From positions 1-64,000 of the forward strand of contig JACPBY010000004.1 in the NCBI GenBank assembly GCA_016180065.1: a DNA stretch of 64,000 nt, written 5' to 3'. Within the stretch, counting starts at the first letter, position 1, and each line of letters starts with the position of its first letter. The notes beneath the pieces were generated by a model. It did not search any database and had not been told where the DNA came from. It was given only the letters and a program-made list of their open reading frames with translations. This DNA is from Candidatus Woesearchaeota archaeon (GTDB lineage: Archaea > Nanobdellota > Nanobdellia > Woesearchaeales > UBA10216). Made by a program: the position numbers and the translations under genes. This document shows, in pieces, positions 1-64,000 of the stretch.

Positions 1-1
1 G

Positions 2-196
2 CCACTCATAAAACTCGTAGACAAAATGCTCTCACTTAACAAGAGCCTTAACGAATTGGGCGACCGAAAGACAGATGAGCGGCTGCGGATTGAGGATGAG
101 GTAAAGCGGGTTGATGCTGAAATTGATGAGCTTGTGTATGAGCTGTATGGCATTACAGGAGAAGAGAAAAGGATTATTGAAGGCTCGTTAAGATAA
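2..196 (+). CDS. C-terminal fragment (5' truncated by window) of a probable restriction-modification / N6-adenine methylase type protein
   Basis: Open from window start; translation ends ...EIDELVYELYGITGEEKRIIEGSLR*, resembling the C-terminus of type IIG/Eco57I-like RM proteins. Confidence 0.5.
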   Translation, partial: PLIKLVDKMLSLNKSLNELGDRKTDERLRIEDEVKRVDAEIDELVYELYGITGEEKRIIEGSLR

Positions 197-521
197 GCTC
201 CGGTGCTGCCTCAGCTTCAAGCTCAACGTATTTCCAGCCGCTTATTTTCTGGCTTGCGCCGCTTAAGTCGTCCAGCGAAAATGCCATTTGCGCGCTGACA
301 ATGGCTTTCTTGTCAGAGTCTATGAAGAACACGCCTAAATCGTAAGGCACAACATTTTCTTCCTCAACAGCTCTCCCGAAAATAGTTTGCAGTTCTTCCT
401 CTTTTAGGCCTTTAAAAAGCAGGTCTTTTACCGCGAAAACAGGCACAGTTGCCCTTTTCAGCACGCCATCTTTTTTTATGTAGAGGTTCATATGTGACAT
501 TCTTTTAATCAAGTATGGCAA
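174..521 (-). CDS. hypothetical protein, 115 aa
   Basis: Single uninterrupted ORF between two + strand genes; no recognised family. Confidence 0.5.
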   Translation of the reverse strand: MPYLIKRMSHMNLYIKKDGVLKRATVPVFAVKDLLFKGLKEEELQTIFGRAVEEENVVPYDLGVFFIDSDKKAIVSAQMAFSLDDLSGASQKISGWKYVELEAEAAPELILTSLQ

Positions 522-585
522 GGGAAGAACTAATATTTAAATGTAGCACTAAAATCTTACGGAATTTTCGGATAATTTCCGGAGT

Positions 586-1371
586 ATGGGCTGTTTGTTG
601 ATGGAAGGGAAAATGCTGCTTGTTGACGTCCACGCGCACCTTGACATTTTTGGCGGTGAAGAAGAGGTAGCTGCTGCCGTTGAAAGGGCTGCTGCAACTG
701 GAGTAAAGGCAATAGTCACGGCAGGGGTTGATGCCGCTTCCAACAGGAAGGCACTTGAAATGCGGCAGCGATTCCCGATTGTTAAGGCGGCTTTGGGGCT
801 TTACCCTGCAGAGGCTGCAAAGCTGGCAGAAGCTGAGATAAACGGGGAACTTGATTTTATCAGAAGCAACCGAAACAAAATCGCCGCTATTGGCGAGATA
901 GGGCTGGACTACATGGAAGCAAAGGACGAAACTGATAAAGAAAAGCAGCAAAAGCTGTTTGAAACGCAGCTTGGGCTTGCAAAACAGATCGGTAAGCCAG
1001 TGATTGTGCATTCGCGGCAAGCTGAGAAGGAAGTTGTGGAAACGCTAATCCGTTGCGGCTGCAAGGCTGTTGTTTTGCACGCCTTCCACGGCAGCCTCAG
1101 CCTCGCAAAATCAGCTGCCAATTCCGGCTTTTTCATTACAATCCCCACCAACATCGGCAGAAGCAGCCAGTTCAGGGCAATAGCAAAGGCTTTGCCGCTG
1201 TCAAGGCTGCTTACAGAAACAGACTCTCCTTTCCTTGCCGCAATGAAAGAGCAGAAAAGCGAGCCAGCGGACGTTGCAGCAGCAATCAGGGCAATAGCTG
1301 AAATAAAAGGGCTTGATGCAGGAGAAACAGCCAATGTGGTATTCGCCAATTACCAGCGGCTGTTCGCTTAA
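586..1371 (+). CDS. tatD: TatD family deoxyribonuclease/hydrolase
   Basis: DVHAHLD, IGEIGLDY, VIVHSR, TETDSP motifs; likely start at the internal MLLVDVHAHLD (about 613). Confidence 0.9.
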   Translation: MGCLLMEGKMLLVDVHAHLDIFGGEEEVAAAVERAAATGVKAIVTAGVDAASNRKALEMRQRFPIVKAALGLYPAEAAKLAEAEINGELDFIRSNRNKIAAIGEIGLDYMEAKDETDKEKQQKLFETQLGLAKQIGKPVIVHSRQAEKEVVETLIRCGCKAVVLHAFHGSLSLAKSAANSGFFITIPTNIGRSSQFRAIAKALPLSRLLTETDSPFLAAMKEQKSEPADVAAAIRAIAEIKGLDAGETANVVFANYQRLFA

Positions 1372-1444
1372 ACTGCAATTTTTTTATCGAAACATTTATA
1401 AACACTTTTGGGCAAAACTGTGTTTCAAAAAGAGTTGTAAAAAA

Positions 1445-2017
1445 ATGGCTGAGGATTCTGCGCTTAGGGGCACTTTTGCCTTTCTGAATAAGATTGGAAT
1501 TTTTGATGTTGTGCTGCCGTTCCTGCTGGTCTTCACGATAGTGTTTGCTATCCTTGAAAAGACAAGGGTATTCGGCACAGAGAAAGTAGGAAGCAATGAA
1601 TATACAAAAAAGAACCTTAACTCTTTGGCGTCATTCGCCATAGCCCTTTTTACGGTTGCCTCAGGAAAAGTTGTTGAGGCAATAACGCAGATATCAGCGA
1701 ATGTGGTCATACTGCTTTTTGCCTCGGTTTTCTTCCTGATGCTGGTAGGCTCTTTCCATCCGCAAGGTGATGAGAAAGGCTTTTTCCTGGAAAAAGGAAT
1801 GTGGAGAACGTTTTTCGTGCTGCTGATGTTCATAGGGCTGGTTGGCATATTCCTCAACGCCCTGGAAAGCGGAGGGATGACATGGCTCCAGATAGTACTT
1901 GACTGGTTTTCGCAGTTTTTCACGAATGTTTCAGTGGCAACGGCAGTGCTTATAGGCTTCGTTGTTCTTGCCATGTGGTGGATAGCAAAGCCTGAGCACC
2001 CTCCGGCCAAAACGTAA
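1445..2017 (+). CDS. multi-pass membrane protein, paralog 1 of 3
   Basis: MAEDSALRGTFAFLNKIGIFDVVLPFLLVFTIVFAILEKTRVFG; shares the pattern G(I/L)xDxVLPFxLxFxxxFxxL with the next ORF. Confidence 0.75.
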   Translation: MAEDSALRGTFAFLNKIGIFDVVLPFLLVFTIVFAILEKTRVFGTEKVGSNEYTKKNLNSLASFAIALFTVASGKVVEAITQISANVVILLFASVFFLMLVGSFHPQGDEKGFFLEKGMWRTFFVLLMFIGLVGIFLNALESGGMTWLQIVLDWFSQFFTNVSVATAVLIGFVVLAMWWIAKPEHPPAKT

Positions 2018-2096
2018 AGCGGAGAGGCAGGAATAGGAAAGAAATAAATAGCCGTGAAGTGCTGTCAACATGAAAACGTCAAAAAGGTGAAAAAAG

Positions 2097-2699
2097 GTGC
2101 TGCCAGTGCTGTCTGTTGTGTTTCAGGCATTCTCGGGAGTCAGGAATGTCCCTGATTTCCTGGTACAGCTTGAAAAATTCGGGCTGCTGGATGCTGTTCT
2201 GCCATTCATACTGATATTCGCTGTTATCTTTGTGGTGCTGCAGCGGGTAAAGATGTTTGGCGATGGCAAGAAAAATGTTAACATGCTGGTAGCCCTTGTG
2301 TTTGCGCTGCTGGTTGTTGTGCCTCATGTCCTTGGCACATACCCTCCAGGGGCAGATGTGGTATCAATCATCAACAGCGCCCTGCCGAATGTTTCCCTGG
2401 TAATTGTGATAATTGTGGCTGCACTTATCCTGGTGGGGCTGTTTGTCCCGAACTTCCAGCCCGGAGGAGGCTTGGGTGGGGTCATGGCGCTGCTCAGCGT
2501 GGGAGCGATAATCTTCATATTTGGCCTGGCTGCAGGGTGGTGGGAGACAATATCGCCTCTCGGCTTCCTGGCGAACCCGGACATCCAGGCAGTCGTAGTC
2601 ATAGTGCTGGTGTTTGCCCTTGTCATATTCCTCATCACAGCTGAATCACCCGGCCAGAAAATAACCGACACAATTAAAGGGCTATTTGGCGGCCATTAA
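2097..2699 (+). CDS. multi-pass membrane protein, paralog 2 of 3
   Basis: LEKFGLLDAVLPFILIFAVIFVVLQRVKMFGDGKKNVNMLVALVFALLVV; hydrophobic segments. Confidence 0.75.
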   Translation: MLPVLSVVFQAFSGVRNVPDFLVQLEKFGLLDAVLPFILIFAVIFVVLQRVKMFGDGKKNVNMLVALVFALLVVVPHVLGTYPPGADVVSIINSALPNVSLVIVIIVAALILVGLFVPNFQPGGGLGGVMALLSVGAIIFIFGLAAGWWETISPLGFLANPDIQAVVVIVLVFALVIFLITAESPGQKITDTIKGLFGGH

Positions 2700-2751
2700 T
2701 AACGACGTACGACAATGCTGGCAATGTCTGCCGCAAAAGAGTTTTGCAAAA

Positions 2752-3291
2752 ATGGCAACAGTTTTGGACATCGGGCTTCTGAAAGGCTTCACTGACCTGT
2801 TTGTGTGGATTCTCGTTTTCGTCATTGTTTACGGGGCACTTGAGGCAACGAACGTTCTGAAGAGCAAAGGACTGCATGCGCTGTTCGCATTTACCATAAC
2901 TGCGGTGATAGTCCTCACAGGAGGAGGCACAAACCTCATAACCGCCATGGCACCATGGTTTGTTGTCATAGCCGCACTTATCTTTTTCATATTCGTTCTT
3001 GCATCGTTTGCAGGGGCTGACATGAAGGACATGCCCAGCCTTTTCGGCAAGAAGGCAGTCATATGGATTCTTGCGATACCGATGCTGATTATAATGATAA
3101 TAGCATGGACGCAGGCACCTCAGGAACAGCCTTCAACTGACGGCTCAACAGCCGAAACGCCTGCTCCCGAGCAGCAAAGGGAGTTCGTTGGGGTTCTGAG
3201 AAACCCAAAGGTGCTTGGCCTTGTTCTCATTCTGGGAATATCAGCCATGGCAATATCACTGATGGCCAGCGGAGGAGGGGCGATTAAATAA
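2752..3291 (+). CDS. multi-pass membrane protein, paralog 3 of 3
   Basis: MATVLDIGLLKGFTDLFVWILVFVIVYGALEATNVLKSKGLHALFAFTITAVIVL; likely start at the internal Met (ORF opens at 2686). Confidence 0.7.
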   Translation: MATVLDIGLLKGFTDLFVWILVFVIVYGALEATNVLKSKGLHALFAFTITAVIVLTGGGTNLITAMAPWFVVIAALIFFIFVLASFAGADMKDMPSLFGKKAVIWILAIPMLIIMIIAWTQAPQEQPSTDGSTAETPAPEQQREFVGVLRNPKVLGLVLILGISAMAISLMASGGGAIK

Positions 3292-3302
3292 ACAGAAAAA
3301 GG

Positions 3303-4130
3303 CTACTGTTGACTGCTTGCCTGCTTCTTTAGCGGGGCTTTCATGCCTTTTGTGATTCTGGAAAGTTCATTAACATTCTCTGTAAGTGTCGGTATGATTT
3401 TCTGGAAAACCTGCTCCAGGGCTTTCATTTCAGAAGCTACATCCTTCACGCTCTTGTCATAGTCAGACACTTTTTCGACAACACCTTTCTGGAGGGTGTC
3501 AAAGGCTGTTTTCAGGTCTGAGAATCGCTGCTCCAACGCAGCCATCCTCTGCTCAACAGAGCCTTTCCACTCCACGACCTTGTTAAAATCCTTCATAAGA
3601 TCCTGCCACTTCTCCTCAATTATGGCCTCGCTTATCTCTTCAACCTTGGCAGAAATATCCCCTTCTCCGCCATAGCCTGCACCTGTCCCTGCTTGCAAAG
3701 GCGCGCCCATCATCCCAAAGCCCTCACTGCCCTGTGGCATTCCTCCACGGGTGCCCATGCCCGGCATTTCCCCGAGGCTTCCCATTTCATCAGGGTTCTG
3801 GGGACCTTCAATGCTCGCCTCCCTCTCAAGCCCTTCGTCAAAAGGGGGCTGTGGCATGCCTGGCGGGTTTCCAAGACTTCCAGGCTGCACCTGTTGCACT
3901 CCCTGCATGCCTGGAGCGCCCTGGACAGGCGATGGCGCTCTCATGTCAGACTGGCTGAGGGCGTCAAAAATCTGGCTGGTCTGGTATCCGTTGCGCTGCA
4001 GGGCCTGTACAATCTGGTTGGTCGTAAGGCCCTGCCTCTTCATCCTGACAACCTCATCAACAGGCACTCTTGGCCCCTGAGGGCCAGGCACGTTTTTTTT
4101 TCCAAAACCGAAAAGAGCCACAATCACCAC
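3303..4130 (-). CDS. hypothetical protein: N-terminal helical region, Pro/Gly/Met-rich linker, C-terminal coiled coil
   Basis: VPVDEVVRMKRQGLTTNQIVQALQRNGYQTSQIFDAL, PGMQGVQQVQPGSLGNPPGMPQPP linker, heptad-like C-terminus. Confidence 0.7.
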   Translation of the reverse strand: MVIVALFGFGKKNVPGPQGPRVPVDEVVRMKRQGLTTNQIVQALQRNGYQTSQIFDALSQSDMRAPSPVQGAPGMQGVQQVQPGSLGNPPGMPQPPFDEGLEREASIEGPQNPDEMGSLGEMPGMGTRGGMPQGSEGFGMMGAPLQAGTGAGYGGEGDISAKVEEISEAIIEEKWQDLMKDFNKVVEWKGSVEQRMAALEQRFSDLKTAFDTLQKGVVEKVSDYDKSVKDVASEMKALEQVFQKIIPTLTENVNELSRITKGMKAPLKKQASSQQ

Positions 4131-4195
4131 TTTTTACTTTTTTCAACCATACCTGGAATTTGATTCAATTTCATTATCAATTGGCACGGCGGTTT

Positions 4196-4651
4196 TTAAA
4201 GCTTTTCCCTCTGCTCAGCCACTTGCTGGACAAGGGCGTCTTCAACTGCCTGCCGCACAATCCGTTCAACCTCACCCTGAGTTACGAATCCAAGCGGCTC
4301 TATGAGGTTCAGGTATTTCCTTATCACGTCAACATCCTCAAGCCTTGCAAAGCCCTGAAGCTCCTTAATCAGTGCCTTAAGCTTTTCCACCATGTCCGCA
4401 ACCTGGCCTTTGACATCAGAGAGATCCTCTCCAGTAAGCTTGATTTCAGCCCTTAGCTTCCTGTTGCTGCTTAGCATGTTCTCTTCGGTAACCTGGCTCC
4501 TGCGCTCAAGGTTTGAATAGCGCTCCTCCAGCATCCTTAGCCTTCGCTCAACCTCTGCAATGCCCTGAAGTACGTTTGGATTGGCAAGAGCAAAAGCCTT
4601 CTCCTGCTGGCTTTGGCCTCTTTTTCCAAAATCAGAAGGGTTATCAACCAT
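4196..4651 (-). CDS. coiled-coil hypothetical protein
   Basis: IAEVERRLRMLEERYSNLERRSQVTEENMLSSNRKLRAEI heptads; next to pilus ATPase gene. Confidence 0.65.
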   Translation of the reverse strand: MVDNPSDFGKRGQSQQEKAFALANPNVLQGIAEVERRLRMLEERYSNLERRSQVTEENMLSSNRKLRAEIKLTGEDLSDVKGQVADMVEKLKALIKELQGFARLEDVDVIRKYLNLIEPLGFVTQGEVERIVRQAVEDALVQQVAEQREKL

Positions 4652-4737
4652 AAAACTATATAAAGAAGGAGTTATATAAATAGGTTTGTAAGATGCCTGA
4701 AAAACAGGGATTTTTTAGGCTACGGGCGTGAGCTAGT

Positions 4738-7017
4738 ATGGCTGAAAAAAGGGGCGAGTGCTTCGGCTATGATACCTATAAGGAAGGAGAGGACATAGTC
4801 CTAAGAGTGGACGCCGAGGAATGCCCTTTCTTCCCGTCAATAGAAGACAACCCTGTGTGCATGTCCGCCATTATTGACAAGATGGTTGAAAGCCCAGGCG
4901 TGACAAGGGTCGTGTTCAGCCAGAAAAGGGACTACGAGTACGACTACAGCCAGGTAAGGATGCTTGCAGAGATTGGCAAGCTGAGGAACCAGATAATAAA
5001 GCAGCAGGTCCTTTCGGCAACGCCCTTCGGCGAGATGCTGGGCAGCCCGGGAGGGGCAAGAAGGATTTACGAGCTGAGGGATGTCCTGCACAACAAGCTG
5101 CGGAATGACCCTGTATTGGCGTATGTGGAGCTGCGCAGGATTCACAGGGAGGAAAAGGCCGCATTTTCCCATGAAGCAAAAGCAAGCGCTGCAGATGGCA
5201 GGCATCTTGCATTGGTTGAGTCGCTGCTTGGCGCACTTGAAAAGACAGAGCTCATGGCAAAGGCAAAGCCGCACCTTGCCTCATACAAGGAAGGCGACAG
5301 GAGCATCTACCACAGGATATTCAGCCCTCTTGCCAAGCCGGACTTCATGTTCACGAGGCTCATGGCTGCCTTCCCTGCCGATGGCGAGGAGATTGACACT
5401 TACTCCGTGCACGGCACTGACGTCACAATATTCCGGCTCCCGTCAACAGTGCAGTACCTCTACCACATGGTGCCGCCGGAGTTCAAGCTGTCCGAGGAAA
5501 AATACGAGCTTCTTGATGCCGCAAAAAAAGTGATTTCAGAGCATAAGCCGTCAAGGTCGGAGTTCATAGACCCCGAGAGGGTGAGGCAGGTTTTCTTTAA
5601 CGTGGGGAGCGACCTGCTTGAGGAAATATCTGCGCAGAAAGGGCTTAAGCTGAGGACAAGGGAAACCGAGGAGCTTTCGGAAATACTTGTCAGGTACACA
5701 ATCGGCTTCGGCTTGGTTGAAGTGCTGCTGCAGGATGAAAAAATCCAGGACATAACTGCAAACAGCCCGATGGGCAGGCACCCTATTTTCATAGTGCACC
5801 AGGACTACGATGACTGCATGACCAACATAATCCCGACGGTGAACGATGCAGACTCCTGGGCGACAAAGCTGCGCCTGATGTCAGGGAGGCCCCTTGACGA
5901 GGCAAACCCCATCATGGACACAGAGCTGATTGTTCCCGGAGGAAAGGCGAGAGTGGCTGTAATTGGCGAGCCCCTGAACCCGAACGGGCTGGCGTATGCG
6001 TTTAGGAGGCACAGGGACAAGCCATGGACATTTCCCTTGTTCATAAAAAGCAGGATGATGACGCCAATGGCAGCAGGGCTTCTGAGCTTCCTCATTGACG
6101 GCTCAAGGACAATGCTCGTAGCCGGAACAAGGTCAGCAGGAAAGACGTCCGTGCTTGGGGCAGTGATGGTTGAGATAATGAGGAAATACCGTGTTATTTC
6201 AATAGAGGACACCTTGGAATTGCCTGTTGCCGCCCTGAAGAAGCTCAACTACAACATCCAGCCAATGAAAGTTGCATCTGCCCTGACCAAAGGCACAACA
6301 GAAGTAAGCGCTGATGAGGGCATAAGGGCAACGCTGAGGCTGGGCGACAGCTGCCTCATCGTCGGCGAAGTGAGGAGTGTTGAAGCTTTAGCGCTTTTCG
6401 AGGCAATGAGAGTCGGGGCACTGGCAAATGTTGTTGCTGGAACAATCCACGGCGACTCGCCATACGGCGTTTTTGACAGGATAGTCAACGACCTGAGGGT
6501 GCCAAGGACATCATTCAAGGCAACAGACATAGTTGTGGTTGCCAACCCGATAAAAAGCCCTGATGGCCTTCATAGATGGCGAAGGATGACGCAGATTACA
6601 GAGGTTGGAAAATACTGGGAATCAGACCCGCTGCTTGAGAAAGGCTTCAAGGATCTCATGAAGTACGACTCAAAAACAGACCAGCTTGAGCCAACGCTCG
6701 ACCTTCTGAACGGCGAAAGCGACATCCTTAAGTCAATCGCCGCAAACGTCAAGGAATGGGCAGGAAGCTGGGATGCTGTCTGGGACAACATAATGCTCAG
6801 GACAAACATAAAAGCAGCCATTGTAGCTGCTGCCGAAAAAACAGGCCAGGACGAGCTTCTCGAAGCACAGTTTGTAGTGCAGGCAAACGACGAGTTTCAC
6901 AAAATCTCGGAGCAAATCAAGGATGAGATTGGGGCATACGACAGCAAGAAGATATTCTTTGAGTGGAGCGAGTGGATGAAAAAGGCACTGAAAAGGAAAG
7001 AGGTAGAGCTTATCTGA
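4738..7017 (+). CDS. type II/IV secretion system ATPase (FlaI/GspE/TadA superfamily)
   Basis: Walker A VAGTRSAGKTS; IEDTLELP; VGEVRSVEALALFEAMRVG; GTIHGDS. Confidence 0.9.
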   Translation: MAEKRGECFGYDTYKEGEDIVLRVDAEECPFFPSIEDNPVCMSAIIDKMVESPGVTRVVFSQKRDYEYDYSQVRMLAEIGKLRNQIIKQQVLSATPFGEMLGSPGGARRIYELRDVLHNKLRNDPVLAYVELRRIHREEKAAFSHEAKASAADGRHLALVESLLGALEKTELMAKAKPHLASYKEGDRSIYHRIFSPLAKPDFMFTRLMAAFPADGEEIDTYSVHGTDVTIFRLPSTVQYLYHMVPPEFKLSEEKYELLDAAKKVISEHKPSRSEFIDPERVRQVFFNVGSDLLEEISAQKGLKLRTRETEELSEILVRYTIGFGLVEVLLQDEKIQDITANSPMGRHPIFIVHQDYDDCMTNIIPTVNDADSWATKLRLMSGRPLDEANPIMDTELIVPGGKARVAVIGEPLNPNGLAYAFRRHRDKPWTFPLFIKSRMMTPMAAGLLSFLIDGSRTMLVAGTRSAGKTSVLGAVMVEIMRKYRVISIEDTLELPVAALKKLNYNIQPMKVASALTKGTTEVSADEGIRATLRLGDSCLIVGEVRSVEALALFEAMRVGALANVVAGTIHGDSPYGVFDRIVNDLRVPRTSFKATDIVVVANPIKSPDGLHRWRRMTQITEVGKYWESDPLLEKGFKDLMKYDSKTDQLEPTLDLLNGESDILKSIAANVKEWAGSWDAVWDNIMLRTNIKAAIVAAAEKTGQDELLEAQFVVQANDEFHKISEQIKDEIGAYDSKKIFFEWSEWMKKALKRKEVELI

Positions 7018-9251
7018 TGAAAAGCCTGTCTGAGCAGGAAGAGTCAATGGCGAGGAAGTACTCCGGGCTTCTTGAAAATGCTTTGGATGGAAAGCCTGAG
7101 AAGGGAAAGCAGGCTGCAAAGCCGGCACAGCCCGTGCAGGAGGAGGTGAGCGTTAAGCCTATTCTGTCTTCAAACTACCTTGAGTTCAAAAAGGAGAACA
7201 TACCCAAGCACTTGGGATTCTACGAAAAGCTCTGCAACAAGGCAGAGCGCATAATAAAGATAAGCCCTGACAAGAAAAAAACCGCAGAGTTGCAGGAATA
7301 CCTGACACTGTGCCACCTGGAGTCAACGCCAACAGGCGCCATGAGCCTTGCAGTCATCACAGCCTTCATCATTGTTTTGTTTGGCGGAGCAATGGGCTTT
7401 CTCGTAGTAAACTCAACACTGGTTACAATCTACGCGGCAGGCATGGGGCTGTTCGCCTATGCTGCCCTGATAAAGATGCCTGAATTCCTGGCAAACAACT
7501 TCAGGCTTGCTGCCTCCAACCAGATGGTCCAGTGCATATTTTACGTTGCGACGTTCATGAGGCACACATCCAACCTGGAGCTGGCAATCCGGTTTTCTGC
7601 AGACAGGCTCATACCCCCGCTAGCGCTGGACCTCAAGAAGATACTGTGGGATGTTGAAACAGGAAAGTATGATACCATCAAGGACTCGCTGGACAGCTAC
7701 CTTGAAACGTGGAGAAAATGGAACATGGAGTTCATAGAGTCGTTCCACCTCATAGAAGGCTCGCTTTACGAGCCATCTGACGAAAGAAGGCTGACGCTTA
7801 TAGACAAAAGCCTTGACATCATGCTGCAGGAAACATACGAAAAAATGCTGCGATACAGCCATGACCTCAAAAGCCCGGTCACGATGCTTTACATGCTCGG
7901 CATAGTGCTGCCAGTCCTGGGCCTGGTTATACTGCCCATGGCAGCGAGCTTCCTGACATCAGACACCCCTCCCATGAAGATAGCCCTGAACATAGCCCTG
8001 CTTTACAACCTCATCCTTCCACTGGTGCTGTTTTACATGAGCAGAATGGTGCTCTCAAAAAGGCCTACCGGCTACGGCCAGCAAGACGTTTCAGAGCTTA
8101 ACCCGGAGCTGCAGCCGCTCCGCAACATAGTGCTGAAGCTGGGAGGAAAGGCATTAATAATCAACCCCCTATGGCTCACGATAGGAGTTATGGGCTTCAT
8201 GATATTCATGGGCGCGGTGCCCTTCCTGCTTGGAGCAATAATACCTGACGATGTCCTGCTGCAGGAAAAGACCTTTGACCAGACACTTGGCTTTAAGCTC
8301 CTGGACTACAAGAAAACTGACATGGGCTTTGCAGGGCCCTACGGCCTCGGAGCGACTGTGCTGAGCTTTTTCATCCCGTTGGGAATAGGAATAGGCCTTG
8401 GGCTGTACTTCCTAATAAAGTCAAAGAACGTGCTTAAGCTGCGGGAAGAGGCAAAAGCGCTTGAGGAGGAATTCTCTTCTGCCCTGTTCCAGCTCGGCAA
8501 CAGGATAGGGGACGGCCTGCCCATCGAGCTGGCAATCAGCAAAGTGGGAGCCATGATGGCAAACACAAAATCAGGGGAATTCTTCCAGCTGGTAAGCCAA
8601 AAGATTGTCCGGCAGGGAATGTCAGTGCAGAAAGCAATCTTCGACCCCAAGGTTGGCGCGCTGCTTGCCTTTCCATCACCATTAATAGAAAGCTCAATGA
8701 AAGTGCTCCTTGAGAGCGCAAGGAAAGGGCCGCTGGCAGCGTCTTCAGCAATGATAAACGTTTCGCAGTATGTCAAGGACATACACAGGGTTGACGAAAG
8801 GGTCAAGGACCTGATGGCAGACATCATAAGCGACATGAAGCAGCAGGTTGGAGTCCTTGCCCCGGCTATAGCAGGCATAGTGGTAGGCATAACATCAATG
8901 ATAATCACCATAATCGGCAGGCTTACAGAACAGCTTTCCGCAATAACAGAATTCTCAGGAGGTTCCGGCACAGCGATACCAACAGGCGTCATCACGCTCT
9001 TCGGCAGCGGAGTGCCCACATACTTCTTCCAGATAATAATAGGGCTTTACATAATAGAAGTAACCATAATCCTGACAATACTTATAAACGGCATAGAGAA
9101 CGGCGCAGACAAGGTAGCTGAAAAATTCTCGCTGGGCTCAAACCTGATGAAAGGCACCATCATCTACGGCATAGTCGCGTTTGCCATAACCATGGTCTTC
9201 AACATCATCGCGGCAAGCATAATAAGCGGCATAGCGACTCCTGTGGCGTGA
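7017..9251 (+). CDS. type II secretion system F / FlaJ-TadC like membrane protein, long form
   Basis: Start ATG overlaps stop of the ATPase (TGATG at 7015-7019); two membrane blocks; SSALFQLGNRIGDGLPIELAIS. Confidence 0.85.
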   Translation: MKSLSEQEESMARKYSGLLENALDGKPEKGKQAAKPAQPVQEEVSVKPILSSNYLEFKKENIPKHLGFYEKLCNKAERIIKISPDKKKTAELQEYLTLCHLESTPTGAMSLAVITAFIIVLFGGAMGFLVVNSTLVTIYAAGMGLFAYAALIKMPEFLANNFRLAASNQMVQCIFYVATFMRHTSNLELAIRFSADRLIPPLALDLKKILWDVETGKYDTIKDSLDSYLETWRKWNMEFIESFHLIEGSLYEPSDERRLTLIDKSLDIMLQETYEKMLRYSHDLKSPVTMLYMLGIVLPVLGLVILPMAASFLTSDTPPMKIALNIALLYNLILPLVLFYMSRMVLSKRPTGYGQQDVSELNPELQPLRNIVLKLGGKALIINPLWLTIGVMGFMIFMGAVPFLLGAIIPDDVLLQEKTFDQTLGFKLLDYKKTDMGFAGPYGLGATVLSFFIPLGIGIGLGLYFLIKSKNVLKLREEAKALEEEFSSALFQLGNRIGDGLPIELAISKVGAMMANTKSGEFFQLVSQKIVRQGMSVQKAIFDPKVGALLAFPSPLIESSMKVLLESARKGPLAASSAMINVSQYVKDIHRVDERVKDLMADIISDMKQQVGVLAPAIAGIVVGITSMIITIIGRLTEQLSAITEFSGGSGTAIPTGVITLFGSGVPTYFFQIIIGLYIIEVTIILTILINGIENGADKVAEKFSLGSNLMKGTIIYGIVAFAITMVFNIIAASIISGIATPVA

Positions 9252-9257
9252 GCAAAG

Positions 9258-10388
9258 ATGGCTAAATTCACAGGTTTGTTAACGATTTTCCTTATTATTG
9301 TGTTACTCGTAGCTGCACCTGTGGGCGCTTTCAGTTTAAGTGGCATTGCTAAATTTATTCTCAAACCATTTGCAAGTTCTACGCATGCCCGCAACGTAAG
9401 CACGGCAAGTACTAGTCAGCAAGATTTAGCTAAGCAAATAGAAGAAACTAAGCCGATTCTTCAAAAATATGATGCTGGCAGAAATGATGACATCGTGGCG
9501 GGTAATGAAGACATCTTAAACAAGACTTGCTGTTGGTATGATATAAAAGCATATCACAATCCAGCTGCATTGCCAATCGATGACCGCATGAAGCTCTTTG
9601 AAACTTGCTCAGATATTATTCGTCCATTCATAGACCGAGCTTATAGACAAGCACTTAACCCTGCAAAAGATTGGTATTACACTTCAGAAATAGTTGCTCA
9701 CTATAACCTGCTACTCTGCGTTCAGGGCTATCCAGTTTATCAATCTAAGATTGTTGAAATGGTACAGAACGGTATCACACCTTATTCCGAAGACCGTGTA
9801 TTGCTACAATACAATGAAATTTTCCCTTTGGTCATCAATGATAAGACTCTTGATCGTAATGAGCTATGGGATTTATGGAAAAAATATGATTATATCAAAT
9901 CTGGAGATTTAGAATTTCTTTTCAAGAAAGGGGATACGGAAGACAAGCAATTTCAACAGTCGGTTAATAAAAATGTCAGAATTTCACCAAATGCGCCAGC
10001 TACCAGCAGTACAACCGACGCTAATTCTCAGATTAACTCTACAATTAATTATGACTTCCCAAAAATTGAAAAGAATAAGCAGGATATTTATGATTCTTTT
10101 AACTATAACAGCATAGTTCAGAAGATACTAAAAGACTATAGCAAAATTGGTGTTGATGTAGAAGGTGAAGGTTACACTTTTCAAGTAACAGACGGCAGAA
10201 TATCAGACATAACAAAGGGCATGGATTCTGATTCAAGTGTCAAGATATATACGAATTGGAAAGAACTTAAAAAGTTGATAACATTACATCAGGAGGGTAA
10301 CCTTGTTTCAGCAATCCCAACGCTTTTGGGAATGAACATTCAGCCATCAACTGCGAAATTTAAAGTATTAAAAAACATAAAACAATGA
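9258..10388 (+). CDS. exported or membrane-anchored hypothetical protein
   Basis: N-terminal hydrophobic segment LLTIFLIIVLLVAAPVGAFS; otherwise soluble; codon usage more AT-rich than neighbours. Confidence 0.6.
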   Translation: MAKFTGLLTIFLIIVLLVAAPVGAFSLSGIAKFILKPFASSTHARNVSTASTSQQDLAKQIEETKPILQKYDAGRNDDIVAGNEDILNKTCCWYDIKAYHNPAALPIDDRMKLFETCSDIIRPFIDRAYRQALNPAKDWYYTSEIVAHYNLLLCVQGYPVYQSKIVEMVQNGITPYSEDRVLLQYNEIFPLVINDKTLDRNELWDLWKKYDYIKSGDLEFLFKKGDTEDKQFQQSVNKNVRISPNAPATSSTTDANSQINSTINYDFPKIEKNKQDIYDSFNYNSIVQKILKDYSKIGVDVEGEGYTFQVTDGRISDITKGMDSDSSVKIYTNWKELKKLITLHQEGNLVSAIPTLLGMNIQPSTAKFKVLKNIKQ

Positions 10389-10461
10389 CCAAGGTCGTGA
10401 GTTGAATACTCAGTCCGCAGACCGAAGTCTCTATTTCAATACCCTGTCAGATTGCACCCTG

Positions 10462-10812
10462 CTACGCCTTTACTTTTCTAACCATAAAGCCGCTTGTTGA
10501 GGGAATTATTTTGACGGTTACTCCTTTGCTCAGATTTAGATGGCTGGCTAGCTCCTGAGGAATTGTTACTGCCAGGCTCCTGCCTGTAACGGTTATTTTT
10601 CTATGAAAGCCAAAAGTGCTTTCAACAAGCGTTTTTGTCCTTTGCTTCATATTGGCTGCCTGCTGCTCAGTGAAGAAAACATTACCGCATTTATGGCACT
10701 TGTAAGCAGGTACGTTACTTAAAGCGTGACCTTCCAGATACTCGTAACTTGGAAGCGCCGTTGATATCATTTCAGAGTCGCACCTGGCGCAGTAAACAGC
10801 GCCTTCTTTCAT
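10462..10812 (-). CDS. YgiT-type zinc finger plus AbrB/SpoVT-like DNA-binding protein (antitoxin-like)
   Basis: MKEGAVYCARCDSE...YKCHKCGNVFFTEQQ then KITVTGRSLAVTIPQELASHLNLSKGVTVKI; start ATG overlaps stop of DUF4258 gene (ATGA). Confidence 0.75.
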   Translation of the reverse strand: MKEGAVYCARCDSEMISTALPSYEYLEGHALSNVPAYKCHKCGNVFFTEQQAANMKQRTKTLVESTFGFHRKITVTGRSLAVTIPQELASHLNLSKGVTVKIIPSTSGFMVRKVKA

Positions 10813-11053
10813 TTCAGTTGCCATTTTTTCCTTCTGATAGTGTAGCATGTTGCCACCCTTGTTTCTTCCTTTCTTAAAGTGTATATCACGGCTATCTCGT
10901 TGTCTTTCAGCTGCAGTTGCTTTCCGTAGCGCAACTCACCCTTAACAACTTGCTTTATCACCAGTTCGCCATGTTCCAGGCACGACTCAACTTCTTCCTT
11001 CGAGATGCCATCTTTCAGCATCTCCCCTCAGCATGCTTGGGAAAAGTAATCAT
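10809..11053 (-). pseudogene. DUF4258-like (toxin-like) gene with an apparent 1-nt frameshift near its 5' end
   Basis: Upstream frame reads MITFPKHAE, continuation MLKDGISKEEVESCLEHGELVIKQ... is in the adjacent frame; shift at the GGGG run (+ strand CCCC, about 11024-11027). Confidence 0.65.
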
Positions 11054-11112
11054 TATCAATCACTTACCAAATAAGTATTTAAAGTTTTCCACTAAATTCA
11101 ACAAGGATTAGG

Positions 11113-11229
11113 TGCGGCGGCCGGGACTTCCAACGCGCCTAGCGCTGAAAGCTGCAAACGCCAGTGCGCATGATTGAACCCGGACCATCAGCTTGGAAGG
11201 CTGAGGTCATGCCGTTAGACCACCGCCGC
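11113..11229 (-). tRNA. tRNA-Gly(UCC) with a 46-nt T-loop intron
   Basis: Acceptor GCGGCGG/CCGCCGC; anticodon arm UCAGC-CUUCCAA-GCUGA; T arm CCGGG-UUCAA[intron 11128-11173]GU-CCCGG. Intron has a 7-bp hairpin UGGCGUU/AGCGCUA. Confidence 0.85.
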
Positions 11230-11325
11230 AATAAGGGAACTCGTCGCTCCCTTATCAGCCCCTATAAAAAAGGGTCAATCGGAAAACGGGCTATTCAGCC
11301 TTTTAAAAATATTGTTGCTGAAGAC
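11230..11325 (-). promoter_or_regulatory. upstream leader region of tRNA-Gly with conserved element shared with tRNA-Arg(GCG)
   Basis: Minus strand: CAGCAACAATATTTTTAAAAGG...CGTTTTCCGATTGACCCTTT...GGGGCTGATAAGGGA-hairpin-TCCCTTATTG then tRNA. Confidence 0.55.
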
Positions 11326-11607
11326 TGGCGCAGACACTGTTTCTGCATCCGCGGCAGCCCCATCACAACAGTTATTTCAGTCTTGATATGCTTTGCCCCA
11401 AAAATATCGGAATTTTTCCGTAAAAGCCGGAGAAACTTCTGGCAGAAGCGCAATTCTTTCGCAAACACCTGAAAACTGCGAATATCTTACGGCTTTCCCG
11501 AAAATTTTTCCTAACTGGAAGCGAAAAAGTTAAATATAACTTAAACTCTAACACTTCGCACGGGGCTTGACACCTGACGGCAGCAGCTGTTTCTGCCTTC
11601 TTTTTTC

Positions 11608-12285
11608 TTACAAATGCTTCAGAATCTCCCTCAAGTCCTTCTTTTCAATTATTACGCCGCAGTGCTCTTTGAGCTCCTGCCTTGCGTTGAAGGCGATTGC
11701 GAGGCCGCACTCCTTTGCGATTGGGATGTCGTTAACCCCGTCGCAAACCATTGCAGCCTCTTCAGGCTTGATGTGCAGCCCTGCTATTATTGCCTCAAAA
11801 AACTTTGCCTTGCCCTCGTAATCGCAGGGAAAGAATATCCAATCTATGAGCCTGCCCTTCTGGTCAAAAACAAGATCGCATGCGGCAACGATGTAGTCAA
11901 TGCCAAGCTCCAGTTTAGCCCTTTTTGCCAGATGGTGAAAGCTGCCGGTAATGACTGCTGTTATGTAGCCGCGCCTTTTCAGCTCGGCAACAGCCTCTTT
12001 TGCGCCAGGCATAAGAGGGATGGCATTGAGTGCGCCTTCAAACCTGTCTTTCGTGAGGTTATGCCGCCCATACAGCTTGACTGTTTCATTCATCCACTCG
12101 ATGAAGTGCTTCATCTCGCCGTTAATCCAGCGCTGCTTGAGCTTCTCTTCGCCCTCCAGCGTTCCTGCGGCTTCCGCAACCAGCTTCCACGAGCTAGCCC
12201 CAACATTTTGCCGGTGCTCAAAGTAGCCAACGTCAAACAAAACACCGTCCATGTCAAAGAAGACGATTTTGATCTTTGGATGCAT
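11608..12285 (-). CDS. HAD family phosphatase (phosphoserine phosphatase-like)
   Basis: VFFDMDGVLFDV; AVITGSFHHLAKR; MVCDGVNDIPIAKECG. Confidence 0.85.
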   Translation of the reverse strand: MHPKIKIVFFDMDGVLFDVGYFEHRQNVGASSWKLVAEAAGTLEGEEKLKQRWINGEMKHFIEWMNETVKLYGRHNLTKDRFEGALNAIPLMPGAKEAVAELKRRGYITAVITGSFHHLAKRAKLELGIDYIVAACDLVFDQKGRLIDWIFFPCDYEGKAKFFEAIIAGLHIKPEEAAMVCDGVNDIPIAKECGLAIAFNARQELKEHCGVIIEKKDLREILKHL

Positions 12286-12327
12286 GGCGGTGAGTTTTGG
12301 CAGCGGGTAGATAAATCTTTCCTGCAG

Positions 12328-13260
12328 TCAGTAGCCTTGCATCGCGCTTCCAAGGTACTTAAACACGCTCAGCACAGCCTTAACACCCTCTCCTGCAGCC
12401 ACAAGCGCCTGCTTTTCCGGAACGTCGGTAACGTCACCGGCAGCGAATATGCCCTGAACAGACGTGAGGTTTGTCATGAAGCGCTCCTTGTCTTCGTGAA
12501 TGATTATTTCGTTCCACCTGTTTTTTTCTGTCAGCTTGTCAAAATCAATACTGGGAACATAACCTATTTCCACAAAAACTCCTTGCACGCCAATGGTTTT
12601 TTCGCTGCCACTGCCCTGCCTGAACTTCACTCCACTCAATGCTTTTTCTCCCAAAATCTCAGTTGTTGCTGCGCTGTTGAAAACTGCTATCCTGCTGCTT
12701 TTTCCAATGCTTTCCAGCATAATCTCATCGCCCCTCAGCTCAGGATTGATGTTTATGATGTAGACCTTGCTAGAGTATTTCTCTGCCAGCAATGCAGCAT
12801 CCATTGCAGAGTTGCCCCCACCAATGACTGCAACGTCCTTGCCTGAAAAGACAGGGGCATCACAGGTTGCGCAATAAGTTACCCCTTTTCCAGATAGCCT
12901 GTCCTCGCCCTGAACGTTAAGTTTTCTCGGTTTTTTGCCAGAAGCAACAAGGATTGTTCTTGTTTCATAAGCCGCTGCCGTTGTTTTTACAACAAAACTC
13001 CTGCTTTTTTGCTGCAACTCAACAACCTTTTCGCCTTCCTTGGCATCAACCCCGTATTTTTTTATGTGCTTCTCGAAAAATCCTGAGAGCTCAGCACCAT
13101 TCGTGGCGGGAAAGCCGAGGTAATTTTCAATGTCAGCGCTTATTGCGGTCTGGCCGCCGATGTTTTCGGCAACCATGAGAAAGCTTATCTTCTGCCTGGC
13201 TGCATAAACCGCTGCTGCCAGCGCCGCCGGGCCGCCGCCTACAATAACCAGGTCATACAT
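12328..13260 (-). CDS. trxB: thioredoxin reductase-like FAD-dependent oxidoreductase
   Basis: MYDLVIVGGGPAALAAAVYAAR; CATCDAPVF; VIGGGNSAMDAALLAEK; GIFAAGDVTDVPEKQ. Confidence 0.9.
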   Translation of the reverse strand: MYDLVIVGGGPAALAAAVYAARQKISFLMVAENIGGQTAISADIENYLGFPATNGAELSGFFEKHIKKYGVDAKEGEKVVELQQKSRSFVVKTTAAAYETRTILVASGKKPRKLNVQGEDRLSGKGVTYCATCDAPVFSGKDVAVIGGGNSAMDAALLAEKYSSKVYIININPELRGDEIMLESIGKSSRIAVFNSAATTEILGEKALSGVKFRQGSGSEKTIGVQGVFVEIGYVPSIDFDKLTEKNRWNEIIIHEDKERFMTNLTSVQGIFAAGDVTDVPEKQALVAAGEGVKAVLSVFKYLGSAMQGY

Positions 13261-13273
13261 TCTGCACACCGCT

Positions 13274-13525
13274 TTATGCCCTGCGGCTCTTCCGCTTTTT
13301 CTTCGCTGCCACTTTAGCTGCCTTTTTCCTATTGACAAACCTGTTGTGGAACAGGCAGACGCAGTTGCCAATTGCGCTGCAGCACTTTGAGCATTCCTCC
13401 TCAAGATGGAAGCCGCAGTTATGGCACTTCATCCTGTGGTGGGAGCGGTAACCGCACCGTCCGCATACGTAAAGCTTCTTTTGCTTATTTCCCTTTTTCC
13501 CAGATTTTCGTGACACAGCAACCAC
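13274..13525 (-). CDS. small basic zinc-ribbon protein
   Basis: CGRCGYRSHHRMKCHNCGF...CSKCCSAIGNC with Lys/Arg-rich tail. Confidence 0.6.
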   Translation of the reverse strand: MVAVSRKSGKKGNKQKKLYVCGRCGYRSHHRMKCHNCGFHLEEECSKCCSAIGNCVCLFHNRFVNRKKAAKVAAKKKRKSRRA

Positions 13526-13530
13526 AGCTC

Positions 13531-14025
13531 CTATTGTTGTAAGCCTTGCTTATTAACTTTTCTTACACGCTTTTCAAACATTTCCAAAGCCCCAAGCTGG
13601 CGAATAGTCGGATGGATTTGCGGCCTTTTCCTTCTTATGGCTGCTAAGGCATCTTTAGCGCTTTTACCTTTGAGAACGAAATAAGCTGCAACAAGCGTCG
13701 GCGACCTCCCATGGCCTGCCTTGCAGTGAACATAAACCTTCACTTTCTGCATCACCATCACATCAATGAATGTTGCACCTGCCAGGAGCTGCTGCTGCGA
13801 TGGCGCATAATGGTCCTTTGAAGGCAGCCACAGGAAATACTTAACCCCGAAAGGACTGTCAACATGCCTTTCCCTCAGGCTGACGTCTGCTGTGATGCCC
13901 TTGCTCAAAAGCTCATCCTTGAAGTGGGGCGTGCAGCACATGTCAGTGCCCAGAAACAGCCAGGGAGTTATTTGCGAATACTCAAAACGAGGCTTTCCAT
14001 GCAGCACACCTTTTTTGCCACGCAT
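13531..14025 (-). CDS. dual-specificity / tyrosine protein phosphatase family protein
   Basis: P-loop signature VHCKAGHGRSPTLVAAYF. Confidence 0.85.
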   Translation of the reverse strand: MRGKKGVLHGKPRFEYSQITPWLFLGTDMCCTPHFKDELLSKGITADVSLRERHVDSPFGVKYFLWLPSKDHYAPSQQQLLAGATFIDVMVMQKVKVYVHCKAGHGRSPTLVAAYFVLKGKSAKDALAAIRRKRPQIHPTIRQLGALEMFEKRVRKVNKQGLQQ

Positions 14026-14164
14026 TTCAGCGTTTCACCTTGCCATTGCCGCTTTAAAAGCCTATTGCTATAGTGAAGGCAACAAATAATTGAGCATAAA
14101 TTATTGCTTTTACTTATTACGAAAGGGCAGCAATTGCTCAATTATGTTTGCCCGTGAGTATACT

Positions 14165-14323
14165 TCAAACCATTACAGCATGTTTCGTTATCTCAAGGCT
14201 GCAGCTATGATGCTTCCCGCACCAGTCCTGGCACTTCTGGGCAAGCTCCCTTGTCTTGTAGGCAAAGCCGCACTCCTCGCAAGAGTAATATGCCTTGCCG
14301 CCTCTTCGGATTGCTTTTGCCAT
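14165..14323 (-). CDS. small zinc-finger protein, 52 aa (absent from ORF track)
   Basis: MAKAIRRGGKAYYSCEECGFAYKTRELAQKCQDWCGKHHSCSLEITKHAVMV*; CxxC...CxxxC pattern. Confidence 0.7.
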   Translation of the reverse strand: MAKAIRRGGKAYYSCEECGFAYKTRELAQKCQDWCGKHHSCSLEITKHAVMV

Positions 14324-14329
14324 CTGGCG

Positions 14330-14569
14330 TTACCCGCTTATTTTCAGCAGCTTTTTCAGCATCTGCTTGTCAAACCCGACAACTATCTGCCCGTCTACAT
14401 CTATCACCGGCACGCCCATCTGGCCTGACTTGTCAACCATGTGCTGCAAAGCCTTTTGGTCTGCCGCAACATTTATCTCATGGAAAGAGATGCTGTTCTC
14501 CTTCAGGAACTCCTTGGTTTTCTGGCACCATGGGCACGTGGGCGTGCTGTATACCTGCACGTTAGCCAA
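14330..14569 (-). CDS. glutaredoxin-like protein
   Basis: VYSTPTCPWCQKTKEFL...GVPVIDVDGQIVVGFD. Confidence 0.9.
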   Translation of the reverse strand: MANVQVYSTPTCPWCQKTKEFLKENSISFHEINVAADQKALQHMVDKSGQMGVPVIDVDGQIVVGFDKQMLKKLLKISG

Positions 14570-14589
14570 TCTTCACCACCTTGCCATGT

Positions 14590-14994
14590 TCATCTTACCT
14601 TGCCTTTGGCGGGCTTGAACCCCCGCATCCGCAACTGTCGCACATACCAATCACTCCTAACTGTTTTCTGAATTGCGCCGCATTCCCTGAGCCTGCTCTC
14701 ATACCTGACAAGGTGCTTGTCAACCGCATCCAGTATTGCCCTGGCATCAGGGTTCAGAGAGTAAATCCTGCTTTTGCCATTCCGGCTACAGTCCGCAAAG
14801 CCGCACTTTACCAGACACTTAAGGCTGTGCGAAACCCTGCTCTGCTCAAGCCCAAGCTCCCCGCACAGGGCTGTAACACTTTCAGGGCCTTGCCTCAGCA
14901 GGCTGATGATCCGCCACCTTGCTCTGTTGGATATGGCTGAAAAAAACAGCCTGTATGAAAGCTCGCTTACGCTGCCCGCCCAGTGAGGTGCCAT
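14590..14994 (-). CDS. ArsR-family winged-helix transcriptional regulator
   Basis: NRARWRIISLLRQGPESVTALCGELGLEQSRVSHSLKCLVKCGF. Confidence 0.85.
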   Translation of the reverse strand: MAPHWAGSVSELSYRLFFSAISNRARWRIISLLRQGPESVTALCGELGLEQSRVSHSLKCLVKCGFADCSRNGKSRIYSLNPDARAILDAVDKHLVRYESRLRECGAIQKTVRSDWYVRQLRMRGFKPAKGKVR

Positions 14995-15072
14995 GTTGAC
15001 GCTCTTCTCATGAAGGAATAATCATATGATAAGCATTTCATATATTTAAAGCTTGTGGCTGCCGACCAACAA

Positions 15073-15801
15073 TTAGTAGCCCTCAAACCTCTCAAGCCTT
15101 ATCCTGTCGTTTGGGATTCCAAGCCCTGACAGTGCTGCCAGCATGGAGTCAACCATGGCGGGAGGGCCGCAGGCGTAAAAGATGGCGTTGTCAAGCCCTG
15201 CAACGTGCCTTTTAATCATATCAGCGTTAATCCGGCCGGTCTCCCCAGCCCATACTTTGTTGCTGCCATCTTCATCTGTAACAGTATTGATGACTGTAAG
15301 GTTAGGGTTCTGCGCTTCAAGCCCCGCCAGCTCTTCCCTGAATGTTATTGTTTTGGGAGCCCTGTTTGAGTAGAGCAAAATGATTTTAAGCGGAAGCTGC
15401 CTATCGGTTGCAAACCTTATCATGCTCCTGAAAGGAGTGATACCTATGCCTCCTGCAAGCATAACAGCCTGCAAGGAATAATCCTCCTGCAGCGTGAACG
15501 AGCCGGAAGGGCCTGTAACTCTGACTTCTGTGCCAATCGGCACTGAGTTCAGCGTTCTCTTGAACGCGCTTTGCGAGATTCTTGTGGAAACCATCAGGAA
15601 GCGCTCAGTGGGAGAAGAGGACAGAGTGAAAGGCCTCACATTGCAGCGCTCATCACAGTCCTTGATGTCCAAAGCCATCGTGATGTGCTGGCCTGGCTTA
15701 TAGTCTGGCTTGTAACTGCACGGGTCAAACAGGAAAGACCTGACATCACCGGCTTCTGACCTTGCCTCAACAAGCTTCAGCATCATCCTTTGAGCTGCCA
15801 T
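15073..15801 (-). CDS. ferredoxin-NADP+ reductase-like FAD/NAD(P)-binding oxidoreductase
   Basis: RPFTLSSSPTE; MLAGGIGITPFRSMIR; FYACGPPAMVDSML. Confidence 0.88.
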   Translation of the reverse strand: MAAQRMMLKLVEARSEAGDVRSFLFDPCSYKPDYKPGQHITMALDIKDCDERCNVRPFTLSSSPTERFLMVSTRISQSAFKRTLNSVPIGTEVRVTGPSGSFTLQEDYSLQAVMLAGGIGITPFRSMIRFATDRQLPLKIILLYSNRAPKTITFREELAGLEAQNPNLTVINTVTDEDGSNKVWAGETGRINADMIKRHVAGLDNAIFYACGPPAMVDSMLAALSGLGIPNDRIRLERFEGY

Positions 15802-16042
15802 AACGCAGCCAGAAACATCGGGAGAATTAAAACCTTCTGTTGAACACGCCTAAAAATTATAAAGCTTTATAAAAAATATAAAGGTTTTTAAATGGGTGCG
15901 GCTTCCTTATGCCGAGGGAAGCAGGCAGAATGCCCTGCTCAACGATGACAGCTTTGTGCTGATTTTCAGGCTCAATGGAGCTTTGTTGCAGCTGAACAAC
16001 AGCGCTTCGCAGCATTATCCGACAGGATGAAAGGTTATAAAA

Positions 16043-17239
16043 ATGATTGATGCTTTGGCATATGTGCTTGCAGGAGGGAAGGGCGAAAGGCTCAGGCCCC
16101 TGACTGAAATGGAATCCAAGCCTGCTGTTCCGTTCGGGCCGCACAGGGTAATTGACTTTGCCCTGAGCAACCTGAACAACTCAGGCATTCGCGGCATACT
16201 TGTGATGGCACAAGGACCCTTTGTCAGGTCTCTTGAAGCCCATCTTAAGCACGTCTGGGCTCCTTACAGCAAGGAAGGTGAATTTATATCTTTACTGACG
16301 CCAAACGGCAGCGGAAACATTCAATGGAACGGCACAGCATCTCCTGTAGCGCAAAATCTGGAGCATATTGCACAGCACAACCCGGCGGTTGTCAACGTTT
16401 TCTGCGCTGACCACGTATACGTCATGGATGTCTCACAAATGAATGGTTATCATCTTGCGAAACAGGCTGACCTGACAGTCTCTGCGCTGCCAGTCAGAAG
16501 GGAGCTTGCAGCGGGAAATTATGGCGTGCTTGTTGTTAACAAAAACGGAAGGCTCACAGGATTTGAGGAAAAGCCTGAAGACCCAACACCGATGCACGGC
16601 AACCCGGAATACTGCTGGGCTTCAATGGGCAACTACGCCTTCAATCCTGTTGCGCTGTGCAAAGTGCTGGGCGGCGATGCTGATGCAGAATTGCGGGATT
16701 TTGGCCATGACGTTGTTCCTTTCATGCTAAAGGAAGGCATGAAAGTTCACATGTATAACTTTATGGACAACAAAGTGCCCGGCGCAGAAAGCGTGTTTTG
16801 GAGGGACATTGGCAGCATAACCCAATTCCACATGGCAAGCATGGAGGCTGCAAGGTCAAGCCCCATAAACCTTGGCAACAGGGCTTGGCAGATACGTGCA
16901 AACGGGATAGCTTATCCTGAGCCAGAGTACGGCAAAGGAGCCAACCTTACAAACGTCGTTGTTTCAAGAGGAGACAGGTTTGGCACCCTTGCATCAGTAA
17001 GAGACTGCGTTCTTTCACACGCTGTCCTAATAGGATATGGCGCAGATGTAAGCGAGTCAGCATGCCTGGGAAACAACGTGATAGGCGATGGCGCGGTTGT
17101 AAAGCACGCCATCCTGGCCCAGGGAGCAAGAGTTGGTGCAGGCACCAGGGTAGGCGTTGACCCGGAAGAAGACATGGCGCGGGGCCTGCCAGTATTTGGC
17201 GGCATTACTGTTGTTAAGAAGAGTTACGCTTTTGCATAA
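16043..17239 (+). CDS. glgC: glucose-1-phosphate adenylyltransferase-like nucleotidyltransferase (GlgC family)
   Basis: AYVLAGGKGERLRPLTEMESKPAVPFGPHRVIDFALSNLNNSGI; C-terminal beta-helix type repeats. Confidence 0.88.
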   Translation: MIDALAYVLAGGKGERLRPLTEMESKPAVPFGPHRVIDFALSNLNNSGIRGILVMAQGPFVRSLEAHLKHVWAPYSKEGEFISLLTPNGSGNIQWNGTASPVAQNLEHIAQHNPAVVNVFCADHVYVMDVSQMNGYHLAKQADLTVSALPVRRELAAGNYGVLVVNKNGRLTGFEEKPEDPTPMHGNPEYCWASMGNYAFNPVALCKVLGGDADAELRDFGHDVVPFMLKEGMKVHMYNFMDNKVPGAESVFWRDIGSITQFHMASMEAARSSPINLGNRAWQIRANGIAYPEPEYGKGANLTNVVVSRGDRFGTLASVRDCVLSHAVLIGYGADVSESACLGNNVIGDGAVVKHAILAQGARVGAGTRVGVDPEEDMARGLPVFGGITVVKKSYAFA

Positions 17240-17342
17240 TCAACAGCTTATCATATATTTGCAAAAACAGAAATGCTTATAAACTTAAAAGTGTACAGTT
17301 CTTGCAGTTTTGAGTGGTTTTCGTATAGTGGGGTGGTAAAAT

Positions 17343-17453
17343 ATGGACAAGATGAGACTGCTCGAAGAGCTAAAGCAGCGCATAATGTCGTGCAGCGGCG
17401 TTCAGGATGAAGAGCAGGCTGCAGAAATAGCCAGAAGATGGGCAACAGCGTGA
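17343..17453 (+). CDS. small ORF, 36 aa
   Basis: MDKMRLLEELKQRIMSCSGVQDEEQAAEIARRWATA*; not in ORF track; follows an AT-rich promoter-like region. Confidence 0.3.
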   Translation: MDKMRLLEELKQRIMSCSGVQDEEQAAEIARRWATA

Positions 17454-17483
17454 GAGATGTCAGGGCTGGCCAAAACAGAAAAG

Positions 17484-17498
17484 TTTAAATATAGCAGT
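17484..17498 (+). promoter_or_regulatory. archaeal TATA-box-like sequence upstream of pilin-like gene
   Basis: aaaagtttaaatata about 100 bp upstream of the 17585 ORF. Confidence 0.4.
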
Positions 17499-17584
17499 AG
17501 CGAGGGTTAAAAACAGGCATAGAGTTCATAGAGTCAGATGTGATGTAACGCTTTAACAAGCGAAAAAGAGGAGGTAGATACATT

Positions 17585-18130
17585 ATGAGCACTGTCAAGC
17601 GCTTTGGAAACTATAAGAAAGGCCAGGCTGCCATGGAATTCCTGATGACGTATGGCTGGGCCATACTCGTTGTCCTGGTTGTCATAGGCGCATTGGCATA
17701 CTTCGGTGTCTTGAATCCTCAACAATTCCTGCCAACAAAGTGCCAGCTGCCGGTAGGATTGGCGTGCACAGACTATGCAATAGGTCTTTCCGCCAGTCAA
17801 ACCCAATTGGTGTTGAGCAACGGCCTGGGCACAGACATAAAGCTCACTTCACTGGCGATAAGCTCAGACACAGCGCTGTTCCAGTGCAACGCCACAGGCA
17901 CAACTGTAGCGAAGGTTTTAACAGCAGGCCAGGATTATAAGCACATTTTTGTAACAGATGCCGCAGCTAGAAATGACCTTGCAGGTGCCAACTATAACGG
18001 TTGCTATAATGACCCCAGCCTTACCAAAGGAGTGAGGATAAAAGGCCCTCTTATAATCCAATATACAAACCTGCGTACGCAATTAGATCAAACATTAAGT
18101 GGCACATTAATAGCGGATGTTGCAGGATAA
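17585..18130 (+). CDS. pilin-like protein with class III signal peptide
   Basis: KKGQAAMEFLMTYGWAILVVLVVIGALAYFGV. Confidence 0.85.
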   Translation: MSTVKRFGNYKKGQAAMEFLMTYGWAILVVLVVIGALAYFGVLNPQQFLPTKCQLPVGLACTDYAIGLSASQTQLVLSNGLGTDIKLTSLAISSDTALFQCNATGTTVAKVLTAGQDYKHIFVTDAAARNDLAGANYNGCYNDPSLTKGVRIKGPLIIQYTNLRTQLDQTLSGTLIADVAG

Positions 18131-18324
18131 AAATCTCTTTTCTTTCTTTTTTTCTTCTTTTTCTTTTTACTTATCATCTGTTTGGAAAGCTCTGAAAGCA
18201 AGCAATCAAAAAGCTTATATTGCAAGCGGCTTCGGTCAGGTTAAGCAACAGCAAAAGAGGCAAAGCATTCCGAAACATTCAAATAAATTAGTATACGTTA
18301 AAGTATTATACGTGGTGGTATACT

Positions 18325-19125
18325 GTGGTGGAGTTTAAGGGCAGAAGGCGAAAAGGCCAGGCAGCGCTTGAGTATGCAATGATAGCCACAGTAGTAGGAG
18401 TGCTGCTTCTTCCAGCCATATACCTGTTCCTGCACTCCTCCAAAGAGTCCCTTGAAGGGATAGACCACTCCCAGCTGGACAAGCTGGGAAGGGACATGGT
18501 GGCAACCGCTGAAAAGGTTTATTACATGGGGCCGCCATCAAGGATACTCATGGAGCCGAGGATGCCTGACAATGTCCTGAACATAAGCATCCAGAAGCTC
18601 CAAAACGGCATTAACATCCTGCTGTTCAACGTTACCTCATCAATAGCAAGGGGCGTGCAGACCTTCGCATACGATTCACCGGTCAGCATCAACGGCACGT
18701 TCACAGCCGCCCTTGAAAACAGGTCAATCAGCGCAGGGCTTAAGGAGATAAACATAGAGGCATACGAGCAGCCAACAGCCGGAGGAGGCGTCATCCCGTT
18801 TGCATACATAAACTTTGGCGGAAGGTGCCCGAGAAGCACAACTTACGACTTTAACAACGATGGAGAATACCAAGCTGCTGTTGACGGCTCATTCTTTGCC
18901 CAGTGCTACTGTGATGTGGCGGGCAGCCCAAAATACAGGCCGTCAAAAACATGGCAGAGCGGATGGTTTGACCTGATTGCTGTCGGAGGCAACCCGTTCA
19001 TGGTATGTGCAAACGCCGACTATGACGCCGACTGCGACGTTGACGACCAGGACGCAAGCACGTTCTGCACGACCACAGGGCTATGCGGAAGTTGCGTTTG
19101 TAACCCAGCCCCGAGCTGTTCATGA
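18325..19125 (+). CDS. pilin-like surface protein with Asp-rich (EF-hand-like) Cys-rich C-terminus
   Basis: RRKGQAALEYAMIATVVGVLLLPAIYLF N-terminus; NADYDADCDVDDQDASTFC near C-terminus. Confidence 0.75.
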   Translation: MVEFKGRRRKGQAALEYAMIATVVGVLLLPAIYLFLHSSKESLEGIDHSQLDKLGRDMVATAEKVYYMGPPSRILMEPRMPDNVLNISIQKLQNGINILLFNVTSSIARGVQTFAYDSPVSINGTFTAALENRSISAGLKEINIEAYEQPTAGGGVIPFAYINFGGRCPRSTTYDFNNDGEYQAAVDGSFFAQCYCDVAGSPKYRPSKTWQSGWFDLIAVGGNPFMVCANADYDADCDVDDQDASTFCTTTGLCGSCVCNPAPSCS

Positions 19126-19190
19126 AGCCATAGAAACCTATTTAAAGACAGGCAGCAAAAGAGGCATAGGTTCAAAAAAGAGGCTAAGCA

Positions 19191-19661
19191 ATGAGAAAAA
19201 GAAAGGCTGCTGGCAGAAAGTTGGCTGCGAAACCAGCTTCACACCGCTTTTCAGGGCTCAAGTCCCTTAACGACAAGGCAGCTGTTTTGCTGTTCATAGC
19301 CGCTCTGATTATTGTTATTTTCCTGCTTGATGCGCTGGCTGACCAGCGGTTCCAGCTTGGCGCGAAAAAAAGCGCGGCAAAGGCATTGTCAAAGGAGAAT
19401 GTTGAAGAGCTCGTCCTTTCAAAATTTGTGATAGGCTCAAAAGAGCAGGATGGCATGGGATTTATCGTGAAAGACACAGTTGACCCTGAGCTGCTGGAGC
19501 ACCTTGCTACAAAGGAATACAGCCAGGTGAAAAAAGAGCTTGGCCTTGACGCTGATTTCGCAATCCACTTTGAGGACGAAAACGGCAACCTGGTGCCAAT
19601 GGGGGAGAGAGCCTGCATCGGCAGCAGAGAGGCAAGCATCCAGGGAATCCCGTGCGGGTGA
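19191..19661 (+). CDS. single-TM hypothetical protein, paralogous to 22642..23067
   Basis: AVLLFIAALIIVIFLLDAL; DADFAIHFEDENGNLVPMGERACIGS compares with SADFCIFFEDEKGNVIPLPDGRIGIGN. Confidence 0.7.
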   Translation: MRKRKAAGRKLAAKPASHRFSGLKSLNDKAAVLLFIAALIIVIFLLDALADQRFQLGAKKSAAKALSKENVEELVLSKFVIGSKEQDGMGFIVKDTVDPELLEHLATKEYSQVKKELGLDADFAIHFEDENGNLVPMGERACIGSREASIQGIPCG

Positions 19662-19728
19662 CCCCTTCGGCGAAATGGTTATAGACAATTTCGTGGCTTA
19701 TGACTCACTTTTTACGAAATTTTCTATC

Positions 19729-19771
19729 GGTGAATTTCGCCTATTGTGAGCTATAAGCTGCGAAATTCACC
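19729..19771. repeat. perfect 12-bp inverted repeat
   Basis: GGTGAATTTCGC (19729-19740) and GCGAAATTCACC (19760-19771). Confidence 0.85.
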
Positions 19772-19948
19772 ATAACATTGGCAGAAGCCGATGAAAACTT
19801 CACCAGAATGCAGTTTTTCTTTAAATAATACTTTAAATGAGTTAAGCGTTTGTTTTAAGAAAATTTAGGCGTGCAATCAAAATATTTAAATATTACTTTA
19901 AGAATACTTTAAACTTGTTTTAAATAAACTTTAAGTGAGCTGGTAGCT

Positions 19949-21310
19949 GTGGATGCAGAGACTTTGAAGAAGATTATTGCAGAAGGCGAGAATGTTGAGG
20001 TGGAATTGAAGCAGTCATTTCACAGCGTTCAGGATATCGCCAAAGATATCTGTGCGTTTGCTAACACACAGGGAGGGCTTCTCATTCTTGGAGTTAAGGA
20101 TAATGGAACCATTGAAGGTTTGAAGGGTGAACTTGATAAGGTTCAGCAGCAGATATCAAATGCAAATTCGATGATTCACTCTGCTCCGCTGATCAGTGTG
20201 GAGATTTTAAGCTTGGATAACAAGAAGGTAGTTGTGGCAGCAGTACATAAGGCTGATTCTTCTATTTTCCACAGTGTTGAAGGCGTTATTTATGTGAGAA
20301 TTGGCAGTACAATCCAGCGGCTTGAGGGCCAGAGCATTGTTGAATTCCTCAGGAACCGGCAGATTTTGTTGTTTGACGAGGCTATCGAGCCTTCTGCCAG
20401 ATTGGAAGATATAGATCTCCGGAAGGTTAGAGCGTACATGGAGAAACGGGGGCAGCCGGCGCTTCTTGATAGCCATTCACTGAAGGATTTCTTGATTAGC
20501 AAGAAGCTTGTTTCGCTGCAGCCAGATATGAAGCTTAAAAGCGCTGCCTTGCTATTCTTTGCAAAGGATGTGCAGCAGTTTTATCCGTACACGCAGATAA
20601 AACTTGTCAGGTTTGATGGCTCTGAGCCGATAAAAGTGCTGGCATATGAGGATGCGAAAGGCAGTTTGCCTCAGCTTATTGACCATTCTGTGAATTTTGT
20701 CATGAGGTTTGTTCCCAAGGAATTTGTTATAAAGGACACCCAAAGGGAAGAGATACCCGCGCTGCCAGAGGAAGCTGTGAGAGAGGCCGTGATTAACGCT
20801 GTAGCCCACAGGGATTACTTTAACAAAAACGAGGTTCAGATAAGCGTGTTTGATGACAGGGTTGAGATAACAAATCCTGGCGGCCTTCCTGAAGGCATGT
20901 CAAAGGAGCTTCTGGGAGCATTGTCCATTCAGCGCAACCCAAAAATCTACCAGTTTCTGAAGGATTATGGCTACATGGAAGGAATTGGCTCTGGAATTTC
21001 CAAGATGTATAGCCTGATGCGGGAGAGCAGGCTTAACAATCCTGAATTTATTACTACAAAAGAATTCTTCAGGGCAATATTAAGGACAAAAAAACTTGAA
21101 AAAACTGTAAAAAACGTTGCGGATTTGAGCGACAGGCAGCTTAAAGGCCTTGAATACCTTAAGCAGAAAGGCAAGGTTAAATCTCAGGATTACGCTTCAA
21201 TCAATAAGATTTCAACACCAACCGCAATTAAAGACTTATTAGAACTTGAAAAGAAGAAGCTGATTAAGAAAATTGGCAAATACAAAGGAGCTCATTACGT
21301 CCTGACGTAA
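19949..21310 (+). CDS. AlbA_2 (Schlafen-like) domain ATP-binding transcriptional regulator-like protein
   Basis: ENVEVELKQSFHSVQDIAKDICAFANTQGGLLILGVKDNG; EAVREAVINAVAHRDYF; HTH-like C-terminus. Confidence 0.88.
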   Translation: MDAETLKKIIAEGENVEVELKQSFHSVQDIAKDICAFANTQGGLLILGVKDNGTIEGLKGELDKVQQQISNANSMIHSAPLISVEILSLDNKKVVVAAVHKADSSIFHSVEGVIYVRIGSTIQRLEGQSIVEFLRNRQILLFDEAIEPSARLEDIDLRKVRAYMEKRGQPALLDSHSLKDFLISKKLVSLQPDMKLKSAALLFFAKDVQQFYPYTQIKLVRFDGSEPIKVLAYEDAKGSLPQLIDHSVNFVMRFVPKEFVIKDTQREEIPALPEEAVREAVINAVAHRDYFNKNEVQISVFDDRVEITNPGGLPEGMSKELLGALSIQRNPKIYQFLKDYGYMEGIGSGISKMYSLMRESRLNNPEFITTKEFFRAILRTKKLEKTVKNVADLSDRQLKGLEYLKQKGKVKSQDYASINKISTPTAIKDLLELEKKKLIKKIGKYKGAHYVLT

Positions 21311-21355
21311 AAACAAAGATAGTTCGACAAAGCTTGTATATTCGGCGGTGATAAG

Positions 21356-22582
21356 ATGGGAAAAAGAGGCCAGGCTGCGAACGAGGCAGCCATGATAACG
21401 CTCATGGTGCTTTTTGTGCTGTCAATCTTCATGGCTGTGCTTTCAGACGAGCTTGCAGATGTTGTTGAAAAAAACTATAAGGACTCGCTTGAGGCCGTTG
21501 CAGACGTTGTGGAAGCTGAGGCGAACATAGCTCTCGGAGCTGAAGAGGGGTATTATCATTCTTTTGTCCTGCCGCCCAGGCTTGCAGGAAGCCGCTATAC
21601 TTTTGAGTTCATAAACTCAACATTGCTCAGCACTTCTACAGTGAAAATAAACGCAAGCATAATCAGGATTCATGCGCTTCAGGGCGACAGGACATACCAC
21701 ACTGACAGGATGCTCCAGCCAAATGTGCTTGGGAACCTTGTCAGGGCAGCCGGCTCGCTCAACTCAGTAAGAAAGGAAAAAGGAGAAATCATATTCAAGC
21801 CTGCAAGAGGGGCAAACCCGCCAGCCATCCTGACAGTCAGCCCAAAAGAAGGGCCAGGCGCTGGCGGAACAACTGTCGTGATTACCGGCACAGACTTTGT
21901 CAATCCTGTAACCGTCTCGTTTGGCGGCGCTTCAGCAGCGGTTACCTTCGATAGCATAACACAGCTTACTGCTGTAACTCCTGCGCATGCTGCCGGCCAG
22001 GCTGATGTGGTGGTTACCAATCCTGACCTTCAACCAGACACGCTGAACGGAGGGTTCACTTACGTGGGAAGCGGAGGCGGATTGCCAAACTGGAGGCCAT
22101 GTAATAACGGTGCTGAGTGCGCATCGGGCTGGTGCGGCGATGACGACGACAACGATGGCTTCAGTGATGCAGGAAGCGGCATATGCAGGCCAGACCCCGG
22201 CCCTGGCAACTACGACTGCGATGACTCTGTATGGGCTGTTAAGCCCCGGCAGGCAAGCCATTTTACCTATCCTCGCTCTGACGGAACCTTTGACTACGAC
22301 TGTGACGGCTTGGAAACTCCGAACCCCGGCTTTAACTGTCTTGCAACAGTAGCCAATAACCCTGGCTGCTCAGGCTCAAGCTTGCCGGGTAAAGGAGGCT
22401 ATACCAGCTCAATTCCTGCCTGCGGCAGCAGCGGAACATTCAGGATGTGCAGACAATATTCCGGCTCAGGCTGCAGCACATGGGTAGGTGACTACCCTTG
22501 CAGCGACCCCTGCAACGTAAACCCCCCGACAATCACCAGAGTGAAAACTTATGATTATACCGCCACAATGGGCTGCAAATAA
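21356..22582 (+). CDS. surface protein with pilin-like N-terminus, IPT/TIG domain and MopE-like Asp-rich repeats
   Basis: KRGQAANEAAMITLMVLFVL; PKEGPGAGGTTVVITGTDF...PVTVSFGGASA; GDDDDNDGFSDAGSG, YDCDDSVW, DYDCDGLE. Confidence 0.8.
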   Translation: MGKRGQAANEAAMITLMVLFVLSIFMAVLSDELADVVEKNYKDSLEAVADVVEAEANIALGAEEGYYHSFVLPPRLAGSRYTFEFINSTLLSTSTVKINASIIRIHALQGDRTYHTDRMLQPNVLGNLVRAAGSLNSVRKEKGEIIFKPARGANPPAILTVSPKEGPGAGGTTVVITGTDFVNPVTVSFGGASAAVTFDSITQLTAVTPAHAAGQADVVVTNPDLQPDTLNGGFTYVGSGGGLPNWRPCNNGAECASGWCGDDDDNDGFSDAGSGICRPDPGPGNYDCDDSVWAVKPRQASHFTYPRSDGTFDYDCDGLETPNPGFNCLATVANNPGCSGSSLPGKGGYTSSIPACGSSGTFRMCRQYSGSGCSTWVGDYPCSDPCNVNPPTITRVKTYDYTATMGCK

Positions 22583-22641
22583 TTCCAGGAAGATTAACAA
22601 ATGTTTTAAAGCAAATTGTCCGTGCTGATGGAAAAAGAGGC

Positions 22642-23067
22642 ATGAGAATGAGAATAGCGAAAAGCGCGAGAAAAGCCCAGACAATATCCTTTGATGCCCT
22701 CATAGGAGTGGGGCTTTTCATTGTTGCAGTGATACTGCTGTTTTACATTACGGGGCGGGAGTCCAAGGGCAAGGAGTCTGTGCAGGTTGAGGATGATTCT
22801 GAGAAGCTTACAGGCCTGCTCAGTTCCCCACAGAACACCAGCATTTCTATTGTGTCAGGGTCAAAGGTTGACTCTGGCAGGCTTGAAGAGCTTTCCATGC
22901 TCCAGTATGAGCTGATAAAGGCGCAGGCAGGCACGTCAGCAGACTTCTGCATATTCTTTGAGGATGAAAAAGGAAATGTCATACCCCTCCCTGATGGCAG
23001 GATTGGCATAGGCAATGCGTTTGTGAACATAAGCGGAAAGGCGTGCAACGGGACAATGCCGCCATAA
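22642..23067 (+). CDS. single-TM pseudopilin-like protein
   Basis: KAQTISFDALIGVGLFIVAVILLFY; C-terminal half resembles 19191..19661. Confidence 0.7.
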   Translation: MRMRIAKSARKAQTISFDALIGVGLFIVAVILLFYITGRESKGKESVQVEDDSEKLTGLLSSPQNTSISIVSGSKVDSGRLEELSMLQYELIKAQAGTSADFCIFFEDEKGNVIPLPDGRIGIGNAFVNISGKACNGTMPP

Positions 23068-23588
23068 AAACGGGAAAAAAGATGCGTAAAAAGGGCCAAT
23101 ACATCATCCTTGATGCTTTTATTGCAGCAATGATGCTTGCTGTAGGAATAATGCTCATACTGGCAACGAGGCACAGCTCCAGCTACCTGAAGCAGCCAGT
23201 TATTGCCTCACAGGACCTGGCATCTTCTCTGGGCTCCACAAAGCTGAGCGACCTTAACGACCCGCTGGTCCTTAACATGACGTCTGAGGGGATAATAACC
23301 GCGCTTGATAACACTGTCCTGCAGCAGGCAGCAGAGTTTTACAAGCGCAACATGGCAGCCAGCGCTGCCGAGCTGATACGGAATGTGAGCGCAAGGCTGA
23401 TAGCCCCGCAGTACAGCTTTGAGGTCAGGGTAAACAACGAACTAATTTATTCAAGAGCTTCAGGAGAAGGGTCAAGGCGAAACCAAAGCAGGCTTGTGAT
23501 AGCCTCAAGAAAGGTGCTGTTTGGGGTGTTAAACGACACCGTGGAGTTGTGGGGCCCGTGGATAGGCGAAGTGACCGTGTGGGAGTAA
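23043..23588 (+). CDS. pseudopilin-like membrane protein
   Basis: MRKKGQYIILDAFIAAMMLAVGIMLIL; probable start at an internal Met near 23082. Confidence 0.65.
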   Translation: MQRDNAAIKTGKKMRKKGQYIILDAFIAAMMLAVGIMLILATRHSSSYLKQPVIASQDLASSLGSTKLSDLNDPLVLNMTSEGIITALDNTVLQQAAEFYKRNMAASAAELIRNVSARLIAPQYSFEVRVNNELIYSRASGEGSRRNQSRLVIASRKVLFGVLNDTVELWGPWIGEVTVWE

Positions 23589-23592
23589 GAAG

Positions 23593-24837
23593 ATGGGCAG
23601 CATAGGCAGTAAAATGAGGCGCAAGCAGGGATTGTTTTTTACATCAGTTGCGTTCATAATAGTCATAATACTTGTCTTGACTTTCTCTCCCCCCAGGCCA
23701 ATAACCCTTGCTTATGAAACCCAGGCCATGGAGGCAAGGGCAAGGATGGTGAATGAGCACACCAAAGCTGTTGTTAACAGCTACCTGCCCCTTGCCATCC
23801 GGATTTCAGCGTACAACACGTTTGCTGCCCTCGCGGAATTCCTGCAGGAAAAAAGCAGGCAGGGAAAAGGAAAATATTTTGCAACAACCGAGCTTTTCAA
23901 CCTGACATTCAGCGAAGTAATGGTTAACGGCACAATCTGCTGTGACATACAAGGCCCTCCGGACTGGCCAAGCTGCGACAGTGACGTCAAGGCTGATGTT
24001 CTTGACCGGAGCAAGCACCTAAGCATAGATGACTGCCTGGAAAAGCCGGTGATGAGAGATAAAAACCTCTCCATACTTTTGAAGCGGATTGAAAATGCCT
24101 CGTTCGTTGCGCTCAGGGTGAATACGAGCATAGGAGGGTATGACCTGAAAGATGCAAGGATAATAGAGCTTTTCCAGGACAACCGCACAGGCCCGTGGAA
24201 GGTTGGCATTAATGTCTCAGTAAACTACTCCATAACTGTCGGGGATATTTCAGTCAACAATTCAAAAAACATCTCTGTCCTTTTCAGCATAGAAGGCATA
24301 CCTGACCCGCTTTATCCTGTAGAAAGCTGGTTTGTTGACGAAGATGGGGATACTGTCACGGGCGCAGCCGGCGACCCTGACGAGCGCATTTACACCAACT
24401 ACTTCAATGCCACAAACATCACAAAGTGGAACTTATCGAACCTTTACAGGCAGGCAGACTGGAGGCTTTACAAGCATGATGAGAACGCTTCCAGCTTCCT
24501 CATGAGATTTTACGGCATGGATGAGCGCTCGCCCTGCTGCGGAGTTGAAAGCCTGATAAACCCGTTCACAATGGAAACTGTCAATGGCAGGGTGGAAAAG
24601 CCATACGTGGACTGGTGCTACTATGGCGGCAACAACCGCTGCACTTCATCACAGGCAGGCAGCATGTGGAATGTTACCTGCATGACAAACCCTGTTGACC
24701 AGGACACCGAGAAGTTCTACAGGTTCGCAATCAGCAGCTACCACGCCTCCCAATACAACGCAACAAACCACCTCTACGGATTAGACCCTGATGGTGCAGG
24801 CCCGCTTCCTGCCTGCGCAGAAACGCCATTTCCATAG
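23593..24837 (+). CDS. membrane-anchored exported protein of the pilin-like locus
   Basis: One N-terminal TM (LFFTSVAFIIVIILVLTF) and long ectodomain with many NxS/T sequons. Confidence 0.7.
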   Translation: MGSIGSKMRRKQGLFFTSVAFIIVIILVLTFSPPRPITLAYETQAMEARARMVNEHTKAVVNSYLPLAIRISAYNTFAALAEFLQEKSRQGKGKYFATTELFNLTFSEVMVNGTICCDIQGPPDWPSCDSDVKADVLDRSKHLSIDDCLEKPVMRDKNLSILLKRIENASFVALRVNTSIGGYDLKDARIIELFQDNRTGPWKVGINVSVNYSITVGDISVNNSKNISVLFSIEGIPDPLYPVESWFVDEDGDTVTGAAGDPDERIYTNYFNATNITKWNLSNLYRQADWRLYKHDENASSFLMRFYGMDERSPCCGVESLINPFTMETVNGRVEKPYVDWCYYGGNNRCTSSQAGSMWNVTCMTNPVDQDTEKFYRFAISSYHASQYNATNHLYGLDPDGAGPLPACAETPFP

Positions 24838-24847
24838 CTAAACAGCA

Positions 24848-25645
24848 ATGATAAAGAAAACGCTCGTAACGGCAAAGAACACGGCAGGATTTTTCCTTGC
24901 AGTTGCCAACGCATTTAACCCGCTCTATTATCGCGCTATAACACAGAAGCCACTTGGCACCATAATTGGCCATGTCCTCTATCTGCTGCTCATTATTGTG
25001 CTGCTGACAGCAGCAACTGTCCTGCCATCTCTGCAGCTGAAGGAGCTTCTTGAAATCAGGGTAAAAGCCGCTCTGGAAACCAAAGAGCCAATACAGGCAA
25101 AAATCAGCTGGCTGGGAAACACCCAGATTTTCGTGAACACCACAGTGAATGAGAAGGAAGCGGAGAAATATGACCTTGCCCTCTCGTCATCAGAGCTTCG
25201 CTCAAAACCAGCCCTGTGCTTTTTCAGAAATGAGGTGTGCCAGCTGTTCGGTGTTAAGCAGGGCTCAATCCCCATTTCCGAGCTTAATATAGGCAAAGCA
25301 GGCAAGGCATCAAGTGCAACCTTAACACTCCTTGCCATAATGCTGCCGGGGCTGCTTATCCTGCTATACCTTTCACTGGCTGTGAAATACCTGGCGCTTG
25401 CCATTGCTGCAGCAGCAATCGGGTACATTGCCATCAAAGTTACAAAGAGGGACACGGGCATGCTTGACACAATAAAGATAGCCGCATATTCAATGACTGC
25501 CCTCGCAGTGCTTGACTTTGCAGCATACCTGCTTCAGAACAGCCCTGTCAAAATACCAGCCTTTGCCCCGCTGCTTGCTTATCTGGCGATACTGGCCGTT
25601 GCATTATTCCTCCATGGCGTGGCAAGGGTGGATGACAGAATTTAA
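24848..25645 (+). CDS. multi-pass membrane protein (DUF1189-like)
   Basis: AFNPLYYRAITQKPLGTIIGHVLYLLLIIVLLTAAT and several later TM segments. Confidence 0.65.
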   Translation: MIKKTLVTAKNTAGFFLAVANAFNPLYYRAITQKPLGTIIGHVLYLLLIIVLLTAATVLPSLQLKELLEIRVKAALETKEPIQAKISWLGNTQIFVNTTVNEKEAEKYDLALSSSELRSKPALCFFRNEVCQLFGVKQGSIPISELNIGKAGKASSATLTLLAIMLPGLLILLYLSLAVKYLALAIAAAAIGYIAIKVTKRDTGMLDTIKIAAYSMTALAVLDFAAYLLQNSPVKIPAFAPLLAYLAILAVALFLHGVARVDDRI

Positions 25646-25680
25646 AAAGCCGCCCTCTTCTTTAGCTATTGCGGTACAAG

Positions 25681-26682
25681 ATGAAAACAAGTGAAATTGT
25701 CTGCCTAGGCATTGAAAGCACAGCACATACTTTTAGTGTAGGAATAGCAACTGCAACTGTGGCTGAAAAAACAAGAGGCAAGGTGCTTGCAAATGTTATA
25801 AAACAATTCACAACAAAAACCGGAGGCATAATACCAGCAGAGGCTGCAGAGCACCACGTTGAGGTTTGTGATGTTGCAATAAAGGAGGCGTTAGCTGCAG
25901 CAGCAATCAAGATCAGGGATGTTGACATAATTTCTTTTTCACAGGGCCCAGGAATAGGGCACTGCCTCAGGATAGGGGCGGCAGCCGCAAGGACCCTGGC
26001 AGTTGTGCACAAAAAGCCGCTCGTTGGGGTGAACCACTGCATTTCGCACCTTGAAATAGGCAAGCTTCTCACAGCAGCGAAAGACCCGGTTCTCCTGTAC
26101 GCTTCAGGAGCAAACACTCAGGTCATTGCGTTTGAGGCAGGAAAATACAGAATCTTCGGGGAAACGCTGGACCAAGGAGTGGGCAACATGCTGGACGCAT
26201 TCGCCAGGCATATCGGCCTTGGCTTTCCAGGAGGGCCACAGGTAATGAAGATGGCAAAGGGTGGGAAAAATTACATTGAGCTGCCTTACGTTGTAAAGGG
26301 GATGGACGTAAGCTTTGGCGGAATACTTACAAACATCACGCGCAAATACGACAACGGCAGCTACAGCAAGGAGGACCTGTGCTACTCGCTGCAGGAAACT
26401 ACCTTTGCCATGCTTGTGGAAGTGGCGGAGAGGGCGCTTGCACACACAGGCAAGACTGAGTTGCTGCTTGGAGGCGGGGTTGCCTGCAACGCAAGGCTCC
26501 AGGAGATGTGCAGAATAATGTGCGAGGAGAGAGGAGCAAAGCTGTTTGTGCCCGAAAGGCAGTTCCTCGTGGACAACGGAGCTATGATAGCCTGGCTTGG
26601 CATCCTTGAATACCTGAAAGGCACAAGGACGCCTGTGGAACGTTCAGCGATAAAGCCATACTGGAGGACGGATGAGGCTTAA
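25681..26682 (+). CDS. kae1: KEOPS complex subunit Kae1 (tRNA N6-threonylcarbamoyladenosine protein)
   Basis: CLGIESTAHTFSVGI; HHVEVCDVA; NHCISHLEIG; LLGGGVACNARLQEM; Bud32 kinase not fused. Confidence 0.95.
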   Translation: MKTSEIVCLGIESTAHTFSVGIATATVAEKTRGKVLANVIKQFTTKTGGIIPAEAAEHHVEVCDVAIKEALAAAAIKIRDVDIISFSQGPGIGHCLRIGAAAARTLAVVHKKPLVGVNHCISHLEIGKLLTAAKDPVLLYASGANTQVIAFEAGKYRIFGETLDQGVGNMLDAFARHIGLGFPGGPQVMKMAKGGKNYIELPYVVKGMDVSFGGILTNITRKYDNGSYSKEDLCYSLQETTFAMLVEVAERALAHTGKTELLLGGGVACNARLQEMCRIMCEERGAKLFVPERQFLVDNGAMIAWLGILEYLKGTRTPVERSAIKPYWRTDEA

Positions 26683-27054
26683 GTCACAGAATCAGCCGCA
26701 GCCTCAATCACCCGCTTAATGTCACCGGTGAAAGCTTTACTTGCATTTATAGAGAACTTTGAATAACCACATATTTATGATTCTTGTTCAAAGTTCTCTT
26801 AGACAACTTTGCTATATAACTGGGATAATTAAAGTTGTCTGTAATTTCAATAGCGACTGTTTCGCCATCTCTGCTATGTCAACAATCACGCCATTGTGTT
26901 TTTTCCGAAAATTCCGCAAGCCTTCCGCAGAAATGCGTTTTTGGCGTTGTTTATGCGCCGCTTCCGGAATATTTCCTGGCGTTGCCGAAAATCTTGCGGC
27001 TTTTATTGGCTAAGGTTCATTAATTCCAGCTTCTATTCTCAGCTGCGGTGAGGC

Positions 27055-27468
27055 ATGACGAAGTTAGTGTTGTCTGAGAAAAAGCTTACGGCTGCCTGTG
27101 CAGCAACAGCCCTAATAGGCATAGCAAGCATTTTTATTATTTCCTTACTGGCAGAGCCATTGCGGCTATCGCCGGGTGAAGCTGCAAGAGGAAGCACAGG
27201 CAGCAGCGCAAGCCAGAAAGCAAAAATCTCAGGATTTGTTGATTCTGTAGACATTAAGGAAAGCCATGCTGTTATTGGAATAGCGGCTTTAGAGGCTGTT
27301 GAAGCGATAAGCTTTGACACCAGCTATGTAAAGCGCCTTGGCCTTGAAAGGTTCCAGGAAGTTGAAGCGCTTGGCGAGCTCAGGCGTTACAAGGGCAGGG
27401 AGTCTTTTGTAATTGCAAAAATAAAGCTGCTTAACAGGAATACGAGCTTCTGCCAATCAGGTGATTAA
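27055..27468 (+). CDS. hypothetical protein, N-terminal TM plus possible OB-fold-like domain
   Basis: Hydrophobic N-terminus; overlaps the start of the next gene by 8 nt, suggesting co-translation. Confidence 0.6.
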   Translation: MTKLVLSEKKLTAACAATALIGIASIFIISLLAEPLRLSPGEAARGSTGSSASQKAKISGFVDSVDIKESHAVIGIAALEAVEAISFDTSYVKRLGLERFQEVEALGELRRYKGRESFVIAKIKLLNRNTSFCQSGD

Positions 27469-28684
27469 CTTGCCGGCTGAATTTTTCATCCTTCTCTTTG
27501 CTGCGGCAGCAGGTGTTGCAGCCGGAATAATAACAGGCATACTCCCTGGCTTGCACATAAACCTTGTTGCAGTAGCTGTTTCATCTATGGTAATCGCCAA
27601 AGAGCTTGACCCGGTTGCTGTTGCGGTTTTCATCATTTCAATGTCAATCAGCCACGTATTCCACGAGTTTGTGCCCTCTGTTTTTCTTGGCTTTTCAGAA
27701 TCAGAATCAGCGCTTTCAGTCCTTCCGGGGCACAGGATGCTCATGAAAGGGCAGGGCAGGAAGGCAGTCATGTTAGCATCTTTCGGGGCACTTTCCGGAA
27801 CTCTTGCTTTAATCATGATTTCGCCATTGCTGCTGATAGCAATAAAGCCTGTTTTTTCTGCAACAAAAAGCCACATCGCCCTAATCCTGATTGGAGTGAT
27901 TGCCGTCCACTTTATCAAATGCGGCAAAAAGCCAAAAGCGCTCGCAATAAACGCAACTGTCCTTTTCCTCTCAGGAGCCTTTGGGCTGGCTGTCTTCAGC
28001 CTGCCAAACCTAAAAGAGCCGCTGTTGCCGATGTTTTCAGGGCTTTTCGGGCTCAGCTCCATCATCGGAGGGCTCCTGAGCGGGTCATCCTTTCCAGTGC
28101 AGCAAAAGGCAGCAGCCATAAAAGCCGGGAGCGCGCTCAAAGTTGCAAAACTGGCATCTGTCGGGCTTTTTTCCAGCTCGCTTATGGGCATGTTCCCGGC
28201 TCTTGGGCCTGCCCAGGCAGCTATGCTTGGCACTGCCTCATTAAGAAAATTGAAAGCCCCGGCTTACATGTTTCTTCTTGGGACAATAGCGTCAGCCTCA
28301 ATGCTCTTCGCGCTACTGACGCTTTACTCTTTCGGAAAAGCAAGGAACGGCTCAATAGCCGTGATGGGCGAGTTGCTGGAAATCAATTTAGCTTCTGCAA
28401 GCCTGCTGCTCGCAGTTGCAGCTGTTGCAGCTTCTGCAGCATGCATAACTGTTGCCATGGTTTCCAAGCTGTTTGTTATGGCTGCTGGAAAAATGAACTA
28501 CTGCCTTATAAGCTGGCTGACGATTGCTTTTATCATTGCTTTCGTTGCACTAATCTCAGGCATTATCGGGCTGCTTGTGCTGGCTACAGCAACCGCAATC
28601 GGCATGGTGCCTGTCCTCACCAGGTCAAGCAGGCAGCTCCTCATGGGCTGCCTGATGGTGCCGGTGATTGGGCACTACCTCTGA
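27461..28684 (+). CDS. DUF112/TctA-like integral membrane protein
   Basis: GVAAGIITGILPGLHINLVAVAV; SHVFHEFVPSVFLGFSESESALSVLPGHRML; many TM segments. Confidence 0.8.
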   Translation: MINLPAEFFILLFAAAAGVAAGIITGILPGLHINLVAVAVSSMVIAKELDPVAVAVFIISMSISHVFHEFVPSVFLGFSESESALSVLPGHRMLMKGQGRKAVMLASFGALSGTLALIMISPLLLIAIKPVFSATKSHIALILIGVIAVHFIKCGKKPKALAINATVLFLSGAFGLAVFSLPNLKEPLLPMFSGLFGLSSIIGGLLSGSSFPVQQKAAAIKAGSALKVAKLASVGLFSSSLMGMFPALGPAQAAMLGTASLRKLKAPAYMFLLGTIASASMLFALLTLYSFGKARNGSIAVMGELLEINLASASLLLAVAAVAASAACITVAMVSKLFVMAAGKMNYCLISWLTIAFIIAFVALISGIIGLLVLATATAIGMVPVLTRSSRQLLMGCLMVPVIGHYL

Positions 28685-28719
28685 AAAAAACGTCATTGAA
28701 TATGAGGAGAAGTTTGCCG

Positions 28720-28956
28720 CTAGTTTAGCTTCAGCGCCTTCTTCATAGCGTTCTTGTCAAAGCCCACGATGAACTGGCCGTCAATCTCTATTACAGGAAC
28801 GCCCATCTGGCCTGACTTGTCAACCATGTGCTGCAAAGCCTTTTGGTCTGCCGCAACATTTACCTCACTATACTGAATGTTGTTCTCCTTCAAAAAGGCC
28901 TTCGCCCTCTCGCACCAAGGGCATGTAGGAGTGCTGTAGACTGTCACGTCAGGCAT
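28720..28956 (-). CDS. glutaredoxin-like protein, paralog of 14330..14569
   Basis: VYSTPTCPWCERAKAFLKENN...GVPVIEIDGQFIVGFD. Confidence 0.9.
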   Translation of the reverse strand: MPDVTVYSTPTCPWCERAKAFLKENNIQYSEVNVAADQKALQHMVDKSGQMGVPVIEIDGQFIVGFDKNAMKKALKLN

Positions 28957-28973
28957 TTTTTACTTCCTCCCTG

Positions 28974-29093
28974 CTAGCTTAACTTCAAAATAATAAAAAG
29001 TGCAGCTACCACTGCTATAATTACAACTATCACGTCGTGCATGCAAGGCCCGCCAAACCGCCTGCACTTGCTCATCCTGCAAAGCCAAGCCAT
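28974..29093 (-). CDS. small single-TM Cys-containing peptide, 39 aa
   Basis: MAWLCRMSKCRRFGGPCMHDVIVVIIAVVAALFIILKLS*; not in ORF track. Confidence 0.4.
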   Translation of the reverse strand: MAWLCRMSKCRRFGGPCMHDVIVVIIAVVAALFIILKLS

Positions 29094-29135
29094 GTTTTTT
29101 GACCAACCCTGAACTTGGCCAGCCAGTTTATAAAT

Positions 29136-30284
29136 TTAACTGAACTCAAGCAAAAACTGAATGTTTGAATCGCCTGTTGGGGATTCTATGATTACGCCAC
29201 TTCCCCTGCCTGCATTGAATCTTTCATTGATAAAGACAGTGCCCTCAAACCTTGACAGGTAGCCTGATGGCTCATTTCGGGAGTTCTCAACAAAATCCTT
29301 ATACGCGCTGTAGTCCTGCACGACGTAAACATTGACCGGGCTTGTTGATGACAGCTCAAAGTCTACGGTTATGGCATCCTGCGCAAAATTATAAGCAGGG
29401 TTGTGAAGATACTGGAAAGTCACCCACCCCTTATTCAGGCTAAGCTTCTGCTCCTGCCTTGTGGCTGCAAAATTCATCACAACATAGCACTCTTTTCTCT
29501 CGCAATGCATTCCCACTCCGGCATCGCTGTAAAGGCCATCCCTGTCCAGAAGCGTTGCCCTGTGGCCAGGACTGCCAAGCCAGCCATCCACAGCGGCCCT
29601 TGAGAGGTCTGTTTCTTCCGTTATTGAGCTGGAGAAGAACAGGTTCTCGTTTGCAACCACAAAGATTACGCCCCTGCTGGAAAGGCGTTTCTTCACGTCG
29701 TTCCCTGCCGAGTCCGTGTGGTGGAAGCCCTCAATAGGCAAAGCCTCTGCGTAAGACCTTGCCACTTCAGCTATTCTCTCGTTCCACCTCAAAGCCTTTA
29801 TGCCTGCTTTTTTCCTTTCCTCATTAGCAAGGCCGAATATTTTCTGCTCAATCTTTTCAGCATCAAGGCTGGATGCGTCAAAAACAGCAGTTTTGTATTC
29901 CTTCAGCGGAATCTCAAGGTTTATCATGTCAAAGCCCACGTCATAGCTTAGAAACTCAAAGCGAAATTCAAAGCTGCTTCCTGAAGTTTTGTCATTGCCA
30001 AGAAAGATGAGAGTTCCGGGCACCAACGCTTTTTTGGCAATTGTTACCGTGCCGTTGCTTGTATTGCCAAGCGCCTGGCCGTTAAGGAAAACCTTGCCAT
30101 CAACAACTTCTCCTGTCTCATTGATTGAGAATGCCAGCGTTACATGGCTTTCGCCAAGCACCCTGCCAAGGCCAATGCTTTCACTATCCAGCTTCCCAAT
30201 GTCGCAGCCAGAAACAATAACTGCCATAGCGGCTATTGCCGCGAAAAGCAAGCCTTGAATCCTTACAGCAGCCATGAGCAGCAA
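29136..30284 (-). CDS. CAP (SCP/PR-1) domain lipoprotein
   Basis: Lipobox-like AVIVSGC; LANEERKKAGIKALRWNERIAEVARSYAEAL; SPGHRATLLDRDGLYSDAGVGMHCERKECYVVMNF. Confidence 0.85.
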   Translation of the reverse strand: MLLMAAVRIQGLLFAAIAAMAVIVSGCDIGKLDSESIGLGRVLGESHVTLAFSINETGEVVDGKVFLNGQALGNTSNGTVTIAKKALVPGTLIFLGNDKTSGSSFEFRFEFLSYDVGFDMINLEIPLKEYKTAVFDASSLDAEKIEQKIFGLANEERKKAGIKALRWNERIAEVARSYAEALPIEGFHHTDSAGNDVKKRLSSRGVIFVVANENLFFSSSITEETDLSRAAVDGWLGSPGHRATLLDRDGLYSDAGVGMHCERKECYVVMNFAATRQEQKLSLNKGWVTFQYLHNPAYNFAQDAITVDFELSSTSPVNVYVVQDYSAYKDFVENSRNEPSGYLSRFEGTVFINERFNAGRGSGVIIESPTGDSNIQFLLEFS

Positions 30285-30335
30285 TCCGGAAACGCTGCTT
30301 AAATAGGTTTGGCTTTTTAGCCCAATAAGAATAAG

Positions 30336-30410
30336 CGCCCCCTCCGGGATTTGAACCCGGATTAAAAGCTCCGGAAGCTCTTGTCATAGTCCGGATTAGA
30401 CCAAGGGGGC
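30336..30410 (-). tRNA. tRNA-Arg(CCG), intronless
   Basis: GCCCCCU/AGGGGGC acceptor; anticodon arm AGAGC-UUCCGGA-GCUUU; T arm CCGGG-UUCAAAU-CCCGG. Confidence 0.92.
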
Positions 30411-30427
30411 ATGAATCGGATGGTAAG

Positions 30428-30555
30428 CGCCCCCACTGGGAATTGAACCCAGATCTCAGCCTTGCCGTGTCGTTTTTTGGTTGAGCTTTTTGCCCACCAC
30501 AGTGGGGAAAAAGGTCATTCGCGGGGCCGCATCTTGTCCGTTGGACCATAGGGGC
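30428..30555 (-). tRNA. tRNA-Arg(GCG) with a 56-nt intron after the anticodon
   Basis: GCCCCUA/UGGGGGC acceptor; CGGCC-CCGCGAA[intron about 30462-30517]-GGCUG; T arm CUGGG-UUCAAUU-CCCAG. Position 33 reads C rather than U. Confidence 0.8.
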
Positions 30556-30705
30556 AACAAGGGCAGTGCAAGTCGGCAGTTGCCGACTGCACAGTCGGGC
30601 GCATCCCGACTTGTGCCTGCCTTTATCAACCCTCGCCGAAATGACTGGGCGAAAGGGTCAATCAAGAAAACGAGGAATGGGGCGTTTAAATATGTTGCTG
30701 TGGCA
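30556..30705 (-). promoter_or_regulatory. upstream leader region of tRNA-Arg(GCG) sharing conserved element with tRNA-Gly leader
   Basis: Minus strand: CAGCAACATATTTAAACG...CGTTTTCTTGATTGACCCTTTCGCC...GGCGAGGGTTGATAAAGG-hairpins-CCCTTGTTG then tRNA. Confidence 0.55.
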
Positions 30706-31078
30706 GCGGCTGTTTTTCGCAACGTTTTTAAGCTGTTTCAGATGGAAAACTGCCCTGTTCAGAGTTTTCCGTTCGCAGTGGTATGAAGAAAAACTGTCAA
30801 AGTTGGATGGTTCTGAAAGGACAAGAGTGGAAAAGTTTGAGCAGGCGCTGAAAGAGCAGCCTTTTAGCGGAAAGCCTTTGGGATATGAATTCTTTCGTGA
30901 GAAGAAATTTGACGGCAAGAGATTGATTTTCTTAGTTTATTCAGAGCATCAAGTTGTGTTTTTGGTAACAATTGTTGAGAAAAAAGTCCAACAGCAAGCT
31001 ATTGACATGATAAAATTGAGCTTGGATGCTTACAAAGAGCTGATTGAGAGAATCATCAAAGATTCTAAATCTCTCTGA
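30692..31078 (+). CDS. RelE/ParE-like toxin (start codon uncertain)
   Basis: VFRSQWYEEKLSKLDGSERTRVEKFEQALKEQPFSGKPLGYEFFREKKFDGKRLIFLVYSEHQVVFLVTIVEKKVQQ. Confidence 0.65.
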   Translation: MLLWQRLFFATFLSCFRWKTALFRVFRSQWYEEKLSKLDGSERTRVEKFEQALKEQPFSGKPLGYEFFREKKFDGKRLIFLVYSEHQVVFLVTIVEKKVQQQAIDMIKLSLDAYKELIERIIKDSKSL

Positions 31079-31196
31079 TTTTGCCGGCAAGTATGTCCCT
31101 TATCCCTTTGGCAATATCGTCTACCAGCTCGGCATCTACCTTTTCCTTCTGCTTCAGGCGCTTGTATTCTTCTTCAGATATCATAACCGTCTTCAT
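31065..31196 (-). CDS. small antitoxin-like protein, 43 aa
   Basis: MKTVMISEEEYKRLKQKEKVDAELVDDIAKGIRDILAGKIREI*; not in ORF track; 3' end overlaps the RelE-like gene by 14 bp. Confidence 0.65.
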   Translation of the reverse strand: MKTVMISEEEYKRLKQKEKVDAELVDDIAKGIRDILAGKIREI

Positions 31197-31293
31197 ACCG
31201 CTTTAATCAACCCTCCCACTATTTAAGCTTTTTCCTGTGGCAAGGGCAAAACTGCCAAAAGCTTATTAAGCCCCTGCTGCCCCCGCACCCTTT

Positions 31294-31872
31294 ATGCTTT
31301 CAAGGATAAAAGAGCTTGTTTCGGGGAATGAGTTGAAAGAGGGGGTTAAGGCTATGTCTGAAAGCCTGAAGCAGACCACTGCTGCGGTCAGGGAGCAGGT
31401 TGAGGCCATGGCTGCGCTAAGGAAGGAAAGCGAGGCAGCAAAGGCATCTGCTGCGGAGATGGCTGATGAGATAAAAAAATCAGCAAGCTATGCAAGGCAG
31501 ATGCAGGATGAGCTAAAGACAGCTGTTGCTGAAATCAAGGCTCTGTCTTCGCACATACAGGGCAGCGTGAAGCAGAAAATCGGCGAAGACCTGATGAGGC
31601 TGACTGAAGAGGTAAAAGCGAAGCTTGAAGGCGCTGACCGGCTCAAGGCTGAGATAGCCTCTGTGGCAGCTTCTGTGGGCAATGAGCTGAACAAGATCAG
31701 GGCTGACGCTACAAAACTTTCTGCGGTGACTGCAACGATAAAGGTTGAAGACTTTCAACTTACAAAGTTCTCGCAGCAGCTTGCAGCAGCCGATAGCGAG
31801 AAGCTGCGCCTGCTAAAGCGGATAGATGAGCTTGAGAGCATCATTGCGAAGATGCGAAGACAGCCCAGATGA
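31294..31872 (+). CDS. coiled-coil protein
   Basis: Ala/Glu/Lys-rich heptads; overlaps start of pseudouridine synthase by 4 nt. Confidence 0.65.
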   Translation: MLSRIKELVSGNELKEGVKAMSESLKQTTAAVREQVEAMAALRKESEAAKASAAEMADEIKKSASYARQMQDELKTAVAEIKALSSHIQGSVKQKIGEDLMRLTEEVKAKLEGADRLKAEIASVAASVGNELNKIRADATKLSAVTATIKVEDFQLTKFSQQLAAADSEKLRLLKRIDELESIIAKMRRQPR

Positions 31873-32579
31873 GCGTGAGTGAGGCAAAGATGTTGCAGCG
31901 AATCCAGAAAATCATTTCAGCAGCCGGCATAGCTTCACGGAGAAAGGCTGAAGACCTTATACTGCAGCGAAGGGTAAAGGTCAATGGCAAAACAGCAGTC
32001 ATAGGCCAGAAGGCTGATGCGGAAAGGGACGAAATAACTGTAGATGACAGCAGCATAAGGATTCCAAGGAAGAGGTATATTCTCCTTTACAAGCCCTCAG
32101 GCTGTGTTACCACGACTGCTGACAGGTTTGCGAAAATGAAGGTAACCGACCTGGTGAGCCTGCCTGAAAAGGTTTACCCTGTCGGAAGGCTGGATGCGGA
32201 TGCAGAAGGCCTGCTTATCATGACAAACGACGGCGAGTTTGCAAACAGGATAGCGCATCCAAGATATGAGACTGAAAAGGCCTATGTTGTCAAGCTGCGG
32301 CAAAATCTTGGCAGCGAGGATGTTGAAAGGATACGGCGCGGGATTTTCATTGATGGCAAAAGGGTTGCTGCAAGGATAAGGCTGCTGCACAAGGACGTTG
32401 CAGAGGTTGTTGTGCATGAGGGAATGCACAAGGTTGTGAAAAGGCTGTTCAAGGCAGTTGGCAATTATGTTCTTAGGATAACAAGGACAAGGATAGGCAG
32501 CATCGGGATTGGCAGCCTGAAGCCGGGAAAGTGGAGAGAGCTGGGCAGGGAAGAGATTGAGGCGCTAGTAAGACGTTAA
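31869..32579 (+). CDS. RsuA/RluB-family pseudouridine synthase with S4 domain
   Basis: QKIISAAGIASRRKAEDLILQRRVKVNG; YILLYKPSGCVTT; YPVGRLDADAEGLLIMTNDGEFANRIAHP. Confidence 0.92.
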   Translation: MSVSEAKMLQRIQKIISAAGIASRRKAEDLILQRRVKVNGKTAVIGQKADAERDEITVDDSSIRIPRKRYILLYKPSGCVTTTADRFAKMKVTDLVSLPEKVYPVGRLDADAEGLLIMTNDGEFANRIAHPRYETEKAYVVKLRQNLGSEDVERIRRGIFIDGKRVAARIRLLHKDVAEVVVHEGMHKVVKRLFKAVGNYVLRITRTRIGSIGIGSLKPGKWRELGREEIEALVRR

Positions 32580-33622
32580 CCAAACCCTGTAAGGCCTGCG
32601 AATATGCTTGTGCCTACGCTCATGCCAATCGCATAGACTATCTGAGAGCCCAGGAAAAGGAAAGGTATGAACCTTATCCCGCCCTTGATGCTTCCCTTGG
32701 TTATGATGGAGATAATCATGCCGGCAAAAAGGGCTATGACCATTATGGCGTATTTTGAGAAGTCCTTGAACTTTTGCGGGTCTATCGCGACATTGCCAAA
32801 GCTTATCGGCATGGCAGAAGCCGCCCCACCTCCGCCTGACTCGCCAAGCTTGGAGCCGATGTTCTGGAGTATGGTGAGGAACTGGAACGAGAGCGTGAAA
32901 AGGCCAGGAGCAACTATGATGACTATCACAACAACGAAAATGACGTAAGACAGGTTTGTGGCAGCCATGTCAGCCTTCAGCTCCTTCGTCTGCTCTATGG
33001 TGTCAATAACCCGGTCAATGACATCGGCAACCCTGCCTCCTCCCTTCATGCCTTCAACGATAAGGTCAAAGGACCTTTTCAGCATCGGCGAGTCATATTT
33101 CTTTGTGAAGCTGGTGATTGCCTCGTCAACATCTGTTCCGGTCATCACTCTCTTGGCAGCCAGCCTTACTTCCTGGCTCAGCACGCCAAACTCCGGCTTG
33201 ATTGCACTCCACAATGACTTTTCAAATGGCATTCCTCCCTTGAGGTTCTCTGAAACAAGGCGCAGGAAATCAGGAAGCACAGCCTCCATTTTCTTGGTCC
33301 GGTTGAATATCCTGAGGTCAATGAATGAGTACAGCAGCACAACAGCTGCTGCTATGACCGCTCCATGAATGATTGCCCATGCAAGCAGTGCCATCAAAAA
33401 CTGCACAGGCAGGCTTTGGCTCTTCTCAATAATTATTCCCCAGACCTTGAAGATGAAAATGTAAGCAACGGGCAGTATGCTAAGCCAGAAAAGGATGCCA
33501 ATTGAGGAGTAAGGCACAGCGTCTATCCCTGCCTTGGCAAAATAAGCCTTGAGCTTTGGCCTCATGCGGTCAAAAACGAACGCCTTTCCAATCCCTTCAA
33601 ACAACTGGCTGCTGAATCCCAT
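32576..33622 (-). CDS. type II secretion F domain (TadC/FlaJ-like) membrane protein
   Basis: LPDFLRLVSENLKGGMPFEKSLWSAIKPEFGVLSQEV; IEGMKGGGRVADVID-type region; several TMs. Confidence 0.85.
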   Translation of the reverse strand: MGFSSQLFEGIGKAFVFDRMRPKLKAYFAKAGIDAVPYSSIGILFWLSILPVAYIFIFKVWGIIIEKSQSLPVQFLMALLAWAIIHGAVIAAAVVLLYSFIDLRIFNRTKKMEAVLPDFLRLVSENLKGGMPFEKSLWSAIKPEFGVLSQEVRLAAKRVMTGTDVDEAITSFTKKYDSPMLKRSFDLIVEGMKGGGRVADVIDRVIDTIEQTKELKADMAATNLSYVIFVVVIVIIVAPGLFTLSFQFLTILQNIGSKLGESGGGGAASAMPISFGNVAIDPQKFKDFSKYAIMVIALFAGMIISIITKGSIKGGIRFIPFLFLGSQIVYAIGMSVGTSIFAGLTGFG

Positions 33623-33638
33623 TTTTGCATCTCAACCC

Positions 33639-34460
33639 TTACATCTCAACCGAAGGCCTTGCAGCCTTAATCATCACAAGGAAGAATCCCTGTATGATTG
33701 CGAGCAAAAAAAGCACAGATATCAAGAGGGCGTTGCTTATTGAGATGTTGAGGAAGCTTGCTATTATCAGGAACATGGTAAGGCCAAGCGAAGGGGCAAC
33801 GCAAGCCGCAACCATGTATAGGAGCATGAGTGAATTCAGCTTTTTGCCGTATTCCTTTATCTCAATAATCTGCTCGCCAGCAATGGAAGCAAGTGTTGCC
33901 TTGAGGGGCCCTGTCACGTCTGTCCCGGTCTTCAGCGTCACAAGAAGCTGCCAAAGTATCCTCCTGAACTTTTCCGAAGAGGTGTAGTTCCTTGCCTGCT
34001 CAAGCGCATCCTCAACAGGCGTTCCGGTGTTTATCTCATCAACAATCTCCCTGAAGTATTTTGATGCAACCCCATAGCCCCTTGAAGCGTCAACAAGCGT
34101 GCCGATAATCGGGCTGCCGGACTCTATTTTCATCAGGATGTAGCGCCCTGCAAAAAGGACATCCTTGTCCATTTCCCGCTGCCTCTTCCTAATCATGCCC
34201 TTCGGGACGTTAATGAAGAAAAAAAACATCAGAACGGCTGAGCCAAAGGAAGCCAGCAGCACAAGCGCGAAAACCTTTTGGGGAGGGAGTGCCTTGGCTG
34301 TGGCGAAAAAGGCAAAGGCTGCGAAAGCCAAAGCGCCGTACTGGGAGAGGCGCAGAGCCCTTTTGAGGTACTGCTCAGGCGTCTGCTTGATGTGCGCCAT
34401 CCTGAGGTCTTTTTTCAGGCCCGGGAACCGCCTTACCAAGATCTTCTCTATCGCTGCCAT
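33639..34460 (-). CDS. type II secretion F domain (TadB/FlaJ-like) membrane protein
   Basis: MDKDVLFAGRYILMKIESGSPIIGTLVDASRGYG; LLVTLKTGTDVTGPLKATLASIAGEQIIEIKEYG. Confidence 0.85.
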   Translation of the reverse strand: MAAIEKILVRRFPGLKKDLRMAHIKQTPEQYLKRALRLSQYGALAFAAFAFFATAKALPPQKVFALVLLASFGSAVLMFFFFINVPKGMIRKRQREMDKDVLFAGRYILMKIESGSPIIGTLVDASRGYGVASKYFREIVDEINTGTPVEDALEQARNYTSSEKFRRILWQLLVTLKTGTDVTGPLKATLASIAGEQIIEIKEYGKKLNSLMLLYMVAACVAPSLGLTMFLIIASFLNISISNALLISVLFLLAIIQGFFLVMIKAARPSVEM

Positions 34461-34462
34461 GG

Positions 34463-35944
34463 CTAAACCTTGAGCTTGTTAGAATAGTATTTTGCCATTA
34501 TTACGCCTATCTGGTGCACGTCGCTTATCTTGTTTGCAACAAGCCAATTAAGCACCTTCACTTTTTCTTGTATTTCCCTGGCTATCTCATCAGGGCCGAG
34601 CCCTGTGTAAAGCTCAAGCGTTTCAAGCAGCCGTTTAGGGGCTCCTGTCTGCATAATCCGGTCATTGGCGACGTCAAGCTGCATTATCACCTGTGAATCC
34701 CCGTTGGTTTCTATCTCGGCAAACTGCAAAGTCCTTCTCTTTCCAGTGCGCCTGTTCCTGTTCTGGACAAGTATGGCCGAAAGCGCCGAAAGCACTGCCT
34801 TGGGAACGTCAATTGGCGGGTTTGTGAACCTCATTATTGTTTCCTCAGCATTATTGGCGTGAAAAGTGCCATAAACAGAATGCCCGGTATGCATAGCCTC
34901 AAAAAGAACTTCTGATTCAGCTTTTCTTCTTATCTCACCCATTATGATTCGGTCAGGCCTCATCCTCAGGGAGTTCACAACCAGGTCAAGCATTGTCACT
35001 TCTCCCTTGCCTTCGGGATTGGGAAGCCTTGTCTCAAGAGGCACCCAGTGCAGCGTGTTTGGCAAGGTCAGCTCGCGAGTGTCTTCTATGGAAATTATCC
35101 TCTGGTTTGGAGGGAAAAAGTTGGCTATGGCGTTCAGGGCTGAAGTCTTGCCAGAGCCTGTGCCTCCTGCAATAATCATGGAAAGTTCGTGCTGTATGCA
35201 CAGCCACACCCATGCTGCTGTTTCAGGGTTCATGGTCCCGGAGTTTATCAAGTCTGTTATGGACCAGGGCTTTTCGGAAAACTTCCTGATTGTTATCGTG
35301 TTGCCCCTGCTTGAAATAGGGTTTAAAGTGGCGTTTACCCTGTCTCCTGTTTTCAGGTGGGCATCCATTAATGGCTTAAGAAGCGTTATCTCCTTGCCAA
35401 CCTCCCTGCCGATTGTGGTGGCGTAGTGCCTTACCCTGGCTTCTGTCGGGATTACAACGTTTGTCCTCAGCCAGCCGTGCTTCCTGTGATAAACCCAGAC
35501 CGGCTCATTTGCATTGTTGATGACAATCTCCTCAAGGTTGGCATCTTTCAGAAGGATTTCTATATTTCCCAGCCCGATGTTCTGCTGCATGACATGGCTT
35601 ACCAGCACGTTTGTTGTCTCATTGTTTATCCCTGGAAAATATTTTTTTATAAGCAGCCTTATTTCTTCCTCAAACCTCTTGCCAATGTCCTCCCCCCCTT
35701 CCGCCTCAGGCAGGTTTATGGTGCCAACCATGACCTTGGACAGAAACTCCTCCTTCAGCTTGTTAAGAATCCTGAGCGTTGTGTCGCTTATGTTCAGGAA
35801 AGAAATCGCATATATGGGTACAGTCTCCCCTTCTGCTGAGTAAATCTTAACGTCAACAACCACTCCGCTTATCTGGAGCTTGTAAGCGTCAATAAGCTGC
35901 TTCACGCTTTCTGAACCCGGAGGCGGCATCAGGCACCTCTCCAT
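34463..35944 (-). CDS. CpaF/FlaI-like type II/IV secretion ATPase
   Basis: IIAGGTGSGKTSALNAIANFFPPNQRIISIEDTRELTLP; RPDRIIMGEIRRKAESEVLFEAMHTGHSVYGTFHANNAEE. Confidence 0.93.
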   Translation of the reverse strand: MERCLMPPPGSESVKQLIDAYKLQISGVVVDVKIYSAEGETVPIYAISFLNISDTTLRILNKLKEEFLSKVMVGTINLPEAEGGEDIGKRFEEEIRLLIKKYFPGINNETTNVLVSHVMQQNIGLGNIEILLKDANLEEIVINNANEPVWVYHRKHGWLRTNVVIPTEARVRHYATTIGREVGKEITLLKPLMDAHLKTGDRVNATLNPISSRGNTITIRKFSEKPWSITDLINSGTMNPETAAWVWLCIQHELSMIIAGGTGSGKTSALNAIANFFPPNQRIISIEDTRELTLPNTLHWVPLETRLPNPEGKGEVTMLDLVVNSLRMRPDRIIMGEIRRKAESEVLFEAMHTGHSVYGTFHANNAEETIMRFTNPPIDVPKAVLSALSAILVQNRNRRTGKRRTLQFAEIETNGDSQVIMQLDVANDRIMQTGAPKRLLETLELYTGLGPDEIAREIQEKVKVLNWLVANKISDVHQIGVIMAKYYSNKLKV

Positions 35945-38382
35945 GTTGGCGGCAGCAATAATGGGCGCTTCACAGTTGCCCTGCTGAGGCTTTTAAGCTC
36001 CTCAATTTTCTTTTCAATATCACTTGTTCCAGCTTTGCCTTGTGATGCTGCCTGTACCGTTTGCTGCAGAACCTGCGGCGCAGCCTCAATGGATGTGGCG
36101 GCGGAAATGCCTGCGGGTTTTGCAGGCTGAGATAGCGCAACTGGCGCAGAAGGCTGGCTCGCATTACCTGCTTCAGCAGCCATGAGCTTCTGGAGGTAAG
36201 CGTCATGCTGGCTTGAAACATAATCAAATAAGGCTTTGTCTTCAGGGTAGCGATGCTTTAACAGGACATTGCGCATCCTGACATGGCCCAGCGCTGCCTT
36301 TAGCTGCTGAATCTGGCCGGTTTCGTAAAGCCTCCGGAGCGAGGCGGCCTTTCCGTAAAGCTCTGCTTCTTCGGTTATGCCTGCAGCCTTTGCAGAAATG
36401 GTTGGATTTGTCTTCGCAAGGCCAGGCAAGCCTTTTTGCAAAGCCGCCAGTTCTGAAGCTGCCTGCGGGATAAACGCAAGGTTTCCCCGCAATACTGCTG
36501 AGTGCGCATTAGCTATGAGCGTGATAATCTGCCCCGATGTTTCTTTTTGCCGGATTTGGCTGGCGTGCTGCTTTATGGCACTGCCAGCAGCGGCTGCCTG
36601 TGCCTCTATACCCTCAAGCGAGGCTGGCGCGGAAAGCAGCGACCTGTAAAGATGAAGCACCCTTTCCCTTGTTTCTGTTTTCCTGGCTGCAAATCCTTTC
36701 GGCAATGAGCTGTAAAGCCCGATGATTTTGAAGTAGGTGTCGTTGGCATGGTCATAGTTGCTTTTCTGCAGCTGCCTCTCCGCAACCTCCAGAAGCCTGG
36801 TTATGGCTGAAAGTGTCAGGGAAAAGCTGCCTGTTTTCAGCTGCTCTGCTTTCCTAAGATAAGCCTCGTAGGCCTGCACTATAAGATTTTGAAGCGTTGT
36901 TTCCTCATGCAGGAAGCCTTTGGGCATTTCATTGTATAACCGCTCTACTTTCTGATAGGCTTCCTCTGCTTCCATAAGCTCGCCTCTTTCAGTGTATGTC
37001 TTCATTGTGGAAAGCAGGGCTATTATTTCAGCTGACTTTGCCTTAAGCCGGTCAAGGTTCTTTTGCGTGTAAATCGCTGTTATAATGTTGTAAAGGCCAA
37101 GCAGCTTTTCCTGCAGTATGGCCTTCTCTTTCAGGAAGCCTACAGGCAGTTTTATGTAAAGCTTTTTTATCTGCCTGTAATGCTGAATGGCATTTTCTAT
37201 CCTGTCCTCATTTACAAGCTCCTGGGTTTCTTTCACAAGCCTCTCTATCTGCCTGACTGAGCCTTCAAACTTTGCCCTTACAGACTTCTCCCTCTGGTTT
37301 GACAGGGCGCTGTAGAAGTCAAGTATCTTCTCCTGCAGCCCATTTTTTTCCTCTGCAAAGCCTGGAGGCAGGTCGCCGTACTCGCGCTTTATCGCAAGGT
37401 AATACGACTCTGCAGTGCCAAACTCGCCTTTTTTCAGGAACTGCCTGCCTGCAGTCACCAGTGCGGTTACCTGGCTGCTTATTCTTTTAAGCTTTTCAAG
37501 GTTTAGCTGGTCTACTTTTTTTGACAAGTCCTTGTTGAACTTGGCAATGTCCTCCTCCATCTGCACTTTTTTCTCAACAAACTCCTTCGCAAGGTTTTCA
37601 TGCGCAAAATTCAGCTTTTCATAAATCTGCTTGGCTTCCTCAACCTTGCCTTCAGTCATAAGCTGGTAAGCCTGTCCAAGCATATCCTTGTACTCCTTTG
37701 TTTCCTGAATGCTCTGGAGCGTGACTATTTGGTCATGAAGCCGGTTTAAGTCATCCAGCAGCTTCTTCGCGGTTGCGTGAAGCCTTGAATAAGCCAGGTT
37801 TGCCTGGTCGAATTTGCCTTTAGCAACGTAGCTTTCAGCACCCCGCAAAGTTTCCTCAACTTCCCTCAGCGCATCATTAAGCACAACCTTTCTCTGCGGA
37901 GCTATCCCTGCCTGGACAACAAGCTTTTCATGCAGGAGCCTCAGCTTGCCAAGCATTTCAGAGGAGGTCTGCTTCAAAAGCCCGAATTCCCCTGCAAGCT
38001 TTTCCTCAGCTGCCTTCGTAAGAAGGTCTTTTGTTTCGTCAAAATCCACTTTCAGCCCTGAGATGTCCGCCCCCTCAGCCTTTTCTGCAGAGCTTTCAGC
38101 TGCTTTTTTGGCAAATGCCCCAAAATGAGCCTTCGCCTTTCCAGCAGGGCTTTCAGGAACGGTTATGTAAGGCGTTGTGAACTTGTACCTTATGGCTACA
38201 AAGCCATCCTCCTCAAGAAAGTTTGCCCACGCCTCAATAGTCTGCACTGGAACTCCAAGCAGCTTCGCTGCCTCAGTTATTGCTACTTCTTTTGAGCTCC
38301 TTACAAGGCTAAGAAGCCTGTCAGCGCCTGTCTTTACCTCTTCCGGCTTTTTCTCCTCAACTCCTGCTTCGGCATCAGACAT
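35929..38382 (-). CDS. large helical/repeat protein with N-terminal winged-helix-like segment
   Basis: AITEAAKLLGVPVQTIEAWANFLEEDGFVAIRYKF then repeated LPxGFxxEKxxLQEKLLxLYxxI units; overlaps ATPase start. Confidence 0.8.
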   Translation of the reverse strand: MSDAEAGVEEKKPEEVKTGADRLLSLVRSSKEVAITEAAKLLGVPVQTIEAWANFLEEDGFVAIRYKFTTPYITVPESPAGKAKAHFGAFAKKAAESSAEKAEGADISGLKVDFDETKDLLTKAAEEKLAGEFGLLKQTSSEMLGKLRLLHEKLVVQAGIAPQRKVVLNDALREVEETLRGAESYVAKGKFDQANLAYSRLHATAKKLLDDLNRLHDQIVTLQSIQETKEYKDMLGQAYQLMTEGKVEEAKQIYEKLNFAHENLAKEFVEKKVQMEEDIAKFNKDLSKKVDQLNLEKLKRISSQVTALVTAGRQFLKKGEFGTAESYYLAIKREYGDLPPGFAEEKNGLQEKILDFYSALSNQREKSVRAKFEGSVRQIERLVKETQELVNEDRIENAIQHYRQIKKLYIKLPVGFLKEKAILQEKLLGLYNIITAIYTQKNLDRLKAKSAEIIALLSTMKTYTERGELMEAEEAYQKVERLYNEMPKGFLHEETTLQNLIVQAYEAYLRKAEQLKTGSFSLTLSAITRLLEVAERQLQKSNYDHANDTYFKIIGLYSSLPKGFAARKTETRERVLHLYRSLLSAPASLEGIEAQAAAAGSAIKQHASQIRQKETSGQIITLIANAHSAVLRGNLAFIPQAASELAALQKGLPGLAKTNPTISAKAAGITEEAELYGKAASLRRLYETGQIQQLKAALGHVRMRNVLLKHRYPEDKALFDYVSSQHDAYLQKLMAAEAGNASQPSAPVALSQPAKPAGISAATSIEAAPQVLQQTVQAASQGKAGTSDIEKKIEELKSLSRATVKRPLLLPPTWRGA

Positions 38383-38501
38383 TCATAAACCTCTTTTAAA
38401 GTCCTCTTTTTAATAGACTGCTAACTACTATGCAACGCCAGTCTTTGCAGCAGCGTTTAAGAAGATTTTTAACCACTGTTTAATAGAAAGAAGCAAACTG
38501 C

Positions 38502-39212
38502 CTATGCCTGAGGAGCCAACTCTGGACCCTGTAAGGCATCAGCACTGGCCTGTTCTTCTTCAGCCGTCTCTTGTGGTGCTGGCAGGCTGTCTTCTTTGCC
38601 TGCTGCTTCACCTTTTATCTCATTTTCCTTGCCTTCGCCGCGAATGAGGTTAAGCATCCTTACTTCCACTGCCTTGAGCGGGTAGGTCTTTTTAAGCTCA
38701 GCCTTCAGCGTTGTCTGGAGCTTTGCAGTTATTATTTCATTTATCAGTGACTCAAAGGAATGCTTTTTGACATACTTGGCAACACCGCTGATGAGAGCCT
38801 TCCTCAGCGAGCCGTGAACAGCGCTCTTGGTTGCTGTTTTTGTTATGAGCATAGGCTTTATAATGACCTTCTGGCCTGTCGAGGTTTCGCACACAAACGA
38901 CTCGTCAATCCTGTCAGAACCTCTCCTTACAATGCGCCTTATGGCAGAAGGCGCCATCTCGCATCCTACGACGTCTGCAATCCCTGTGTCATTCTCAACA
39001 GACATTACAACAAACCTGAGCGTTACCGACTGCTGCCTTATGTCACCTGTAAGGTTCGCAAGGTTCGCAGCTACAGTCCTGCCAATGAGCAGTTCAGGAG
39101 CAGGTGCATAGCACTCACCAAGAAAAGCGTTGTCAAAGAACTTGCTAGCCTGTATTGGAAGCCACTTCTTCTTCACAACCTTTGCCTTCAATGCCTGCTT
39201 TGCATCTGCCAT
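38502..39212 (-). CDS. rps3ae: 30S ribosomal protein S3ae (eS1)
   Basis: KKKWLPIQASKFFDNAFLGE; IGRTVAANLANLTGDIRQQSVTLRFVV; VRMLNLIRGE. Confidence 0.9.
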   Translation of the reverse strand: MADAKQALKAKVVKKKWLPIQASKFFDNAFLGECYAPAPELLIGRTVAANLANLTGDIRQQSVTLRFVVMSVENDTGIADVVGCEMAPSAIRRIVRRGSDRIDESFVCETSTGQKVIIKPMLITKTATKSAVHGSLRKALISGVAKYVKKHSFESLINEIITAKLQTTLKAELKKTYPLKAVEVRMLNLIRGEGKENEIKGEAAGKEDSLPAPQETAEEEQASADALQGPELAPQA

Positions 39213-39269
39213 CAGGCTTTTGAGGATTGGCAGGTGGTTTAAAAAGGTTACGATGCCTGCACACGATGC

Positions 39270-41210
39270 CTACACGTCAAGGTTCTTTACCTCAAGCGCG
39301 TGCTGCTCTATGAACTCCCTTCTCGGCTCCACTTCCTCGCCCATGAGGAGCGTGAATATCTTATCTGCTTCAACAGCATCATCAACATTCACCTTCACAA
39401 GGGCCCTGGTGCCGGGGTTCATGGTTGTCGACCAGAGCTGCTCAGGATTCATCTCGCCAAGCCCCTTGTAGCGCTGAAGCGCAGCCCCGTCTTCACCGAC
39501 CTGCTGCAGCAATTCAGCCAGTTTAGCGTCGTTGTACACGTAGTAGTCCTTCCTGCCTTTGGTTACCTTGTATAGCGGAGGCTGGGCTATGCAGATGTAG
39601 CCTGCCTCAATAAGCGGTTTCATGTACCTGAAAAAAAACGTCAACAGCAACGTCCGGATGTGAGAGCCGTCAACATCAGCGTCACACATCAGGATTGTCC
39701 TCCTGTACCTTGCTTTCTTGATGTCAAAATCATCGCCGACGCCTGTGCCTATCGCAGAAGCCAGGGCAACTATTTCCTTGCTTGAGAACACCTTGTGCAG
39801 CCTGGCCTTCTCCACGTTCAGGATTTTGCCTTTCAGGGGCAGGACAGCCTGGTACTCCCTGTTTCTCGCCTGTTTGCAGCTCCCGCCTGCGCTGTCCCCC
39901 TCAACAATGAACAGCTCGCACTCATCAGGGTTGGTGCTGGAGCAGTCAGCAAGCTTTCCCGGCAAAGAGCTGCCTTCAAACAAGGTCTTTCTCCTGACAA
40001 GGTCCTTTGCCTTCCTTGCAGCCTCCCTTGCAGTTGCAGCGTTGGCGCACTTTTCAACAATGGCCCTTGCAACCTTAGGGTTCTCTTCAAAAAAAGCTGA
40101 AAGCGAAGGCCCAACTATTGAGTCAACAACACCCTTGACTTCAGAGTTGCCAAGCTTCCTCTTGGTCTGGCCCTCAAACTGCGGCTCAGGGACCTTAACC
40201 GCAATGACAGCGGAAAGCCCTTCCAGAGTGTCCTCGCTGGAAATCTTGGCGTCCTTGTCAAGAAGGTTATGCTTCTCTGCATAGCTGTTTATCGTCCTTG
40301 TGAGGGCAGTCCTGAAGCCTGACAGGTGAGTGCCCCCTTCTGTGGTGTTGATTGTGTTGACAAAGCTGAAGATGTTCGGCAGGTAGCTCTCATTGTACTG
40401 CATGGCTGCTTCAACACTGGTGCCGTTCTTCTGGCCTGACAGGTAAATTGCATCATGAAGCGCTTTCTTATTCTGGTTGATGAAGCCAACAAAAGACTTT
40501 ATGCCGCCGTCATACCTAAAAGAGTGCTCCTTGCCAGAGCGCTCATCCCGGATAGAAATCTCCAGCCCGGTGTTGAGGAAAGCAAGCTCTCTCAGCCTGC
40601 TGGACAGGATGTCAAAATTAAAATCAACCGTCTCAAATATCGTAGCATCAGGCGCAAATGTCACAGTAGTGCCGCTTTCACCAGCTGTGGCTGTGCCCAC
40701 AAATTCAACTGGCGTTACAGGAACACCCTTCTCATACCTCTGCCTGCACACCTTCCCATCACGCCTGACCTCAACAGCCATTGTGGCTGAAAGGCCGTTG
40801 ACCACAGAAACGCCCACCCCGTGCAGCCCGCCAGAGACCTTGTAGCTCTTCTTGTCAAACTTGCCGCCAGCGTGGAGCTTTGTCATCACCACTTCCAGGG
40901 CGGTCTTGTTGAACTGCGGCATCATGTCAAAAGGAATCCCCCTGCCGTTGTCTGACACGGTTGCCGAGCCGTCAGAATTAACCACAATAGAAATCCTTGT
41001 GCAGTAGCCGGCAAGAGCCTCATCAACAGAATTGTCCACAGCCTCATAAACAAGATGATGCAGGCCGTTAATGTCAGTGCTGCCAATGTACATGCCAGGC
41101 CTTTTCCTAACCGATTCAAGCCCTTCCAGAACCTGGATGCTTGAGGCGTCGTAAGCGCCCTTTACCTTCTCATTCGCCTTATCTGCCGCTGAATCTGCCA
41201 TTTTTGCCAC
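39270..41210 (-). CDS. gyrB: DNA gyrase subunit B
   Basis: VRKRPGMYIGSTDINGLHHLVYEAVDNSVDEALAGYC; LFIVEGDSAGGSCKQARNREYQAVLPLKGKILNVEKAR; QRYKGLGEMNPEQLW. Confidence 0.97.
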   Translation of the reverse strand: MAKMADSAADKANEKVKGAYDASSIQVLEGLESVRKRPGMYIGSTDINGLHHLVYEAVDNSVDEALAGYCTRISIVVNSDGSATVSDNGRGIPFDMMPQFNKTALEVVMTKLHAGGKFDKKSYKVSGGLHGVGVSVVNGLSATMAVEVRRDGKVCRQRYEKGVPVTPVEFVGTATAGESGTTVTFAPDATIFETVDFNFDILSSRLRELAFLNTGLEISIRDERSGKEHSFRYDGGIKSFVGFINQNKKALHDAIYLSGQKNGTSVEAAMQYNESYLPNIFSFVNTINTTEGGTHLSGFRTALTRTINSYAEKHNLLDKDAKISSEDTLEGLSAVIAVKVPEPQFEGQTKRKLGNSEVKGVVDSIVGPSLSAFFEENPKVARAIVEKCANAATAREAARKAKDLVRRKTLFEGSSLPGKLADCSSTNPDECELFIVEGDSAGGSCKQARNREYQAVLPLKGKILNVEKARLHKVFSSKEIVALASAIGTGVGDDFDIKKARYRRTILMCDADVDGSHIRTLLLTFFFRYMKPLIEAGYICIAQPPLYKVTKGRKDYYVYNDAKLAELLQQVGEDGAALQRYKGLGEMNPEQLWSTTMNPGTRALVKVNVDDAVEADKIFTLLMGEEVEPRREFIEQHALEVKNLDV

Positions 41211-41441
41211 TATCTTTCAATGCTGCAACGATGCAGAATATGCCTAAAAATGCTATTTTTAACTGTTTTTCCAACCCTGTTTTGTCGTCGGAAAATTACA
41301 AGAAAAACTATGCCCCGCTGCTTTAAATATGTTTCGGTCAGAAACAGCGAAAATTGAGCGGGTTTTGTGATGTGCTGGGTTGAAAAGTTGCATGGAAAAT
41401 GTTATAAACGGCAGTCAAATCCATCTCAGAAGGCTCACATA

Positions 41442-42917
41442 ATGGCTAACAGAAATATTGAAGACATCCTTAAAAGCGGTCCAGTTGTAGCTACAATAGC
41501 GCGCACTTCGAAGCGCTTGAATCCTGGAGGAGAAACGGCTGAAGCAGAAGCACAGGCTGTTGCTGCAGAAACAAAAACTGCCCGACAGCTCCTTCTTGGC
41601 ATGCGGACGCGCATAAACCCAATAATAGCCAGGTTGATGCTGGACGGCGTTGCGCACGGCGCAGTTTTGCTCTCTTTCCCAAAATTCAAGCACAGCTCTA
41701 TCGAAGGGCTGGAAGAAGCTGTAAAAGCCATGAGCAAAGGGAAAGCATTTGTAGTTTCAACTCACGCCTCTTATCTTGATATCGCAGGCCTGCCATATCT
41801 GCTTAGGAAAGCTGGCGTGCGAGGCGTTTACTATTTAGGCGGCGAAAACCTTGCAGAAGTCAAGCCTGATGAAGTTAACCTTGAAAGCAGTGCCAAGTCC
41901 AAATCCCGACTGATGCGCGGGCTGTTCGCTCGCATGGTAAAACCCTCTTTTAAGGCATTAACAGGCTATCTGCTGAGAAACACCGGCATGATTTACCTAA
42001 AAAGAGGAGATGCTCTTTTCAAAAACGGACAGGAACACAGGAGAGAAAACGCTGTTCTTTTTGCGAATGTGTTGAATGCATACCTTAATCGCCTGTTTGA
42101 AGAAGGTCATGTAGTGGTGAACTTTGCAGGCAGGGGAAGATACAAAACTGGTGAAATTGAGCCTTTTGATTCTGTTTATTCAAGCACAGCAGCGCTCAGG
42201 TCTGCAGAGTGCGCAATTCCTGTGAGCGTAACTTATGAAACAATTCCCGAAGACACAAAATTTGCCGCTGCAATGTGCGGCGAAAAGAAAAGCGGAGCAT
42301 CATGGCTGCTGGCGTTCAAGCTCATAAACTGGCGAAAAATCACGCAATGGGCGGATGAAGGCTACGGGACATTTTACGCCACGTTTGGAAAACCTATGCA
42401 GATGAGTGATTATGTTGCTGCCCCTTCGAGAGCCAGCCTTACAGAAAGGGAACTTAAAAAGAATGTTGGACGCTTCCAAAGAGATATTTCCGATACGCTG
42501 GTGAGAAATATGGTGTTGACGCCAAAAAGCGCGCTTTCGGTTGCATTGCTCAGCCAGGCTGCACCACCAGAAAACACAACTAACCCGTATAGCATAATTC
42601 AAGCCGATATTTGTGGCTTGATAAGCTCTGCTACCGCAATAGTTGAAGATGCAAAACGCAAAGGCTTAAAAATTGCTCCTGCCCTGAGAGGAGACAGCTG
42701 CCGCTTAGAGCTGCTCAGAGCATTTGCGTATATGGCAAAAAAAGGGGCTTTGCAGCAGTCTTCAGAAGGCACATTCAGCATAACTGACGTAAGATTGCCT
42801 GTCCTTTATGCCAACAGCATTCTGCAAACACTCAACCGCGCTTCAGAGCAGCAATATTCTCCATCTGTGTCCTTGCTCATTGAAACTGTAACTGGCAGAA
42901 AACAAAAAGCAGAATAG
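41442..42917 (+). CDS. PlsB/PlsC-like acyltransferase domain protein
   Basis: HX4D motif STHASYLDIAGLPYLL; FEEGHVVVNFAGRGRYKTGEI; IPVSVTYE. Start at MANRNIEDILKSG. Confidence 0.75.
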   Translation: MANRNIEDILKSGPVVATIARTSKRLNPGGETAEAEAQAVAAETKTARQLLLGMRTRINPIIARLMLDGVAHGAVLLSFPKFKHSSIEGLEEAVKAMSKGKAFVVSTHASYLDIAGLPYLLRKAGVRGVYYLGGENLAEVKPDEVNLESSAKSKSRLMRGLFARMVKPSFKALTGYLLRNTGMIYLKRGDALFKNGQEHRRENAVLFANVLNAYLNRLFEEGHVVVNFAGRGRYKTGEIEPFDSVYSSTAALRSAECAIPVSVTYETIPEDTKFAAAMCGEKKSGASWLLAFKLINWRKITQWADEGYGTFYATFGKPMQMSDYVAAPSRASLTERELKKNVGRFQRDISDTLVRNMVLTPKSALSVALLSQAAPPENTTNPYSIIQADICGLISSATAIVEDAKRKGLKIAPALRGDSCRLELLRAFAYMAKKGALQQSSEGTFSITDVRLPVLYANSILQTLNRASEQQYSPSVSLLIETVTGRKQKAE

Positions 42918-43034
42918 AAACGCAGTCTGAGATAGTGTGATAACTCTACATTACTTAAACAACCCAAATCCGCCGCTATCCAAGAGCTTCTACATTGCAA
43001 AGGCGCTTTAATAAGCTTTGCGCTTTAGCATACG

Positions 43035-43718
43035 CTATTTTTCAACCAGCCTGAGCTTCCTTATCCTGAGAAAGCCTGAATTCCTGCTTTCCATGACTTT
43101 TTCAGCTTCAACAATCTCAATCCTTTTCCTGAATATTGGGCCGTCCAGCACCATTGTTTCTGCTTCCCCGCCTTCAAAGCCCAGGTGGAACATGGTTCTG
43201 CTGCTAATCGCCTTCAAGCGCTCAACCATTTCGAGGTCAAGCTCCCTGCCAAGCAGCTCCACGCCAAGCCCTTCCGCAGAAACTGACGTGATGACTGCCT
43301 TGAAACCTGCGGCGATAATTTCCTTCAGATACTTTTCAACGTCATAATGCCAGTAAGGCGCAAAGCATTCCAAACAGAGATTCCTGCAAATTTTTTCAAC
43401 CCTGCTTTTCTGGTATTCTGAAGCAAGCGCACCGGCAACGACGCCGTCAATCCCGTATTTTTCCTTCGCTGCAGAAATTACTTTTTTCAAGTCCTCAAGC
43501 TCTTTTTCCTTCACGCCGGAAGTTTTTGCCTGCAGCAGCGGAATGCCAAGAGCCTCAGAATGGTATGTTGTAAGCTCCACATTGGGAACCTGGAACATGT
43601 AGCTATCATTCCGTTCAGGAATAAGCGTAATAAGGCACTTGGCATCATGCCCTGCCCTGAGAGCCCAATACAATGCAAAGGTGCTGTCCTTCCCTCCCGA
43701 ATACAGCGCTGCAACTTT
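43035..43718 (-). CDS. diphthine-ammonia ligase-like ATPase (Dph6 family)
   Basis: MKVAALYSGGKDSTFALYWAL; YGIDGVVAGALASEYQKSRVEKICRNLCLECFAPYWH. Confidence 0.88.
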   Translation of the reverse strand, partial: KVAALYSGGKDSTFALYWALRAGHDAKCLITLIPERNDSYMFQVPNVELTTYHSEALGIPLLQAKTSGVKEKELEDLKKVISAAKEKYGIDGVVAGALASEYQKSRVEKICRNLCLECFAPYWHYDVEKYLKEIIAAGFKAVITSVSAEGLGVELLGRELDLEMVERLKAISSRTMFHLGFEGGEAETMVLDGPIFRKRIEIVEAEKVMESRNSGFLRIRKLRLVEK

Positions 43719-43728
43719 CATTGTTTTC

Positions 43729-44277
43729 TTATGCATCTTTCCACTTAATCGAGCAGCCAATGACAGGGGCTGTCTGTCTTGTTACTCTTCTTCTGGCAAG
43801 CAGCTCAACGATGGCATCCCTGAGGTACTGCTTTGCCACCGCTTTCGGGTCCTGCCAGTTGTCGTCAATCCCGCCCTGGTAGGCGAGCTTGTTGGACTGG
43901 TCAAAGACAAACGCATGAGGCGTTACGAGGGCACCGAAAGCCCTTGCGACATCCTGGCGTTCATCATGCAGGTAAGGGAAAGGATAGTTCTTGTCCCTTG
44001 CCCTTATCCTCATGTTCTCCAGGCTGTCCTGGGGGTATTTTGAAGCGTCATTTGAGTTAATTGCAAAGAAAGCCACATTCCTTGAGAACTCCCTTGCAAT
44101 AGCAAGAATCCTGTCTTCATACGCCTGGGCATAAGGGCAGTGGTTGCAGGTAAAAACAACAACAAGGAGATCCCTATTCATGTAATACTTTGGCATGTAA
44201 TTCCTGCCGTCAGTGCCCTTGAGGTCAAAGTTAATGGCAGGCGAGCCAATCGCCATCTTAAAATTATCCGATTCCAT
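43729..44277 (-). CDS. peroxiredoxin/thioredoxin-fold (AhpC/TSA-like) protein
   Basis: VVVFTCNHCPYAQAYEDRILAIAREF; INSNDASKYPQDS; TPHAFVFD. Confidence 0.85.
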   Translation of the reverse strand: MESDNFKMAIGSPAINFDLKGTDGRNYMPKYYMNRDLLVVVFTCNHCPYAQAYEDRILAIAREFSRNVAFFAINSNDASKYPQDSLENMRIRARDKNYPFPYLHDERQDVARAFGALVTPHAFVFDQSNKLAYQGGIDDNWQDPKAVAKQYLRDAIVELLARRRVTRQTAPVIGCSIKWKDA

Positions 44278-44397
44278 TCAAAACACCTCACGCAATCATG
44301 CATCAGTTCGCAACCTTCCTTTTGGGCTGCTGCAGTCATATTAATATTTAACTGCGGCAAAAAGTATATAAACCGCCTGCCAGAGCCGTTTTCTTAT

Positions 44398-44552
44398 GCC
44401 CCGGTAGCTTAGACGCTGCCAACAGCGGAGCAACAGGTGGAGCGAGTGACTGTTAACCTCGTTGCCTATACAACTTGGTGAGAAATCACTAGGTCGCCAG
44501 TTCGAGACGCTTTTAAGCGAACGCTTGAGGCGGGAATCTCTGGCCCGGGGCG
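44398..44552 (+). tRNA. tRNA-Asn(GUU) with three introns (D-loop, anticodon loop, T-loop)
   Basis: Acceptor GCCCCGG/CCGGGGC; D arm GCUU-AGAC[44415-44435]GGUG-GAGC; AGUGA-CUGUUAA[44457-44485]-UCACU; GCCAG-UUCGA[44506-44537]CU-CUGGC. Removing 21+29+32 nt leaves 73 nt. TATA-like gtatataaa upstream. Confidence 0.82.
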
Positions 44553-44571
44553 CTTATCTTTTTCCATATGC

Positions 44572-44964
44572 TTGCCCAAAATGGACGTCGAGCAAATAAT
44601 AAACGAATCCACAGTCCATGTTAAAGTGGATATTGTAGCCAAGCTCGGCCAGCTTCCTGTTGACGACAGGCAAGATGCAATAAGCATGATTGGAAGGCTG
44701 GTGAAAGCAATCTTCTACGAAGAGAAAGTGGCAGGCGTTTGGCTGACCACCGCAGTGGCAGGCTATTGCGGAAAGGATGAGTATTTAGACAAGCTAAGGG
44801 AGATTTGGGTACGGCGTTTTCCTGAGCCCTTGCCGCCGTGCCACAGCCTAAGGCTGCGCGACTATGGTGAACTATTTACATTTTCCCTGGGAAGGAAACA
44901 ATACGTGCTAAGCAAGCTTGACGGCAGATACCTTGAACATACTACAACAGCCAGCACATCATAA
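44572..44964 (+). CDS. hypothetical protein, 130 aa
   Basis: ORF between two tRNA genes; no recognised family. Confidence 0.5.
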   Translation: MPKMDVEQIINESTVHVKVDIVAKLGQLPVDDRQDAISMIGRLVKAIFYEEKVAGVWLTTAVAGYCGKDEYLDKLREIWVRRFPEPLPPCHSLRLRDYGELFTFSLGRKQYVLSKLDGRYLEHTTTASTS

Positions 44965-44998
44965 TCTTTATAAAACTCCTTCTTGTTCTGAAACCCAA

Positions 44999-45121
44999 GG
45001 GCCCGTAGTTCAGCTTGGCTAGAACGCCGCATGGCACTTGCTCAAGTAAATGCCAGGCGAGTCTGATAATTAGGCAAAATCAGTCAGGCGGAGGTCACGT
45101 GTTCAAGTCACGTCGGGCCCA
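44999..45121 (+). tRNA. tRNA-Ile(GAU) with two introns (anticodon stem about 30/31, and just after the anticodon loop)
   Basis: Acceptor GGGCCCG/CGGGCCC; CCGC[45031-45061]U-CUGAUAA[45070-45086]-GGCGG; T arm ACGUG-UUCAAGU-CACGU. Removing 31+17 nt leaves 75 nt. Confidence 0.8.
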
Positions 45122-45123
45122 CC

Positions 45124-46107
45124 TTATTTTATTGCTTTCTCAAAGCGCTTCATCTCTTCAACGAGCTTTGCAGTCAGAGGTGGGTCGCCGCTGCTGTGGC
45201 CGGAAATTGCAAAGATGAGCCTTGACCCTGGCAACGCCTTGTGAAGCAGCCATGCCTGTGCAGGAGGGCATAACGCATCGTAACGGCCCTGCGCGATTGA
45301 TACATGAATTTTTGCGGCTGCTATCCTGTGGCAGTTGTCAAGGATGTAGTTCTTTGGCATAAAACATCCGTTTTCCATGTAATATGACTCAATTATGGCC
45401 ATTGACTTGTGCCCGGGATGGGAGCTTGCCTTTCCCATGATTTTCATCACGTCCCTGTGTGTCGTGTTAAGTTTCAGCAGCGAAAGCTCGTAATATGCAA
45501 ACTCAAAAGCAAACTTGTTGCTTATCCTCCTGTTCCTTGATTTCATCTGCTTTACATAGTAGCCAATAGCGTCATCCCTCTGCGCAGGAGGGACATGGCT
45601 CACGAACCTTTCCCATGCGTCGGGAAAATACTCCTCTGCACCGCCGCCATAGGTATACCTGATGTCTTTCTTCCTGCCAAGGAAAACGCCGCGAAGCAGC
45701 ATGCCCGTTACTGTTTCAGGGTGCTTTATCGCGTACACGAGAGAAAGCGTTGAGCCCCAGCTGCCGCCAAACAAAAAGACCTTTTTCAGGTTCAGGAATT
45801 CCAGCAGCTTCCTCATATCAGAGACAAGCTTCCATGTTGTGTTGGCATTAAGAGAACCAAATGGCTTGCTCCTGTTAGCCCCGCGCTGGTCAAAAAGTAT
45901 GATGTTCCACTTCTTCGGGTTGAAGAATCTCCTGCTGTTCCCGTCGCAGCCAGCCCCGGGCCCGCCGTGAACGTAAAGCACAGGTTTGCCTTTGGGATTG
46001 CCGCACAGCTCGTAATATAACTGGTGGCCGTCTCCCACAGAAAGGTAGCCGTGGCGGTAAGGCCTGATTTTCGGGAACAGCTTTGCCTGCTTCATTAGCT
46101 GATTCAT
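45124..46107 (-). CDS. pip: proline iminopeptidase (alpha/beta hydrolase)
   Basis: VLYVHGGPGAGCDGNSRRFFNPKKWNIILFDQRGANRSKP; LFGGSWGSTLSLVYA. Confidence 0.92.
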   Translation of the reverse strand: MNQLMKQAKLFPKIRPYRHGYLSVGDGHQLYYELCGNPKGKPVLYVHGGPGAGCDGNSRRFFNPKKWNIILFDQRGANRSKPFGSLNANTTWKLVSDMRKLLEFLNLKKVFLFGGSWGSTLSLVYAIKHPETVTGMLLRGVFLGRKKDIRYTYGGGAEEYFPDAWERFVSHVPPAQRDDAIGYYVKQMKSRNRRISNKFAFEFAYYELSLLKLNTTHRDVMKIMGKASSHPGHKSMAIIESYYMENGCFMPKNYILDNCHRIAAAKIHVSIAQGRYDALCPPAQAWLLHKALPGSRLIFAISGHSSGDPPLTAKLVEEMKRFEKAIK

Positions 46108-46182
46108 CGCAGCCGCGGCTTAAATATCTTTTTATCTGTTCAGCAGCAAAGATTAAAAGCAGAAGCAACTGGCTGCTGCCTT

Positions 46183-48348
46183 ATGGCTGAGGCTGTCAAA
46201 AACCATGTTGAGATTGAGGGAAAAACCTCGAATCTTGTGGTCAATGTTGCATTGGATACTGTAAAAATCGGCAAGCAGGCTCTCGTCTTTGTTGGAACTA
46301 GGCAGTCGGCAGAGAAATCAGCTGAAGAAATAGCCAACCACCTGAAGCTGGCTAATGCCAATCTTCTTGCTGTTGCAGAAGAAGCGCTTCATGCACTCTC
46401 CAGGCCGACAAAGCAGTGCGAAAGGCTTGCCAGGTGCATAAAAGGAGGGGCTGCGTTCCACCACAGCGGCCTTACCGGAAAACAGAGGCAGCTGGTTGAA
46501 GACAATTTTCGCAGCGGCATAATCAAGATAATCTGTTGCACGCCGACACTTGCGGCGGGCGTAGACCTTCCAGCATTCAGGGCAGTCATTCGCGACCTTA
46601 AGAGGTTTTCAGGGAGGGCCGGCTACGGCTACGGAGGCTCTGACTGGATACCTGTGCTTGAGTATTTGCAAATGACAGGGAGGGCAGGGAGGCCAAGGTT
46701 TGACACTGAAGGCCAGGCGATAATCCTGGCTGACTCTGAATCCGAAGAGGATGAGATAACCAAGCGCTATGTCCTGGGGGAGCCGGAGCCGATTTTGTCA
46801 AAGCTGGCTGTCGAGCCGGTGCTCAGGACATACCTGCTTTCACTGATTGCGACAAGATTTGTCGGGAACAGGAAAGAGGTCATGCAGTTCTTTTCAAAAA
46901 CATTCTGGGCGCACCAGTTCGAGGACTTCGGGCAGCTTGAGAAAACCATTGACAAGATGCTCCTGCTGCTTGAGGATTGGGAATTCATAAAAAACAGCAA
47001 TGGCAGCCCGGAGTTTGTTTCAGCTTCTGAGCTGAAAGATAAAGCCATCATGCCAACGCCTGTTGGCGAGAGGGTAGCTGAGCTTTACATAGACCCCCTT
47101 ACAGCGCACGAGATAATGTGTGGATTGAGAAAGGCAGCTGCAAAAAAAATTTCCGAGCCGGAACCGTTCCAGCTCCTGCAGCTTATCTCCTCAACACTTG
47201 AAATGAGGCCGCTTCTAAGGGTGAAGGTGAGGGAGCTTGAGGATTTCCAGGCAATTCTTGCCGAACAGGGAGGCATGCAGCTTGTGGAAGAACCGTCAAT
47301 GTTCGAGGAAGAATATGAGGACTTCCTTGCGTCTGTGAAGACAGCAAGGTTCTTTTGGGAGTGGATTGATGAAAAGGACGAGGAATACCTGCTCGAAAAG
47401 TATGGAATCAGGCCGGGAGAGGTGCACGCCAAGCTTGAAAACGCTGACTGGCTGCTTTACTCGGTTGCCGAGCTTGCAAAACTGATGCAGCTGCAGCCGC
47501 TGCTGCGACACATTACAAAATTAAGGTTCCGGGTGCAATCCGGCGTAAAGGAGGAATTGCTGCCCCTGCTGCAGCTTAAGGGCGTAGGGAGGGTGAGGGC
47601 AAGAAAACTGTTCAGCAACAGGATAAGAAGCCTCGGTGACGTGAAAACAGCGGATGTGAGCACACTTACGCAAATCCTTGGCAGCGGCAAAATTGCTGCA
47701 GACATAAAGCAGCAGCTTGGGGAGAAAGTTGAAGCAGTCAAGGAAGGCAGGAGGAAAGGGCAGATAAACCTCACAAAATACGGTTATAAGAGGAGCAATA
47801 GCATGGCTTTTGGGTTTTTGAAGTTCTGGAAACGAAGAGCAGCACCTTTGCAGCCAAATGAATTTTCCAAAGTGCTGATGGCAACTGCGCATGTGCAGAA
47901 TGAGCTTGGAGAAGCCTCAAAGTCCTTGAACGAAAAAAAGAAGCCTGACAAAGAGCGGCTGGAGGGAGCTTTGAATCATCTCATTAGTGCGCAAAGTTAT
48001 GATGAATCGGCTGTGGTTTCAAGCCATAATATCTGGAACTGGCTTTCAAATGCACCTCCAGAGGCACTCAACCCAACTGACCACTACATGCTTCTTCTTT
48101 TTGGAAAAGAGCCGCCTGTACAAATAAAGAGGTATATGGGAACAGTGCGTTTAGCCCTTCAAAACTGTGACAGCACAGGTTACCTCCGAGGAGAAGCCTG
48201 GAAAGTGATAATACTCAATCTCCACAGAAGGTTGATACACGACGTCGGTTTCCTGTATCGCCACTTACTCACAGAACAGCATTATCTCCAACAGACAGGC
48301 GAGTTGAGGATTTCTTCTGCTTATAGAACGCCTTTGTTCACGCACTGA
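46183..48348 (+). CDS. Hel308-like helicase lacking the N-terminal RecA1 domain, with extra C-terminal region
   Basis: Begins at the domain linker (VALDTVKIGKQALVFVGTRQSAEKSAEEIA); has HHSGLTGKQRQLVEDNFRSG, CTPTLAAGVDLPA, QMTGRAGRPRFDTEG; about 190 extra aa after GQINLTKYGY. Confidence 0.82.
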   Translation: MAEAVKNHVEIEGKTSNLVVNVALDTVKIGKQALVFVGTRQSAEKSAEEIANHLKLANANLLAVAEEALHALSRPTKQCERLARCIKGGAAFHHSGLTGKQRQLVEDNFRSGIIKIICCTPTLAAGVDLPAFRAVIRDLKRFSGRAGYGYGGSDWIPVLEYLQMTGRAGRPRFDTEGQAIILADSESEEDEITKRYVLGEPEPILSKLAVEPVLRTYLLSLIATRFVGNRKEVMQFFSKTFWAHQFEDFGQLEKTIDKMLLLLEDWEFIKNSNGSPEFVSASELKDKAIMPTPVGERVAELYIDPLTAHEIMCGLRKAAAKKISEPEPFQLLQLISSTLEMRPLLRVKVRELEDFQAILAEQGGMQLVEEPSMFEEEYEDFLASVKTARFFWEWIDEKDEEYLLEKYGIRPGEVHAKLENADWLLYSVAELAKLMQLQPLLRHITKLRFRVQSGVKEELLPLLQLKGVGRVRARKLFSNRIRSLGDVKTADVSTLTQILGSGKIAADIKQQLGEKVEAVKEGRRKGQINLTKYGYKRSNSMAFGFLKFWKRRAAPLQPNEFSKVLMATAHVQNELGEASKSLNEKKKPDKERLEGALNHLISAQSYDESAVVSSHNIWNWLSNAPPEALNPTDHYMLLLFGKEPPVQIKRYMGTVRLALQNCDSTGYLRGEAWKVIILNLHRRLIHDVGFLYRHLLTEQHYLQQTGELRISSAYRTPLFTH

Positions 48349-48477
48349 AACAGCAAAGTATTTAAACGCGGCAAGCTGCCCAGCCTTATCTTGTTTTGAT
48401 TTGTTTCAGTTTCGGCTTTATTCTGCTGTTCTAACAGCTGTTAGGATGACCACAGAAGAAGCACGAAAGCAGGCGGA

Positions 48478-48750
48478 GTGAGTGTTAAAATGCAAATGCA
48501 AGAAGTGCAGTCTTTAACAGGCATGGAAGAGCGGCTTTCAGACCTCAGGAGGAAGCTGATGACCCTTGAGTGGGACAAGAGCCACAACGAGTTCAAGTAC
48601 TCCCAGATTAAGACAGAATGCGAAAGCCTTCAGAAAAAGGTTGAAGGCATAAAAGCGGAAATCAGGGAACAGGAAACAGTCAAAGAGGCAAAAGAAACAG
48701 CAACCGCTGCAGAAGCGAAAGAGCAGCCACAGGCAGCTACAGAATCTTGA
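48478..48750 (+). CDS. small coiled-coil protein
   Basis: MEERLSDLRRKLMTLEWDKSHNEFKYSQIKTECESLQKKVEGIKAEIREQE. Confidence 0.6.
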   Translation: MSVKMQMQEVQSLTGMEERLSDLRRKLMTLEWDKSHNEFKYSQIKTECESLQKKVEGIKAEIREQETVKEAKETATAAEAKEQPQAATES

Positions 48751-49081
48751 GGCTTCCTGTCACTTTATCTATCTTCTCTTCATTGTCAGGGCCGATTCCC
48801 AGGCAGGTTACTGTTCCCGGAGCCACAGTTGTGTGGCCGGCATCAGTGATTAGTGATGTAACGAGCTTTTCCTTTCTTGCCAGAGCTTCATACTTCCTCA
48901 GCTCATCCAAGCCGGCAGCCTTCAGCACGACCTTCTTGCCTCCCCCTGAGCGCCACTCATCAATAACGCCCTTTGAAGATTTCAGCGCTGCCTCAAGGGA
49001 AGCGTGGGCGACCTGAACGCAGGCTTTGCCCTTCGGAAGCTTCAAATCTGTCCGGACAAGAATGACCTGCTTGTAACCCAT
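48737..49081 (-). CDS. pth2: peptidyl-tRNA hydrolase (Pth2)
   Basis: MGYKQVILVRTDLKLPKGKACVQVAHASLEA; LITDAGHTTVAPGTVTCLGIGPD. Confidence 0.95.
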   Translation of the reverse strand: MGYKQVILVRTDLKLPKGKACVQVAHASLEAALKSSKGVIDEWRSGGGKKVVLKAAGLDELRKYEALARKEKLVTSLITDAGHTTVAPGTVTCLGIGPDNEEKIDKVTGSLKIL

Positions 49082-49225
49082 GGCAACTGCTTCTCTTTTG
49101 CAGCGGTTAAAAACTTTTCCCTTGAGATGGCGCATGCACAATTCACAAAAATTTTAAAGACAAACCCAGTTAAGCGCAGCATCAGGCTACAGCAACTTCA
49201 ACAATTACACCGGTGGGCGCAGACA

Positions 49226-49546
49226 ATGAGTGATAACTTTATCTTTATCGGCACAAAGCCGCTGATGAGTTACGTGACCGCTGTCGTAATGCAGTTCACA
49301 GCCAGGAATGCAGAAACAGTGGTTGTGAAAGCAAGGGGCAAATTCATCAGCAGGGCGGTTGACGTTGCCGAGGTAGCAACGAAGCGCTTTCTTGAAGGGC
49401 AGGCAGAGATAAGGCACATCTCCACAAGCTCTGAAGGGTTCACAACAAATGAAGGCAGGCAGGTAAGGGTTTCTTCAATAGAGATAACGCTTGGAAAGAA
49501 GAACATGGACGCCTTAGCTCCTCAGAGCAGCTGTACAATGCCATAA
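49226..49546 (+). CDS. albA: DNA/RNA-binding protein Alba
   Basis: NFIFIGTKPLMSYVTAVVMQF...VVVKARGKFISRAVDVAEVATKRF. Confidence 0.92.
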   Translation: MSDNFIFIGTKPLMSYVTAVVMQFTARNAETVVVKARGKFISRAVDVAEVATKRFLEGQAEIRHISTSSEGFTTNEGRQVRVSSIEITLGKKNMDALAPQSSCTMP

Positions 49547-50151
49547 ACAGCCGGGGCTATAAACGAGAACGCCCATATGTTGAAGATAATGTGCGTAACA
49601 ATAAAAAGCGCGGTCCTGCCGGCATTGCTGCCAAGAAGGATATAGCCCGGGGCTATGATTGCATCGTAAATTATCGTCATTATTATGCCTGTCGAGGTTA
49701 TGCTATCTGCCTGGTGAAAAATGTTCGGGGCGGCCAGCCCGACTACCGCTATTCCTATGAAAGAGACGAACGTGGAGTAAGTAAACCTTTCAGAGAGAAC
49801 CTCTGCGAGGAAAAGCCCCACAAGCCCAACCACCAGCCCAGGCAGCCTGCCAAAAGAAACTGATGTTACCACAAGGCCAACCATTATGAGCTCAACACCA
49901 AGTGATACTTTAATCCACCTGTTGTAAAGCATTGAAACTGTCCCAATTGCAATGAAAAATACCATGACAATAATAACTTTGATGTAGTTCCAAAAAAAGA
50001 AGAGCAGCACAAGAGCAGCAAGCATAAACAGGGCAATAAGCCTTCTTTCAATCAGAAACCTGATGAACGATGCCAGGTTCTCCAGCCCGGGAACTTTCGA
50101 GTGAGCCCACGCTACCAAGTCATTTTTCTTCTTCGGGTTTCCCGGCTCCAT
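49522..50151 (-). CDS. multi-pass membrane protein, member 1 of a four-gene family
   Basis: AIGTVSMLYNRWIKVSLGVELIMVGLVVTSVSFGRLPGLVVGLVG; compare 50457, 51043, 51723 ORFs. Confidence 0.75.
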   Translation of the reverse strand: MEPGNPKKKNDLVAWAHSKVPGLENLASFIRFLIERRLIALFMLAALVLLFFFWNYIKVIIVMVFFIAIGTVSMLYNRWIKVSLGVELIMVGLVVTSVSFGRLPGLVVGLVGLFLAEVLSERFTYSTFVSFIGIAVVGLAAPNIFHQADSITSTGIIMTIIYDAIIAPGYILLGSNAGRTALFIVTHIIFNIWAFSFIAPAVYGIVQLL

Positions 50152-50187
50152 TTTTCACACCATGAGCGCAACGTGAGGTGCGCAGCA

Positions 50188-50256
50188 ATAAGGGGGCGAG
50201 CAGCAGCGAGCTTGTTTCTCTTGTTGGGTTGATAAGGGGGCGAGCAGCAGCGAGCT
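50188..50256. repeat. 25-bp direct repeat ATAAGGGGGCGAGCAGCAGCGAGCT, two copies
   Basis: Copies at 50188-50212 and 50232-50256. Confidence 0.9.
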
Positions 50257-50265
50257 CCCTTATAA

Positions 50266-50393
50266 TGAGCCCGCCGGGATTTGAACCCGGATCAATCGGT
50301 TTCCACTGACTTCGTTCGTAGTTTTTTGATTGACCTTTTTCGCAAAAAGGCCACCCGAAGCCGATCGCACTGTCCGGATTGTGCTACAGGCCC
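50266..50393 (-). tRNA. tRNA-Arg(UCG) with a 54-nt intron at 37/38
   Basis: Acceptor GGGCCUG/CGGGCUC; AUCGG-CUUCGG[50301-50354]A-CCGAU; T arm CCGGG-UUCAAAU-CCCGG. Intron has CCUUUUU-GCG-AAAAAGG hairpin. Confidence 0.88.
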
Positions 50394-50456
50394 AAAAGTT
50401 AACACCTGTAAAATGCCGAATAGTATTTAAAGCTATTTCATCTATGGCTAAATGCA

Positions 50457-51050
50457 ATGAAGGCTGTTGTTTTGGAAAAAATGCGCAAAGCTTCAGAGGC
50501 TTTTGCCACGAAGCTGGCGAAAAGGCATGTTGTGGCCACAGCTATCATGGCTCTTGCGGCAGTGGTTCTGCTCTTCAGCGTTCTCAAGGCGCTTTTGGGC
50601 ATTGCGCTGCTCTTTGTTCTGGGAGCTTTCTCTACTTACTACAAGCGGAAGCTTGAGGCGTTCGGTGCAGTGGGCTTTGAGCTTGTTACATTCACGGCAG
50701 TAATGGCTGGAATTGCATTTGGGCCGCTAATCGGCGCCCTGTTCGGGCTTGCGGTCTCGGCAGTGTCAGTGGCCATATCAAGGGACATTGGGCCAACTAC
50801 GCTGTTCTTTATTCTTGCCACTGCCGCGATAGGGGCAATTGCCAAAGGCTTGAGCTCAGCAGTTCCAACCGTTGCGCTGGGAATGGCTTCCCTCGCTTTT
50901 TCAACATTTGCCACGCACGCTTTCACATTCCTTGTTCAGAGGGATACAGAAATAAAAATCGTAGCCGCAACAGGGATTGTGGTGAACTTTTTTGTCAACT
51001 ACATATTGTTCGCTTTCGCTGCCGAACCCATTCTTAGGCTGTTCACGTGA
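50457..51050 (+). CDS. multi-pass membrane protein, member 2 of family
   Basis: GAFSTYYKRKLEAFGAVGFELVTFTAVMAGIAFGPLIGALFGLAV. Confidence 0.78.
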   Translation: MKAVVLEKMRKASEAFATKLAKRHVVATAIMALAAVVLLFSVLKALLGIALLFVLGAFSTYYKRKLEAFGAVGFELVTFTAVMAGIAFGPLIGALFGLAVSAVSVAISRDIGPTTLFFILATAAIGAIAKGLSSAVPTVALGMASLAFSTFATHAFTFLVQRDTEIKIVAATGIVVNFFVNYILFAFAAEPILRLFT

Positions 51051-51666
51051 TGATTCCCTTTGCAAATTCCCCTGCTATTGAGAAAACAACGAAGTTGAAC
51101 GGCACGTTAATGAGGACAAATGCAAAGAGCTTGAACCTTAGCTCAGCATCACTCTGAAAGGCGTAGAGCGGCTGCGCAACCGCGTTGTAAAGCAGGCTCA
51201 TGAGCAGCCCGAGTGTTACTATGTTCACTCCTGGGAAAAATGCTGCGGTGAAGCCGACAACCGCCCTCGCCGGGATGTAGCCTATTATGAATGCGTCAAT
51301 GCCCGAATTAAGCACTTCCGCAGCAACTGTCACGACTGCTCCGAAAAGGGCGCCAACCAGCGGGCCGTAAGCTACCCCCGCCAGGACAGTTGAGAAAGTC
51401 ACAAGCTCAACAGCCGGAGGAACTCTCATATACCTTTTGTATATTGTTGACAATACTGCAATAAGGGCGAGAAGCAGGAGGACGACAGCATTCTTTATGT
51501 AATTGCCAAAAAGAAACAGCACTGCCATTCCTCCTATGGTGGCGAAAAGCAGGGCTTTGTGGCGCAGCAGCAAAGCAAGGTAACGGGCAGTCGCGCCCGG
51601 GCCAAAAAGGCTCTTCAAACTCTGAAACTGCCCAGCATTCACTTTTCCTCCCTTATCCCCACTCAT
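51043..51666 (-). CDS. multi-pass membrane protein, member 3 of family
   Basis: AVLSTIYKRYMRVPPAVELVTFSTVLAGVAYGPLVGALFGAVV. Confidence 0.78.
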   Translation of the reverse strand: MSGDKGGKVNAGQFQSLKSLFGPGATARYLALLLRHKALLFATIGGMAVLFLFGNYIKNAVVLLLLALIAVLSTIYKRYMRVPPAVELVTFSTVLAGVAYGPLVGALFGAVVTVAAEVLNSGIDAFIIGYIPARAVVGFTAAFFPGVNIVTLGLLMSLLYNAVAQPLYAFQSDAELRFKLFAFVLINVPFNFVVFSIAGEFAKGIIT

Positions 51667-51722
51667 TGCTCCCAGAAATTGAAAAACAGATATAAACCTA
51701 TCTTATCAAAATTATAAAGAAT

Positions 51723-52310
51723 TTAAGCGACTGCCTTGAGGATTGCAAACAACGGCTCGCCAATGAACTTGAAGATAAGAAAATTAAGCGGTATGTTAAG
51801 CGAGCCAAAGTAAATTGACTTGATGCGCTTTTCAGGGTCGGTAAGGAGCCAGTAAACAGGCTGCTGCAGCGCGTTGTAAAGAAGGCTCATGAGGAAGCCA
51901 AGCATAGGCAGGCTCATGCCGTTACTGTAAAGCCACGGCGCAACAAAGGCAATCACTGCCCTGGGGAACGTATATGTTATGCTGAACGGGTCAAGAGCCT
52001 GCGAGGCTATTTCAGAAGTGATGCTGACCACCACCGCAAATAGTGCCCCAATCACAGGGCCGTAGAATACGCTGACAGCTACTGTTGCCAGTATGACCAG
52101 CTCAAAGGCAGGAGGAGCCTGAAAAACCCTTTTGTAAAACTGGGAAAATGTGCCGGCCAGCCCGAGTATGGTTATGATGATAAAAGCCTTCACCTGCTCA
52201 GTGAACAGCACAAACAGAAGGATGAAGACAAAAAAGGATGTCACGTACTGCCTGTGCTCCCGGCCATATCCATATAGCGAGACAAGCCACGCCCTTACCA
52301 TAAAAAGCAT
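51723..52310 (-). CDS. multi-pass membrane protein, member 4 of family
   Basis: GTFSQFYKRVFQAPPAFELVILATVAVSVFYGPVIGALFAVVV. Confidence 0.78.
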   Translation of the reverse strand: MLFMVRAWLVSLYGYGREHRQYVTSFFVFILLFVLFTEQVKAFIIITILGLAGTFSQFYKRVFQAPPAFELVILATVAVSVFYGPVIGALFAVVVSITSEIASQALDPFSITYTFPRAVIAFVAPWLYSNGMSLPMLGFLMSLLYNALQQPVYWLLTDPEKRIKSIYFGSLNIPLNFLIFKFIGEPLFAILKAVA

Positions 52311-52345
52311 AGAGGTGAAGGCTGAATATAAAACATTATCGAAAG

Positions 52346-53002
52346 TCAGCCCGGCAGCCTTCCCTCGATGCCATGAAGGACGCTGCTGGGGCTTAAGTAG
52401 CTGAAGGGCAGGTTTCTTTTAAGATGGATTCCCAGGTTTGTCACGACAATTTTCTTGTAGGCTTGCAACGCGGCTGGCAAAGCATCATCAAAGCTCTTCC
52501 CAGGCCTCCTGTGCAAGCTGCTGCTGGGCGCAATACTTTGCTTCTTTTCATACCTCGCCCTCATGTTTTTTACATGAGCACCTTTGCTTCCTTCATAGGC
52601 AGTTGCCGGCAAGAGCTCTGCAACAAGAGTCTCAAGAAAGCTTAGCTTGCTGTGGTGATTGCCAATGGTATCCTGCCTTACAACGCTTCTTAACGGCAGG
52701 TAGAAATCGTTTACTGCCTGCTTAAACCATTGTTGCATAGGAGGAGGAACAGACTCAAGAACAGCCTTCTCAGCAGTTGTCAGCTCTGTGCTGTACTTGC
52801 CATTGATTACTTCTTCAAGGAGATGGCGGGGCACCTCGCTAACCAGCTCATATGGCGGCATGTGGCAAGTTAATAGCAATTTCATGAAATATTTTTCCAT
52901 TTCCAGCCCTGCATAAGCCACAAAAACATTTAAATACGCTTCAGGGCTGACGCAGCTGTGGTAGCTATGGCTGATGGAAAAAACGACAAGGGCAAAAGCC
53001 AA
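52346..53002 (-). CDS. hypothetical protein (start uncertain; may begin at internal Met)
   Basis: ORF overlaps proS start on the opposite strand; no recognised family. Confidence 0.45.
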   Translation of the reverse strand: MAFALVVFSISHSYHSCVSPEAYLNVFVAYAGLEMEKYFMKLLLTCHMPPYELVSEVPRHLLEEVINGKYSTELTTAEKAVLESVPPPMQQWFKQAVNDFYLPLRSVVRQDTIGNHHSKLSFLETLVAELLPATAYEGSKGAHVKNMRARYEKKQSIAPSSSLHRRPGKSFDDALPAALQAYKKIVVTNLGIHLKRNLPFSYLSPSSVLHGIEGRLPG

Positions 53003-54475
53003 AGAGATGGCGATAAGAAAACAACAGGCGTTACTGTAAAAAAATCAGAAGATTTCTCAGAGTGGTACACCCAGGTTGTCCAGAAGGCAGACCTCGCAGA
53101 CTATACTTCTGTTTCAGGCTGCATGGTGTTCAAGCCATACAGCTACGCAATCTGGGAAAAAGTACGGCAGCTCCTTGACGCAAGGCTTAAGCAGCTTGGA
53201 GTCAAAAACGCATACTTCCCGCTTTTCATACCTGAAAGCCTGTTCAAGAAGGAGGCAGAGCACGTTGAAGGGTTCACGCCTGAGGTCGCCTGGGTGACGC
53301 AGGCAGGGGATACAAAGCTGGATGAAAGACTGGCTGTAAGGCCGACATCAGAGACAATAATATACGAGTCTTACTCAAAATGGATAAGGAGCTGGCGCGA
53401 CCTGCCTCTCCTGATAAACCAGTGGTGCAATGTCGTAAGGTGGGAATTCAAGTACCCAAAGCCGTTCATAAGGACAAGGGAATTCCTTTGGCAGGAAGGC
53501 CATACAGTTCATGAAACAGAGAAGCAGGCTGGCGACATGGTCCTGGCGATCCTTGGCATATACCGCGAAATTGTAGAACAAGCCTTGGCAATCCATGTAA
53601 TACCCGGAAGGAAAAGCGAGCAGGAAAAGTTCGCCGGAGCGGTTTACACAACAACAATAGAGGCACTGATGCCTGACGGAAAGGCCCTGCAGATGGGCAC
53701 GAGCCACAACCTCGGACAAAACTTCGGCAAGGCATTCGGGATAAGCTTCCTGGGAAAAGGCGGCAAGCGCGAGACGCCCTGGCAGACAAGCTGGGGAATG
53801 AGCACAAGAGTCATAGGAGCGCTGATAATGGCGCACGGCGATGACCACGGCCTTGTCCTGCCACCAAACATCGCGCCCATACAAGCTGTGATTGTGCCAA
53901 TACTTTTTGAGGATTCAAAAAAAGAGGTCCTGGCAGCAGCTGCAAAGCTGAAAAAAGAGCTGGAGAAGGAAAATATCATTGTTGAACTTGATGACCGCGA
54001 AACTTACACCGCAGGCTGGAAGTTCAACGTGTGGGAGCTCAAAGGCGTCCCGCTCAGGATAGAGCTCGGCCCAAGGGACTTGCAGCAGAAGCAGGCAGTC
54101 CTGTTCAGAAGGGACACAGCAGCCAAGGAAACCGTAAAGCTGGAGTCGGTTGCAGCAGCAGCCGGGAAAACCCTTGCCGAAATCCAGCAGTCACTCTACC
54201 AGAAGTCAAAGCAGCAGCTTGAAATAAACATTGTGACTGTGAAAAGCGTTGCCGACATCACCGCTGCGGTGAAAGGCAAAAAGCTTGCAAGAGGATTTTT
54301 CTGCGGCTCTGCAAAGTGCGAGGAAGAAATTAAAGCCAAGGCAGACGGAGCAGCCTCAAGGTGCATGAGCATGGCCCCTTTAGAAAAAGGGCCAATCCAA
54401 AAACGCGATGAGCAGGGAAAGTGCGCTGCCTGCGGGAAAGAAGGCATAACAACATGGTTCGGGAAGGCTTACTAA
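52958..54475 (+). CDS. proS: prolyl-tRNA synthetase, archaeal/eukaryal type
   Basis: RPTSETIIYESYSKWIRSWRDLPLLINQWCNVVRWE; RTREFLWQEGHTVH; C-terminal zinc-binding region. Confidence 0.95.
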   Translation: MVAMADGKNDKGKSQRDGDKKTTGVTVKKSEDFSEWYTQVVQKADLADYTSVSGCMVFKPYSYAIWEKVRQLLDARLKQLGVKNAYFPLFIPESLFKKEAEHVEGFTPEVAWVTQAGDTKLDERLAVRPTSETIIYESYSKWIRSWRDLPLLINQWCNVVRWEFKYPKPFIRTREFLWQEGHTVHETEKQAGDMVLAILGIYREIVEQALAIHVIPGRKSEQEKFAGAVYTTTIEALMPDGKALQMGTSHNLGQNFGKAFGISFLGKGGKRETPWQTSWGMSTRVIGALIMAHGDDHGLVLPPNIAPIQAVIVPILFEDSKKEVLAAAAKLKKELEKENIIVELDDRETYTAGWKFNVWELKGVPLRIELGPRDLQQKQAVLFRRDTAAKETVKLESVAAAAGKTLAEIQQSLYQKSKQQLEINIVTVKSVADITAAVKGKKLARGFFCGSAKCEEEIKAKADGAASRCMSMAPLEKGPIQKRDEQGKCAACGKEGITTWFGKAY

Positions 54476-54524
54476 TCCCGCCAGCCAACAGAATTAAACT
54501 ACTCTCTAGTGGTTATAACCGAAA

Positions 54525-54537
54525 GATTTAAATATGG
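54525..54537 (+). promoter_or_regulatory. TATA-box-like element
   Basis: agatttaaatatg about 70-80 bp upstream of the 54606 ORF. Confidence 0.4.
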
Positions 54538-54605
54538 GAGTTTCTTTCCTGCCCCTTCGTAGTATTTATTACGCAGTGATAAAATCACTGTTTTGAATCA
54601 AACTA

Positions 54606-55352
54606 GTGGAGGGTGAAAAGAAAATGGTACAGATTGGTCCTTGGAATTTGAATTTAACGCGACGCCAACAGACAGGTCCTACTGTCCAAGAGGGCATACA
54701 GGCAATGGTGGAAGGAATTCTCATGGCTGTTGATAACATTGCAGCTAACGGCCAGAACGTGCAACACGTGATGCAGGCGCCTTATGGCGGCGTTGCTGCT
54801 GATCCTGCAACAAACTATAGGCCAACAGTTGCAGTAGTCAGGCAGGACAACACAGAGGTTTACCATCCTCAAGGGGATGTGACAGTGCCTGAGGCAAGAA
54901 GCGGCCTTAGCAGGGCTGCATGGGACACTTCAGCGCAAACTGCTGAAACCACTGCAAGGTTGAGCCTTGACGCTATTCTTCAGCATAGAATCAACATCGG
55001 CAATGCTTTGACCCAGATAGCTGATGAGGCAGGCTTGAGAGCCATGGGCCCGCAGCAGGCAATGCAGGCTGTTCTCGGCCTTGTCGGGACACTTAACACA
55101 ACCGGCAACATGGCAACAACGATAAAGCCCAGCGACTTATATGACACTGTGAGAAGGCTTGCGATGGTTGTTGAGCTTATGCAGCCTCAGCCACCTGCCG
55201 GCGCTCAAGCACAGCCAAACCCTGTGCTTGAAGGGCTGAACCAGTGCCTGGCCGCAAACAGGTTCATGGCACAGCGAAGGCAGGATGTGCAGTACCAGCT
55301 GCCTACACAGACAGCAGCTACAGTCATGCTTGCCCAGTATGCAATACGCTGA
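54606..55352 (+). CDS. hypothetical protein, 248 aa
   Basis: RBS-like ggagggtg before ATG; Gln/Ala-rich; no recognised family. Confidence 0.65.
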   Translation: MEGEKKMVQIGPWNLNLTRRQQTGPTVQEGIQAMVEGILMAVDNIAANGQNVQHVMQAPYGGVAADPATNYRPTVAVVRQDNTEVYHPQGDVTVPEARSGLSRAAWDTSAQTAETTARLSLDAILQHRINIGNALTQIADEAGLRAMGPQQAMQAVLGLVGTLNTTGNMATTIKPSDLYDTVRRLAMVVELMQPQPPAGAQAQPNPVLEGLNQCLAANRFMAQRRQDVQYQLPTQTAATVMLAQYAIR

Positions 55353-55397
55353 GGGCTTTTTTTTTATTTTTTTAATTTAAACAAGGAGCTGCTTTCA

Positions 55398-56657
55398 ATG
55401 AGTCAGATACGCTTTAATGAAATTGCAAGTCCTGGCGAAAGGATGGTTAGAGGAAACCTTATTGCTGCCAGGGCCCTGCACGTTCTTGACGGCCAAGACC
55501 ACTACGGAAACGTGGTCCAAGCTGAAGTTGTTGACTCCGGATTGGAAATTCACATTGCAGAAGCCAGAGGGCCTTTCTCACCAGCAACAGCTGCAGTGAT
55601 GGCGCAGGCAAACCAGGCAGCACAGGCAGCTTACGATACTGCGATGCAGCCGGTAAGGCAGAGAAGGGCGCAGATAGGAGCGCTCCTGCAAACCATTGAA
55701 ACGGTCATGGCAGGCCCGAGGGACCAGCAAACCGTAACAGGCATTCAGCAAAACCTTAGGCTGCTCAGGAGCCTCGCCATTGTTGATGTTTCAATAAACT
55801 ACGCCGATGTGAGGGCTGACAACACAAGGCTCAGGCACGAGGCGCAGCAGCTTGTTTCTCAGGGTGAGCTTGCAGCCATGCCCGTTACTGAGTTTCTTGA
55901 TGACATTCTGCAGGCACAAGGACCCCGCGGGCAAATCCCATTAGGCGTTGAGCACGGTGTAAGGGACTACTTTTTTGTCAACAACTTGCTCAGAGGCGAG
56001 GCGTGGGGCTACCTGTTCTCAGAGACAGGGTTGCTTCTGCTTGAAGGCGGAAAGCATAACGAGGCGTTGGGTGAGCTGGCTATGGCAGTTCAGCTTGGCT
56101 ATGACGACCCTTCTGTCAAGCTTGGCATCGGAGAGGCTTACCAAGGCCTTGGTGATACAGGCCAGGCAATAGGCGCATACACCGCGGCATTAGCAGACTC
56201 CCCGATGAATCCTGAAGCGCTTGAGGCTTTGACAGGGCTGCACAGGCAAAAGGCAGCACAAACGCGCAGGAGAGTTGAGCCTCAGGTTGTGCCTTACGCT
56301 GCAATGGTTGATGCAAGGGACAACCTTGGCCCTGAAGAGATACAGGCATCAAGCGCAACACAGCAGCAAAAGGCATCACAGCTTTACACTCTTGGCGCAG
56401 CCTACCTGTCAATCAAGCCAGTGCACCCTTCACTTGGGCTTGAGCTTCTTCAAAAATCGTTAGCCCTTGACCCTAACCGGAAGGAAACCCATCTCTGGAT
56501 TGCTGATGCTTGCAGCACGCTTAGGTATGCTGCCGGAACCCAGCCTTCTTTATCCCAGCAAGATTATAGCCCGCTTGGGGCGCTGCTGGCATCAGTGCCA
56601 GGCCCATCACAAATAATGCGAAGGGGCTTAAGCGCTGTTCGCAGGGCAATGACTTAA
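55398..56657 (+). CDS. TPR-repeat hypothetical protein
   Basis: HNEALGELAMAVQLGYDDPSVKLGIGEAYQGLGDTGQAIGAYTAALADSPMNPEALEAL. Confidence 0.7.
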   Translation: MSQIRFNEIASPGERMVRGNLIAARALHVLDGQDHYGNVVQAEVVDSGLEIHIAEARGPFSPATAAVMAQANQAAQAAYDTAMQPVRQRRAQIGALLQTIETVMAGPRDQQTVTGIQQNLRLLRSLAIVDVSINYADVRADNTRLRHEAQQLVSQGELAAMPVTEFLDDILQAQGPRGQIPLGVEHGVRDYFFVNNLLRGEAWGYLFSETGLLLLEGGKHNEALGELAMAVQLGYDDPSVKLGIGEAYQGLGDTGQAIGAYTAALADSPMNPEALEALTGLHRQKAAQTRRRVEPQVVPYAAMVDARDNLGPEEIQASSATQQQKASQLYTLGAAYLSIKPVHPSLGLELLQKSLALDPNRKETHLWIADACSTLRYAAGTQPSLSQQDYSPLGALLASVPGPSQIMRRGLSAVRRAMT

Positions 56658-58249
56658 ATCCTGAAGCCAGCCAGATTTTTAAGCGCCTGATTAGACCTGC
56701 CTTTCACGCCTCCTCCCAGCGCCTGGAACTCGTTCCGCAGCAGCTTGTCAAAAACCTGCAGCACACTTCTAAGCTTTTGGTCAAGGCTGTTTACTCTTTT
56801 AAGGATGTCCTGGGATTGCTGTATGCCCGGCTGCTGCACCTGGGCCATTTTCAGCAAAGAGTTAAGGTGCGTGACAACATCGTTAAGCTGGGGTCTCCAA
56901 AGCTGGCCGCGCTTTGCAAGCGCCTTCATGTTAATAAGCAGGTTGTCAAGGCTTGTAATCTCCTGCTTCGTTTGGTCAGCGATTGCCTCTAGCTGCCTTA
57001 CTGCAGGCAGCAATATGTTTCTCTTATCCTGCTCCAGCCTCTCGAAATCTTTTATTTCCTTGTCTATCATCTCAACGTCTTTCTTAACCTGGCCTGTAAG
57101 ACTGTGAGTTGCGATGAACCTGTTCCTGTCACTGCCAATCACCAGCGACACTTGCCCTACAATCTTTAGAATACGGGCATCTTCCTGCGAGTTCTTAATG
57201 AGGTCATTAACCTCTTGTATTAATGCCTGGCGTTCCATCTTTGCAAAAGTGTCAGCAGCCTGGACGCGGCTGAACAGCTTCCCTACATATTGCTGGTACT
57301 TCTCCCTAAGCTCCTTTACCTTGCTTTCTGTTGCAGGGTTAAGCTGTCCCCCCTTGACCTGCGCCATGACCTTCTCCAGCTCAATTTCAACCCTTTCAAG
57401 CTCTTCAGCGAGCCCTATGGCGTTCTGGATGCTCTCCTTAAACTGCTGCACGTCCTTTATCTCAGCCCTGCCAAGCCTTTTTGCAAAGTCATCAAGCTTT
57501 GTTTCATACTGCTCCACATTGCCAATCTGCCTTACGTCTTCCTCAGTCTTCTTGAAATGGTCCTTTACAGCTGCTGCCGTATCTTTGCCTTTTTCTGCAA
57601 GCCCTTTTTCAAAATCCTGTTTTCCAAAGAACCCGCCGCTAAAAAGATGCCCAACACCCTTGATGATGCTGTAAAGAAGGCCGATGGTTGCAATAATAAA
57701 GCCGATGTTTAAGCCCAAAACAAGGAACCCTGCAGCGGGGTTTTCAGAGGTCTCAGCCAGACTCTTAAGCGTGTTAATGAGGTCATTGGCGAGGAAATTA
57801 AGCAATGCATAAGTGCCCAGATAGGCGAAGGAGAATGCAGGCACTTTGTGAGCCCCCATGCCGCTGGCAAACTTGAAAATCAAAGCGCCAAAGATAAATG
57901 CCACGAAAAGCCCTGCGAAAGGCCCGAGAGAACCAAGGTTCCAGCCTGCCCTTGACTCGTAAACAGCCAATGCAACAGCAAGTATGGCCCCAACTACAAT
58001 GCCCAGCTTTGACCCCTGGCCCTCGAACTGTTTCTGAAGCGCCATCCTGCTTATGATTATGAATAAGAACAGGTAAGCGGTCATGTCAAGCCAGAACCAG
58101 TGCTTGTTGTAGAAACCCTCGCCATCAAAACCCTCAAGCATCTTGAAGGAGGTGTCAAACACATTGGCAGCTGCAACAGCCTGAACAGTAATTATCGAGA
58201 AGAGCAGCAGCAGGAGCAACTGCTTCTTATTAAGCCTGCCAAAGTTCAT
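56654..58249 (-). CDS. membrane protein with N-terminal TM domain and long coiled-coil C-terminus
   Basis: N-terminal signal/TM block, then heptad-rich EELERVEIELEKVMAQVKG... region. Confidence 0.7.
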   Translation of the reverse strand: MNFGRLNKKQLLLLLLFSIITVQAVAAANVFDTSFKMLEGFDGEGFYNKHWFWLDMTAYLFLFIIISRMALQKQFEGQGSKLGIVVGAILAVALAVYESRAGWNLGSLGPFAGLFVAFIFGALIFKFASGMGAHKVPAFSFAYLGTYALLNFLANDLINTLKSLAETSENPAAGFLVLGLNIGFIIATIGLLYSIIKGVGHLFSGGFFGKQDFEKGLAEKGKDTAAAVKDHFKKTEEDVRQIGNVEQYETKLDDFAKRLGRAEIKDVQQFKESIQNAIGLAEELERVEIELEKVMAQVKGGQLNPATESKVKELREKYQQYVGKLFSRVQAADTFAKMERQALIQEVNDLIKNSQEDARILKIVGQVSLVIGSDRNRFIATHSLTGQVKKDVEMIDKEIKDFERLEQDKRNILLPAVRQLEAIADQTKQEITSLDNLLINMKALAKRGQLWRPQLNDVVTHLNSLLKMAQVQQPGIQQSQDILKRVNSLDQKLRSVLQVFDKLLRNEFQALGGGVKGRSNQALKNLAGFRI

Positions 58250-58292
58250 ATTCAGTATGCACCGGTTTTTTTGTCTTAAATCCTAGTTTGGC

Positions 58293-58760
58293 CTACATCC
58301 CCTGAGTGCCGCCGTAAAGCAGCAGCCCTCCTGTTGCAACATAGAGGACATTCATTATGATTTGCGCAAGCTGCGGGATGTTAAAGCCGATAACGCCCAA
58401 GCTGTTAAGCAGCGGGATAAGGCCAATAGCAAGGAGAGCCAGCGCCATGATGAACGTTGCAGGGGTAAGCATAGCGCCTATGCCCATAGCCATGCCCATG
58501 CTGCCCTCGCTGATAGCATCCCACAGCAGGATTACTGCCCCGATTATGCTGATGACATGCAGCACAATATTCGGCAAAGCAGGTATTGAGAAGCCAATAA
58601 CCTTGAACTGGTTAAGGAGCGGAATGATGCCAAAAGCCAGGAACACAAGCCCAAGGATAAGGCTTACTGGCTTCCTCGGGCCCATCATGCCCATTCCCAT
58701 TCCAAACTGGGCTTTTCTGCCAGCTAAACAGCCAAGTAGCGAAAATGCTATTTTACACAC
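58293..58760 (-). CDS. small membrane protein with internal two-fold repeat
   Basis: AFGIIPLLNQFKVIGFSIPALPNIVLHVISIIGAVILLW and AIGLIPLLNSLGVIGFNIPQLAQIIMNVLYVATGGLLLY. Confidence 0.7.
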   Translation of the reverse strand: MCKIAFSLLGCLAGRKAQFGMGMGMMGPRKPVSLILGLVFLAFGIIPLLNQFKVIGFSIPALPNIVLHVISIIGAVILLWDAISEGSMGMAMGIGAMLTPATFIMALALLAIGLIPLLNSLGVIGFNIPQLAQIIMNVLYVATGGLLLYGGTQGM

Positions 58761-58831
58761 CTCTTAAAACCGCTTTTACATTTTACTGCTGCCCATGTTT
58801 TTAAATGTTTCGCAACACCGCAGCAGCTGCT

Positions 58832-59230
58832 TTACCATGAGTTAACAGCCAGGTCAGGGATATTCTTGAAGTCTTTTATGTTTCTGGTTATAAGTATGCT
58901 GTTGTTTGCCTTGCAGATACTTGCTATCATCAAAGCCATTTCTTGCGTCATGAGCCCTTTTGTTTTTAGCAGCGCAAAGTCCTTTCCGAACAAAATGCAG
59001 CTCAATCGGCTTTGGCTTAGGAGCGTTACAGTGTTCAGGAAGCCGTTAAGCACAGCTAGGTTAGCTTCCTTCTGCTCGGACAGGTAGAAGCCTTTGCAGA
59101 GTTCACAGAGCGTTATTGTAGTTATGGCTATTTCAAAACCCTCATTTTTCAGCTGTTGGATCTTACCTGTAATGCTTTCAGAACCTCTAAAGTGGTCAAT
59201 AACAATGTTAGTGTCTAAGCAGTGCATCAA
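58832..59230 (-). CDS. vapC: PIN-domain VapC-type toxin
   Basis: MHCLDTNIVIDHFRGSESI; CELCKGFYL; ASICKANNSILITRNIKDFKNIPDL. Confidence 0.88.
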   Translation of the reverse strand: MMHCLDTNIVIDHFRGSESITGKIQQLKNEGFEIAITTITLCELCKGFYLSEQKEANLAVLNGFLNTVTLLSQSRLSCILFGKDFALLKTKGLMTQEMALMIASICKANNSILITRNIKDFKNIPDLAVNSW

Positions 59231-59466
59231 AACTTGACCGTCCGAAGTTTAAACTTTTTCCTGTCTTCATAAATCATTTTTTCAATCTTGTCAAGCTCTT
59301 CCTTGCTGCCGACCCACTTGCCGGCAAAGTCCATTATGGAGCCTTTTTTCTTATCAGCGGCTATCTTGTTAACTACTTCTGAAAAAGATTCTCCTTCCTC
59401 CTTCAGCGATTTCAGCCTCTCGTACGCCTCATCTGAAAGCGAAATAACCCTTGTCACAACATGCAT
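59227..59466 (-). CDS. vapB: VapB-type antitoxin
   Basis: TRVISLSDEAYERLKSLKEEGESFSEVVNKIA; 4-nt overlap with vapC. Confidence 0.85.
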   Translation of the reverse strand: MHVVTRVISLSDEAYERLKSLKEEGESFSEVVNKIAADKKKGSIMDFAGKWVGSKEELDKIEKMIYEDRKKFKLRTVKF

Positions 59467-59584
59467 GTATGCATGCATGTATATAAATCTTTGGATTTGC
59501 TTTGCAGTCTGTCTTGTAACCAAAAGCTTTATATTCTTACTTTTCTTACAAATAACGAAGTATGGTGCACGGAGGCTGTTGAAA

Positions 59585-59833
59585 ATGGAGCTGCTGGAGA
59601 TGAGAAGTGCAAAGATAACAAAAAAGGGCCAGATTGCAATTCCGAAAAGCGTGAGAAAAATTGAAGGGTTTAGCGAAGGCTCAAAGGTGGCAATACTCGC
59701 GTTTTGCGATAGGGTTGAGTTAAAGCCTATGAACCAAATCACCAAGGCTGCACTCACGGCATTGGCAAGCGAAAAAGTGCTTGCAAAGGATTGGGACACC
59801 AAAGAGGAAGACGATGCATGGAAAAGCCTGTGA
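59585..59833 (+). CDS. AbrB/MazE-like antitoxin
   Basis: RSAKITKKGQIAIPKSVRKIEGFSEGSKVAILAF. Confidence 0.85.
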   Translation: MELLEMRSAKITKKGQIAIPKSVRKIEGFSEGSKVAILAFCDRVELKPMNQITKAALTALASEKVLAKDWDTKEEDDAWKSL

Positions 59834-60150
59834 AAGGGGATGTAGTTATCGTACCGTTTCCGTTTTCCGACCTGAGCGCCTCAAAGAAAAGACCCGCACT
59901 TGTGATTGCATCTTTAACCGGAAACGACATCATTCTTTGCCAGATAACAAGCAAAAAGAAATTTGATGGCTATTCAATAAGCCTTAGTGATGCTGATTTT
60001 GAAAAAGGAAAGCTGAACGTGCCAAGCAGGATAAGGCCAAACAGGATGTTTACTGCAGAAGAGTCCATAGTTCTATACAAAGCAGGCTCGCTTCGGCAGG
60101 GGAAAATTAATGAGGTTGAAGAAGCACTGGTCAGGATAATAAGGAGTTAA
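59818..60150 (+). CDS. mazF: MazF/PemK-type toxin
   Basis: KGDVVIVPFPFSDLSASKKRPALVIAS; SRIRPNRMFTAEESIV; overlaps antitoxin. Confidence 0.88.
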   Translation: MEKPVKGDVVIVPFPFSDLSASKKRPALVIASLTGNDIILCQITSKKKFDGYSISLSDADFEKGKLNVPSRIRPNRMFTAEESIVLYKAGSLRQGKINEVEEALVRIIRS

Positions 60151-60977
60151 TGAGGTTCTGCATGCGCTTCATCACAGCAGCAAGCGTAAAGCTTAAACCG
60201 AGAAATCCGGACAGCCACAAGGGCGAAAACGGCAGGGTTCTGGTCATAGCCGGCTCAATTGACTATGTTGGTGCAGCTTACCTTGCAGGCATGGCCGCTT
60301 TTCGTTCTGGAGCTGATGCTGTCGTTGTTGCTGCCCCGGAAAAGGCTGCGTGGGCAATCAACTGCCTTTCTCCAGACTTCATTACCAAGAAGTTTAAGGG
60401 CGACTTTTTCACAGAATCAGCAGCAAAAGAAATTATTGAGCTGGGCAAAAAGTTTGACGTTACTTTGATTGGCAACGGCATCGGCAGGAATGTTGCGACG
60501 CTGAAATTTGCTGCAGCAGCCTGCAAAAAGATTAGCGGCTGCAAGGTCATTGATGCTGACGCAATAGCAGCAGTAAGGCTTCAGGACGTGCAGAACGCGA
60601 TATTCACGCCGCACTATGCAGAGTACGATTTGCTGCTGCGAAATACCGGAGTTGCCGGGAAACAGCTGCAAAATGCTGTTGGCAGCAACGTCGTGCTTCT
60701 GAAAGGCAGGATTGACAGGATTGTTTCCAAAGACAAATCAGCCTACAACAAAACAGGCAACGCAGGAATGACTGTTGGCGGAACAGGAGATGTCCTCGCA
60801 GGGCTCTGTGCGGGATTGCTGGCCCAGGAGAAAGACCTGTTCAAATCAGCCTGCGCAGCTGCCTATGCTAATGGAAAAGCCGGCGACCTGCTGCTGAAGA
60901 AATACGGCTACGGCTTCACGGCAAGCGACCTGCTTAACGAGCTGCCGGCTGTGCTGAAGGGGCTGTGGGGCGTTTAG
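60150..60977 (+). CDS. nnrD: ADP/ATP-dependent NAD(P)H-hydrate dehydratase
   Basis: HKGENGRVLVIAGSIDYVGAAYLAGMAAFRSGAD; NAGMTVGGTGDVLAGLCAGLLAQ. Confidence 0.92.
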   Translation: MRFCMRFITAASVKLKPRNPDSHKGENGRVLVIAGSIDYVGAAYLAGMAAFRSGADAVVVAAPEKAAWAINCLSPDFITKKFKGDFFTESAAKEIIELGKKFDVTLIGNGIGRNVATLKFAAAACKKISGCKVIDADAIAAVRLQDVQNAIFTPHYAEYDLLLRNTGVAGKQLQNAVGSNVVLLKGRIDRIVSKDKSAYNKTGNAGMTVGGTGDVLAGLCAGLLAQEKDLFKSACAAAYANGKAGDLLLKKYGYGFTASDLLNELPAVLKGLWGV

Positions 60978-61137
60978 TTTTACCAAACTGAAACGCCTCG
61001 TTGGTATTGTGCCAAATCAGTTCCAATCTGGGCATCCTTACATATTTTTCTCATGTGCGATAGCATCCCAGCAAGCCCTTTGACTTGTTTAGCGCAGCGA
61101 TCCCAAAACGGGTCGTAAAGATTAAGCATGATGTTTT

Positions 61138-61737
61138 CTATTTTTGGACCCTGAACGCATAGTTAACCTGGTAATTCACGGGCGTATCCTTATTCACAAA
61201 AAAAGCCTGAAGATAAAAAACCTCATTGCCCGAGAGTCCGATAACATCGTTCTGCCCATAGTTCTTACCAGTCTGGAAAACTGCCGACATTGAAGAAGTC
61301 GATGACTTGCACCCGTCTGCCCAGATATCATCGGCGAGATACCCTGAACCTGCAAAGGGTTTAACAGTTCTAAAAGAAGGGTCAAATATGACAGCATTTC
61401 CTTTTAGTAATGCATCTTTGGCTGCTTTGCCAGACAAGGATTCGCCTCTATCAACAACCCTTTTATCCGTAATTGCCAAAAAATAATGCGTTCCATTTCT
61501 GACTGTTTTTTTTAAACCATGAACACTTGGAGCCAGCCTTCGTTTGCCGAAAAAAACAAGGTCTGCGCCACATACCCGATAAATCCTCCCTTCGCCATAA
61601 AGGTTTCCAAAGCCTTTGTCACTGATAATGTCCAGAAAAGCCTGATTGTTAAGTTCTGTGCAAACCCCTTCGTGAGCATAGCCTTCAGGAGAGTAAAACC
61701 TGTCAAAAACAATCGCGTCCTGCGAAGGAAAAAGCAT
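61138..61737 (-). CDS. hypothetical protein, 199 aa
   Basis: Uninterrupted ORF; no recognised family. Confidence 0.5.
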   Translation of the reverse strand: MLFPSQDAIVFDRFYSPEGYAHEGVCTELNNQAFLDIISDKGFGNLYGEGRIYRVCGADLVFFGKRRLAPSVHGLKKTVRNGTHYFLAITDKRVVDRGESLSGKAAKDALLKGNAVIFDPSFRTVKPFAGSGYLADDIWADGCKSSTSSMSAVFQTGKNYGQNDVIGLSGNEVFYLQAFFVNKDTPVNYQVNYAFRVQK

Positions 61738-62012
61738 CGGAGGTGGCAGCCTTACTACCCACTCAAGACCGCGATAAGTGTAATTCAGTGTAATCTATTT
61801 CAGTTTATCCGTTAAGCATTGCCGATTTCCCATTTTTTGTCGCTGCCGGGATAATCAACACCACTATTTAAATGTTTCTATTTTTAACTACTTAATAGTG
61901 ATAACATAATGAGGCACATTTGGCGCTGGTTATTGCCAAAAGTAAAGAGTATAGCGCAAAATACTTAGAAATTTAGTAAACTTTATAAATACTAACATTC
62001 TTAGTAAATTCC

Positions 62013-62309
62013 ATGAGTGAGATGACGACAGTAACAAGAGGAAGCCAGATAACCCTTACAAAAGAGGTAAGGGAGAAAGTAGGCATTGCTGAAGGAGACA
62101 AGGTAATGCTGAACGTGATTGGCAACACCATTGTCGTGGCAAAAAGGGACCCTTCTGTGTTTGGCAACATCGAACCTTTCCTGCCAGCTAATTTTGAGAA
62201 TGTTCTGAAAATGTTCAGAACTGATTCACGAAAGCGGCTTGAGCGTCTTGGAATAATTCCACCAGGCACAGGAAAGGAGAAGAGTGTGCCGAAAGAGGGG
62301 GAAAGTTGA
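62013..62309 (+). CDS. AbrB/SpoVT-type antitoxin
   Basis: MTTVTRGSQITLTKEVREKVGIAEGDKVMLNVIGNTIVV. Confidence 0.85.
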   Translation: MSEMTTVTRGSQITLTKEVREKVGIAEGDKVMLNVIGNTIVVAKRDPSVFGNIEPFLPANFENVLKMFRTDSRKRLERLGIIPPGTGKEKSVPKEGES

Positions 62310-62734
62310 GGATTCTGCTGGATACGAACGTGCTGATTGAGCTTGAGCGGCGTAACAAAGAAGCCGCTGAACTGCTTGCAGAACTTTCTGCTAGCGGCGA
62401 GGAGCTCTTGGTGAGCGTGGTAGTTGTGTCTGAGCTGCTGACAGGTCCCTATTTGACTGGACAGGAAAGGGCTTTGGCATCTGCAAAAAGGCTGCTGAGC
62501 CAGTTTAATGTTGTAGAATTGAATCAGCCAATAACTGAGACAATTGCACAGTACATGGCCTATCTGGCGTCCAAAGGCACGCCTCTTGAGTATCAGGACG
62601 TCGCCATAGCAGCCACCTTCGCAGTCACCAAATCCGACTTTTTGATAACGCAGAACAAAAAGCATTTTGAAGCTATCCCTGAAGTTGGCAATAAGGCACG
62701 GACAGTTTCAGAGTTCAGAAAAATCTACAAATGA
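62306..62734 (+). CDS. vapC: PIN-domain VapC-type toxin
   Basis: MRILLDTNVLIELERRNKEAA; VSELLTGPYLTG; KSDFLITQNKKHFEAIPEV; 4-nt overlap with antitoxin. Confidence 0.88.
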   Translation: MRILLDTNVLIELERRNKEAAELLAELSASGEELLVSVVVVSELLTGPYLTGQERALASAKRLLSQFNVVELNQPITETIAQYMAYLASKGTPLEYQDVAIAATFAVTKSDFLITQNKKHFEAIPEVGNKARTVSEFRKIYK

Positions 62735-62825
62735 AAATTTCAATATCCGAAAGTAAAACATTTATATATCAGTTTATTAATTAGTATACTGGCGATAGTT
62801 GGATTGCTGCGGAAAAGAGGAGAAG

Positions 62826-64000
62826 ATGGCAGAAAAGGCATTGCTGGAGAAATACCATTTTGAAGAAGAAACTGCAGAACTTGTCAGCGGCATACCGAAT
62901 GAAAAAACAGGCTATCCCGCGCCGGAATTCAGGCACAGGGTTGTTGTTGAGGCAATAAACGCCTACATCGAAGAGGCATACTTCTGGACCATTGACGAGA
63001 TAAGGCTCGGCAGGAACTTCAACAAGTTTGTCAAGATAACCGATGTCCATGCCGCTTCTGCGCAGTCAGCGTTCTTCGGGGTTTCAGAGCAGAGGCTTAG
63101 CCTCCAGCAGGAAAAAGCCGCAGGCTATCTCAGGGGGATAAGCGAGATGCTCAAGGCGCTGTTCCAGATAGTCAGGGAGCTGAGGATAATTGACGAGCGC
63201 ATGGGTTATTACAAGCACACTTTTGAAAGGAAAAGCGAAGAAGACGCTGTCGGCTCCGAGATAACGCTGAAAGGGGTTTGGATTGACCAGGTGGAAGGCG
63301 GGGTAAAGAATCCCGCATCGGTTTTCGGGCTCTCACAGACCGTTGGCTTCTCTGTCCTGCCTGACCTGTTCTTCAGGGCGAGGTCAGACGACACTGGCGC
63401 TGACAAGGTAAAGCCGGAAGGGTATGATGCCTTTGTCAAAAAGGTCATTGACGAATCAGACAAGGCAGTGGCAAAGATGGAAGGCTTCAACGAGAAGGTA
63501 AAGGAAGTCCTGAAGAGGAAGCTGACGCAGTATTACATGTGGAAGCTAAGGACATTCAGGGAACTTGACGCAAGAAGGAAGTTCACGATAAGGTACCTCA
63601 GGCAGCATTACGACACTATAAAGCTCTACATGGGCTGGATAAAGCCTTACCTGAGAAATATTGCAAAGCTCCAGATGGCTGAGAAGCTGATTGAAGGAGA
63701 TAAGGCTTACGAGCTGATAACAGCTTTTGAAGGAGCCCTGATGGAGGTTGAGGTGCTGACGTACAAGCACAATCCCGGCAGGAAATTCCACCCCTGCATC
63801 CTGCTTAACATATTCTACAGGACAACACCCTCCCTTACCTATGTGCAGGAAGGCTACCAGCGAGGCCCGGCCCACACAGGAAAATTTGACATGACGTTCA
63901 GGGGATATGCGTGGAGCGATGAGCAGATAAAGAACTACATCAGGATGAAGGAAGAAGAAGACCTCAAAATGCTTGGCATGATAAACGAAGACATAAAAGC
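62826..64000 (+). CDS. hypothetical protein, 3' truncated by window end
   Basis: ATG at 62826, open for more than 390 codons to the window edge: MAEKALLEKYHFEEETAELVSGIPNEKTGYPAPEFRHRVVVEAINAYIEEAYFW...; not in ORF track. Confidence 0.75.
   Translation, partial: MAEKALLEKYHFEEETAELVSGIPNEKTGYPAPEFRHRVVVEAINAYIEEAYFWTIDEIRLGRNFNKFVKITDVHAASAQSAFFGVSEQRLSLQQEKAAGYLRGISEMLKALFQIVRELRIIDERMGYYKHTFERKSEEDAVGSEITLKGVWIDQVEGGVKNPASVFGLSQTVGFSVLPDLFFRARSDDTGADKVKPEGYDAFVKKVIDESDKAVAKMEGFNEKVKEVLKRKLTQYYMWKLRTFRELDARRKFTIRYLRQHYDTIKLYMGWIKPYLRNIAKLQMAEKLIEGDKAYELITAFEGALMEVEVLTYKHNPGRKFHPCILLNIFYRTTPSLTYVQEGYQRGPAHTGKFDMTFRGYAWSDEQIKNYIRMKEEEDLKMLGMINEDIK

Follow-up and report, generated by a model that had tools for sequence, protein, structure and literature searches.

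Based on covariance-model searches, comparison with orthologous genes and analysis of intron pairing, positions 44398-44552 of the plus strand of the window (the whole 64,000-nt stretch analyzed here) are proposed to be a working and probably the sole tRNA-Asn(GUU) gene of its genome. Its three bulge-helix-bulge (BHB) introns would be spliced by EndA and RtcB, and it belongs to a set of orthologues with 0 to 5 introns; a probability of about 0.93 is assigned to this reading. The source genome is a MAG of 1.06 Mb, 88% complete, in which the window is contig 11. As a non-circular test of the interrupted gene, a covariance model (R2) was trained on 20 distinct uninterrupted tRNA-Asn genes taken only from other Woesearchaeota families of the same order. 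In the 101 kb searched, R2 matched exactly 44398-44552 over model positions 1-73 (55.3 bits, E 2.3e-10), with three insertions, located in the D-loop, the anticodon loop and the T-loop. The 155-nt locus is reduced to 73 nt once introns of 21, 29 and 32 nt are removed at tRNA positions 15/16, 37/38 and 59/60, and the spliced product, GCCCCGGTAGCTTAGCAGGTGGAGCGAGTGACTGTTAATCACTAGGTCGCCAGTTCGAGTCTGGCCCGGGGCG, is an ordinary 73-nt cloverleaf of clear isotype, typed by ARAGORN as tRNA-Asn(gtt). The coordinates, strand, isotype and segment lengths that had been read from the sequence beforehand are thus borne out by R2 and by ARAGORN on the spliced 73-mer. The unspliced gene at 44398-44552 was missed both by ARAGORN and by the Rfam tRNA model at its gathering threshold; because such genes escape these tools, DPANN tRNA sets and completeness estimates may be biased. 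The elements of the locus are as follows.

44365..44371, plus strand: TATA box TATATAA, found in the sequence, 33 nt before the start of the tRNA
44398..44412, plus strand: exon 1, tRNA-Asn nt 1-15 (splicing and R2 alignment)
44413..44433, plus strand: intron 1, 21 nt, D-loop, 15/16 (BHB scoring; same site in relatives of several families)
44434..44455, plus strand: exon 2, nt 16-37, holding the anticodon GUU (splicing and R2 alignment)
44456..44484, plus strand: intron 2, 29 nt, 37/38 (BHB scoring and orthologue comparison)
44485..44506, plus strand: exon 3, nt 38-59 (splicing and R2 alignment)
44507..44538, plus strand: intron 3, 32 nt, T-loop, 59/60 (BHB scoring; same site in G001, G004 and G007)
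44539..44552, plus strand: exon 4, nt 60-73 (splicing and R2 alignment)

Intron boundaries were set from intronless orthologues, in which the D-loop reads AGCAGGTR and the T-loop TTCGAGT, and the exon sequence is common to the intron-free orthologue of G016 and the 20 intronless genes of other families. The exact cut at 37/38 is ambiguous by ±1, with the same product either way. A TATA element also precedes the orthologues in G001, G004 and G005. Between the TATA box and the tRNA 5' end, a palindrome of the form TGACCTTTTTTCTAAAAAGGTCA is found in G005 (L051, 269-291) and at the same place in G004 (L052), and G007 (L050) carries a longer insertion there.

The gene was compared with those of 7 congeners and 11 further family members, all MAGs, and orthologues were located in most of them by BLAST and covariance-model searches. 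The intron sites of tRNA-Asn in each genome are listed below.

G016 and G011: no introns
G014: one intron, 15/16
G015: one intron, 20/21
G007: two introns, 15/16 and 59/60
G002, G003 and G017: two introns each, 15/16 and 37/38
G000 (the window genome): three introns, 15/16, 37/38 and 59/60
G006: three introns, 30/31, 37/38 and 44/45
G008: three introns, 30/31, 37/38 and 43/44
G001: four introns, 30/31, 37/38, 44/45 and 59/60
G005 and G012: four introns each, 15/16, 30/31, 37/38 and 44/45
G004: five introns, 15/16, 30/31, 37/38, 44/45 and 59/60

The 37/38 intron is absent from G007, G014, G015 and G016, and the site is occupied in nine other relatives. Two exons of the five-intron gene of G004 are only 7 nt long, and the gene order around it matches that of the window. 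All 12 complete orthologues splice to 73-nt products typed as tRNA-Asn(gtt). In the alignment (A1) of the nine distinct spliced products, every stem cell is paired (189/189), and compensatory changes occur in 10 of the 21 pairs, against 3.7 ± 1.1 in shuffles. The spliced tRNAs of G004 and G005 are identical, and the T-loop intron is present in G004 and not in G005; the close genomes, whose nearly identical tRNA has anything from 0 to 5 introns, could serve as a natural series for intron gain and loss, this pair being an example. Intron gain and loss would thus appear to have affected at least seven positions in the orthologous set, with up to five introns per gene. In G009, G010 and G018, two of which are at least 95% complete, tRNA-Asn was not found by covariance-model, pattern or BLAST search, and a split or permuted gene, or one with still more interruptions, may be present there. 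The G003 gene (L055, G003:C32) lacks its first 11 nt and abuts the start codon of the upstream gene, which may reflect a deletion or a misassembly, and the G002 gene runs into a stretch of N.

Two helices were scored for each intron, a central one of 4 bp that pairs the final bases of the exon with the intron 3' end and an inner one within the intron, with shuffled introns as the null. At 15/16 of the window gene, the central helix GCUU/GAGC is complete (4/4) and the inner helix CGCUG/CAGCG, the D-loop pairing already pointed out in the sequence-only reading, has 5 bp; the outer helix is absent (hBH-like), and the pairing is strong relative to shuffled introns (p 5e-5). At 59/60, three of four central pairs are accompanied by a 6-bp inner helix, with the T stem as outer helix (p 0.001 vs shuffles). 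The T-loop pairing CGCUU/AAGCG that had also been put forward is possible, but folding favors a longer hairpin instead. The 37/38 motif is the weakest, with two of four central pairs, C32-G(-3) and U33-A(-4) (p 0.08 vs shuffles), so that a BHB-compatible fold, the lack of which at the junctions had been named as a counter-test, is found at two of the three (15/16 and 59/60) and is degenerate at the third. Over the 29 unique introns of the orthologue set, the pairing sum is 184 vs 63 ± 7 for shuffled introns, with a shuffled maximum of 92 in 20,000 trials, a comparison that overstates independence because introns of orthologues are related by descent. Isolated local minimum-energy folds form the BHB at 44/45 and 59/60 of G004 and not at 15/16 or 37/38 of the window gene; because these folds form it for some introns only, covariation was used instead. 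Across families, in 11 variants from the order, the 15/16 intron helix covaries, with 98% of cells paired, 16 cells changed on both sides and a covariation score of 0.465 against 0.180 ± 0.040.

The 2/4 helix at 37/38, together with a local minimum-energy fold that sequesters the 3' site, is what would favor a reading in which only the 15/16 and 59/60 introns are EndA introns, the 37/38 intron being removed by other means or through a BHB in another register. This is considered very improbable: 37/38 is the standard archaeal site, introns at this site in sister genomes show 3/4 to 4/4 central pairs, and the two retained pairs, C32-G(-3) and U33-A(-4), are kept as in loop-type substrates.

Whether the gene is the only copy was addressed with a second covariance model (R1), built from the spliced tRNA-Asn genes of the genus itself. 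At E 1e-7, 44398-44552 is its sole match in the genome, and at E 1e-4 four further matches appear, three of them at tRNA genes typed otherwise by ARAGORN and the fourth (L189) without an Asn anticodon loop. No other tRNA-Asn, and hence no intact tRNA-Asn(GUU) of the kind that had been named as a counter-test, was found by R1 in this MAG, the 88% completeness of which leaves a small doubt over a missing intact copy. That gap, along with the weak 37/38 motif, is where a decaying pseudogene accompanied by an intact tRNA-Asn in an unassembled part of the genome could still be accommodated. Such a reading is judged slimmer again than the previous one, since every stem pairs, the changes are compensatory, and the examined congeners with an interrupted gene hold no intact copy either, the strong R1 matches checked in G001, G003, G004, G005, G006, G007 and G012 being tRNAs for Thr, Lys or other isotypes that lack CTGTTAA. 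No stronger is the idea that an assembly chimera produced the multiple introns, most notably the five of G004. It draws on the MAG origin of all the genomes, on the stretch of N that the G002 gene runs into and on the truncated G003 gene, but every intron site of G004 also holds an intron in three or more other genomes, the spliced G004 product equals that of G005, and the gene order around it is that of the window. Taken with the orthologues, these results favor the earlier proposal that three BHB-type introns probably interrupt a functional tRNA-Asn.

For this spliced, functional gene, a possible processing pathway is as follows. The TATA promoter would drive transcription of a 155-nt precursor, and EndA may cut each intron at its two ends within a local BHB, which would be formed by the final 6 nt of the preceding exon and the intron 3' end. 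RtcB could then join the exons to give the 73-nt tRNA. Because the exon-side strands are all present in the unspliced precursor, no fixed splicing order would be required. All exons located 5' of an intron, including both 7-nt exons of G004, have at least 6 nt, the length required for their own central helix and bulge, and therefore each BHB can form before any other intron is removed. The BHBs can in this sense be autonomous, which concerns what is possible and is not a measurement of splicing order.

The genome encodes RtcB, matched on two contigs (G000:C22:5586-6818, profile 21-426; C23:6170-6328, profile 1-50), a pattern that may reflect a contig break, an intein or a second gene. A single EndA gene (PF01974/PF02778) lies on contig 18 as an ORF of 196-213 aa. 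Its product shows the sequence features of alpha4 enzymes, taken here to be one subunit of about 180 aa with two domains: it has two domains in a single subunit and matches 1a79 over its full length. Its catalytic Tyr, His and Lys positions are invariant in 19 Woesearchaeota sequences, and among named genomes its closest relatives come nearly all from Candidatus Woesearchaeota, mostly from groundwater. A homology search of 22 genomes, taken up to E 10, found no beta subunit or three-unit fusion, with one gene over the cut-off in each; the EndA gene of G013 is split over two contigs. Of the weak PF01974 matches (E 0.008-0.4) considered as a possible second subunit, the two inspected, one in the window genome and one in G016, fall in transketolase-like ORFs and were rejected. 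A CSL/ASL-like loop, defined as a lysine-containing insertion of 15-18 aa (CSL) or 11 aa (ASL), is absent from this EndA and from 28 relatives, which agree with it in length there within 1-2 residues; the site holds a lysine (YGK) without the loop, and S. tokodaii EndA has about 10 extra residues there. The AlphaFold model has a mean pLDDT of 62.8, with much of the catalytic half below 50.

The alpha4 form of EndA is described as narrow in specificity, and the (alpha-beta)2 or epsilon2 forms, mostly with a CSL or ASL, as broad (PMC6379350; PMC4033280; PMC12397907). M. jannaschii alpha4 EndA (1a79), which aligns with the window-genome EndA over its full length nearly without gaps, and the N. 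equitans EndA alpha subunit (3iey_A), its best alignment partner, rank as the two best hits when the family profile is compared with the PDB. Narrow specificity is described for the 1a79 enzyme, whereas the window genome holds non-canonical introns, and N. equitans has a beta subunit, whereas none was found for the window genome (PMC6379350; PMC4033280). The sequence-only reading had assumed a broad-specificity tRNA endonuclease; such an activity is possible, but the sole EndA found is of the alpha type described as narrow. On the other hand, two of the three window motifs (15/16 and 37/38) depart from the strict hBHBh' form, an argument that the endonuclease would need some relaxed activity for these introns, and the missing outer helix at 15/16 together with the degenerate 37/38 motif suggests that EndA, if this single alpha-type enzyme makes the cuts, or an unseen partner, may do more than is credited to the narrow type. 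It is a tentative proposal, put a little short of even odds, that an alpha-only EndA lacking CSL and ASL handles tRNA genes with more disruption than has been reported (five introns, 7-nt exons, autonomous BHBs) by a third, undescribed broad-specificity route or with a non-homologous partner. If either alternative held, the proposed link between CSL/ASL and intron diversity would be broken. According to reviews, non-canonical introns spread in association with (alpha-beta)2 or epsilon2 enzymes that have a special loop, and an archaeal tRNA has three introns at most; the Woesearchaeota lineage appears to break both statements.

Inspection by eye indicates that non-canonical tRNA introns are common in the window genome. 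A tRNA-Ile(GAU) at 44999-45121 of the window (plus strand) contains two introns, of 31 nt in the anticodon stem and 17 nt after the anticodon, both with a central BHB helix of 4/4; the one-intron tRNA-Asp(GTC) called by ARAGORN at 44999-45123 was rejected, as this locus splices to tRNA-Ile(GAU). A shared intron sequence, roughly TGACCTTTTT..AAAAAGCTCAACCAAAAA, occurs in tRNA-Gln(CUG), Thr(CGU), Gly(GCC), Arg(UCG) and, less clearly, Gly(CCC), the loci being window 30427-30555 and 50265-50394 (both minus strand), L005, L008 and L011, with most pairwise z values at 7-17. This sharing suggests that introns may have spread between tRNA genes in this genome, and such spread has been reported for Thermoproteales. 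The palindrome TGACCTTTTTTCTAAAAAGGTCA upstream of some tRNA-Asn orthologues resembles this intron family. Also by eye, the ARAGORN tRNA-SeC(tca) at 50265-50394 (minus strand) looks like an intron-bearing tRNA-Arg(UCG), and on other contigs of this genome L016 342-448 looks like a tRNA-Met(CAU) interrupted in the D-loop and L189 like a tRNA-Lys(UUU) interrupted in the T-loop, each by an intron.

No literature on tRNA introns of Woesearchaeota was found in the collection searched, and three is the largest number of introns per archaeal tRNA stated in the main texts of the papers found. Three-intron genes are described in Thermoproteales, for example Pyrobaculum calidifontis tRNA-Glu(UUC) and P. 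islandicum tRNA-Pro(UGG) (PMC4390854; PMC8450103), and like the window gene they carry, within one tRNA, multiple short BHB introns, both at canonical and at non-canonical sites. In contrast, the window gene belongs to Woesearchaeota (DPANN) and has congeners with four and five introns per gene and two 7-nt exons; furthermore, Thermoproteales EndA is (alpha-beta)2, whereas only the alpha type was found in the window genome. A eukaryotic three-intron tRNA is interrupted by BHB introns in the same three arms, but at 12/13, 37/38 and 53/54 and with a Sen-type endonuclease. In the Asgard groups Atabeyarchaeia and Freyarchaeia, a different phylum, the available text of PMC11291895 describes most tRNA genes as interrupted and more than half of the tRNA genes as having several introns, often non-canonical, as in the window gene, and four or more introns per gene are possible there. 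The earlier assignment of such genes and enzymes to Thermoproteales and ARMAN-type archaea is too narrow as a list, Woesearchaeota and, from the same text, Asgard archaea being intron-rich as well. As far as these main texts go, the window gene is a known type of gene in a new lineage, and its four- and five-intron orthologues pass the stated limit of three.
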